Of a DNA stretch of 38,623 nt, positions 1 to 38,623 are shown one piece after another. The notes below the pieces were generated by a model. That model searched no databases, was not told the origin of the DNA, and saw only the letters and a program-made list of their open reading frames with translations. Every line of letters begins with the position of its first letter. Position 1 is the first letter of the stretch. The DNA comes from Bacillota bacterium (lineage in GTDB: Bacteria > Sysuimicrobiota > Sysuimicrobiia > Sysuimicrobiales > Segetimicrobiaceae): the NCBI GenBank assembly GCA_021324975.1, contig JAJPIA010000008.1, positions 1-38,623 on the forward strand. The letters are read 5' to 3'. Both the position numbers and the translations under genes were made by a program.

Positions 1-2
1 AC

Positions 3-53
3 GGAGACGAAGTGACTGAATCAGCGAAGAAGCGGAAGGGTGCCGCCGCGTGA
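3..53 (+). CDS. possible C-terminal end of an upstream gene (partial)
   Basis: The third frame is open from the window edge to a TGA at 51-53 and would encode a short Lys/Arg/Ala-rich tail ending KKRKGAAA. Basic low-complexity tails are common at the ends of nucleic-acid-binding proteins, but 16 residues cannot identify a family. The other two forward frames stop within the first 20 bases, so this is the only frame that could carry a gene in from the left. Chance is a fair alternative. Confidence 0.2.
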   Translation, partial: GDEVTESAKKRKGAAA

Positions 54-226
54 TCAAGGAAGGGTGCTGCCCCGCGATCGAATTTCCACACCTCTTGACA
101 TTAGCTCGATCCGCGCGGCTCGGAGTTGCTTGTTCGTGGGTTCTCACGTCGGGGTAGAAAGATCCGTCCATCTCAATTGTTCATGCGAAAGCGAAGGATT
201 ATCCCTGGTAGGGATGAACGGGTTCC
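54..226. other. intergenic stretch upstream of the AbiE locus
   Basis: I see no convincing gene here; the short forward frame at 40-249 has no ribosome binding site and no recognisable protein. The segment is AT-richer than the rest of the window. Its right part holds a GTTCAT element (179-184) and a small perfect hairpin, ATCCCT-GGT-AGGGAT, at 201-215. Both belong to the putative control region of the toxin-antitoxin genes. Confidence 0.4.
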
Positions 227-272
227 TTGTTGTTCATCTAAGAACGTAGTATAATTGCTGTTGTGCATGAAC
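227..272 (+). promoter_or_regulatory. abiE promoter with GTTCAT inverted repeats (likely AbiEi operator)
   Basis: A sigma-70-type promoter is visible: TTGTTG at 227-232, a 17-base spacer and a perfect TATAAT at 250-255. The predicted transcript start (about 262-263) coincides with the GTG start codon at 263, so the mRNA could be leaderless. GATGAAC (213-219) and GTTCATC (232-238) form an inverted repeat overlapping the -35 box. Further half-sites lie at 179-184 (GTTCAT) and 267-272 (ATGAAC). AbiEi antitoxins are known to bind inverted repeats in their own promoter and repress it. That these four half-sites are the operator is inference. Confidence 0.6.
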
Positions 273-991
273 GACGGGGGACAACAGATCCAGCCCACCC
301 ACGATCTCACGGCACCGGCTTGAACACAGCCGGCACACCGGGCCACGGCACGCATGCGTCCCACCGGGACGCCGGCAGCCGACGTCCTGATCACCGATTT
401 CTCTTCGAAATCGCGGCCGACCAAGGCGGCTATTTTACAAGCGTCCAGGCCCGCGAAGCGGGGTTCTCCAGCGACCTCATCCGGTACCATGTCCGGGGTG
501 GCCGATTCCGCAACGTGCGTCCCCGCGCTGGCGTCTACCGGCTTCGCGACTTCCCATCCGGTCCGCACGAGGACCTCTGGGCCGCGCTCACCGCCGCCGG
601 CCCGGATGCGGTCCTCTCCCATGAAACTGCGCTCGCCCTTCACCAGCTGTCCGACGTCGTTCCGCGTGGCGTCGATCTATGGATCCCGTACAAAAAGCGG
701 TGGCTCAAGCCAATATCCGTCGCGCCTCGCGCCCGGCTCCATGTCACGCGACGCGAGCTTCAACCAGACGAAATCACGCACGTCGACGGCTTGCGCGTCA
801 CGGCCCCCGTCCGCACGCTCATCGACGTGGCTCGGGATGAAACCAATCCGCGACAAGTTGTGCTCGCGATCAAGCAGGCCCTTGAGCGTCATTTGGCCGC
901 TCCAGATGCGATCATGCGAGCTGCTCGTACCCGCGCCGACCGCCGCACCGTCGCGCGCGTCGCGCAGTTCATGCAAGAAGCGACTGAATGA
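263..991 (+). CDS. abiEi: AbiEi-type antitoxin (type IV toxin-antitoxin, autorepressor)
   Basis: This 242-residue protein resembles AbiEi antitoxins. Residues about 45-95 form the N-terminal winged-helix module: 'GGYFTSVQAREAGF', then the 'YHVRGGRF...GVYRLRDFP' motif. The C-terminal antitoxin domain follows, with 'LRVTAPVRTLIDVAR' near residues 178-192. Family members repress their own promoter and neutralise the cognate nucleotidyltransferase without a direct complex. The GTG start has no Shine-Dalgarno sequence but sits at the predicted transcription start, and no in-frame ATG lies nearby. The first 40 or so residues are Gly/His/Arg-rich and unlike the family, so part of the N-terminus may be untranslated. 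The stop overlaps the abiEii start (ATGA at 988-991), which implies translational coupling. A phage-defence or plasmid-maintenance role is inferred from the family. Confidence 0.85.
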   Translation: MHERRGTTDPAHPRSHGTGLNTAGTPGHGTHASHRDAGSRRPDHRFLFEIAADQGGYFTSVQAREAGFSSDLIRYHVRGGRFRNVRPRAGVYRLRDFPSGPHEDLWAALTAAGPDAVLSHETALALHQLSDVVPRGVDLWIPYKKRWLKPISVAPRARLHVTRRELQPDEITHVDGLRVTAPVRTLIDVARDETNPRQVVLAIKQALERHLAAPDAIMRAARTRADRRTVARVAQFMQEATE

Positions 992-1882
992 AGCAGTACC
1001 GGACTCACGAGGCTTTCCGCGATGCGCTGCCGGGATATCTCGAGAGGCGCTCCGCCGAACTCGGCGTCCCGACTGAACTGCTCCGCCGCCGTCTCGTCTT
1101 CCAGCGCTTTCTCGCGCGGCTACTTCGGGTCGCTCCCAGTCGCTGGGTGCTGTCGGGCGGCGCCGCGCTCGATTGGCGCCTGAGCCGCAGCCACGCAGCG
1201 CGCGCCCGCACGACCGTCGACCTTGATTTCCTCTACCGCGCCACGCTCGACCAGGCGCGCGCCGATCTCGCTGCGGCCACCGCCATTGATCTCGAGGACC
1301 ACTTCACTTTTACGGTCGGCCCGACATCACGCGCGGTCGAAGACGGCGCGCGCTCTTTCCGCTTTCACCTCACCGCGTCGATTGGTCCACGAGCATATCT
1401 AACGTTCGTCATCGACATCGGGGTAGTGGACCCTCTCGGCTGGCCTCCCGAGCAGATTGTTATCGCCGATCCGCTCGACGAACGGGGCGGCCTCACCGTA
1501 CCCACGTTGCCTCGCGCATCAAGTCGCCGAGAAGGTCCACGCGATCACTAAACTGACGAAAGAGGGGAGACCCCGCACGCGTGTCGTCCAGGACGTCGCG
1601 GACCTGGTGCTAATCGCCACCACCGAGCGCCTCGACGCGGCCGAGCTCCGTGCTGCGATTCTCGCCGTGTTCGACGCGTACAATACTCACCCGCTGCCGA
1701 ACGCCATGCCGACAACGCCTCCAGAGTGGGCACGCGATTTTCGCGCCGCGGCCGGGGAGTTGGGCATCCCGGCACTACTGCACGACGCCGATAACATCGT
1801 CGCCTCGCTCCTAAACAGCGTCCTCACCGACAGCGCTCGGGGTGCATGGGACCCGACCGAGCAACGCTGGGACGACGAGTAG
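988..1882 (+). pseudogene. abiEii: AbiEii/AbiGii-type nucleotidyltransferase toxin, interrupted by a frameshift
   Basis: Two overlapping frames join into one AbiEii-like protein of about 297 residues. The first (988 to about 1509) carries the nucleotidyltransferase core: 'LSGGAALDWRL' and the metal-binding 'TVDLDF', ending at the conserved 'GLTVPTLP'. The second (about 1511-1882) begins with the expected continuation 'LAHQVAEKVHAITK', then a helical C-terminal domain and an acidic end. Dropping one C at 1509-1510 restores a continuous reading, so there is a +1 insertion relative to the ancestral gene. As written, the first frame stops at 1551. AbiEii proteins are GTP-binding nucleotidyltransferase-type toxins. 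Loss of the C-terminal half would probably inactivate this one, unless the shift is a sequencing error. No slippery heptamer suggests programmed frameshifting. Confidence 0.85.
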
Positions 1883-1916
1883 AACGTGCCGCCCGCCCGG
1901 GCGACGCCGGGCTGGG

Positions 1917-2087
1917 CTACGCGACTTGCCCGCCGAGTTCACAGCCAGTGAATTCAGCGGCGACATGCGAGACAAGCGCCATGCCGACAGCCTTCCACCG
2001 ATGCTGCTCGACATCCGCCACGAATCCGACTAGCCAGCACGCGCCCGCAACAAGGTGCAGCAAAACCCGCCTATCTGAGCGCCTCAT
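1917..2087 (-). CDS. small protein of unknown function (56 residues), candidate
   Basis: On the minus strand an ATG at 2087 follows a strong GAGGAGG with an 8-base gap and opens a 56-codon frame ending at TAG 1919-1917. The product has a basic start and a hydrophobic stretch at about residues 8-24 (LLHLVAGACWLVGFVA), possibly one membrane segment, then a mixed tail. Roughly two thirds of codons end in G or C, lower than in neighbouring genes. It lies 48 bases after the end of a coding-like minus-strand fragment (2136-2339), as the next gene of an operon would. I recognise no family, and a chance frame remains possible. Confidence 0.35.
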   Translation of the reverse strand: MRRSDRRVLLHLVAGACWLVGFVADVEQHRWKAVGMALVSHVAAEFTGCELGGQVA

Positions 2088-2135
2088 CTTCACGTCCTCC
2101 TCACGCCAGTTTCAATTCAGAGATCTGTAAGACGA

Positions 2136-2339
2136 TCACTGGGTCGGCGTCGGTTTCCGCAACCACAACAGGTCGGCCGTACCTTGGTGCCGGGCGACCC
2201 TGATGAGTCTCCTAACGAGCGCCCGGAGCGTAGGATCGGTCTGCTTCCCCGCAAGTACCGAGAAGGCGGCCGCCAAAGACGCGTCCTTGGAGAGCCCGAG
2301 ATCGCGGAGGGGGGCGACGGAAGCTCCCCATTGGGTACA
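2136..2339 (-). pseudogene. C-terminal gene fragment, family not recognised
   Basis: A minus-strand frame is open for 68 codons between a TGA at 2340-2342 and its own TGA at 2138-2136. It has about 80 percent G/C third positions and a protein-like composition, including 'SLAAAFSVLAGKQTDPTL' and 'ADLLWLRKP'. There is no ATG or GTG start, and the frame runs into a stop just beside the start of the plus-strand hydrolase remnant at 2346. The simplest reading is the 3' part of a gene whose 5' part was lost in a rearrangement. I could not name its family. Confidence 0.35.
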
Positions 2340-2345
2340 TCAAAC

Positions 2346-2669
2346 GTGAAGAGGCATGTGCTCTTTATACAGGGCGGTGGACCAGGGGCGTACGAGGTAG
2401 ACGGAATGCTGGTGTCGTCGCTGCGATGCGCCCTCGGCCCGACATACGATGTGGACGACTTGAAATTGCCGCGAGGGATCGTCGCGAAGCTTTCAAAGAT
2501 ACCGCGAATCTTCTTCTACCACAGCCGTGACGACAAGATCGTGCCGTTCGCACACCTTGCCCTGCACGCAGCAAGACTACCGCGAGCAACCATCCGCGAA
2601 CTCGACGGGCGTGGACATCAACTCGGCAACGATTTATCTGACGTTGCCGCCGACATACGCGGGGTCTAG
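2346..2669 (+). pseudogene. alpha/beta hydrolase remnant with the catalytic middle deleted in frame
   Basis: From GTG 2346 the frame encodes 107 residues. Residues 1-35 (RHVLFIQGGGPGAYE...) match the first strand and oxyanion-loop region of small alpha/beta hydrolases. Residues about 36-107 match the end of the same family: 'IFFYHSRDDKIVPFAHLAL' with the acid Asp, and 'ELDGRGHQLGNDL' with the catalytic His. The usual 180-190-residue protein carries a GHSxGGS nucleophile elbow between these blocks, and it is absent. About 80 residues are missing and the frame is preserved across the joint (near 2450). The product cannot be a working hydrolase. An upstream in-frame extension to 2184 exists but resembles no protein. 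Confidence 0.75.
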
Positions 2670-2813
2670 CTCCATGCGGCTTGATCGCAGCGTCCTCTCG
2701 CTAGGTAGCTTCGGCGGTCGCGCACGACGCCGTGACTTGTCGCGGTCCGGGGCCGCGCAGCCGGCTCCGACTGTCGCAGTCTAAGGTCAGGCAACGAGCT
2801 TGCGGGAGAAACG

Positions 2814-2833
2814 ACCTGGTCCGAAAGACCGGT
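2814..2833. terminator. weak hairpin after the minus-strand DUF2182 gene
   Basis: GGTC (2818-2821) pairs with GACC (2827-2830) around a CGAAA loop, and flanking ACC/GGT extend the stem past one bulged T. It lies just beyond the 3' end of the minus-strand gene ending at 2849. There is no U-tract, so intrinsic termination is doubtful. Confidence 0.25.
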
Positions 2834-2848
2834 GAGTGGGCGAGACGC

Positions 2849-3670
2849 CTACGTGCGAACCGCGCCGGCCGGGCCAACCAGCATGGTCATGCCGTTGCCC
2901 ACGGTCATCGGCGGGAGCATCTGGGGCGCCACTAACGCGGCCGCACCATAGAGCACGAGGGCGACACCGGCAATAGAGGCTATCTGACGTCCGAACGGCA
3001 GCGTCTTCTCCGCGAAAATGAGCAGCGTCACTGCGGCCATCGCCGCAATATTCATGATCCCCAGCGGGAACAGGATGGCGAACAACAACCAGCAGCAGCC
3101 CAGGCAAAAGCCGCCGTGGACGGTGCCCATCTTTATGGCCCCGCCGACACCATCGCGCCACATGGTGACGATGAATGTCATGGGCGTCCGGCATTTGGAC
3201 AGACAAAGGTCCTTCAGGCGCGAGAATTGATAGACGCCGGCCAGAACCAGCAGCGCTCCACCCGCGCGGCCCACTACGGATGCGGAGACGTTGGCGTGCC
3301 GCAACCCGAATTCTGCGGCGGCGCCGCCGGCGTACGCGACGACCCCGGCCAAGGTCCAGACCAGCAAGTAGGAAGCGAGGAAGACCCAGGCAAAAACGAA
3401 GGGTTCGCCTCGCTGCCGCTTGGCGGCCTGCACCCGATGAAAGGTGAGGATCATGGGCGCCGCGGCAGGAAACATCATGGCGATCATCATGATCACCCAC
3501 GTCGCCAAAAAGACAGGGGCCGCCATGCCCATGGTGGGGCTCGCCATGCGCATGCTCATGCCGGCCGCCTGCCTAGCGAGCGCGGCCCACGCGACGATGG
3601 CGACGGTTATGAGAAGTGTGAGAATAATGTTGCGCTGCAGCGGCAACGGGTTAGTCGTGGCGCTGTCCAT
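2849..3670 (-). CDS. DUF2182 integral membrane protein (predicted metal-binding)
   Basis: This 273-residue protein has the DUF2182 pattern. A first membrane segment lies near residues 14-32, and a Met-rich stretch (MSMRMASPTMGMAAP) at about 38-52. The hallmark 'MMIAMMFPAAAPMIL' follows, and then further membrane helices. Between helices are cysteine motifs LCLSKC and GFCLGCC, plausible metal ligands, and together with the methionines they suggest copper. The biochemical role of the family is not established. It follows the DUF1326 gene on the same strand after 74 bases, and these two families recur together, so they probably act as one membrane-associated metal-handling unit. The ATG start gives a normal N-terminus. 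Confidence 0.85.
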   Translation of the reverse strand: MDSATTNPLPLQRNIILTLLITVAIVAWAALARQAAGMSMRMASPTMGMAAPVFLATWVIMMIAMMFPAAAPMILTFHRVQAAKRQRGEPFVFAWVFLASYLLVWTLAGVVAYAGGAAAEFGLRHANVSASVVGRAGGALLVLAGVYQFSRLKDLCLSKCRTPMTFIVTMWRDGVGGAIKMGTVHGGFCLGCCWLLFAILFPLGIMNIAAMAAVTLLIFAEKTLPFGRQIASIAGVALVLYGAAALVAPQMLPPMTVGNGMTMLVGPAGAVRT

Positions 3671-3744
3671 AATCGTCTCCCGGGAACCGGAACCGCGGCG
3701 TCAGAATTCAGGCGGGCGTACGGGCCGCTGACGCGCCGCCGGCG

Positions 3745-4374
3745 TCACCGATTGGACCAGTTGATCGACGCATAGTGGCCGTTCTTCCCGGAATTGTCCC
3801 AACGCATGCCGTGATCGGCGAACGTGCTCCCCTGCGCTCCGACGGCGAGCGCCAACTTGTCCGGGTTCACGGGATGCCCAGCGTTCACCCACATTTCTTC
3901 ATCGCCGCGCAGGCTCGGCAGCGCCTGTACCGACATGTGCATGATGCCGGGAATTTCCACGGCGCGGGTCTTGCCCTTCACCTGATACGTGATCGGCACC
4001 TTCTTGGCGCCGAGGTTCTTGCCGATCAAGGGAGCAAAGGCCGCCATCGGCCCGCCGGCGCCGCCGCTGAAGATGGTCCCGAGCGCTTCCATCTGCTGAT
4101 CGTTCGCGCGCTGATCGACGTACGCGGCAACCGTCCAGTTGCCTTCCGCCATCGGCCCGGGCGTGTGAGCGACCAGGGCCACGTTGAGGCCATCCAGCGG
4201 CACCTCGCCGTAACGGCCCTGCTCAACATGGAAGACGAGCGCAACATCACACACACCTTCTGTCGGCGTCGACGTCAAAGGCGCGGCGGGCGACACAAGA
4301 CAGGGACAGACCACCCGACAGTTGCAGTTTTCAAAATAGTCTCCCGAAAGCTGCCAGTGGACTTGAGTCGCCAT
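3745..4374 (-). CDS. DUF1326 protein, cysteine-rich partner of DUF2182
   Basis: This 209-residue protein begins with the DUF1326 signature. An N-terminal 'DYFENCNCRVVCPC' block places cysteines at residues 17, 19, 23 and 25, followed by 'EGVCDVALVFHV'. The rest is a beta-rich domain with 'DQRANDQQMEAL' and 'GTIFSGGAGGPMA'. No signal peptide is visible, so it should be cytosolic. The start is well supported: a GAGGGGAGGGG ribosome site (plus coordinates 4380-4390) lies 5 bases before the ATG. The tight cysteine spacing suggests metal binding; the metal and reaction are unknown. It is the promoter-proximal gene of a two-gene unit with DUF2182. Confidence 0.85.
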   Translation of the reverse strand: MATQVHWQLSGDYFENCNCRVVCPCLVSPAAPLTSTPTEGVCDVALVFHVEQGRYGEVPLDGLNVALVAHTPGPMAEGNWTVAAYVDQRANDQQMEALGTIFSGGAGGPMAAFAPLIGKNLGAKKVPITYQVKGKTRAVEIPGIMHMSVQALPSLRGDEEMWVNAGHPVNPDKLALAVGAQGSTFADHGMRWDNSGKNGHYASINWSNR

Positions 4375-4732
4375 AGCTTCCCCTCCCCTCTTACGTTTGC
4401 CAAGCGACGCGTCATGAAGATAGGTCAGCGCCGGCTAGGATCTTCCTCTGCCTACGGTCGTGTACCGGATCTCATACCAGTCTTGCCGGCAGAGTCCTCC
4501 TTGTCGGACCTGAGCAAGGCGCTCGGAGCCGACGCCGCGGAACAGGCCACACCGGCGAGCAGGGTCGTCGGAGGCACGCCGCCGTCACAGCTCATCGATC
4601 TCCACGTCCGCCCATGCGGGGCTGGACCCAGCGCTTAGCATCTCATACCCTGGCCGATGCGGCAGCATTGCTCGCCAAGGGAAACGCGTTCTCGTTCCCA
4701 CGACGGGCCATCTGCGGCAGTAGGCGACGGGC
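4375..4732. other. 358-base gene-free stretch upstream of the DUF1326 gene
   Basis: No gene is supported here on either strand; the frames that cross it shadow the flanking genes. It must contain the promoter of the DUF1326/DUF2182 unit on the minus strand, but I see no clear -35/-10 pair. The only firm signal is the purine-rich ribosome binding site next to 4374. The words ATCTCATACC occur twice (near 4468 and 4642), possibly by chance. Confidence 0.4.
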
Positions 4733-5266
4733 CTACTGGCTTGACCAAATGGCGCGGAAGTTCTGAGCGAATCGCCGGGCAAGGTCTGGGCTTGTGAGGA
4801 TGAGGAGGTTCTCATGGTTTGAGTGGTCGGCGCTGTAGCTCCAATTGTACGAGCCGGCGACCACGATGGCGCCGTCCACCACGGCGTACTTGTCGTGCAT
4901 AATGCCGTACCGGCCGGTTCCCGACCGCAACACCAGGTGGTTCCCGAGTGCGGACTGGAGTTCAGGGTAGAGGTTCCCCCGCGATCGCGACTCGCCCGCG
5001 TCCATGATGCCCCAGACGTCGACGTGCCGGCGCTCGGCCTGGATGAGCGCATCTGCGATCGGCCGGCTCGTGAGGTCGTAGATCGCGAAGAGAATCTGCC
5101 GCTGGGCATGGTCGAAGACGGAAATCAGGGTTCGTGATGGCCGATCCTCGGGGCTGAAGTACACTTGCACCGACGTGCTCTGCGCGTCGGCGGGGTGGCC
5201 GGGGATACCGGTGATCCCAACGAGCAGGACGAGAATGACACCCATTGCCGCCGCACGGTGGCGCAT
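4733..5266 (-). CDS. secreted phospholipase D-family nuclease-like protein, one HKD motif
   Basis: This 177-residue protein starts with a Sec signal peptide (hydrophobic core at residues 8-21, probable cleavage after 'PADA' near 28). The mature part is a single phospholipase D domain with a complete HxK(x)4D(x)6GSxN motif: His124, Lys126, Asp131, Gly138-Ser139 and Asn141. Length and architecture match the Nuc-type bacterial endonucleases, which dimerise to combine two HKD motifs and cleave DNA non-specifically. Lipid hydrolysis is possible but less likely in such a short protein. The ATG is preceded by GGGGAGGG. It stands alone on the minus strand, divergent from the ABC transporter at 5484. 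Export implies action in the periplasm or outside. Confidence 0.88.
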   Translation of the reverse strand: MRHRAAAMGVILVLLVGITGIPGHPADAQSTSVQVYFSPEDRPSRTLISVFDHAQRQILFAIYDLTSRPIADALIQAERRHVDVWGIMDAGESRSRGNLYPELQSALGNHLVLRSGTGRYGIMHDKYAVVDGAIVVAGSYNWSYSADHSNHENLLILTSPDLARRFAQNFRAIWSSQ

Positions 5267-5483
5267 TCGCGAACCCTCCCCTCGATATCGTGTCTAGTTG
5301 GTAGTGCCGCTTTTGATGATCATCGGCGGTCTCCAGTCAGCCGGCGACTGTGCCAGACGAACGGCTGCGAGCCGTGTCTCTCCAGTCCGCGAGGGTCCAG
5401 CACGTGGCCGCGCTGGCAGGCGCCTGATCGGCCGGGCCCAGAAGGTCCGGTCCGGCGCCGCGACTAACTGTGCGCCCAGGCCC

Positions 5484-6191
5484 ATGCGCGAAGTGATCTC
5501 CTGGGTTGCGATTCTCGCCGGCGGCCTGATCGTGACGATCAAGCTGTCCGCGTTCACCACCCTGTTTACGATTGCGTTTTCTTCGCTGCTGTCCCTCTGC
5601 GCGATCAGCCCGTGGCGGCCGCTGCGCTTCCTGGCCGTGTTGTACAACGACCTGATGCGCAGTATCCCGCTCCTCGCGCTGCTCATCTTCTTTTACTACG
5701 GGTTGGGCCGGCTCACGGCTCCACTCGGGATCTCGGCGTTCTGGCTGGCGGTGGCGGCGCTCGTCCTCAACGAATCCGCCTACCTGGCCGAGGTCTACCG
5801 GGGCACGCTGCTCTCGGTGCCGGCGACGCAATGGGAAGCCGCGGCCAGCCTGGGACTGGGGTGGGCCTCGACCGTGCGGCTCGTGATCCTTCCCCAGGTG
5901 TTCGTGGCGGGGGTCCCCAGCACGCTCAACAACACGATCGGCATCATCAAGAACAGTTCGCTCGCGTCCCTGGTCGCCGTCAACGAGGTGACGCTGACCG
6001 CGACCATTCTGGTTTCCGAGACCTTCCAGCCCATGCAGGTGTATCTCGTCCTGGCCGTCCTGTACCTCGCCCTGATCGTCCCAATCGGTCTCGTGTCGCG
6101 CCGGCTTGAGCGGCTGTTGGGGGCGGGCATCGGGATCGGGGATCTCCACGAGCCCGCCGAGCCTCGCCTGGCGGCGCTGCCCGAGGCCTGA
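5484..6191 (+). CDS. amino-acid-type ABC transporter permease 1 (HisM/GlnP family)
   Basis: A 235-residue inner-membrane permease of the polar amino acid family. Hydrophobic segments occur near residues 7-25, 28-45, 60-80, 90-105 and 195-215. The cytoplasmic EAA loop is 'EAAASLGLGWASTVRLVILPQ', where the ATPase docks. I chose the ATG at 5484 because the frame upstream is Arg/Ala-rich and unlike any permease, and the length then fits the 210-240 typical of the family. No strong ribosome site precedes it. It is the first gene of a set with a second permease (8-base gap) and an ATPase; the two permeases should form a heterodimer. The substrate cannot be read from the sequence. Confidence 0.88.
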   Translation: MREVISWVAILAGGLIVTIKLSAFTTLFTIAFSSLLSLCAISPWRPLRFLAVLYNDLMRSIPLLALLIFFYYGLGRLTAPLGISAFWLAVAALVLNESAYLAEVYRGTLLSVPATQWEAAASLGLGWASTVRLVILPQVFVAGVPSTLNNTIGIIKNSSLASLVAVNEVTLTATILVSETFQPMQVYLVLAVLYLALIVPIGLVSRRLERLLGAGIGIGDLHEPAEPRLAALPEA

Positions 6192-6199
6192 GGCGCGCC

Positions 6200-6844
6200 G
6201 TGTCGAGCCAGACGCTGGTGGATCTGCTGCGCGGCGGCGTCGTGACGCTGAAGATCGCCTGCGGCGCGTGGGTCGTGAGCGCGGTGCTGGGGCTGGCGCT
6301 CGCGGTGCTTCAGGATCTCGGGATCGCCCCGGTCAGGGCGGTGCAGTCGTCGCTCGTGATCGGGCTGCGGTCGGTGCCGCAGCTCGTGCTCCTCTATCTC
6401 TTGTATTTCGGGCTCGGCGCCGTCGGCATCCAGGTCAATTCGATCCTGGCCGCGATCCTCGCGCTGGGGATCGCGGACGCGGCGTTCAGCGCGGAGTACT
6501 ACCGGGCCGGGTTCATGACGGTGCCCCGGACACAGCGCGAGGCGGGATTCAGCCTTGGGCTGTCGCCCGTGGGTGTGATGATGCGGGTCGTCGTCCCGCA
6601 GACCATCCCGTTCGTGGTGCCGCCGCTCCTCAATTCCTTCGTGGGCCTGCTGAAGACCGCCACGCTCGCCGCCGCGGTTGGGGCGCCCGAGATTCTCTAT
6701 CGGGGACAGAACGCCATGAGCCGCACCGGCCAGCTCGTGCTCGTCATGACCGTGATCATCGTCCTGTATGTGGCGGCGACGATGCCGCTCACCCGCGCCG
6801 TGGCCGTCCTCGAGCGGCGCGTCCGGAGCCATGCGCACGGATAA
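6200..6844 (+). CDS. amino-acid-type ABC transporter permease 2 (HisQ/GlnP family)
   Basis: This 214-residue protein has membrane segments near residues 8-30, 45-70, 75-95 and 180-205. Its EAA loop 'REAGFSLGLSPVGVMMRVV' marks it as the second permease subunit. The GTG start (GTGTCGAGC) lies 8 bases after the stop of permease 1, and its 3' end overlaps the ATPase gene by 14 bases, so the three are probably translated together. 'SVPQLVLLYLLYFGLG' is typical of HisQ/GlnP-type subunits. The substrate path is formed with permease 1; ligand choice is set by the two binding proteins encoded downstream. Confidence 0.9.
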   Translation: MSSQTLVDLLRGGVVTLKIACGAWVVSAVLGLALAVLQDLGIAPVRAVQSSLVIGLRSVPQLVLLYLLYFGLGAVGIQVNSILAAILALGIADAAFSAEYYRAGFMTVPRTQREAGFSLGLSPVGVMMRVVVPQTIPFVVPPLLNSFVGLLKTATLAAAVGAPEILYRGQNAMSRTGQLVLVMTVIIVLYVAATMPLTRAVAVLERRVRSHAHG

Positions 6845-7625
6845 GACGATAGGCGGTCTCGACGCCGCCGCGGGCGCAGGACCGCTGCTCGAAGCCCGCG
6901 GCCTCCACAAGCGGTTCGGCCGGAGCGAGGTGCTGCACGGCGTCGACTTCAGCGTCCGGCGGGGCGAGAAGGTATGCATCGTCGGGCCGAGCGGGTCGGG
7001 GAAGACCACGCTGCTGCGGTGTCTCAACCTGCTCGTCGAGCCGACGTGCGGACAGCTGTTTTACAAGGGCGCGCACATCGGCGAATGGCCGGGGGGCGTC
7101 AAGGTCAACGTCGGCAGGTACCGCAGCCGGATCGGCATGGTGTTCCAGCACTTCGAGCTGTTCCCGCACCTGACGGCGCTGCGGAACATCACGCTGGGGC
7201 CGCGGCACGTGCTGCATGAGGAGAAGGCCGCGGCCGAGAAAAGGGCGATGGAGCTTCTGGCCCGCGTGGGCCTCGAACGGTTCGCCACGGCGCACCCCCG
7301 CACGCTGTCCGGCGGCCAGAAGCAGCGAGTGGCGATCGCCCGGGCCCTCGCGATGCGGCCCGACCTGATCCTCTTCGACGAGCCGACCTCCGCGCTGGAC
7401 GCGGAGATGGTGGACGAAGTGCTCAATCTGATGCGCAGGCTCGCCGAGGACGGCATGACGATGGTCATCGTGACCCACGAGCTGAGCTTCGCCCGCGATG
7501 TCGCGGACCGGGTCGTCGTCATGGAGCACGGCGCGGTAGTGGAAGAGGGCGCCGCCGAGACGATGTTCTCCGCGGCACGGTCCCAGCGGACCCGGGACAT
7601 CTTGAGAGTGGGAGCCAGGCGGTGA
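6831..7625 (+). CDS. amino-acid-type ABC transporter ATPase (HisP/GlnQ family)
   Basis: This 264-residue nucleotide-binding subunit has all motifs intact: Walker [10 protein letters not shown] (52-60), Q-loop Gln106, signature LSGGQKQR (159-166), Walker B LILFDEP (179-185), SALD D-loop and switch His216. Length and motifs match HisP/GlnQ, which power polar amino acid uptake as a homodimer on the cytoplasmic face. The ATG at 6831 is preferred because the upstream in-frame extension only shadows the permease gene. The 14-base overlap with permease 2 supports coupling. It is the only ABC ATPase in the window and is of the wrong subfamily for the dipeptide-type permeases further along. Confidence 0.95.
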
Positions 7626-7749
7626 CGCGCGGAGGATGGAGCCCACAGATGACGGCGCGGCGCCGCGGTCTCGACGGGCGCGCACGGCCGAGGCGGCGGC
7701 GCCGGTACGCGGCCGGACGGCACAGCAGACGAGGAGGGTGACACGCGGC

Positions 7750-8772
7750 ATGATCAAGCTGGGATATAAGGCGTCGGCGGAGCAGTTCGGTCCCAAGGAC
7801 CTGCTGGAATTCGCGGTATTCGCGGAGGAGTGCGGCTTCGACAGCGTGGCGGTCAGCGATCACTACCAGCCGTGGCGTCACCACGGCGGCCACGCGCCGT
7901 TCTGCTTCGCCTGGCTGGGCGCGGTCGGGGCGCGTACCCGCCGGATCGAAATGGGCACGAGCGTCGTCACCCCGAGTTTCCGCTACCACCCGGGAATCGT
8001 CGCGCAGGCGTCGGCGACGCTGGCCTGCCTGTTCCCGGGCCGCGTCTGGCTGGGCATCGGGACCGGCGAATCGATGAACGAGGTGCCGCTCGGCATCGCC
8101 TGGCCCGATCAGAAAGAGCGGTTCGCGCGGATAAAGGAGGCGGCCGAGCTCATGCGGCGCCTCTGGACCGAAGAGCGGGTGACGTACGGAGGCACCTACT
8201 ACCGGACCCACAACGCCACGATCTATGACCGGCCCGAGACCCCGGTGCCGCTCTACATCGCCGCCTCGGGGCCGGCCGCCGCCAAATTGGCCGGCCGCGT
8301 GGCCGACGGCTTCATCTGCACCAGCGGGAAAGGCATGGCGCTGTACGCAGACACGCTGCTGCCTGCCGTGAAGGAAACCGCGGAGAAGGCCGGGCGCAGT
8401 CTGTCGGGCATCGAGTTGACGATCGAGATGAAGGTGTCGTTCGACCGCGACCGGCAGCGGGCGCTGGAGGATACGCGCCACTGGGCGCAGCTCGCCCTTT
8501 CGCAGGAAGAGAAGGTCGGCGTCGAGGATCCGATCGAGATGGAGCGGAGGGCGGATGCGCTTCCGCTCGAGCGCGCCGCGAGCCGGTGGCTCGTGTCGAG
8601 CGATCCCGAGCAGCAGGTCGAGCAAATCATGCCGTATCTGAAGCTGGGGTTTACCCATCTGATCTTCCACGCGCCCGGCCCGGACCAGAAGCGGTTTCTC
8701 AAGCTCTACGGCGAGGAGGTGCTGCCGCGCCTCCGGAAGGCGGCCGCGCAGGGCCTGCCGGCCGCGCGCTGA
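7750..8772 (+). CDS. F420-dependent glucose-6-phosphate dehydrogenase-like LLM oxidoreductase
   Basis: This 340-residue TIM-barrel protein closely follows mycobacterial Fgd1 throughout, from '[10 protein letters not shown]' near the start to '[11 protein letters not shown]' near the end. The residues known in Fgd1 to act in catalysis or hold glucose-6-phosphate and F420 appear conserved: Asp37, His38, Trp42, Glu107, the Thr and Lys of 'CTSGKG', a later Lys ('QEEKVGV') and Arg ('SRWLV'). Fgd oxidises glucose-6-phosphate and makes reduced F420. Paralogues in this family act on other substrates, so the exact substrate is uncertain. The ATG at 7750 follows GAGGAGGG and matches the Fgd N-terminus. 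It lies between a transporter ATPase and a binding-protein gene, an unusual place that may tie F420H2 supply to catabolism of the imported compound. Confidence 0.85.
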
Positions 8773-8821
8773 CGCGTCCACGTTGCGGACGCGTCCGCGT
8801 TGCAGACGCGTCCGCGGAGCG
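8771..8821. repeat. three tandem 17-bp repeats containing the palindrome GACGCGTC
   Basis: Three head-to-tail 17-bp units (8771-8787, 8788-8804, 8805-8821) share GACGCGTCC followed by a variable seven-base end. Each contains the self-complementary octamer GACGCGTC, and the middle one is part of the 10-bp palindrome GGACGCGTCC (8787-8796). The array starts within the stop codon of the Fgd-like gene and ends 22 bases before the binding-protein start. It could be clustered operator sites, an RNA structural element or a simple slippage expansion. Confidence 0.7.
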
Positions 8822-8843
8822 AAACCGAAAACAAGGAGGGCGT

Positions 8844-9707
8844 ATGCGTCGACGAATCGGGTTTGCGATGGCGATTGCAGCGCTGCTGGCGTGGGGCGCG
8901 CTCGGCGGTCCCGGGTCGCGGGCCGCGGCGCAGCCGGCGGGCTACCATCTGGTGACCGCGGGCTACCTCACCGTCGCCACGCACGGCTCCCTGCCGCCGG
9001 AAATCGTGGTGGGCCCCGGCGACGAGCTCGGCGGCGTGGACGGGATGCTCTACAACGCCTTCGTGAAAGACCACGGGTTGAAGCTGAAGCTCTTCCAGAC
9101 GACGTTCGCCTCGATGATCCTGGCCGTCGAACAGGGCAAGGTGGACGCCGGCGAGGGCGTCTTCTATACGGCCGAGCGGGCGAAGCACGTGTACTATGCG
9201 TATCCGTTCTACGTCACCCACGCGTTCATCGCCACGCTGCCGTCATTCCAGTATACCGGTCCCGACAGCATGGCGGGGAAGAAGGTGGGAACCGTCATCG
9301 GCTACGTGTGGGCGCCGTATCTTCAAAAGTGGTCGCCCTCGGGCGTGGGGCTGTTCCCGGACGAAGTGACGGTGAGCCAGGCGCTGCTCAACGGCCAGGT
9401 CCAGGGCTATATCAACGGCTTCGAACGGCTGGGCCCCGGCAACACCATTCTCGAGGCGCCCTTTAACGGCAAAGCCGTGGCGCATCCGCTGCACCCGGGC
9501 GACTTCGGGTTCCCCGAGTCGGTGCTCTCGAACATCGCGTACAACATCGTCAACTGCAAGAACCCCGGCATGGCCGCCGCCTTGAACGAGGAGATCACAA
9601 AGCTGCACGCGAGCGGTGAATGGCAGAAGGGCCTCACGGACCTTCAATTGGGCCCGGCGGCGGATGCGCCGCTCAAAAACCCCACGCAGATCTGCAGCGG
9701 CGGGTAG
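8844..9707 (+). CDS. periplasmic amino-acid-type ABC substrate-binding protein 1 (family 3)
   Basis: This 287-residue protein has a Sec signal peptide (residues 1-29, cleavage near 'RAAA-Q') with no lipobox. The mature part is a family 3 binding protein: 'GYLTVATHGSLPPE' at the first strand, then 'FASMILAVEQGKVDAG' and 'AERAKHVYYAYPFYV'. The ATG follows AAGGAGGG. Only two cysteines are present (238 and 284), and both recur in the paralogue at 12145, which suggests a disulfide pinning the C-terminus. Both paralogues end in QICSGG. It should deliver ligand to the permease/ATPase complex encoded upstream. The ligand is unknown and may not be a standard amino acid, as the enzymes around it are not amino-acid enzymes. 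Confidence 0.88.
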   Translation: MRRRIGFAMAIAALLAWGALGGPGSRAAAQPAGYHLVTAGYLTVATHGSLPPEIVVGPGDELGGVDGMLYNAFVKDHGLKLKLFQTTFASMILAVEQGKVDAGEGVFYTAERAKHVYYAYPFYVTHAFIATLPSFQYTGPDSMAGKKVGTVIGYVWAPYLQKWSPSGVGLFPDEVTVSQALLNGQVQGYINGFERLGPGNTILEAPFNGKAVAHPLHPGDFGFPESVLSNIAYNIVNCKNPGMAAALNEEITKLHASGEWQKGLTDLQLGPAADAPLKNPTQICSGG

Positions 9708-9720
9708 AGGAGGGCGCGGC

Positions 9721-10185
9721 ATGGCTGAGAAGACCGGCGACGACCGCCGCGGCACGTCGATCGAACTGACGGTTTCGGGGGCCTCCGCCCGCGTGGCGCT
9801 GTGGGACGACTTGGCGCCCCAGACGGTGGCCGCCCTGCTCGAGTCGCTCCCGCTCGAGGCTCCGCTGCAGCACTGCAAGTGGTCCGGCAGCGCCTGCTTT
9901 GCCGACGTGTCGAAGGGCGCAATCGCCGGGGTGAGCGGTCTCGAGTCGCCGGTGGTGTCCATCTACCCGGGCGTGCTGGCGGTGCGGCCTCCCGCCCCGG
10001 GCGCGCCGGGGGCCGAGCTGCTGATCGCCTACGGCGACGCGGAGTACCGATGGCCGGACGGGCGCCGGCAGGTCACGCCGGTCGGCGAACTGGAGCCCGG
10101 GGCCGGGGCGGTGCTGGACGCGCTCGCGGCCACCGCGGCGAAGGGCCGAACGACGATCCGCCTGCGGCTGGCGGAGGGACGCTGA
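9721..10185 (+). CDS. DUF3830 family protein, copy 1 of 3
   Basis: This 154-residue protein has the DUF3830 pattern, a predicted cyclophilin-like beta-barrel: 'LAPQTVAALLESLPLEAPLQHCKWSG', then 'VVSIYPGVLAV' and 'ELLIAYGDAEYR'. The first 12 or so residues are an extra hydrophilic leader absent from copies 2 and 3. The ATG follows AGGAGGG 13 bases after the binding-protein stop, and its own stop overlaps the start of copy 2 (TGATG). The molecular role of DUF3830 is not established; genes of the family are often found with transport and cyclic-amide hydrolysis genes. Three consecutive divergent copies suggest a hetero-oligomer. No catalytic residue can be assigned from sequence alone. Confidence 0.82.
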   Translation: MAEKTGDDRRGTSIELTVSGASARVALWDDLAPQTVAALLESLPLEAPLQHCKWSGSACFADVSKGAIAGVSGLESPVVSIYPGVLAVRPPAPGAPGAELLIAYGDAEYRWPDGRRQVTPVGELEPGAGAVLDALAATAAKGRTTIRLRLAEGR

Positions 10186-10607
10186 TGCCCAAGCGGATTC
10201 GGCTCACGCTGGACGGTGTGGAGGCGGTCGCGCGGCTCAACGAGGAGGCCGCGCCCGAGACGGTCGCCAAGTTCTGGGCGGCGCTGCCGGTCGAGGAGAC
10301 GCTTCGGCACGTGCGGTGGGGCGGCGAGGCCGGGTACATCCTCATCCGGAAGCTCGCCGACAAGACCCAGCCGATCGAGAATCGGATCAGCATCTACCCC
10401 CCGGCGAGCATCGGGTTTCGTCCCGAACACGGCGAGGTGGCCTTTTCCTACGGGCAGGCGCAGGCGCGCGACCACGTGCGCCCCGCAACCTGGGCCTGCC
10501 ATCTCGCCACCATCGAGACCAACGTGGACGCGTTTTTCGCCAAGGTGCGGGCGACGCGCGCCGAAGGCGGGAAGCCGATCCGCCTGGCGCGCGAGGAGAG
10601 CCGATGA
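10185..10607 (+). CDS. DUF3830 family protein, copy 2 of 3
   Basis: This is the second DUF3830 protein, 140 residues. It shares the family backbone 'AAPETVAKFWAALPVEETLRH' and a histidine before the Trp-Gly-Gly turn ('RHVRWGG'). It also has 'RISIYPPASIGF' and 'EVAFSYGQA'. It differs from copies 1 and 3 by a Gly in place of the Ser in the W[SG]G turn and by a longer loop ('ADKTQPIEN'). The ATG overlaps the previous stop by one base, and the end overlaps copy 3 by four (ATGA), so the three are made together and probably in equal amounts. No signal peptide or membrane segment is present, so it should be cytosolic. Confidence 0.82.
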   Translation: MPKRIRLTLDGVEAVARLNEEAAPETVAKFWAALPVEETLRHVRWGGEAGYILIRKLADKTQPIENRISIYPPASIGFRPEHGEVAFSYGQAQARDHVRPATWACHLATIETNVDAFFAKVRATRAEGGKPIRLAREESR

Positions 10608-11014
10608 AGACGGTGCAGATCGAAGTGGACGGTGTCGTCGCCGAGGCGGAGCTTCTGGAAGACCGGGCGCCGCGGACCACCGCCGCGTTCTGGGACGCGC
10701 TCCCGATCACGACGGCATTGACGCACACCATCTGGTCCGGGCGCGCGTGCGGCTTCAGCGTCGAGCGGCTGCGGTCGGTCGACGGCCTGGAGCACGGCGT
10801 CTGCTCGATCTACCCCGGGGCGCTCGTTGCACGGCCCGACGCGGGCGAGGTGCTGCTCAGCTACGGCGCCGCGGAGTACCGGACCGTGCTCGGCGTGCAG
10901 TACGGCACGCGCATCGCGCGCCTCGTCCGGAATCAGGCGGCCATGCTCGCGGTGCTGGAACGGATGCACGACGAGGGCGATAAGACCATCACGATCAAGC
11001 GGGCCGGGGGTTAG
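10604..11014 (+). CDS. DUF3830 family protein, copy 3 of 3
   Basis: This is the third DUF3830 protein, 136 residues, starting with a strand typical of the family ('TVQIEVDGVVAEAEL'). It then has 'RAPRTTAAFWDALPITTALTH', 'IWSGRACGF', 'CSIYPGALVARP' and 'EVLLSYGAAEYR'. The His before the W-S-G turn is shared by all three copies. It begins in the ATGA overlap with copy 2 and ends 4 bases before the GTG of the LLM oxidoreductase. The copies are clearly diverged, so the triplication is old and each may have its own role, for example different faces of one complex. Confidence 0.82.
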   Translation: MKTVQIEVDGVVAEAELLEDRAPRTTAAFWDALPITTALTHTIWSGRACGFSVERLRSVDGLEHGVCSIYPGALVARPDAGEVLLSYGAAEYRTVLGVQYGTRIARLVRNQAAMLAVLERMHDEGDKTITIKRAGG

Positions 11015-11018
11015 GCCC

Positions 11019-12005
11019 GTGGCGCTGAAATTCAGCACGGGAGTACCGAACTGCCGGGAGGGACGGCTCAACCCGATTCAGTCGGTGGACGTCGCCTGGA
11101 TGCGCGATGTCGCGACGGCCGCGGAGTCCCTCGGTTTCTACTCGCTGTGGTTCAACGAGTTCATGCAGACGGAACCCCGGGTCGCGGAGCGCTTCGACAA
11201 CCCGCCGAACTACTACGACCCGCTGGTGACGATCGGCTATCTCGCGGCGCTGACCCGCCGCATCCGGTTCGTGACGAGCACCATCGTCCTGCCGCACCAT
11301 CACCCGATCCTGTTGAACCGGCAGGTTGCCACGCTGGACGCGCTGTCGAACGGCCGCATGACGCTGGGCATCGGCCTCGGGGGCGCGCTCGACGAGTACC
11401 GGCGCCAGCGTGGGGATCTCCGCGCGTACAACCGCGGTGAGATGATGGACGAGTTCGTCCAGGCGCTGCGCACGCTCTGGAGCGACCGCAAGGCGAGCTT
11501 CTCCGGGCGGTTCGCCAAGTTCGAGGACGTCGAGACCTCCCCCAAGCCGGTCCAGCGCCCGCTCCCGATCTTCATGGCCGGCGAGGCCGAGGGCGTCCTG
11601 CGGCGCGTCGCGCGGTGGGGCGAGGGCTGGATCGACAGCCACGTGCTGCCAGACCACCTGCGCGAGCTGATTGCCCAGATTCATCGCTATATGCTCGAGA
11701 CGCGGGGCCGGACCGCGTCCATGGAGATCGCGCGGCAGTTCTACATCAGCCTGGCCGATTCCGAGGAGGCCGCGCAGGCCAACTTCCGGGCGTCGCTGCC
11801 GAACATGAAGCCGGGGCAAGCGGCGCGGCGCCGCGAGGGCGAAGCCAATCTGATCGGCACGCCGGACCAGATCGCCAAGCGCCTCAAGGACTACACCGCG
11901 GCCGGCGTCACCGAGATCTGCGCCATCTTCTTCTCGCCGAACGCGGCCGGCGCGATCACGCAGATGGATCGGTTCGCCCGCGACGTGATCCCGGCCGTCG
12001 CCTAA
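11019..12005 (+). CDS. LLM-class (luciferase-like) flavin or F420 oxidoreductase
   Basis: This 328-residue TIM-barrel protein of the bacterial luciferase superfamily has 'AESLGFYSLWFNEFM' in the first barrel repeat, 'VTSTIVLPHHHPILLNRQVATLDALSNGRM' at the core, and 'GTPDQIAKRLKDYTAAGVTEI' near the C-terminus. It differs from the Fgd-like protein upstream, lacking the glucose-6-phosphate residues. The family uses FMNH2 or F420 in monooxygenation, dehydrogenation or reduction; which applies here cannot be read. The GTG start follows the third DUF3830 stop by 4 bases. Second in a repeated order of 'LLM enzyme, then binding protein', it probably acts on the imported compound or a product of it. 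Confidence 0.85.
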   Translation: MALKFSTGVPNCREGRLNPIQSVDVAWMRDVATAAESLGFYSLWFNEFMQTEPRVAERFDNPPNYYDPLVTIGYLAALTRRIRFVTSTIVLPHHHPILLNRQVATLDALSNGRMTLGIGLGGALDEYRRQRGDLRAYNRGEMMDEFVQALRTLWSDRKASFSGRFAKFEDVETSPKPVQRPLPIFMAGEAEGVLRRVARWGEGWIDSHVLPDHLRELIAQIHRYMLETRGRTASMEIARQFYISLADSEEAAQANFRASLPNMKPGQAARRREGEANLIGTPDQIAKRLKDYTAAGVTEICAIFFSPNAAGAITQMDRFARDVIPAVA

Positions 12006-12144
12006 GTTGGGGCCCGCCGCCGCGCGGGGCGGCCTCGATCCCGTCGGTCTCGAAATTCTGTGGCGGCGGCTCGTCGCGGCAAGGTCTTTGGCGCGGCGCG
12101 GGAGAACACGCGGGCAATTGCAGGCAGACAAGGGGGTGCCGCGA

Positions 12145-12975
12145 ATGATGCGTCTGCGAGTCCTGGCCGTCGTGTTGTTGGCGAGCGCGCTCGGCGTTCT
12201 TCAGTCGCCGGCCCTGCCTCAGGGAACCGCCTTTCGGCTGGTGAACCCCGGCTATCTGACGGTCGGCACCTACGGCACCGTGCTGCCGGTCATCATCATC
12301 AGTCCTGGAGACACCATGGGCGGCCAGGAGGGCGCGCTGTTCAACGCGTTCGTCCGCGATCACTCGTTGAAGCTCAAGCTGTACCAGACCACCTTCTCGT
12401 CGATGATTCTCGCGGTGGAGCAGGGCAAGATCGACGCGGGGACATACGTCTTCTACACGCAGGAGCGCGCGAAGCACGTCTACTACACATATCCGTTCTT
12501 CGTCAGCCGCGCCGTCATCTACACGTTGAAGTCGTTCCCCTACACCGGCCCGGAGAGCATGAACGGACAGAAGGTGGGCACGGTGGTGGGGTTCGTGTGG
12601 GCGGCCCCTCTTCAGGCCTGGTCGCCGTCCGGCGCGGCGCTCTTCCCGGATCAGACGACGGTCGGGCAGGCCCTCTTGAACGGCCAGATCCAGGGATACG
12701 TCAACGGCAACATGGTCATCCACGCGCCGCCGCTGAGCGACTCCCCCAACGTCGTGGCGCACCCGCTGCACCCCGGCGACTTCACGATCCCCGAGTCGAT
12801 GCTCTCGAACAACGCCTACAACATCGTGGGGTGCGCCAACCGTGGCCTCGCCGCGGCGCTGGATCGAGAGCTGGCGACGATGCACTCGACCGGCGAGTGG
12901 CGGAAGGCGCTGGCGGCCAACGGCCTCGAGGACGTGCCGCTCAAGACGCCGGGCCAGATCTGCAGCGGCGGCTGA
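12145..12975 (+). CDS. periplasmic amino-acid-type ABC substrate-binding protein 2 (family 3)
   Basis: This 276-residue paralogue of the binding protein at 8844 shares 'GYLTVGTYGTVLPV', 'QTTFSSMILAVEQGKIDAG', the 'QERAKHVYYTYPFFV' block and the QICSGG ending. A Sec signal peptide occupies about residues 1-25, without a lipobox. Cysteines 230 and 273 match the pair in the paralogue and are the only ones. It has no permease or ATPase of its own nearby, so it probably shares the transporter at 5484-7625 and widens its ligand range. Start: ATG 12145 or the next codon, after AAGGGGG. It is separated from the LLM gene by 139 GC-rich bases with no recognised signal. Confidence 0.87.
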   Translation: MMRLRVLAVVLLASALGVLQSPALPQGTAFRLVNPGYLTVGTYGTVLPVIIISPGDTMGGQEGALFNAFVRDHSLKLKLYQTTFSSMILAVEQGKIDAGTYVFYTQERAKHVYYTYPFFVSRAVIYTLKSFPYTGPESMNGQKVGTVVGFVWAAPLQAWSPSGAALFPDQTTVGQALLNGQIQGYVNGNMVIHAPPLSDSPNVVAHPLHPGDFTIPESMLSNNAYNIVGCANRGLAAALDRELATMHSTGEWRKALAANGLEDVPLKTPGQICSGG

Positions 12976-13059
12976 CGCCGCACCCCGGACCCCTCGCTTC
13001 CGTGATAAGGGACCAGTAGCTCTCCGTCCAGCGCGAACTGTCTTGAATTGTGACGAGGT

Positions 13060-13095
13060 ATATGCAAAACACGCCATTTGGCGCGTTTTGCATAT
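13060..13095. promoter_or_regulatory. 36-bp near-perfect palindrome, candidate operator before the LLM/4-OT operon
   Basis: Seventeen of eighteen base pairs match between the arms ATATGCAAAAC (13060-13070) and GTTTTGCATAT (13085-13095), continuing inward through CGCCA/TGGCG. The only mismatch is A13071 against C13084. It lies 55 bases before the ATG at 13150 and just upstream of a TATACT -10-like box (13116-13121), a usual place for a repressor site. The transcript could also form a long hairpin, but no U-run follows, so a terminator is less likely. It is notably AT-rich for this window. Confidence 0.65.
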
Positions 13096-13149
13096 CGGGC
13101 GCGTCCGCACACTTCTATACTATTGCCTAAACGCCGAGAGAGGTCGGGG

Positions 13150-14175
13150 ATGACGCTGGCGTTAGGCGTGTTGCTGAACGCCGAGTATCCGGTGACTGAG
13201 CTCGTTGCCCTCGCGCAGCTCAGCGAGGCCCTCGGGTACGACCAGGTTTGGTATACCGATATCCGTTTGTTTCGCGAGTGCTATCTTGGCCTCGCGGCGA
13301 TCGCGGCGAATACGCGGAAGATCCGCCTGGGCCCAGGAGTCACGGATCCGTACTCGCGGCATCCGGCAGTGACGGCGTCGACGATTTGCACCTTGGATGA
13401 GATGTGCGGCGGCCGGGCGTTGCTGGGTCTCGGCGTCGGGTCGACGGGCTTTCGAGAACTCGGCATTCGGGCGGAGCATCCGGTCGCGGCCCTGCGCGAG
13501 GCCGTCACGCTCATCCGCCGGCTCCTGCGAGGCGAGGAAGTAACGTTCCAAGGGAAGGTGATCTCCCTCGCCGGCGGCAGGCTGCAGTTCACGCCGGTCC
13601 GGGCCGAGATCCCGATCTATTTTGCAACGCAGGGCGTCCGCATCACGGAGCTGGCCGGCGAAGTCGCGGACGGCGTGATGATTGCCAATACGGCGATGCC
13701 CTCCGCGGTCGATTTCTATCTCGACTGCGTGAAGCGGGGTACGGAAAAGAGCCGGCGGCCCCTCCAGCAGGTCGATGTCGTCTTGCGCTTCGAGATGTGC
13801 ATCGCGGACAACGCCGCCGACGCCGAGGCAGTCATGCGCCGGCGGGTCGCGATGCGGATCGCCGCCGGCTACGGCCATTGGGACTACCTGGAACGCCTCG
13901 GCATCACGCTGCCCGAGGCGTTCGTCGAGATCGCGGCGCGGCGGGATCTGCGGGCCGCGGCGGACGCGGGCCATCTGCTGCCCCCCGAGGCAGTGACGCG
14001 TACGGTCCTAGCCGGCGATCCGGCGCAGGTCGCCGGGCAGCTGGCGTCCGCGATCCGGCCAGGAGTGTCGCGTCTGATCGTGCGACCCCACGCCGTGCCG
14101 GGCGGCGCGGTAGGCGACGTCCTCCGGCGATTTGTGACCGACGTCGTGCCGCGCGTGGGCGCGGCAACGCACTGA
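13150..14175 (+). CDS. LLM-class F420-dependent oxidoreductase, Mer-like
   Basis: This 341-residue luciferase-superfamily protein has 'AQLSEALGYDQVWYTDIRLFRE', 'RKIRLGPGVTDPYSRHPAVTASTICTLDEM' and 'LLGLGVGSTGFRELGI'. This arrangement is typical of the Mer-type F420 branch (methylenetetrahydromethanopterin reductase-like and relatives). Those relatives use F420 to reduce or oxidise varied small molecules; the substrate is unknown. The ATG has a purine-rich site (GAGAGAGG) upstream. It is the first gene of a long plus-strand run (tautomerase, cupin, binding protein, isochorismatase-like, permeases, AraC) and lies directly after the palindromic element, so it is probably promoter-proximal. Confidence 0.85.
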   Translation: MTLALGVLLNAEYPVTELVALAQLSEALGYDQVWYTDIRLFRECYLGLAAIAANTRKIRLGPGVTDPYSRHPAVTASTICTLDEMCGGRALLGLGVGSTGFRELGIRAEHPVAALREAVTLIRRLLRGEEVTFQGKVISLAGGRLQFTPVRAEIPIYFATQGVRITELAGEVADGVMIANTAMPSAVDFYLDCVKRGTEKSRRPLQQVDVVLRFEMCIADNAADAEAVMRRRVAMRIAAGYGHWDYLERLGITLPEAFVEIAARRDLRAAADAGHLLPPEAVTRTVLAGDPAQVAGQLASAIRPGVSRLIVRPHAVPGGAVGDVLRRFVTDVVPRVGAATH

Positions 14176-14207
14176 CACGCGATGTCCGACCACGGGAGGG
14201 GACCTCT

Positions 14208-14402
14208 ATGCCGGTCGTCAGGATCGAGATGTACGAGGGGCGGACGCTCGATCAGAAGCGCGAACTGGTGCGGGGTGTGACCGAGGTGGTGGCGCGGGTC
14301 ACGGGCAACCCGGCCGACGCCGTGCACGTCATCATCGACGAGGTCAAGCGGGAGAACTGGAGCATCGGCGGACTGCTGCAGCCCGATCGGCAGAAGCGGT
14401 AG
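14208..14402 (+). CDS. 4-oxalocrotonate tautomerase family small protein
   Basis: This 64-residue protein begins Met-Pro-Val-Val. Removal of Met would expose Pro1, the general base of the 4-OT family. 'YEGRTLDQKRELVRGVTEVVARV' and 'VHVIIDEVKRENWSIGG' match 4-OT monomers of 60-70 residues, which assemble as hexamers. The first catalytic Arg is plausible within the 'RENW' segment. The family isomerises 2-hydroxydienoates to enones during ring-cleavage catabolism, or has related activities. The ATG at 14208 is chosen because it yields the essential Pro and follows GGGAGGGG. Its place between an F420-type oxidoreductase and a cupin suggests tautomerisation of an unsaturated intermediate. Confidence 0.9.
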   Translation: MPVVRIEMYEGRTLDQKRELVRGVTEVVARVTGNPADAVHVIIDEVKRENWSIGGLLQPDRQKR

Positions 14403-14443
14403 TCAATCGCGTTTGCGCGGCCGCGCAGAAGGGAGCGAAGAGG

Positions 14444-14872
14444 ATGCCGAAAGTCGTCAAGTTGAAGACCGCGGACATTCCTCCGACGGACCTGACCAAG
14501 GGTATGCATACCCGCTACCTGGTGTGCCACGAAACCGTCGGCAGCGAAGCCCTCCGCATGGGCGTTTGCCACCACGAGCCCGACATGGCGGACCTCAAAT
14601 GGGAGGGCAAGAGCGAGGAGTCGTTCTACGTGGCCAAGGGCAGCATCCGCCTGATCTGGGAGGGTCAGGACGGGGACCGCGGCGATGTCGTCGTCCGCGA
14701 GGGTGAGCAGATCTACCTGCCCAGGGGCTACCGGTACATTCTGCGGGCCACCGGCGAACCCGCGATCAACGTGTTCGGCATCGGCGGCACGTCAACCAGT
14801 CTTGAGCCGATCGTCGGGCCCGAGCGCGCGCGGCAGATCAAGGAGGCCGCGGATCGGGCGGTGCGGGTGTGA
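14444..14872 (+). CDS. cupin domain protein
   Basis: This 142-residue single-domain cupin has 'WEGKSEESFYVAKGSIRLIWEG' in the first cupin block and 'VVREGEQIYLPRGYRYILRATGEPAINVF' in the second. The first block lacks the usual His-x-His pair ('GKSEESFYV'), so the metal site is reduced or absent and the protein may bind rather than transform a ligand. The ATG follows GAAGAGG. Its last codons overlap the GTG start of the family-5 binding-protein gene (GTGA, 14869-14872). Candidate roles are isomerase, sugar- or acid-binding protein, or a helper of the neighbouring oxidoreductase. Confidence 0.82.
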   Translation: MPKVVKLKTADIPPTDLTKGMHTRYLVCHETVGSEALRMGVCHHEPDMADLKWEGKSEESFYVAKGSIRLIWEGQDGDRGDVVVREGEQIYLPRGYRYILRATGEPAINVFGIGGTSTSLEPIVGPERARQIKEAADRAVRV

Positions 14873-16518
14873 GCGGCCGCGGGCAGGACGAAGCGGAGCG
14901 CGCCGTCGCGCGGCTGACGAGACGGCGGTTGTTGGGATCCACCACGGCGGCCGCGGCTGGCCTGGCAGCGGGGTCATTCGCCTGGTTCGCGGAGCGCGCC
15001 CCGGCGTACGGTGCCGCACCCAATGTGCTGCGGATCTTGCAAAGCGAGCCGGTCTACGGCTTCAACCCCGTGCTGGAGTCGACGAACTGGCCGGAGACCA
15101 ACCGCATGGTATACAACGGGTTGGTCGATGTCGGCCCGTCGGGGCAACCCGTCCCGGGCGTGGCGAGCTCCTGGACGGTGAACGAGAACGGCGACACGTT
15201 CACGTTCAAGCTGATTCCCGGCATCAAGTTCACCGACGGGACCGAGCTCACGTCGGACGACGTCAAGTTTACGTACGAGATGCTCGTCGACCCGAAGTTG
15301 GGCTCGACGCTCGGCAGTTTCGTGTCGAACTTGAAGAACGTCGACACGCCGGACAAGTACACGGCCGTACTGCGGTTCGACGGGCCGAACGTGCTCATGA
15401 TGCCGCTCGTTTCGCCGATGGGCATCCTGCCGGCCCACCTCTGGTCGAACGGCGATCCCCACACCAACAAGTACCTGCATGCACCGGTCGGATCGGGGCC
15501 GTTCATCGTGACGGAATGGCAGCACGGCGACCACATCAGTTTCGTCCGCAATCCTAACTACTTCCGGAAGCCAAAGCCATACGTCGATCAGGTCTTCTTC
15601 AAAGTCGCACCTGACGCCTCAACGGGCCTGCTCTCATTCCTGAACCACGACCTCGACGTCGTCCTATCCCAGGGTATTCCCGGTGGGCCTCCATACGATC
15701 AGATGCGGAGGATCCTCGATGCGAAGCCCCCGGGCGTGGTTGCGACCGTGTTCGAGCAGAACTGGGTGCAGAATCTGTTTGTCAACACGGCGAAGCCGCC
15801 GTTCAACAACGTGAAGGTGCGGCAGGCGCTGGCTCACGCGATCGACAAGGCCTTCATCGTCAAGTCGCTCTTGTTCGGATTCGGCAAACCCGAAGAGACC
15901 CTGGTGGCGGATACGCCGGCGACCAAATGGGCGCACGCTTCGAACATCAAGCCGTACGACCACAGCGTGGAGAAGGCCAACGCGCTGCTCGACGAGGCGG
16001 GCTTCCCGCGCAAGGGCGGTACGCGGTTTCCGGTGACCATCCTGGCCACGGAAGGCTTTCGCGTCCAGTTGTCCGAAGCGCTTCGGGAAATGCTACGGAC
16101 TGTCGGGATCGCTGCCGACATCAAGACATACACCTATGGCGAGTACATCGGCCGTATCCGCCAGCAGGACACGGCCGCCTGCGTTTGGACGCTGTTCATT
16201 TCGAAGCAGATGGATCCCGCGGCGATCTGCGAGTACGTCAACGGCAAGAATGCCCACGTGGGCGGCACCGACTTCTCAGCCTGGGACAATCCGCAAGTCA
16301 CGGCGTGGATCCCACAGGCGCGGGCAACAACGGACCGCGCCAAGCGGGCTCCGCTGTACGTCAAGATTCAAGAGGTCGTGCACGAGGAAGTGCCGATCAT
16401 TCCGCTCTACACCGCTGACGGCATCGATCTCTGGTACAGTCGGATCACCGGGCTGCACAGCGTCGACTCATTGACTGGCACGATGGAGTCCGTCGAAAAC
16501 GCGCGGATCACTGGGTGA
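14869..16518 (+). CDS. Tat-exported dipeptide-type ABC substrate-binding protein (family 5)
   Basis: This 549-residue protein has a twin-arginine signal (TRRRLLGS, residues 17-24, then an Ala-rich hydrophobic core) and no lipobox. The mature region is a classic family 5 protein: 'NPVLESTNWPETNRMVYNGL', 'NGDTFTFKLIPGIKFTDGTEL', 'VRQALAHAIDKAFIV' and 'EEVPIIPLYTADGIDLW'. Such proteins capture peptides, nickel chelates, opines and other large solutes. Tat export means folding before transport, seen in some family members. The GTG start overlaps the cupin stop. It belongs with the permeases at 17241 and 18202, although an isochorismatase-like gene is inserted between them. No ATPase is nearby. 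Confidence 0.92.
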   Translation: MSGRGQDEAERAVARLTRRRLLGSTTAAAAGLAAGSFAWFAERAPAYGAAPNVLRILQSEPVYGFNPVLESTNWPETNRMVYNGLVDVGPSGQPVPGVASSWTVNENGDTFTFKLIPGIKFTDGTELTSDDVKFTYEMLVDPKLGSTLGSFVSNLKNVDTPDKYTAVLRFDGPNVLMMPLVSPMGILPAHLWSNGDPHTNKYLHAPVGSGPFIVTEWQHGDHISFVRNPNYFRKPKPYVDQVFFKVAPDASTGLLSFLNHDLDVVLSQGIPGGPPYDQMRRILDAKPPGVVATVFEQNWVQNLFVNTAKPPFNNVKVRQALAHAIDKAFIVKSLLFGFGKPEETLVADTPATKWAHASNIKPYDHSVEKANALLDEAGFPRKGGTRFPVTILATEGFRVQLSEALREMLRTVGIAADIKTYTYGEYIGRIRQQDTAACVWTLFISKQMDPAAICEYVNGKNAHVGGTDFSAWDNPQVTAWIPQARATTDRAKRAPLYVKIQEVVHEEVPIIPLYTADGIDLWYSRITGLHSVDSLTGTMESVENARITG

Positions 16519-16531
16519 TCGAGGCGCCACC

Positions 16532-17206
16532 ATGCTGACGTTTCGGGGACGCGAAATTCCGGAGTCGTTGTCGGAGATCGTCAATCCGCGGCACACCGTC
16601 GTGATCGTGCATGACATGCAAAAGGACAATACCGCGGCGGGTTGGGCGTACGACAAGGTTGGCCGGCGCATCGACGTGAGCAAGATCCTGCCGGTGCTCG
16701 TCCGGTTTCTCGGCGACGCGCGGCGGCATGGCGTTCGGGTGATGTACACGCAGTACACGAACCTGCCGGACTTCGGCAGCTACACGGACATGCGCATCCG
16801 GTCTGACTACAAGCGGCTGACGGATCCCGGGCAGCGGACGGCGTTGGAAGGCCTGGTCGAAGACACGCCGGGGTGGGCCACTATCGACGAGCTGAAGCCC
16901 CAGCCTGGCGAGGTTATTATCCGAAAATTCCGCGTCGACGCGTTCATCGGCACGCCGCTCGAGTTGTTTCTGCGCCTCAACCGCGTCCGAACCCTGGTCC
17001 ACACCGGAATCGCGACGGAGGTCGGCATCCTGCCCACGGCCTGGCACGCGTTGAATGCCGGGTTTTTCCCGGTCGTGCCGGAGGACTGCGTCGGGCCGAT
17101 GGAGCCGCAGTATCACGATGATGCGATGCGGTTCCTGCGCCGGCTGGCGATTCCGGTCCGTTCGTCCGACGTCGTCGAGACGTGGGAAGGCTCGGCGCGC
17201 CGATGA
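16532..17206 (+). CDS. isochorismatase-fold hydrolase with the catalytic Cys replaced by Gly
   Basis: This 224-residue protein has the isochorismatase-like fold: 'VVIVHDMQKDN' with Asp28, 'IIRKFRVDAFIGTPLEL' with Lys132, and 'HTGIATEVGILPTAWHAL'. In amidase-type members the last block carries a nucleophilic Cys; here that position is Gly165. True isochorismatases (EntB, PhzD) and the YecD group also lack this Cys, so the protein may cleave a vinyl ether or act by another route instead of hydrolysing an amide. The ATG lies 13 bases after the binding-protein stop, and the gene sits inside a transport operon, which suggests the substrate arrives by that transporter. Confidence 0.88.
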   Translation: MLTFRGREIPESLSEIVNPRHTVVIVHDMQKDNTAAGWAYDKVGRRIDVSKILPVLVRFLGDARRHGVRVMYTQYTNLPDFGSYTDMRIRSDYKRLTDPGQRTALEGLVEDTPGWATIDELKPQPGEVIIRKFRVDAFIGTPLELFLRLNRVRTLVHTGIATEVGILPTAWHALNAGFFPVVPEDCVGPMEPQYHDDAMRFLRRLAIPVRSSDVVETWEGSARR

Positions 17207-17240
17207 GCTAGCGCGGGGCGCCTGGCCGGGAGCCGCACCG

Positions 17241-18209
17241 ATGACCTATCGATACGTCGCGGGAAGGCTCGTCCAGAGCCTGGTGCTGATCGGACTGGTC
17301 GTCAGCACGGCGTTCGCCCTGATCCACGTGGCGCCGGGTGACCCGGTGACGTATCTCTACGGCGGCCAGGCCGTCAGCGGGGAGGTGCTGGCCCAGCTCC
17401 GCCATGCCTGGGGGCTCGACCGTCCCTTGTGGGTCCAGTACACCGCCTATATGGGCAACATTCTGCGCGGCAATCTAGGGTACTCGCAGATCAATTTCCA
17501 ACCCGTCGCAGCAATTCTTGGGGAGTCGCTGCCGAACACGTTGCTGCTGATGATCCCCAGCGTCCTGCTTGCCGCGGTGTTCGGGATCGCGCTGGGGATC
17601 GCGGCGGCACGCCGGCCGGGCACGGGCGCCGATTATGCCATCGGCGCCGTCTCACTGGTGAGCTACGCGACGCCGCCGTTCTGGTTGAGCGTCATTTTCA
17701 TCGTGGTCTTCGCGAGCCGGCTCCATTGGTTCCCGACGCAGGGCATGGCCACGCTCGGCGATGCCGGCGGCGGCCTCGCCCGGGTGGCGGACATTATGTG
17801 GCACATGGTGCTCCCGCTCGGCGTGCTCGCCTGGTGGTATTCAGCGTCCTTCACACGATTGACGCGTGCATCGGTCCTGGAGGAGTCGCGGAAGTACTAC
17901 CTCCTGACCGCGCGCATGAAGGGCCTGTCGGAGTTCCAGGTGTTCTACCGGCACGCACTGCGGAACGCGATGCGGTCCGTCGTCACCGTGCTCGGCGTCC
18001 AGCTCGGCACCATGTTCGCCGGCGCTGTGATGACGGAGATCGTCTTCGCGTGGCCAGGCACGGGCCGGGTGATCTATACCGCGATTCTGCAGCACGACTA
18101 CCCCGTGGTGCTTGGATTTTTCCTCATCGTCGGCGCCGCGGTGATCCTCGCGAACCTCGCGGTGGACCTTGCGTACGCGGTCATCGATCCCCGGATCCGC
18201 TTTGCGTAG
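17241..18209 (+). CDS. dipeptide-type ABC transporter permease, DppB family (set A)
   Basis: This 322-residue inner-membrane protein starts with the DppB N-terminal helix and the periplasmic 'HVAPGDPVTYLYGG' segment. It has six predicted helices and the cytoplasmic EAA loop 'TARMKGLSEFQVFYRHALRNAM'. The end, 'YPVVLGFFLIVGAAV...DLAYAVIDPRIRFA', is diagnostic of DppB-type permeases. The ATG at 17241 gives the standard N-terminus; the upstream extension only shadows the previous gene. It overlaps the DppC-type gene, if that one starts at TTG 18202. It should pair with it and take ligand from the Tat-exported binding protein. The ATPases are not encoded nearby. Confidence 0.93.
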   Translation: MTYRYVAGRLVQSLVLIGLVVSTAFALIHVAPGDPVTYLYGGQAVSGEVLAQLRHAWGLDRPLWVQYTAYMGNILRGNLGYSQINFQPVAAILGESLPNTLLLMIPSVLLAAVFGIALGIAAARRPGTGADYAIGAVSLVSYATPPFWLSVIFIVVFASRLHWFPTQGMATLGDAGGGLARVADIMWHMVLPLGVLAWWYSASFTRLTRASVLEESRKYYLLTARMKGLSEFQVFYRHALRNAMRSVVTVLGVQLGTMFAGAVMTEIVFAWPGTGRVIYTAILQHDYPVVLGFFLIVGAAVILANLAVDLAYAVIDPRIRFA

Positions 18210-19122
18210 CGCGGCAATCGCGCCCGGCCGGGAAGCTCCGCCGGCGGCCGCGGACGGCGGGCGGTTTCGCCGGCTCCGCTCTGTGTGGAGGGCGCTCAGC
18301 CGGCAGCGGGTGCCGCTCGTCGCGCTCGTGCTGTTGCTGATGCTCGGTGCCGTGGGCGCGCTCGCGCCAGCCATCCTGCCGGGCGATCCCAACGCCATGA
18401 CGGGCGACACGCTGCGGCCCATCTCGGCCGCGCATCCGTTCGGTGCGGACTATCTCGGCCGCGACGTGCTCACGCGTATCGCATACGGGATCAAGACATC
18501 GTTTATCGTGGGGCTCGCGGTCGCCGCGATCGCGATGTCGGTGGGACTCGCCTGTGGACTTGCGGCGGGCTACTATGGAGAGTGGGTCGAGCACCTGCTC
18601 ATGCGCACGGCCGACGCGCTGCTGATCCTCCCGGGTTTCTTTCTTGCGTTGATCGTCGCGTTTCTGTTTGGCGGCCGTGTGATCACGGTGGTCATGCTGC
18701 TGGGGCTCACCGGCTGGCCGCAGATCGCCCGGATCGCACGCGCCGAGGTGCTCTCGCTCAAGACCGCGGAATTTGTGGAGAGCGCCCGGGCCGCGGGCGC
18801 CTCCAACGGTCGGATCGTCCTCAAAGAGATCTTGCCGAACGCGCTTCCTCCGGTCCTGGCGTTGATGTCGTTGCTGATGTCGTATGGAATCCTGAGCGAG
18901 GCCTCCCTCAGCTTCCTTGGCGTCGGCGACCCGAACGTGATTAGCCTGGGCGGCATGCTCAGCAACGGGCTGCAGTACGCAACGACGGCGTGGTGGGTGC
19001 CGACATTCCCCGGCGCGGCGATTTTCCTGCTGGTGCTCCTGTTGAACATCATCGGCGATGGCCTCAGCATGGCGTTGAATCCCGCACTCACGAGGGCATC
19101 GCCGGGACGGAGTAATCGATGA
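18202..19122 (+). CDS. dipeptide-type ABC transporter permease, DppC family (set A)
   Basis: A DppC-type permease of about 306 residues: N-terminal 'LSRQRVPLVALVLLLMLGAVGALAPAI' helix, 'HPFGADYLGRDVLTRIAYGIKTS' signature, EAA loop 'ESARAAGASNGRIVLKEILPNALPP', and the 'GLSMALNPAL' end. The start is uncertain. No ATG precedes the first helix; TTG 18202 overlaps the DppB stop, TTG 18169 is longer, and GTG 18283 would cut the cytoplasmic leader. The 3' end shares ATGA with the AraC gene. With DppB it forms the channel of set A. Confidence 0.9.
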   Translation: MRSAAIAPGREAPPAAADGGRFRRLRSVWRALSRQRVPLVALVLLLMLGAVGALAPAILPGDPNAMTGDTLRPISAAHPFGADYLGRDVLTRIAYGIKTSFIVGLAVAAIAMSVGLACGLAAGYYGEWVEHLLMRTADALLILPGFFLALIVAFLFGGRVITVVMLLGLTGWPQIARIARAEVLSLKTAEFVESARAAGASNGRIVLKEILPNALPPVLALMSLLMSYGILSEASLSFLGVGDPNVISLGGMLSNGLQYATTAWWVPTFPGAAIFLLVLLLNIIGDGLSMALNPALTRASPGRSNR

Positions 19123-20159
19123 GCAAACACTTTTGTGTCTCAGGCAGCCTGCTTCTCAAGTTGGACGAACTGGGAGTCCGCGCCTCAGCAGTCCTGCGGA
19201 GGGCCGGTCTTCCCCAGGGCCTTCTCGATCAACCGCGCGTGCTCCTCACGACGGAGGAATTCTTCGCCCTCTGGCGCGCCATGGGCGAAGTCAGCGCCGA
19301 CCCCGGGATCGGCGTCGCGCTCGGCGCGGAGAGCAAGGTCGAACGCTTTCAGCCTATATCGCTCGCCGCTCTCTCGGCGGACAATCTCGGATCGGCCGTG
19401 CGACAAATGGCGCGCTACAAACAACTCACTTGCCCGGAGGAAATTTTGCAGCAGATGGACGGCGACGAGTGGAGCATCCAGTTCCGTTGGCTTCTCGCCG
19501 AAGAGGTCGAGCCTCAGGTGCTGAACGAATGCTGCCTGGCCTGGGTGCTCTCAGTCGCCCGCCACGGCACCGGCACCTGTCTTGCGCCCTTGCGCGTCGA
19601 GTTCGTGCAACCTCGCCCGCACGTGAACACTATCGAGCGCCACTTTGGCTGTCGCGTGGTCTGCGGAGCTCCCCGCAATGCGATCGTGTTTCGCGCGTCC
19701 GACGCCGGACGGCAGTTTGTGACCCGCAATGCCGAGCTGCTTGCGATGCTCGCCCCGCAGCTCGAGGAGGAACTGACGGAGCAAAACGGCGACGGAGATT
19801 TCGTCGAGCGCGTCCGCGGAACGATACGGCAAAAACTCACGGGCCGCCGCCCCAGCATCGACGATGTCGCCGACGCGCTCCACATGAGTCCTCGAACTCT
19901 GCAGCGGCGCCTGCAAGACGCTGGATCCAGCTTCCAGCGCGTTCTGGAGGAAGCTCGCCACCAGCTGGCCCGCCACTATCTGAACAGCCCTGCCCTCGAG
20001 CTGAGAGAAGCCGCGTACCTTCTGGGGTACCAGGACGCAAACTCCTTCGTTCGCGCGTTCCGCAGTTGGGAAGGCATTCCGCCCGCTCGCTGGCGCGAAA
20101 AGCAGGGCACAAAGGCAGCATTTCGATGCTGGGGACGAGCCGGCAGCCTGCGCAATTAG
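19119..20159 (+). CDS. AraC-family transcriptional regulator, Arabinose_bd N-terminal domain type
   Basis: This 346-residue regulator has an N-terminal ligand-sensing domain of the Arabinose_bd type: 'LRRAGLPQGLLDQPRVLLTTEEFFALWRAMG', and 'LNECCLAWVLSVARHGTG'. A C-terminal AraC double helix-turn-helix covers about residues 230-330: 'SIDDVADALHMSPRTLQRRLQ', and 'AAYLLGYQDANSFVRAFRSWEG'. Its ATG overlaps the DppC stop by four bases, so it is made with the transporter it probably controls, in response to the imported compound or a metabolite. The final 15 residues are a basic tail beyond the usual end of the domain. Its binding site is not identified; the palindrome at 13060 is not the direct-repeat type usual for AraC proteins. 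Confidence 0.92.
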   Translation: MSKHFCVSGSLLLKLDELGVRASAVLRRAGLPQGLLDQPRVLLTTEEFFALWRAMGEVSADPGIGVALGAESKVERFQPISLAALSADNLGSAVRQMARYKQLTCPEEILQQMDGDEWSIQFRWLLAEEVEPQVLNECCLAWVLSVARHGTGTCLAPLRVEFVQPRPHVNTIERHFGCRVVCGAPRNAIVFRASDAGRQFVTRNAELLAMLAPQLEEELTEQNGDGDFVERVRGTIRQKLTGRRPSIDDVADALHMSPRTLQRRLQDAGSSFQRVLEEARHQLARHYLNSPALELREAAYLLGYQDANSFVRAFRSWEGIPPARWREKQGTKAAFRCWGRAGSLRN

Positions 20160-20487
20160 ACAAGCCAGTCCTCGTAGTCGACAATACGACGCGTTGCTTG
20201 CGCACATCGAGCCCGGAACGGTGCTCTCTTCGTGATGCTCACGAGCCTGCTTGGCTCGACATGCGAGTGATGGGCGGAAGTCGGTGACTCTACTACAAGA
20301 ACGCGCATTCCGGCTCGCGGAGGCGGGAGCGTGGCGTGCCCAGGCCGGTATGGGCGGCGTTCAAGACCCCGGATCTCTTCGTCAACGGCGTAGGCGTGTC
20401 TTTTGCTGCTTCCATTAGAGCAAGGAGGTGTCGATTCCAGCCCGGCTGTTCGTCTATAGTACGAGATCGAACCAAGGGAGGTGGATT
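20160..20487. other. 328-base gene-free stretch between the AraC and VOC genes
   Basis: No gene is supported. A small GC-rich hairpin, CGAGCC-TGCTT-GGCTCG (20242-20258), lies about 80 bases after the AraC stop and could weakly end transcription; no U-run follows. TATAGT at 20455-20460 is a fair -10 candidate for the VOC gene at 20488, but no good -35 stands at the right distance. A GGGAGG ribosome site ends a few bases before that gene. Confidence 0.4.
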
Positions 20488-21273
20488 GTGGCAACCGGCA
20501 CCAAGTATGCGCACGGGGTGTTTTCCTGGACCAGTCTGAGCACTCCCGACCCGGCTGCGGCCAAGCGCTTCTACGGCGGGCTGTTCGGGTGGGAGTTCGA
20601 GGACATGCCGGCCGGTCCGGATCAGACGTACACGTTCATCCGGTCGAAGGGACGCAGCGTCGGCGGCCTCGCCAAGTTGACCAAGGAGATGCTCGCGCAG
20701 GGGGTACCGACACACTGGATGCCTTTCGTCAACGTGACGAGCGCCGACGAGGTCGCAAAGAAAGCCTCCCAGAGCGGCGGAAAGGTCCCCTACCCGCCGA
20801 TGGACGTCATGGACGTGGGCCGGATGGCCCTCATTGAAGATCCGACGGGCGCGAAGGTCGCGATCTGGCAGGCCAAGACGCACCCGGGCGCGGATCTGAT
20901 CAACGAGACCGGCGCGATGTGCTGGGACGAGTTGATGACGCCGGACACCGAGGCGGCCGGGCGCTTCTACAAGGCGACGCTCGGGTGGGCGTCTGAAGCG
21001 GTGGACATGGGCGGCGGCAGTTCGTACACGATCTTCAAGGCCGGCGACAAGCAGGTCGGCGGCATGATGGCGCGACCGCCGCGTCTCAAGGATGTGCCGC
21101 CTCACTGGGCCACGTATTTTGCCGTCGCGAGCGTCGACGACTCGGCGAAGAAGGTCACGACGCTCGGAGGCAAGGTGTTTCAGCCTCCGACAGACATCCC
21201 GAACATCGGCCGCTTTTCGGTGTGTCAGGACGCGCAGGGCGCGGTATTTTCACTCTTCACGGGGAAGATGTAG
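20488..21273 (+). CDS. VOC-superfamily protein with two glyoxalase-like domains
   Basis: This 261-residue protein has two tandem VOC modules, each built from paired beta-alpha-beta units. Module 1 starts 'SLSTPDPAAAKRFYGGLFGWEFE', and module 2 'LMTPDTEAAGRFYKATLGWASE'. The second halves are 'MPFVNVTSADEVAKKASQSGG' and 'TYFAVASVDDSAKKVTTLGG', each ending in '[IV]EDPTGAKVAIWQ' or 'CQDAQGAVFSLF'. This is the layout of the hydroxylase-like VOC proteins of Actinobacteria and relatives, whose substrates are mostly unknown; some bind metals or small ligands. The GTG start at 20488 follows GGGAGG by a good distance. No partner gene is obvious: 269 bases with a strong hairpin separate it from the SDR gene. 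Confidence 0.88.
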   Translation: MATGTKYAHGVFSWTSLSTPDPAAAKRFYGGLFGWEFEDMPAGPDQTYTFIRSKGRSVGGLAKLTKEMLAQGVPTHWMPFVNVTSADEVAKKASQSGGKVPYPPMDVMDVGRMALIEDPTGAKVAIWQAKTHPGADLINETGAMCWDELMTPDTEAAGRFYKATLGWASEAVDMGGGSSYTIFKAGDKQVGGMMARPPRLKDVPPHWATYFAVASVDDSAKKVTTLGGKVFQPPTDIPNIGRFSVCQDAQGAVFSLFTGKM

Positions 21274-21310
21274 CGGGCCGCTCTCTCGGGACGGCGCCGC
21301 ACAAATACGC

Positions 21311-21341
21311 GGGGATGGGCCGGTTACGCCGGCCCGTCCCC
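21311..21341 (+). terminator. strong terminator-like hairpin after the VOC gene
   Basis: A 13-bp GC-rich stem (21311-21323 with 21329-21341, one G-T wobble) closes a 5-base TTACG loop, 37 bases past the VOC stop. Only scattered T residues follow (ATTGTTACCGCTTTG), so it may act as a weak terminator or a 3' stabilising structure. This is the clearest such structure near a gene end in the first half of the window. Confidence 0.55.
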
Positions 21342-21365
21342 CCGGCATTGTTACCGCTTTGTTCG

Positions 21366-21378
21366 AAGGAGGTGATCC
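21366..21378 (+). promoter_or_regulatory. orphan perfect Shine-Dalgarno sequence (13 bases)
   Basis: AAGGAGGTGATCC is fully complementary to the 3' end of bacterial 16S rRNA, longer than any other ribosome site in the window. No good gene follows: the frame reading through it (V-I-L-E-L-P-K) stops at 21393-21395, and a GTG at 21396 opens only a short arginine-rich frame. It may be a remnant of a lost gene, a leader-peptide signal or chance. Confidence 0.4.
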
Positions 21379-21542
21379 TGGAACTGCCCAAGTAAGTGCC
21401 TCGCCTAATCTTGAAGTTTTTCTCGATGAAAGTTTCCGTTCGGCGCCGTGCGCGCCAACATTCCGCACCCCGGCCGTCGGCGCCGAGAATAAGCTGCATG
21501 TTCTCTGATGCGCCCTAGGCGCGGTGAAAGGAAGCGATCGTG

Positions 21543-22376
21543 ATGCGTCTTCGGGATCGGGCGGTGCTGGTGACCGGCGCAGCGCGGGGCCTTGGGTGGG
21601 GAATTGCGCGCGCCTTTGGGCTCGCAGGAGCCGCGGTCTGCGCCGCGGACGTCAACGGCGATGAACTCGCACGGTGCGAACGCGACCTCGCCGCCGACGG
21701 CGCGGTGTTCCGCACGTGCCGCTTGGACGTTGCCGATCTCCGCGAGTGCGAGCGCACGGTCGGGGAGATCGTGGACCGCTGGGGGCGCCTCGACGTGGTG
21801 GTGCACAACGCGATCTACATGCCGCTGATCACCTTCGATGAGACCACGCCGGGCGAGTGGTCTCGCCAGCTCGACGTCGGAATCGGGGGGCTGTTCAACT
21901 GCGCCCACGCCGCGTGGAGTCAGATGAAAGCGCAGGGCGGCGGCCACATCATCGGCGTCGCCAGCGGTTCGAGCATCCGCGGCTATAAGAAGGAGATTGC
22001 CTACTGCGCGATCAAGCACGGGGTCGAGGGGTTCGTCAAGGCGCTCTCGCTCGAGGCCACCGAGCACAACATCGCAGTGAACACGATCGGGCCGGGTGCG
22101 CGCATTAAGCCGACGCGCATGACGTGGGAGGAATCCGACCGGGCACCGTCGGACGTGCGCGCGCAGTGGGCGGATCCCGTGGAGCTCGGCAAGGGGTGGG
22201 TGTGGCTCGCCGGGCAGCCGCCGCGCCGGTTCAGCGGATACCGGTTTGACGCGGGAAGGATCGTTGAGACGATCGCGCGCGAGGGCGACGCATTCGAGTT
22301 CCGGCCCGAGAAGGTTACCCTATACCCTGAGGACTTCCGCGCGCGCCAGGAGTGGTACAGCCGGTACCCCGACTAG
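21543..22376 (+). CDS. short-chain dehydrogenase/reductase (SDR), classical type
   Basis: This 277-residue classical SDR has the NAD(P)-binding 'VTGAARGLGWGIARAF' (Gly-rich turn), an acidic-leaning 'AADVNGDELAR' after strand 2 that favours NAD, and 'VVHNAIYMPL' in place of NNAG. The catalytic region has 'GSSIRG' (Ser) and 'AYCAIKHGVEGF' (Tyr-x3-Lys). The C-terminal 60 residues extend past the usual end and include 'FRPEKVTLYPEDFRARQEWY'. A GTG directly before the ATG at 21543 could also serve as start; AAAGGAAG lies upstream of both. The following gene (25-base gap) encodes a zinc deacylase, so the two may form one pathway. The substrate is unknown. Confidence 0.88.
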   Translation: MRLRDRAVLVTGAARGLGWGIARAFGLAGAAVCAADVNGDELARCERDLAADGAVFRTCRLDVADLRECERTVGEIVDRWGRLDVVVHNAIYMPLITFDETTPGEWSRQLDVGIGGLFNCAHAAWSQMKAQGGGHIIGVASGSSIRGYKKEIAYCAIKHGVEGFVKALSLEATEHNIAVNTIGPGARIKPTRMTWEESDRAPSDVRAQWADPVELGKGWVWLAGQPPRRFSGYRFDAGRIVETIAREGDAFEFRPEKVTLYPEDFRARQEWYSRYPD

Positions 22377-22401
22377 CCCGTACGAACGAGCGGGAGGATA
22401 C

Positions 22402-23337
22402 GTGGACGCGATCTACGAGGCGTTGGAATGGCGTGAGTTGCGGGTCACCGGCCATGCGGCCGCCCAATACATCCCGCTGAAGTACGGCGAAGCCGGGACC
22501 GCCGGCCCGCGGGCAACGCTCGTGGCGGGCACGCACGGCGATGAGGGCCCGTGGTCGGCGCTGGCGATCAAGATGCTGTGCCTGCTGCCGGCCAACGCTC
22601 TCGCCGGGCGTCTGCGCGTGATCTTCACGGCCAATGCGCTGGCCGCGGAGGTCGAGCGCCGCAACTCGTGGATCGACTCCCCCAACGCGATCGATCTGGA
22701 CGGCGTATTTCCCGGCAACCAGGAGGGCTCGCATACCGAGCGTCTCGCCGCGGTGCTGGCGCCGCTGATCGCCGACAACGATGTCGTGATCGATCTTCAC
22801 GGCGGCGGCACGTGGTGCATCAACGCGTTCGTCAAGCGCTTCGCCGGCTCGGAACAGCTGGCCGCCGACCTCGGCGCCCCGTTTATTCGGGAGGCCCCGG
22901 ACAAGCGCGGGGGCCTGACCACCTACGCCCGCTCGCTCGGCATCAAGGTCGTGAACGTCGAGGTGGGTGGTCGCTCGAGCCGGGAGATGTACTGGACCGA
23001 GCGCAATGTGGCGGGGCTCAAACGCGCCCTGTCCAATTGCGGCGTCCTGGCGCTGGACACGCCGCCGGCGCCGGCCGGCAAGGCGGTCGACGTGGGCCCG
23101 ACTACGCCGATGCGTGCCAAGGTCGGCGGAATCTTCGTTCCCACGCTCCGCGAGGATGCGGTCGGCACGATCGTGCCCGGAGGCACGGAAATGGGGAAGA
23201 TCCTCGACCTTCACACGCTCGCCGAGTTGCAGACGTTCACCGCGCCGTTTGAGCAGACAGCCATGATGCTGATGCGGCCGCAGATCTGCACCGTCGAGGG
23301 GTCCGCCCTCGTCTACGTCGTCGCTGCGCCCGTCTGA
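22402..23337 (+). CDS. succinylglutamate desuccinylase/aspartoacylase (AstE/AspA) family zinc hydrolase
   Basis: This 311-residue protein has the zinc-carboxypeptidase-like fold of the AstE/AspA family. 'VAGTHGDEGPWSA' supplies the HxxE metal ligands, 'AIDLDGVFPGNQEGSHTERLA' is the family's central motif, and 'VVIDLHGGG' supplies the third ligand. A C-terminal beta domain with 'VGPTTPMRAKVGGIFVPTL' resembles the biotinyl-like tail found in this group. Such enzymes remove acyl groups from N-acyl amino acids or related amides. The GTG start (CGTGGACGCG at 22401) follows GGGAGG. It lies 25 bases after the SDR gene, so a two-gene operon is probable; the ligand is unknown. Confidence 0.88.
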   Translation: MDAIYEALEWRELRVTGHAAAQYIPLKYGEAGTAGPRATLVAGTHGDEGPWSALAIKMLCLLPANALAGRLRVIFTANALAAEVERRNSWIDSPNAIDLDGVFPGNQEGSHTERLAAVLAPLIADNDVVIDLHGGGTWCINAFVKRFAGSEQLAADLGAPFIREAPDKRGGLTTYARSLGIKVVNVEVGGRSSREMYWTERNVAGLKRALSNCGVLALDTPPAPAGKAVDVGPTTPMRAKVGGIFVPTLREDAVGTIVPGGTEMGKILDLHTLAELQTFTAPFEQTAMMLMRPQICTVEGSALVYVVAAPV

Positions 23338-23491
23338 GATTTCTCCCGCCTATTCAGTCTCGTCCGCGCCTCGCACCCGCTGGCGCGTCATCAGCGATCT
23401 CATGCGGCGTACGGATCATGCTTCACCGATATGGACCGCAAACGGGCCCCAGATTCATCGGGGCGGGCGGTTGTTTGCGGCCGCGGGCAAT

Positions 23492-24442
23492 TTATTGTCG
23501 AGCCAACGCGACAACCGCGTCCACCACGCGAGGATCGATGGGGAGCGCGGGATCCTCGTAACCCCGTACGATCGCGGCCTGCGACGATGTGTCGGGCGCG
23601 TGCTTCAGAACGTGGTTCATCCCGTCGACGATGACGAGCCGGGCGGCCGGATCGGCGCGTGCGAGCGCCTGTGCATCGGCCATCCCGACCTGCACATCCG
23701 CCGTGCCTTGCACGATGGTCACGGGCACGCTGACCTTCGCGATCTCCACGGCCGGATCAAATCGGAACCACGAGATGAGATACGGCTGGACCGACGGTCG
23801 GAACAGGGGAACAAGTTCCGCCGGCACGCGAGCAACGGTATGACCCTGCTCCAACTGGGCGATGATACTGTCGGCCTGCGCGTACACCCCCGGCGGCAGC
23901 TTGGGCTTGAGTTGCTCCCGCAGAATCGCCGGCGCCGGGCGCCCGGCGCCCTCCAGGCTGACGAACCCGTTGGCCGGCCCCCGCTGTACGGCGATCATGC
24001 CGACCAGTGATCCTTCGCTGTGCCCGGCGACGACGATCCTGGAAAACCGCCTATCAGACTCCAATCGGCGTAGCCACGCGGCGGCGTCGTCGACATACGT
24101 CTCGAAGCGCAGATCGCGCTCCGCCACCATGGCCGCGGCGCTCTCGCCGATGCCGCGCTTGTCGTAGCGGGCGGCGGCGATGGAATTGGCCGTCAATGCC
24201 GAAGCGAGCAGTTCGTAAGTGTTGCCGCGGATCTGACCGCTGTTGCCGTTACGATCGGTTGGCCCGGAATCAGGGATAATCAACACGACCGGCGCCGGCG
24301 TCCGCGACGGAAGGTCCAGCGTGCCGTAGAGGACTCCCGTCGCGGTGGCCAGGCGCAGATCGAATGAGCGAGCCGAAGCTGCGCGCGGCAGCGCGGCCGT
24401 CGCCACGACCCCGGCGGCAGCACGCAGGAACGCCCGGCGCAC
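23492..24442 (-). CDS. Tat-exported alpha/beta hydrolase
   Basis: A hydrolase of about 316 residues beginning with a twin-arginine signal ('RRAFLRAAAGVVATAALPRAASA'). The catalytic part has 'VVLIIPDSGPTDRNGN' (oxyanion region), 'AARYDKRGIGES', the nucleophile elbow 'VVAGHSEGSLVG' and the late His in 'VIVDGMNHVLK'. This is the pattern of YfhR/DUF3887-associated serine esterases. The start is uncertain: GTG at 24442 puts the Arg pair first, while GTG at 24502 or 24505 would give a longer n-region; none has a clear ribosome site. It is convergent with the aspartoacylase-like gene (154 bases between) and divergent from the small membrane protein. It probably cleaves an ester or peptide bond in the periplasm. 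Confidence 0.85.
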   Translation of the reverse strand: MRRAFLRAAAGVVATAALPRAASARSFDLRLATATGVLYGTLDLPSRTPAPVVLIIPDSGPTDRNGNSGQIRGNTYELLASALTANSIAAARYDKRGIGESAAAMVAERDLRFETYVDDAAAWLRRLESDRRFSRIVVAGHSEGSLVGMIAVQRGPANGFVSLEGAGRPAPAILREQLKPKLPPGVYAQADSIIAQLEQGHTVARVPAELVPLFRPSVQPYLISWFRFDPAVEIAKVSVPVTIVQGTADVQVGMADAQALARADPAARLVIVDGMNHVLKHAPDTSSQAAIVRGYEDPALPIDPRVVDAVVALARQ

Positions 24443-24563
24443 GATCCGTGTCAGTAGCGCCCCGTCGCTGCTCCCGCCGGCCCGAGGCCGTTGCCAGTTC
24501 ACCACGCCGTTACCGCGATAGCAAAGCGCGAGGCAGTCACCCGTACACCCGCCAGGCCGAGCT

Positions 24564-25010
24564 GTGCTGTGGGATTCACGTCCGCCTCCAATCGGCGATG
24601 TTGCGCGTGTCGGTGTGTCGGACGCGGCCACATTGTTCCCTACGTCCAAGAGCGTCGCGCGCCGAGACGGCGTTCCAGGCGGCCTAGCCCTGCTATTCAG
24701 CGCGTTGGCGGGGCTTATCGCGACGTGGATCGCCGTGCTGGCAGGAGCGAGCAATGTCCGGGGCAATGCAGTGCGACGGCGTGTGCTCCAAGTTTGCATC
24801 GCGCTTGGCGTAGCCGCTGCCTGCTACGGGCTCGTCTGGGTCCTTTCCAGTAACTGGGGGTGGGCACATTGGCGTGTCTGGTCGTACTGGTCCGCGTTGT
24901 TGGCGCTCCCGCTCGCCGTGGGAGTGCGCCAATTCGTCCTTCTGGCGTCGGACAGCACCGGGAGCCCGCGCGATCGCGGCCAGGCGGCGGGGTCCGACTC
25001 ATCGGCATGA
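24564..25010 (+). CDS. small membrane protein of unknown function
   Basis: The frame from GTG 24564 encodes 148 residues. The last 100 contain three hydrophobic segments (about 40-62, 73-95 and 103-127) separated by short charged loops, and the tail is hydrophilic. The first 30 or so residues look unlike a protein start, so translation may begin at a later GTG near 24612. I recognise no family. It is divergent from the Tat-exported hydrolase and ends 83 bases before the AtzG-like gene. A real small membrane protein is more likely than chance, given three well-spaced membrane segments. Confidence 0.5.
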   Translation: MLWDSRPPPIGDVARVGVSDAATLFPTSKSVARRDGVPGGLALLFSALAGLIATWIAVLAGASNVRGNAVRRRVLQVCIALGVAAACYGLVWVLSSNWGWAHWRVWSYWSALLALPLAVGVRQFVLLASDSTGSPRDRGQAAGSDSSA

Positions 25011-25093
25011 ATTCTGGTAACATCCTCGAATACTCGACACTAGGAACCCCGAAGTGAACGCTCTCCGATCGGGATTCAGGAGGATCCCGTCGC

Positions 25094-25285
25094 ATGACCC
25101 GGCAAGTCCTCGTGGCCGTGCTGGCGGCAAGCGGGATCAGGGTCACGGACGCCGATATCGTACGCGTGGAGGTACTCGTCGCAGCACTGAGGGTTGACGG
25201 CGAGCGCCTCACTGCGCGCGTCGCCCCCGACGCGCAGCCGCTCCTTCAAATCGGTCAACTCGGACCCGCGGAGCCCACCTCGTGA
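25094..25285 (+). CDS. AtzG/GatC-like small subunit encoded with an amidase
   Basis: This 63-residue protein follows AGGAGG and ends in a GTGA overlap with the amidase gene. Small proteins of this size encoded before an amidase are typical of AtzG (1-carboxybiuret hydrolase) and GatC, which bind the amidase and stabilise it. The N-terminal 'VAVLAASGIRVTDADIVRVEVLVAALR' fits a helical segment like theirs. Length, coupling and order are what I see; the family match is inferred because sequence alone is too short to be firm. It should form a heteromer with the amidase. Confidence 0.6.
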   Translation: MTRQVLVAVLAASGIRVTDADIVRVEVLVAALRVDGERLTARVAPDAQPLLQIGQLGPAEPTS

Positions 25286-26694
25286 TCGACGTGTCGGCCA
25301 TGACCGTGGCGCGGGCCGGGGCGGCATTCCGGGCCGGGCATTTCTCCCCGCGTGACCTCGCCGAGACGTACCTCAAGCGCGTGAACGAGCTTGACGGTGT
25401 GCTCAACAGCTACATTACGGTGACATCAGACGCAGCAATGTCCCTAGCGGAGCGGGCCACGGAGGAACTTGCGCGCGGCGTCGACCGCGGGCCGCTCCAC
25501 GGGATCCCGGTCGCGTACAAGGACCTCTTTGACACCGCCGGTGTGCGAACCACTGCCGCCTCGCGCATTTACGCGCATCGTGTACCGGATCGCGATGCCG
25601 ACGTGGTCCGCGCGCTCTCGAACGCCGGGGTGGTCCCGCTGGGCAAATTGAACATGCTCGAGTTTGCCTATGGCGTCGTCCACCCCGACTACGGCCCGGC
25701 GCGCAACCCGTGGAACTTGGAGCGATCATCAGGCGGATCGTCGAGCGGATCGGCCGTGGCGGTGGCGGCCGGCCTGTGTCTGGCGGCGCTCGGGAGCGAT
25801 ACAGGTGGCTCGATTCGGATGCCCGCCGCCTGGTGTGGCGTCGTCGGGTTCAAGCCGACGTACGATTTGGTAAGCCGCGCCGGTGTCGTGCCCTTGTCAT
25901 GGTCGCTCGATCACGTCGGGCCGTTGACGCGAACCGCCCACGACGCGGCGCTCATGCTCGAAGCGATGATCCCGAGGCCGGATGGCACGAATGCGCGGGG
26001 CCGCGGGTTTCGGGCCGCCGCGCTCGATGCCGTGGAGGTGCCGCGTCTTCGCATCGGCGTGCCGCGACAGCTCCTCGATGCCGGCGTGGACCAGGCCGTT
26101 CGACGGTTGATTGAAGACGCGTTGTCAGATTTGGCCGAGTGCGGGACGGCAATAGAGGACGTCTCGCTTGGTGATCTGGATGACATCCTGGCCGCGGAGC
26201 TGACGATCCTCTTTGCGGAGGCGTCCGCGTTTCACATCCCGTGGCTGCGTGAGCGCGCGGAAGATTACGCGCAGCTTACCCGTGAGCGCCTCGAAGCGGG
26301 CGTCGCCGTTCCCGCCGTTCACTACATCAATGCGCTCCGGGCCCGCGAGGCCATCGTCGGAGTGTTCCGGGAGGTGTTCCGAAACGTCGACCTGGTGGCG
26401 CTACCCGGCGCGCCGACGACCGCAATGGGTCTGGACGAGAAGTACCTTTCCATAAATGGCGATCCGGTGGACATCTTTCGCGGGTTGATCCGCATCACCG
26501 GTCCCTTCAACCTCACGGGCACCCCCGCGGTGTCGGTCCCGTGCGGCTGCGCGGCCGATGGGCTGCCGGTGGGTCTGCAGCTCGCGGGCCGGTGGTATGA
26601 GGACCACGTCGTCCTCGCGGCGGCCCGTGCGTTTGAAGAGCGTCGCGCCGCCCCGCTGCGTCTGCCCGCCCTGGATGGGCATCTGCGCCGATGA
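25282..26694 (+). CDS. amidase signature family enzyme (AtzE/GatA-like)
   Basis: This 470-residue amidase carries the Ser-cisSer-Lys triad: Lys80 in 'GIPVAYKDLFD', a cis-Ser within 'SSGGSSSGSA' (about residues 153-155) and Ser177 in 'GSDTGGSIRMPA'. Length and motifs match GatA, AtzE and broad-range amidases that hydrolyse carboxamides to acid and ammonia. It shares GTGA with the AtzG-like gene and ATGA (26691-26694) with the DppB permease, so all are probably one operon: a transporter with an amidase for its cargo. The GTG start is forced by the overlap. The substrate is not readable; no transamidase partner (GatB) is present, so tRNA-Gln amidation is unlikely. Confidence 0.93.
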   Translation: MIDVSAMTVARAGAAFRAGHFSPRDLAETYLKRVNELDGVLNSYITVTSDAAMSLAERATEELARGVDRGPLHGIPVAYKDLFDTAGVRTTAASRIYAHRVPDRDADVVRALSNAGVVPLGKLNMLEFAYGVVHPDYGPARNPWNLERSSGGSSSGSAVAVAAGLCLAALGSDTGGSIRMPAAWCGVVGFKPTYDLVSRAGVVPLSWSLDHVGPLTRTAHDAALMLEAMIPRPDGTNARGRGFRAAALDAVEVPRLRIGVPRQLLDAGVDQAVRRLIEDALSDLAECGTAIEDVSLGDLDDILAAELTILFAEASAFHIPWLRERAEDYAQLTRERLEAGVAVPAVHYINALRAREAIVGVFREVFRNVDLVALPGAPTTAMGLDEKYLSINGDPVDIFRGLIRITGPFNLTGTPAVSVPCGCAADGLPVGLQLAGRWYEDHVVLAAARAFEERRAAPLRLPALDGHLRR

Positions 26695-27641
26695 TCGCAT
26701 TTCTGGTACGCCGGATGCTGGCGATGCTGCTGACGCTCGTTGGCGTCTCCATCGTGGTGTTTGGGATGTTGCACGCGGTGCCGGGAGACCCCGCGCAAAT
26801 TATGCTCGGTCCGGAAGCCGACGCGCACGCGCTGCAAGCGCTTCGTCATGAGCTCGGCCTGGATCAACCCGTGTATGTCCAGTACGTCCGGTGGTTGCGA
26901 AATCTCCTGCGGGGGGACCTCGGGACGTCCATTGTGTTGCGCCGCTCCGTGTTCGGCGAGGTCATGCAGCGGTATGATCACACGCTGTTGTTGGCGCTGG
27001 CCGCCATTGTCGTGTCGTTCGCGGGCGGGATCACGATCGGCGTCGTTTCGGCGATACGGCGGGGGTCGCTCTTCGATCGGACCGCGATTCTCTTGGCGAC
27101 CGGCGGCCTGAGCCTGCCGTCCTTCTGGTTCGCGCTCGTGCTGATCGTCGTCTTTTCGCTCAAACTGCGATGGCTGCCCGGCACCGGCATGGCGTCGGCG
27201 GTCAACGGCGGAGGCGTGGTGGATACCGTGCGCCACCTGGTGTTGCCGGCCGTGGCCTTGGCCGTGATCCCTCTGGCGGTGATCGCGCGGTACACGCGGT
27301 CGGCCATGTTGGAAGTGAGCAATCAAGACTACGTCCGCACGGCTCGGGCCAAAGGGCTCCCGGAGCGCGTGGTCACAGTGCATCACGCGTTCAAGAACAC
27401 GCTGGTCGTGTTGATCACGATGCTCGGTCTTCAAACCGGCTTTCTCCTTGCGGGCGCCGTCTACATCGAGAACGTGTTTTCGTGGCCTGGGATCGGCCAG
27501 ATGCTGGTGAACGGCATCTTGACCAGGGACTTTCCGCTGGTGCAGGGCGGCGTCTTGATCGTGGCCACCACGTACGTTGTGATCAACGTGATCACGGACA
27601 TTGCCTATGTCTACTTCGATCCCCGAGTGCGCCTGTCATGA
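26691..27641 (+). CDS. dipeptide-type ABC transporter permease, DppB family (set B)
   Basis: This 316-residue DppB-type permease has the first helix 'RRMLAMLLTLVGVSIVVFGMLH' followed by 'AVPGDPAQIMLG'. It has the EAA loop 'TARAKGLPERVVTVHHAFKNTL' and 'VYIENVFSWPGIGQMLV', and ends '...ITDIAYVYFDPRVRLS'. It starts in the ATGA overlap with the amidase and is followed after 19 bases by the DppC-type gene. With the DppC partner it forms the channel of set B. No binding protein or ATPase is adjacent, so both must come from elsewhere in the genome. Confidence 0.94.
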   Translation: MIAFLVRRMLAMLLTLVGVSIVVFGMLHAVPGDPAQIMLGPEADAHALQALRHELGLDQPVYVQYVRWLRNLLRGDLGTSIVLRRSVFGEVMQRYDHTLLLALAAIVVSFAGGITIGVVSAIRRGSLFDRTAILLATGGLSLPSFWFALVLIVVFSLKLRWLPGTGMASAVNGGGVVDTVRHLVLPAVALAVIPLAVIARYTRSAMLEVSNQDYVRTARAKGLPERVVTVHHAFKNTLVVLITMLGLQTGFLLAGAVYIENVFSWPGIGQMLVNGILTRDFPLVQGGVLIVATTYVVINVITDIAYVYFDPRVRLS

Positions 27642-27660
27642 CGGCGGTGGAGGCTACGTG

Positions 27661-28539
27661 ATGGAAGTCGCCGAGCGGATCGGCCCGAGGGCGGGGCGTC
27701 CGAGCGGAGCGTGGCGCAAATGGCTGCGGCGCGACCCGGTCGCGGTCGGCGCCATCGCGGTCCTCGTCGGCATCATGGCCGCGGCGGCCAGCGCTCCGGT
27801 CCTGCCGCTGGCGAATCCGGATACCCCGCACTTTGGCGAGCGCCTCCTGGCCCCGTTTGCGGGCGGATTTGTGCTCGGCACCGATCAACTCGGCCGCGAC
27901 GTGCTCTCGCGCCTGGTGTGGGGTGCGCGTGTCTCGTTGGTTGTCGGGGCGGCGGCTTCGCTCATCGCATCGACCTGCGGTTCGATGGCGGGGATGATTG
28001 CCGGGTTGGCCGGGGGCAAGCTCGACAACGTGCTCATGCGGCTCATCGACTTGATGCTCTCGTTTCCGTACGTGATCCTCACCATCGCCCTGGTCGCGGT
28101 GCTTGGGCCGGGTTTGTTCAATGCCATGATCGCCATTGCGGTGGCCAATGTCTCCTACTTCGCCCGCAACATTCGCGGCAACGTCCTGACTCTGCTGGGG
28201 CAGGGCTACGTCGAAGCCTCCAGGGCCGTCGGCGCCCGCACGGGGCGCCTTCTCCTGCGGCATATCCTCCCGAATCTCGTCCCGCCGCTCCTGGTGCTCG
28301 TTTCCATGAACATCGGATGGATGATCACCGAGACGGCCGGGTTGTCGTTCCTGGGGCTTGGCGCACAGCCGCCGCAGGCGGACTGGGGATCCATGCTCGG
28401 CGACGGACGGCAGTTTGTTACCGTGGATCCTTACGTCACGCTGATTCCCGGAGTCGCGATTCTCCTGTTGGTGCTCGCCCTCAATATCCTGGGGGACGCG
28501 CTCAGGGATCTCCTCGATCCTCGGTTGCGGGGTAGGTAG
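27661..28539 (+). CDS. dipeptide-type ABC transporter permease, DppC family (set B)
   Basis: This 292-residue DppC-type permease has 'FVLGTDQLGRDVLSRLVWGARVS', 'DNVLMRLIDLMLSFPYVILTIAL', the EAA loop 'EASRAVGARTGRLLLRHILPNLVPP' and the closing 'ILGDALRDLLDPRLRGR'. The ATG at 27661 is chosen over the GTG at 27658; both give the usual short cytoplasmic leader. The gene is 28 bases from the HAD gene, so the operon may continue through amidase, permeases and dehalogenase. Confidence 0.94.
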   Translation: MEVAERIGPRAGRPSGAWRKWLRRDPVAVGAIAVLVGIMAAAASAPVLPLANPDTPHFGERLLAPFAGGFVLGTDQLGRDVLSRLVWGARVSLVVGAAASLIASTCGSMAGMIAGLAGGKLDNVLMRLIDLMLSFPYVILTIALVAVLGPGLFNAMIAIAVANVSYFARNIRGNVLTLLGQGYVEASRAVGARTGRLLLRHILPNLVPPLLVLVSMNIGWMITETAGLSFLGLGAQPPQADWGSMLGDGRQFVTVDPYVTLIPGVAILLLVLALNILGDALRDLLDPRLRGR

Positions 28540-28567
28540 GCGGAAGGAGGCGGAGGCACAAACCGCC

Positions 28568-29230
28568 GTGGAAAACCTCGTTACGTTCGATTGCTACGGC
28601 ACACTGATTGACTTCGACCTCGACCGCGCGACGCGCCGCATTCTCGGAGAGCGCCTCGGCATGGACGGCGTCGACGAAGCGGAGTTCCTGCGCGATTTTC
28701 GCGTCATGCGTTTTCAAGCGGTTTTGGAACCGTACCGGCCTTACAGGGAGGTCCTCACCGCGAGCCTCGAGCACGCGATGCGGCTCCACGGCCTCCCGTA
28801 CCGCCGGGAGGACGGCGACGCGCTCGTCGCCGCGGTCCCCACATTTGGACCCTTCCCGGAGGTGCCCGCGGTCCTCGCCAGACTCAAGGAACGATACGAG
28901 ATCGCGATCATCTCCAACACCGACGATGATCTCATCGCGGGCAACCTCGAGCGGATGGGAGTCCGGTTTGACCACGTCATTACGGCCGAACAGGCCCGCG
29001 CGTACAAGCCGTCGCGCCGGGCGTTCGAGCATGCCCTGCGTGCGACCGGGAGGACGCCCGATCAAGTCATTCATGCCGCGCAAGGGTTCGAGTACGATAT
29101 TATCCCGACGTTTGGCTTGGGCATGCGGCGCATCTGGATCAACCGTACCGGCCGGCGCCGTAGCCGCGCGTACATGCCGTACGAGGAGGTCCGCGACATG
29201 TCGCCCCTTCCCGGGCTGCTGGGCCTCTAA
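28568..29230 (+). CDS. HAD-superfamily hydrolase, haloacid dehalogenase type II-like
   Basis: This 220-residue protein has the HAD motifs: nucleophile Asp8 in 'FDCYGTLIDF', 'IISNTDDD' (motif II Ser), 'ARAYKPSRRAFEHAL' (motif III Lys) and a motif IV region 'AAQGFEYDI'. Length and spacing match type II 2-haloacid dehalogenases and related phosphatases. The GTG start follows AGGAGG. The cap region (about 15-90) is helical, as in the dehalogenases. The gene follows the set B permeases after 28 bases and precedes the flavoprotein pseudogene by 5, so it belongs to the same unit. Whether it dehalogenates or dephosphorylates is uncertain. Confidence 0.85.
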   Translation: MENLVTFDCYGTLIDFDLDRATRRILGERLGMDGVDEAEFLRDFRVMRFQAVLEPYRPYREVLTASLEHAMRLHGLPYRREDGDALVAAVPTFGPFPEVPAVLARLKERYEIAIISNTDDDLIAGNLERMGVRFDHVITAEQARAYKPSRRAFEHALRATGRTPDQVIHAAQGFEYDIIPTFGLGMRRIWINRTGRRRSRAYMPYEEVRDMSPLPGLLGL

Positions 29231-29235
29231 GGGCG

Positions 29236-29866
29236 ATGGGCAAAGACTCCACACAAGGCGTCAAGGAGATTCCCTACTGGCTCGATACAATACCCGCGTT
29301 TCCTGACCGATCGGGACGACCGCTCCCTGATGACGTTGACGTGGCCATCGTCGGCGGAGGTATCACCGGGCTCAGCGCGGCGATCCGGCTCGCGCGAAAG
29401 GGTGCCGCCGTTGTCATCCTGGAGCAAGACCGGTTTGGTTCCGGCGCATCCGGACGGAACGGCGGCATGTGCACGACCGGCGTCCCGATCGACCTCCAGG
29501 CGGCGGTGGAGCGCTACGGCTTGGCGGCCGCGCGTGCGTATCACGACGCGTACCGGGAGGCCGTCGATTTCGTGGAGCGAGTGGTCACGGAGGAGGGGAT
29601 CGACTGCGACTTCCGGCGCGCCGGCCGGCTCGGCATGGCGTTCCGGGCATCGCACCACGAGCGTCAGAGGGCCACGCACAAGCTGCTGGCAGAGCAGTTC
29701 GGCCACGAGACCTTCCTTATTGGTCGAGATCATGGACGGTCACCCGGACGCCAATCCCTGGCGCCGGCTCACGCCCAGGGCATTCCCACTCTACGCCGGC
29801 AAGGCGTGGTTCTTGCCGGTTGTCGGAGCCTACTTCCACCTCAAGGATCGGTTTGCGCCATCATAG
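29236..29866 (+). pseudogene. FAD-dependent oxidoreductase (DAO family), internal deletion plus frame change
   Basis: The first part (29236 to about 29718) encodes an N-terminal DAO-type domain: 'VDVAIVGGGITGLSAAIRLA' FAD-binding motif, 'GSGASGRNGGM', and a helical segment ending 'AEQFGHETFLI'. From about 29720 the neighbouring frame encodes the family's C-terminal tail: 'DANPWRRLTPRAFPLYAGKAWF' and 'GAYFHLKDRF', stopping at 29864-29866. The 200 or so residues that normally lie between, including the substrate side, are absent, and the joint also shifts frame. The first frame runs on to 29913 as nonsense. An inactivated gene is the clear reading; it probably oxidised an amine once supplied by the upstream transporter and amidase. 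Confidence 0.82.
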
Positions 29867-30229
29867 CACAGGTGGATAAAGGGTGTACGCGGGAATCGGT
29901 ATCGTACTCGTGACGTTACGCAGAGTGCGTTCCGGTTCCCAGGGTCGTCGAACGGCCAAATCCAGCGAATCCCGCGAGTGTGTCCCTTCGCTCGTGCCCG
30001 GAGTTCTCGGGTCGCAGGTTGTTCGGACGGAGTACCCACCGCAGTGTGACCGGCCTCACGGATCAGTAGGTCCGTCGCTCGCCAATACGGGGAACCCATC
30101 AGCCGCCGCGTCTGCACGGCCGCGGCCGCCCGGGCGGTAAGCTGCCCGTCTGCCACCCGATAGCCGGCGCCGGTGCGGCGACAGGGATCGGACCTCACGG
30201 TTCCACGCCGTCCGAGGCGACCACGCTGG
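29867..30229. other. 363-base stretch with no recognised gene or RNA
   Basis: This region is open in one minus-strand frame (parts of 29830-30291), but that frame lacks a ribosome site, is rich in Arg and Thr and matches no family I know. I checked for tmRNA, RNase P and tRNA features and saw none. It presumably holds the promoter for the CBS-type gene at 30230 or transcription read through from upstream. Confidence 0.35.
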
Positions 30230-30427
30230 ATGTCCCACGAGCACCGTGAAGTGCCGGACGGGTTGACGAGTGCCCGCGACGTGGAACACATCCCGGCCGT
30301 CGCGCCGGAGACTTCGTTCCGCGAGGCCGAGGCGCTGATGCGGGTGGAACGCCAGGAGATGCTCCCGGTGGCGGACGGCAGCCAGCTGGTTGGCTTGCTG
30401 CACCGGACCCGGTTTGTTCTAAAGTGA
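30230..30427 (+). CDS. single-motif CBS-domain-like small protein
   Basis: This 65-residue product resembles one CBS motif: 'TSARDVEHIPAVAPETSFREAEALM' and 'EMLPVADGSQLVGLLHRTRFVL' match the usual beta-alpha-beta-beta-alpha pattern with a central conserved 'PVADG..LVG'. CBS motifs normally occur in pairs and bind adenosine ligands; a lone one would have to dimerise or be a remnant of a longer gene. An upstream in-frame ATG at 30173 adds only basic residues, so the ATG at 30230 is preferred. It is 16 bases upstream of the next small gene. Confidence 0.6.
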   Translation: MSHEHREVPDGLTSARDVEHIPAVAPETSFREAEALMRVERQEMLPVADGSQLVGLLHRTRFVLK

Positions 30428-30443
30428 CAAAGGAGGCTCAGCA

Positions 30444-30665
30444 GTGTGGAATCCTGATCTCTACGTGTTTCTCATGACGGATCACATGCGCCGTGTGATG
30501 CAGGAAGCCGAGCGGCAGCGTCTGGCGCGGACCGCGGAACGGGCGCGGCCGCCTAAGCCCCTGTGGTCTCGGAGCGCTCCGGCCTCGGGACCTGAGGACG
30601 CGCCCTGGTGGGTCGTCCTGCGCGCGCTCTCCCGGCGCAAGCGCTCCGCGCCGATCGGCTCTTAG
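30444..30665 (+). CDS. small basic protein of unknown function (73 residues)
   Basis: A GTG start (GTGTGGAATCC) follows a strong AAAGGAGG at about 30429-30436, which makes translation likely. The 73-residue product begins 'MWNPDLYVFLMTDHMRRVM', continues with an amphipathic Arg/Ala-rich helix, has Pro-rich linkers and 'WWVVLRALSRRKR', and ends basic. No membrane span or catalytic motif is present. I recognise no family; a similar short start (MWNPDLY) may recur in small proteins of other high-GC bacteria, but I cannot confirm it. Its partner may be the CBS-like gene just before it. Confidence 0.6.
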   Translation: MWNPDLYVFLMTDHMRRVMQEAERQRLARTAERARPPKPLWSRSAPASGPEDAPWWVVLRALSRRKRSAPIGS

Positions 30666-30778
30666 CCGGACATACCCGACCGGGAAGGAAATCAGCTTCT
30701 CCGACGCGGACCAGTGTTCAATTCGGTGGCCGCTCGCACGCCGAGACGCGAGGGCTGCCCCGAAGGCCTCCTTCGTCG

Positions 30779-32095
30779 ATGCATAGGGCCCGAACGCCGG
30801 ATCCGGAGACTCTGCTGACGGCTCCCAACAGCGTCGCGGAGCTGGTTGAGGTCGTCGCCGACCTCGTGGGAAGCCCCGTCACGGTCGAGGATCACGACTT
30901 CCGGCTCCTTGCCTACAGCCGTCAGGCCGGCCCCGTCGATCGCGCGCGCCGCGACACGATCTTCAACAAGGCCGTGCCGTCGGAGATTGCCCGATGGCTG
31001 CGACGCAGCGGCGTCATGCAGCGCATCTACCGCAACCATCTGCCGGTGCGCGTGCCGTCGTGCCCGCGCCTGGGGTTGAGCCGGCGCACGGCGATTGCCG
31101 TCCGGGCCGGCGATCGGATCCTGGGACACATTTGGGTCATGGAGCGGCGGCGACGCTCGACGCGTGCCGTGGCGCGGATCTTGCCTCGGGCCGCGACCAT
31201 TGCGGCCGCGCTGCTGCTGCGCCAGGAGGCCGAGCGCGCGGTCCAGAGCCGTCTGATCGACGAGTTTCTCATGGATCTCCTGGACGGCCGTGTGGTCAAC
31301 GAGGTGGCGGCCCGCCGCCGGGCCGAGGCGTTGCAGATGGACTTGCCGGTACCCTTCGCCGTGCTGGTCATCGACATCGACGCATTCGAGACGCACATCG
31401 CCGGCCGGAGCGAATCGTGGGTGCAGGCCCTGAAGACCAATCTACTGGCCACGATCCGCGCGACCGCGGCGCGGGCCGGCGAACGCCCCCTGGCGTTGTG
31501 GCGAGGCGACAGCGTGGTCATGGTCCTCGGCGGGGCGGCGAGCGTCGAGGGCGCACCGTCGTTGGCCGAACGGGTGCGGACGCTCGCGGATGCGCTGCAC
31601 GCGCAACTCCCGCGCCGGTTCTCGAACGTCTCGTTCTCCATTGGAGCGAGCCGGGTGCTGCGAGAGCTGGAACACCTGCCGCACGCATACGCGCAGGCCA
31701 TCGATGCCGCGCGGATCGGCGGCGCCTTCCTCGGGCGGCGGCTCCCGGTGCACTACGACGATCTGGGTATCTACCGGTTGCTGCACGCCGTGCGTGACGA
31801 GATCCTCACGAACGGGCACGCCAGCACGCACTTGGAGCGCCTGCAGGCCTACGACGGGTCCCACAAAACCTCCCTGGTCGACACCCTTGAAGCCTACCTC
31901 GACGCGTTTGGCAACGTGCACGAGGTGGCGCGCAAGCTCCACGTGCACTCGAATACGGTGCGCTATCGGGTCCGCCAGATCCGGGAAGTCGCCGCTCTGG
32001 ACTTGCGCGACCCCGGCCTGCGCCTCGTCATCCATTTGGAGCTAAAACTGCGCCGCGTGTCGGTCTCCGCGCGCCAGCATCCTCCGCGCCATTAG
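30779..32095 (+). CDS. PucR/CdaR-family transcriptional regulator
   Basis: This 438-residue regulator has an N-terminal sensor region ('LTAPNSVAELVEVVADLVGSPVTVEDHDFRLLAYS', GAF-like) at about 15-150. Residues about 155-300 hold a middle GGDEF-like segment ('VLVIDIDAFETH', 'VSFSIGASRVL'). A C-terminal PucR helix-turn-helix follows at about 380-425 ('LVDTLEAYLDAFGNVHEVARKLHVHSNTVRYRV'). The ATG at 30779 is preferred because the longer frame upstream only shadows the previous gene. It lies 133 bases upstream of the M19 gene in the same direction, so it probably senses a metabolite of the cluster at 32229-38623. Confidence 0.9.
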   Translation: MHRARTPDPETLLTAPNSVAELVEVVADLVGSPVTVEDHDFRLLAYSRQAGPVDRARRDTIFNKAVPSEIARWLRRSGVMQRIYRNHLPVRVPSCPRLGLSRRTAIAVRAGDRILGHIWVMERRRRSTRAVARILPRAATIAAALLLRQEAERAVQSRLIDEFLMDLLDGRVVNEVAARRRAEALQMDLPVPFAVLVIDIDAFETHIAGRSESWVQALKTNLLATIRATAARAGERPLALWRGDSVVMVLGGAASVEGAPSLAERVRTLADALHAQLPRRFSNVSFSIGASRVLRELEHLPHAYAQAIDAARIGGAFLGRRLPVHYDDLGIYRLLHAVRDEILTNGHASTHLERLQAYDGSHKTSLVDTLEAYLDAFGNVHEVARKLHVHSNTVRYRVRQIREVAALDLRDPGLRLVIHLELKLRRVSVSARQHPPRH

Positions 32096-32228
32096 CTGAT
32101 CTGACAACCTTCTTCGGCCGGATTGTGCGTTCGTCCAAAGGACTCCGCGGTCGGCGATCGGAAACAAGGCGACGCGGTCATTGCCGCTGCCTCGATTCGG
32201 CTGGACCGGCGTGGCCGCGGAGGCACGG

Positions 32229-33239
32229 ATGGGTCCTACACCCGACGCTGCGCAGGTGCACCGCGACGCGATCGTGATCGACGGCACGTGTCCGCTCGCG
32301 AACCGCACGGAATTCCTCGGCGAGTGGATTCGCGGCGGGGTCACGGCGCTGGCCCCTTCGCTCGACACCTCGTCGCCGGAGGGCGCGCTGCGGAGCATCG
32401 GACGGTGGCTCCGGCATATCTCCGCGCACGCCGACACGCTCCTGCACGTGACCCGCGCGGACGACGTGGTCGCGGCAAAGAGCCAGGGGCGGCTCGGCAT
32501 CATCTTTCACTTTCAGGGCACCGAGCCGGTGGCCGAGGACCTCGATCTCCTCGCGGTGTACGCGCGACTCGGCGTGCGGATGGTGCAGCTCACGTATAAC
32601 CGCAAGAATCGCGTAGGCGACGGGTGCGAGGAGCGCACCGACGCGGGGCTCTCCCGGTTTGGGGTCCGCCTGGTCCAGGAGCTGAATCGCGTGGGGCTGA
32701 TCGTGGACCTCTCGCACACCGGATATCGCACGACCATGGAGGCCATCGAGGTTTCGACCGCGCCGCCGGTCTTCAGCCACGCCAACTGCAAAGCGGTGTG
32801 CGACTCGCCCCGCAACCTGCGCGACGATCAGATTCGCGCCGTGGCGGCCCGTGGCGGCATGATCGGTATGGTCGGGTTCCCAGCCTTTGTGGCGGCCGTG
32901 CCGCGCCCAACGCTGGACCACTTCGTGGCGCACATCGCGCACATCGCGGAACTCGTCGGAACCGATGCCATCGGCCTGGGACTCGACTACTATGAGGGCA
33001 TGGCCGGCGTGGCGTCCCCGGAGGTCGCGGCGGCTCGATATCAGCGGCTCCTCGACACGGGTGTGTGGACGTCCGCCGCCTACCCGCCCCCGCCGTGGCA
33101 CTATCCCAAGGGGCTCGAGCGCCCCTCCGGGTTCCCCGCGCTGACCGCGGCGCTCCTCCGCCGCGGCTTCACCGCCGAGGACGTGCACAAGATTCTTGGG
33201 GGAAACTTCCTTCGTGTGTTTCGTCAGGTCTGTGGATGA
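32229..33239 (+). CDS. M19 membrane-dipeptidase-family protein lacking canonical metal ligands
   Basis: This 336-residue protein has the M19 fold: 'RMVQLTYNRKNRVGDGCEERTDAGLSRFG', 'GLIVDLSHTGYRTTMEAIEVS', 'PVFSHANCKAV', and 'IGLGLDYYEGM'. The first M19 motif, normally DGHxDL, reads DGTCPL (18-23), and the bridging Glu region reads 'FHFQG'. Two His (LSH, FSH) and the late Asp remain. Part of the binuclear zinc site is therefore missing, so the enzyme may use one metal, hydrolyse a different substrate, or be inactive. The ATG at 32229 follows GGAGG; an upstream TTG at 32181 would add 16 residues. It shares ATGA with the next gene. Confidence 0.85.
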   Translation: MGPTPDAAQVHRDAIVIDGTCPLANRTEFLGEWIRGGVTALAPSLDTSSPEGALRSIGRWLRHISAHADTLLHVTRADDVVAAKSQGRLGIIFHFQGTEPVAEDLDLLAVYARLGVRMVQLTYNRKNRVGDGCEERTDAGLSRFGVRLVQELNRVGLIVDLSHTGYRTTMEAIEVSTAPPVFSHANCKAVCDSPRNLRDDQIRAVAARGGMIGMVGFPAFVAAVPRPTLDHFVAHIAHIAELVGTDAIGLGLDYYEGMAGVASPEVAAARYQRLLDTGVWTSAAYPPPPWHYPKGLERPSGFPALTAALLRRGFTAEDVHKILGGNFLRVFRQVCG

Positions 33240-34567
33240 GTCGAGTGGTGGTGATCGGGGCCGGCGTGATCGGGCTCTGGTGCGCCCTCGAGTTGCGGGA
33301 CCGCGGCGCCGACGTCATGGTCCTCGACAGGGACTGGCCCGGCGCGGGCTGCTCGTCCGGCAACGCCGGCTGGATTGTGCCGTCGCTCTCCGGGCCGCTG
33401 CCGGGTCCCGGCCTGCGCAGCCGCGCGCTGCGATGGGCGATCCTGCCGACGAGCCCGCTGCACGTCTCACTGCGCGCGGACGGAGCGCTGCTCCGATGGA
33501 TGTGGCAGTTCTGGATGCGGTGCAACGAGCGCGACTACGCGCGCGGCTTCGACGCCATCGCCCGGCTGCACGCCGACTCGCAATCGCTCTACGCGGCGGC
33601 GCACGACGGTGGGCTCGAGTTTGAGCTCCATCGCGCGGGACTCCTGCTCCTGTTCCTCAGCCGGTCGGAGTATCACCACGCGCGAGACGATCTGGCGCGG
33701 CTTACCGCGTACGGGTACGAGCGTCCCGACGAGCTGGACGGGCACGCGGTTCGGCGGGTTGAGCCCGCAGTCGGTCCCGAGGTGATCGGCGGGATCCTTG
33801 CCAGGAGCGACTGGCACGTGCGCCCCGAGAGCCTGGTCGCCGCGCTCGTCGACCGGCTGGCCGCGGGCGGCGTGACCATTCAGGGCGCCGCGGAGGTCCA
33901 CGCCTTGGAGGCCGCCGGCCCGCGCGCGATCGCCTGTCGCACCTCCGCGGGGCGCGTCCCCTTCGACCAGTGCGTGATCGCCGCCGGGGTGTGGTCCGCG
34001 CCGCTGTTGCGGCAGGTCGGCTACGAGCTGCCGCTGCAGGCCGGGAAGGGTTACAGTATGACCCTGTCGCCCGCGCCGTTCCGGGTGGCCCGGCCTCTGT
34101 ACCTCGCGGAGGCGAAGGTGGCCTGCACGCCATTCCGCGGCGCGCTCCGCGCGGCGGGAACGATGGATCTCAGCGGCTTCGACGCGCGCCTCGACCGGCG
34201 CCGCGTGCGTGCCATGGATCGCGCGATCACGCGGTTTCTCCCCGCATGGCGTCCGCACCCGGGGCGTCGCGAGTGGGCCGGCATGCGGCCCGTGACCCCA
34301 GACGGACTCCCCGCGATCGGGCGGGTGCCGGGCTTCGACAATCTCTTTGTCGCCACCGGCCACGCGATGCTCGGCGTGAGCCTGGCGCCCGCGACCGCCC
34401 GGGGCCTGAGCCGCCTTGTGGCGGGAGAACAAGCGCCGGGGCTCGCCCCATTTGATCCCGCGCGGTTCTGCCGGGGCGCGCACCGCCGGCGGGCGCACGG
34501 GCCGGACCGCAAACGGACGCACCCCGCCGCGCATCGATCCGGGCAGGGCACGGGAGGATACGGATGA
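33236..34567 (+). CDS. FAD-dependent D-amino-acid oxidase-type oxidoreductase (DAO family)
   Basis: This 443-residue flavoprotein has 'VVVIGAGVIGLWCALELRDRGADVMVLDRD' for ADP binding, 'CSSGNAGWIVPS', and a substrate domain. The C-terminal 'WAGMRPVTPDGLPAIGRVPGFDNLFVATGHAMLGVSLAP' is diagnostic of D-amino-acid dehydrogenase/glycine oxidase-type enzymes. The last 30 or so residues are His/Arg/Gly-rich and unlike the family, as if a stop were lost. It overlaps M19 upstream and the serine hydrolase downstream (both ATGA), so all three are translated together. Inferred role: oxidation of a D-amino acid or amine released by the other two enzymes. Confidence 0.92.
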   Translation: MSRVVVIGAGVIGLWCALELRDRGADVMVLDRDWPGAGCSSGNAGWIVPSLSGPLPGPGLRSRALRWAILPTSPLHVSLRADGALLRWMWQFWMRCNERDYARGFDAIARLHADSQSLYAAAHDGGLEFELHRAGLLLLFLSRSEYHHARDDLARLTAYGYERPDELDGHAVRRVEPAVGPEVIGGILARSDWHVRPESLVAALVDRLAAGGVTIQGAAEVHALEAAGPRAIACRTSAGRVPFDQCVIAAGVWSAPLLRQVGYELPLQAGKGYSMTLSPAPFRVARPLYLAEAKVACTPFRGALRAAGTMDLSGFDARLDRRRVRAMDRAITRFLPAWRPHPGRREWAGMRPVTPDGLPAIGRVPGFDNLFVATGHAMLGVSLAPATARGLSRLVAGEQAPGLAPFDPARFCRGAHRRRAHGPDRKRTHPAAHRSGQGTGGYG

Positions 34568-35904
34568 GCCCACAGGTCCCCCGCACGGGCGACGCCGGCG
34601 TCGCGGCGGGGTTCACCCAAGCCATGGAGCGCGCCCTCGGCGCGTGGCCGACGCCGGGCCTGCAGGCCGCCGCGCTCGTGGACGACGAGGTGGTCTGGGC
34701 GCACGCCGTGGGGATGGCGCGGTTCGATCCGGACGAGCCTCTGACGACGGAGCACGTGCACCGAATCGGCTCCATCACCAAGCTCTTTACGGCCCACGCG
34801 ATCCTCGCGCTCCACGCCGATGGCATCCTCGATGTTGACGATCCCGTGTCGCGGTGGATCCCCGAATTCTGTCCGTCCGGACCTCGGGTCACGCTCCGCC
34901 ACGTCTTGTGCCACGGCTCGGGGATTCCGTCGGAGGGCGGGCGCAACGTCTGGGAGTCCGGGGTGTTCCCCAACGAGCCGGAGTTTCGCCGGATGATCGC
35001 GTCGTTTCAGCCGGTTGCCGCGCCGATGGTCCACCTCAAGTACTCCAACGCGGCGTACTCAATGCTCGGGCTGGTCGTGCGGGCGGCGACGGGCGCGCCG
35101 TACGAGGAATTCGTCCGCGAGCGCATTCTGACGCCGCTCGGCATGACGGCGACCGGGTTCGACCCCGGCGATGACCGGCCCGTCGCGCAGGGGCACTATA
35201 TACCTCCGCTGCAACGGCGGTTCGAGCAGACGCCCCACCAGGATCTGCGGGCGTTCTCGGCGTGCGGTATGCTGCTGTCCACCGCCGCGGACGTCTTGAA
35301 GCTTGCCAGAGCCCAATGGGCGGGACCGTCGCTCCTCCCGCCGGCGCTCGCCGCCGAGGCCCGGCGCGTCCAGCTCATCGACCCAGAGATCCCCGGGTGG
35401 AAGGTCGGATACGGCCTGGGGTGGCGACAGCTTCGCCGGGGTGATCGCGTGTACATCGGGCACAGCGGCGGCTATCTGGGGAACCGGTGCGCGCTGGAGG
35501 TGGCTCCGGACCATCGGGTCGCCGCGGCCGTCTTTTCGAACGTCGGCGGAAGCGACGCCGCGATCGAGCTCGCGATGGATTTCGTGGACGCGCTGATCGT
35601 GTCGCGTGGTGGCGGCGAGCCTCGGCTCGACGTTGCGGTGGTGCCCGGGGCCCTCCGCTCGCTCCTCGGCCACTACGCGATGTCGCGATGGTACGAGGCG
35701 ACGGTGAGCTACGACGGGCGCGGGCTCCGCTTTTCCAGCGGCCTCGACAGCCGCGCCGGGATCCCGCTTGCGCCGATCGAGCCGGACCGCTTTCGCATCA
35801 TGGGGGGCCGCGGCGTCGGCGAGGACCTCATCGTCTCTGAACGGAGCGCGGACGGGACCGTGATCGAGTTCACGTTCGCCGGGCAACGCATGCGCCGGAT
35901 CTGA
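34564..35904 (+). CDS. SxxK serine hydrolase, class C beta-lactamase/DD-peptidase-like
   Basis: This 446-residue protein has the SxxK motif 'GSITK' (Ser70, Lys73), 'LKYSNAAYSM' (Tyr of YxN) near residue 160 and 'HSGGYLGNRCAL' (HxG motif) near 300. These belong to the family of esterases, D-aminopeptidases and beta-lactamases. A C-terminal beta domain of about 90 residues ('LRSLLGHYAMSRWYEATVSYDGRGLRFSS') resembles that of D-aminopeptidase-type members. No signal peptide is visible, so the enzyme is probably cytosolic, which argues against antibiotic resistance. It shares ATGA with the flavoprotein gene. Substrate candidates are D-amino-acid amides or peptides. Confidence 0.92.
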   Translation: MSPQVPRTGDAGVAAGFTQAMERALGAWPTPGLQAAALVDDEVVWAHAVGMARFDPDEPLTTEHVHRIGSITKLFTAHAILALHADGILDVDDPVSRWIPEFCPSGPRVTLRHVLCHGSGIPSEGGRNVWESGVFPNEPEFRRMIASFQPVAAPMVHLKYSNAAYSMLGLVVRAATGAPYEEFVRERILTPLGMTATGFDPGDDRPVAQGHYIPPLQRRFEQTPHQDLRAFSACGMLLSTAADVLKLARAQWAGPSLLPPALAAEARRVQLIDPEIPGWKVGYGLGWRQLRRGDRVYIGHSGGYLGNRCALEVAPDHRVAAAVFSNVGGSDAAIELAMDFVDALIVSRGGGEPRLDVAVVPGALRSLLGHYAMSRWYEATVSYDGRGLRFSSGLDSRAGIPLAPIEPDRFRIMGGRGVGEDLIVSERSADGTVIEFTFAGQRMRRI

Positions 35905-35928
35905 CCGCTCGTCGTCTCGTGCACGTGG

Positions 35929-35947
35929 GGTCCGCGGCGGGCGGACC
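35929..35947 (+). other. small hairpin before the family-5 binding-protein gene
   Basis: GGTCCGC (35929-35935) pairs with GCGGACC (35941-35947) around GGCGG, in the gap between the hydrolase stop and the binding-protein start. There is no U-run. It may be a processing or attenuation structure, and chance is possible in GC-rich DNA. Confidence 0.3.
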
Positions 35948-35973
35948 ACCGACACCGGAAGGGGGGTACGGCA

Positions 35974-37602
35974 ATGACGAGGGCACTACGGCTGACGCGT
36001 CACCTGCTCAGTCTGACCCTGGCGGGCGTGCTGGCCGCGCTGCTATCGGCAACGGCCGGAGGATCGGGGGCCGCCTCCGAAGCGCCGCCCGGCCCGAACA
36101 ACACTTTTGTGTGGGCGTCGCGCGTGATGGAGAAGACGAATCCGCTGCTGGACATGGACCTGGACCGGGTGCCGTTGTGGACGTTCGACGGCCTCGTGAC
36201 CTTTGACGGCAACCTGGAGCCGCACGGCGCCCTCGCCGAATCCTGGGACGTGAGCAACGGGGGCAAGACGTACGTGTTCCACCTGCGGCACGGCGTGACA
36301 TGGCACGACGGGCAGCCGTTTACCGCCGATGATGTGGTGTTCACCGCGCAGGCGGCGCTCGATCCGAAGAACAAGTCGTACATGGCGCCCGCGTTCATGG
36401 TCAATGGCAAGCCGATCACGGTGACCAAGATCGACGCCTCGACGGTGCGGTTCGATCTGCCCCAACCGTCGAATACGTTCTTGTTCATGATGTGGCGGCA
36501 GAACAGCGTGATCGTGCCGAAGCACCTGCTGGCGGGAGCGAATTTGCAAACAACGCCCTTCGACCTGAAACCGATCGGCACCGGCCCGTACATGGTCGTG
36601 AAGTACGTCCCGAAGCAACAGGTGATCCTCCGGGCAAACCCGCGATACTTTGGGGGCGCGCCGAAGATCCAGTACTGGGTGTTCAAGGAACTGGAAGATC
36701 AAAACGCCGCCCTGGCGGCCCTCGGCAGCGGCGAGGTGACGGCAGCGGGGCTCGGCGGCAAGGCGGCGCTTGCGGCCGCCGCGAAGATGCCGCACGTCAA
36801 GATCCACGGGTATGATGCCGGATGGATCTTTGCCCTGGTGTTCAATCTGCGCCGGCCCCCGCTCGACGACAAGAGCGTGCGGCAGGCCGTCGCCTACGCG
36901 ATCAACCGCCAGGCGCTCGTGAAGACGATCGCGGGCGAGGACACGACCGTCGCTTCGTCGCTGATCGGGCCGCCCGGCACGTGGCAGTACGACCCGAACG
37001 TCAAGACATATCCGTTCGACCCCGCGAAGGCGCGGGCGCTGCTGTCGCAGGACGGTTGGACCGCCCCTGCCGCGGGCGGAGTCCGGGAGAAGGCCGGCAA
37101 GCCGCTCGCGTTCTCGATCTCGATTCAAGCGCGCGCGACGGACTCCGATCCGATGCCGTTCGCGGTCGCGATCCAGAAGGAGCTCGCCGACGTCGGCTTC
37201 AAGGTCGATATCGTGCAGCTCGACCGCGCGTCGCTCCAACCGAAGCTGCTCAACGACCACGACTTCGACGCGTACCTGTGGTGGGATGGGTACTCGTTCG
37301 TGCCGGACGTGAGCGCATTTTGGCTGGTGAAGTCGGCCGATCCCACGGGGTATGCCTCGCCGCAGCTGGATGCGTTGATCGATCGCGCCAATACGACAAC
37401 GGACCGCGCGGACCGCAAGGCGACGCTCGACAAGATCGCCGGGCAGATCGCCCAGGACGCCCCCATGATCCCCCTCTACTACTATCGGGGGCACGTGGGC
37501 ATCCAGGACTTCATCGGGAACGTGCCGGAGCCGTCGGGCGCGGACCCGAACAACACGGGCATCTTCTATCGGGTGCAGGACCTGACGATCAATCGCCATT
37601 GA
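35974..37602 (+). CDS. dipeptide-type ABC substrate-binding protein (family 5), set C
   Basis: This 542-residue protein has a Sec signal peptide (1-34, 'SLTLAGVLAALLSATAGGSGAASEA') with no lipobox. The mature protein is family 5: 'WDVSNGGKTYVFHLRHGVTWHDGQPF', 'DDVVFTAQAALDPKNKSYM', 'VRQAVAYAINRQALVKTIAGE', and 'DAPMIPLYYYRGHVGIQDF'. The ATG follows AAGGGGGG. It captures a peptide-like or other bulky solute for the DppB permease that starts 77 bases later, past a strong hairpin. By context the cargo may be a D-amino-acid-containing peptide handled by the three enzymes upstream. Confidence 0.94.
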   Translation: MTRALRLTRHLLSLTLAGVLAALLSATAGGSGAASEAPPGPNNTFVWASRVMEKTNPLLDMDLDRVPLWTFDGLVTFDGNLEPHGALAESWDVSNGGKTYVFHLRHGVTWHDGQPFTADDVVFTAQAALDPKNKSYMAPAFMVNGKPITVTKIDASTVRFDLPQPSNTFLFMMWRQNSVIVPKHLLAGANLQTTPFDLKPIGTGPYMVVKYVPKQQVILRANPRYFGGAPKIQYWVFKELEDQNAALAALGSGEVTAAGLGGKAALAAAAKMPHVKIHGYDAGWIFALVFNLRRPPLDDKSVRQAVAYAINRQALVKTIAGEDTTVASSLIGPPGTWQYDPNVKTYPFDPAKARALLSQDGWTAPAAGGVREKAGKPLAFSISIQARATDSDPMPFAVAIQKELADVGFKVDIVQLDRASLQPKLLNDHDFDAYLWWDGYSFVPDVSAFWLVKSADPTGYASPQLDALIDRANTTTDRADRKATLDKIAGQIAQDAPMIPLYYYRGHVGIQDFIGNVPEPSGADPNNTGIFYRVQDLTINRH

Positions 37603-37612
37603 GCGGGCGTTG

Positions 37613-37649
37613 CGGGGGCCGGCGCGTTCGGTACGATCGCCGGCCCCCG
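37613..37649 (+). other. strong intercistronic hairpin between binding protein and permease
   Basis: A 12-bp perfect GC-rich stem (37613-37624 with 37638-37649) encloses a 13-base loop, in the 76-base gap between the binding-protein stop and the DppB start. Such structures after binding-protein genes slow 3' decay or cause partial termination and so raise binding protein over permease. No U-tract follows. The effect here is inferred. Confidence 0.6.
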
Positions 37650-37678
37650 GCACATAGGCCTCGCGCCGGCACGGGATC

Positions 37679-38623
37679 ATGGCGGGGTATTTGACGAGAC
37701 GGTTCGCGCACAGCCTGCTGGTCCTCTTCGGCGTCAGCCTCGCATCGTTCTGGATCCTGCGCGCGGCGCCCGGCGATCCGGTGGAGATGTACTTGTCCGA
37801 GCCGTTTCATCAAACCCCGCCGGCGGTGATCGCCTCCGTCCGCCACGAGCTCGGGCTCGATCAACCGACGTACATCCAGTACGAACGCTGGCTAGGCGCG
37901 TTCGTCCGCGGCGACATGGGCTACAGCGTCGTGAACCACACGTCGGTCGCGGGCGAGGTAGCTGGGGCGCTGCCCAAGACGTTCTTGCTCATGAGCGTCG
38001 CGACCGCGTTCGGGTTGCTGGTCGGGATCCTGCTCGGCGTCTGGTCGGCGCTGCGCCCGAACGGAACGGTCGACACGGTCCTGGCCGGTGGCGCCGCGGT
38101 GGGATTCGCCGTCCCGCAGTTCTGGGTCGGCCTGGTGCTGATCTACGCGTTCAGCTACGTGTGGCCGATCCTGCCGTCGTCCGGCGTGATGAACCCCTAT
38201 GCGCTGAGCCTGACGCCGGGCGATCTCGCCGTGCACCTGGTGCTGCCCGCCGCCACGCTCGCGGTCAACGAGGTGGCGTACTGGCAGCGGTACCAGCGGG
38301 ACAGCCTGCTCCGGGAATTGACCGCGGAGTACGTGCGCACCGCGCGCGCCAAGGGACTGCGCGGCGCGGCGGTCGTGTTTCGACACGCCTGGCCGAACTC
38401 ACTGGTTGCGATCGTCACGTTGCTCGGCCTGTCGCTGACGCGCCTCATCACCGGATCGTATATCGTCGAAACGATCTTTTCCTGGCCCGGCATGGGGTAT
38501 CTGGGGATCTGGGCCATCGACAACCGGGACTACCCGGTCGTGATGGCGATCCTCATGGTCTCGGCCGTCCTGACGCTGGCGGGCAACTTCCTCGCGGACG
38601 TGCTGCACACCGTGGTCGATCCC
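37679..38623 (+). CDS. dipeptide-type ABC transporter permease, DppB family (set C), 3' end outside window
   Basis: The frame from ATG 37679 is open for 315 codons to the window edge. 'FAHSLLVLFGVSLASFWILRAAPGDPVEMY' at the N-terminus, the EAA loop 'TARAKGLRGAAVVFRHAWPNSL' and 'ETIFSWPGMGYLG' mark a DppB-type permease. The last residues seen ('FLADVLHTVVDP') are close to the family's end, so only a few codons are missing. It belongs with the family-5 binding protein upstream; a DppC gene should follow beyond the window. Confidence 0.93.
   Translation, partial: MAGYLTRRFAHSLLVLFGVSLASFWILRAAPGDPVEMYLSEPFHQTPPAVIASVRHELGLDQPTYIQYERWLGAFVRGDMGYSVVNHTSVAGEVAGALPKTFLLMSVATAFGLLVGILLGVWSALRPNGTVDTVLAGGAAVGFAVPQFWVGLVLIYAFSYVWPILPSSGVMNPYALSLTPGDLAVHLVLPAATLAVNEVAYWQRYQRDSLLRELTAEYVRTARAKGLRGAAVVFRHAWPNSLVAIVTLLGLSLTRLITGSYIVETIFSWPGMGYLGIWAIDNRDYPVVMAILMVSAVLTLAGNFLADVLHTVVDP

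Follow-up and report, generated by a model that had tools for sequence, protein, structure and literature searches.

Why should a bacterium carry three copies of a DUF3830 gene (Pfam PF12903) side by side? Genes of this family are usually single, as a preliminary description of the present DNA had stated, and each of 12 annotated plasmid loci from Alphaproteobacteria and haloarchaea was found to contain just one DUF3830 gene. The stretch analysed here, hereafter called the window (38,623 nucleotides), instead encodes three members in tandem. Their products may act as separate proteins, or as the subunits of one complex, and a complex may or may not be an enzyme. Gene structure, conservation among relatives, gene neighbourhood and predicted fold were used to weigh these readings.

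Gene structure and conservation of the trio

The first gene (g1, product W1) occupies positions 9721..10185 and encodes 154 amino acids, the second (g2, W2) positions 10185..10607 and 140 amino acids, and the third (g3, W3) positions 10604..11014 and 136 amino acids. All three lie on the forward strand and start with ATG; g1 and g2 end with TGA and g3 with TAG. PF12903 scores of 35.6, 56.1 and 46.6 bits, respectively, exceed the Pfam gathering cut-off of 26 bits. In the Cyclophil_like family (PF04126, cut-off 27 bits), g2 was the sole match of the trio, at 26.5 bits and thus just under the cut-off. The overlap between g1 and g2 is 1 nt (TGATG) and that between g2 and g3 is 4 nt (ATGA). The coordinates and scores thereby bear out the three tandem DUF3830 genes, overlapping by one to four bases, of the preliminary description. 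Judging from these overlaps, the three products would be made in equal amounts.

Pairwise identity among the three proteins is 32-40%; two-sequence BLASTP comparisons gave 38%, 32% and 36%, with E-values of 7e-26 to 1e-14, so that their paralogy is far above chance and their duplication is not recent. These identities agree with the earlier view that the copies are diverged outside a few motifs, and rule out recent near-identical duplicates. The motifs H-x-x-W-[SG]-G, SIYP and YG are present in all three proteins as had been described, except that the histidine lies three residues ahead of the tryptophan and not just before it.

A sister genome (locus L042, G002:C94) contains the same trio with the gene order and both overlaps kept, and the same importer block adjoins it as in the window. 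The orthologues are 88% (g1), 76% (g2) and 81% (g3) identical, with dN/dS values of 0.12, 0.30 and 0.23, respectively. The conservation of order and overlaps, together with these low ratios, indicates that purifying selection maintains all three window genes. A pseudogene or an annotation artefact is ruled out by the dN/dS range of 0.12-0.30 and the conserved overlaps. A broad scan of genome contigs returned L042 and one Devosia locus only.

Three-member sets and fused genes among relatives

DUF3830 genes were detected in 10 of the 43 genomes of the phylum, and in none of 50 genomes across two other phyla. Related bacteria possess up to four three-member sets per genome. In the genome of the window (G000), 13 places score over the DUF3830 cut-off; they can be sorted into four three-member sets plus a lone gene. 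One of these sets is split between the end of contig C71 (L016) and the start of C77 (L017), which overlap by 57 identical bases inside an A gene; the contig break probably interrupts a gene pair that is intact in reality. Three kinds of set were recognized among the relatives. The window type was seen only in G000 and G002. Type I occurs in the order 1-2-3 in six genomes of the family and in the order 1-3-2 in G017, which belongs to another family. In the ABC type, A and B are separate genes or one fused gene, and C follows directly or lies some kb off.

Subunits A (93/90), B (97/88) and C (100/99) each form a clade in the DUF3830 tree, and the diverged copies of the window trio form one of their own (98/90). 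Moving single window members beside A, B or C lowered the likelihood, with AU p values of 0.02-0.26 across the seven of nine pairings that were tested, such that only some placements were rejected. An independent triplication is hence the favoured origin of the window trio, and direct orthology of its copies with A, B and C is not favoured; more generally, the tree suggests that the three-member sets arose independently.

At eight ABC-type loci a single fused gene encodes A and B together, as a protein of about 290-300 residues whose two DUF3830 domains are joined by a variable, Ala/Pro/Arg-rich linker. The fusion halves group with the unfused A and B pair genes, in clades A and B respectively. 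Paralogues that had already diverged have therefore been joined, a classical sign of association. At five of these eight loci, C begins no more than a few bases from where the fusion ends. Of the sequence evidence, this Rosetta-stone fusion makes the strongest case for a putative hetero-oligomer. Since the fusions occur in paralogous ABC-type sets, and the window trio is a clade of its own, the argument carries over to the window by analogy only. A second and more diverged A-B fusion type was observed at L033:6280-7182 and L037:19017-19898, beside other gene families and with no adjoining C gene; the neighbours of the L037 fusion are a PLP-dependent D-cysteine desulfhydrase-like gene and an RraA-like gene.

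Gene numbers are also informative. A and B are equally numerous in every genome, with 14 of each in total. The A:B:C ratio is 2:2:2 in four genomes, 3:3:1 in G007 and 3:3:2 in G009, and a distance of 2-12 kb separates some C genes from their A-B pair. C being rarer than A and B in G007 and G009, a strict 1:1:1 composition is not universal.

These observations bear on the idea that the products of the trio are enzymes or binding proteins that each form a homo-oligomer on their own, duplicated in tandem and diverged for different substrates or for different steps of one pathway, without associating. The trio does look like a triplication of its own lineage, DUF3830 members elsewhere work as singles, and C can be unlinked from A-B. 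However, the fusion of A with B in eight loci, the equal A and B counts, the order and overlaps conserved in several lineages and the retention of all three genes speak against such independence, which we regard as rather unlikely. The hetero-oligomer proposed in the preliminary description gains indirect support from the recurring three-member sets, from the A-B fusions with C behind them and from the equal A and B numbers; taking all heteromeric readings together, a hetero-oligomer of some kind is very probable.

Gene neighbourhood and candidate substrates

The trio is embedded in a block of forward-strand import and oxidoreductase genes. Two importer permeases (5484-6191 and 6200-6844) and an ATPase (6831-7625), assigned from their ORFs and clusters, lie upstream, the ATPase being closest to polar amino-acid transporters. 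They are followed by a luciferase-like monooxygenase (LLM) oxidoreductase of the F420-dependent glucose-6-phosphate dehydrogenase type (7750..8772; TIGR03554, 486 bits, cut-off 420) and by a polar-amino-acid-type solute-binding protein (8844..9707; SBP_bac_3, 1e-15) that ends 13 nt upstream of g1. The TIGR03554 equivalog gene thus immediately precedes the solute-binding protein and the trio. Only 4 nt after g3 begins an LLM-class F420-type oxidoreductase (11019..12005; Bac_luciferase, 1e-51; TIGR03619, 205.7 bits, over the cut-off), and further downstream are a second SBP_bac_3 solute-binding protein (12145..12975; Pfam, 4e-13), a third LLM-class oxidoreductase (13150..14175; Bac_luciferase, 4e-59) and an isochorismatase-fold hydrolase (16532..17206; PF00857, 5e-33; cluster c4) of a kind that recurs near DUF3830 sets. 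The two related solute-binding proteins flank the trio and the LLM gene behind it, and there is one permease/ATPase set, upstream. Elsewhere in the window, positions 30779-32095 encode a PucR-type regulator (HTH_30, purine-catabolism regulator family), which fits the catabolism of nitrogen compounds.

Similar surroundings are found in the related genomes. LLM oxidoreductases adjoin both window-type loci, all six type I loci of the family (directly) and three of the six main fusion-type loci, and both window-type sets have importer as well as LLM genes beside them. The ABC importers near the sets of the family are of three kinds (polar amino-acid, peptide and NMT1/SsuC-like), and other recurrent neighbours are isochorismatase-fold hydrolases and OCD/mu-crystallin genes. 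The presence of different importers beside the same kind of set suggests that one enzyme module has been adapted to various nitrogen compounds.

In the 12 plasmid loci, single DUF3830 genes mostly adjoin genes for dihydropyrimidinase and other amidohydrolases, a hydantoin-type racemase, an M20-type/Zn-dependent hydrolase or acetamidase; hydantoinase A/B and cyclic amidohydrolases are also seen beside single genes, and in two plasmid loci urate-degradation genes are. A Thalassospira plasmid locus is the exception to this hydrolase/urate neighbourhood. The haloarchaeal single genes (L046, L047, L051, L054 and L056) are located between genes for an amidohydrolase, a Zn-dependent/M20 hydrolase and either a D-2-hydroxyacid dehydrogenase or urate degradation. 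It is possible that DUF3830 members carry out one step in the degradation of allantoin/ureidoglycolate.

Such neighbours evoke a further heteromeric system. The PxpB and PxpC subunits of the prokaryotic 5-oxoprolinase have cyclophilin-like folds. They are two different but related proteins that are required together in the metabolism of a ring amide (PMC13274462). By comparison with them, the trio might form a hetero-oligomer that hydrolyses or phosphorylates a lactam with an amidohydrolase-type partner. The single DUF3830 genes beside cyclic amidohydrolases and hydantoinase A/B, and the known two-protein Pxp partners, are compatible with this scheme, but no such structure is among the 50 Foldseek matches listed for g3, and the proteins have no Pfam match to such domains; we consider it highly improbable.

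Predicted fold, conserved residues and the proposed complex

The AF2 model of g3, built from eight aligned sequences, reached a pLDDT of 92.6 and a pTM of 0.87 and adopts a cyclophilin-like barrel, as had been anticipated. Among 50 listed Foldseek matches the best was 3KOP from Arthrobacter sp. FB24 (E 1e-9, TM 0.86), a solved member of DUF3830, the family to which the Pfam scores also assign the window proteins. The Pictet-Spenglerases KslB and McbB came next, followed by TM1367 and AF2241. The model of g2 was of low confidence (pLDDT 61.6) and was left out of the fold comparison. At the sequence level, a profile of the trio matched 2NNZ, 3KOP, TM1367 and KslB, but McbB was not among its matches.

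Each of these relatives also differs from the window proteins. The 3KOP entry consists of one protein in six identical chains, whereas the window encodes three diverged paralogues, all lacking the Asp of the PGD motif. KslB and McbB share their barrel with g3 (Foldseek E 1e-8 and 3e-7; 1e-8 to 1e-6 for the Pictet-Spenglerase matches), and the weak profile match of KslB to the trio (E 0.002) spans the AP, LP, H and SG motifs. Nevertheless, identity is only about 20%, the chains of KslB and McbB are some 280-315 residues long with parts outside the barrel, as against 136-154 residues and the barrel only, and the window genes are located in catabolic/import clusters and not in alkaloid clusters. 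TM1367 (1ZX8/2KA0) and AF2241 (2NNZ) are Cyclophil_like (PF04126) proteins of unknown function that have the same fold and give significant profile matches.

Two residues are nearly invariant in the domains compared: Glu61 (g3 numbering) occurs in all 73 and Tyr85 in 71 of them. Others vary with the subunit. Glu61 is kept in W1, W2 and W3, and Asn62, which usually follows it in other members, in W2 only. At the position of the His that precedes the W-[SG]-G turn, the 14 B domains all have Asn and the five C(a) domains all have Gln, and an acidic residue directly after the turn is found in W2 but is absent from W1 and W3. The PGD Asp, kept in most subfamilies, is lost from all three window copies, and the canonical pocket may therefore be absent from them. 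As conserved residues are lost subunit by subunit, the subunits are not equivalent. The conserved positions are assumed to line a pocket. Given that the full set of pocket residues is kept in some subunits only, catalysis is probably the task of some barrels, and a structural or gating role that of others.

The missing PGD Asp could also indicate a heteromeric carrier, storage or chaperone-like complex without catalytic activity, which would pass an imported compound to an LLM oxidoreductase; the LLM genes that directly adjoin the window-type and type I sets are in keeping with such a handover. Yet the near-universal retention of Glu61 and Tyr85, and the fact that the closest matches in fold whose chemistry is known are enzymes, make a purely passive complex improbable.

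The best explanation, which we think fairly probable, is a heteromeric enzyme with unequal subunits that acts on an imported nitrogen compound. The physical assembly, stoichiometry, enzymatic role and substrate class that we infer for the window trio would then be the following. The products of g1, g2 and g3 would be three specialized subunits, translated together, whose cyclophilin-like barrels would assemble into one cytoplasmic hetero-oligomer, possibly as A-B-C or its dimer; the preliminary description had suggested that a pseudo-threefold arrangement is possible. This complex would be a small-molecule enzyme that takes over after uptake by the ABC importer and works beside the LLM oxidoreductases, and its substrate an imported nitrogen-containing compound that is probably cyclic.

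A search of literature mostly from non-subscription journals retrieved no paper naming DUF3830 or PF12903 and none on cyclophilin-like proteins with hydantoinase; as the literature searched never mentions the family, its three-member arrangement appears to be undescribed there. DUF3830 has no known function, and the recurring three-member sets and the natural A-B fusion make the family testable. The A-B fusion protein together with C offers a ready construct for structural work, and the importers and LLM oxidoreductases found with the sets reduce the range of substrates to be searched. A bolder reading, to which we give a small chance, is that a family that is single elsewhere became an obligate three-paralogue complex more than once in one bacterial family (window, ABC and type I), with active-site residues unequally shared, and so represents heteromeric enzymes of a new class, which use imine-type chemistry in catabolism. 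If the sets did arise independently, they would be a clear-cut example of the repeated change of a barrel protein into a three-part hetero-oligomer.
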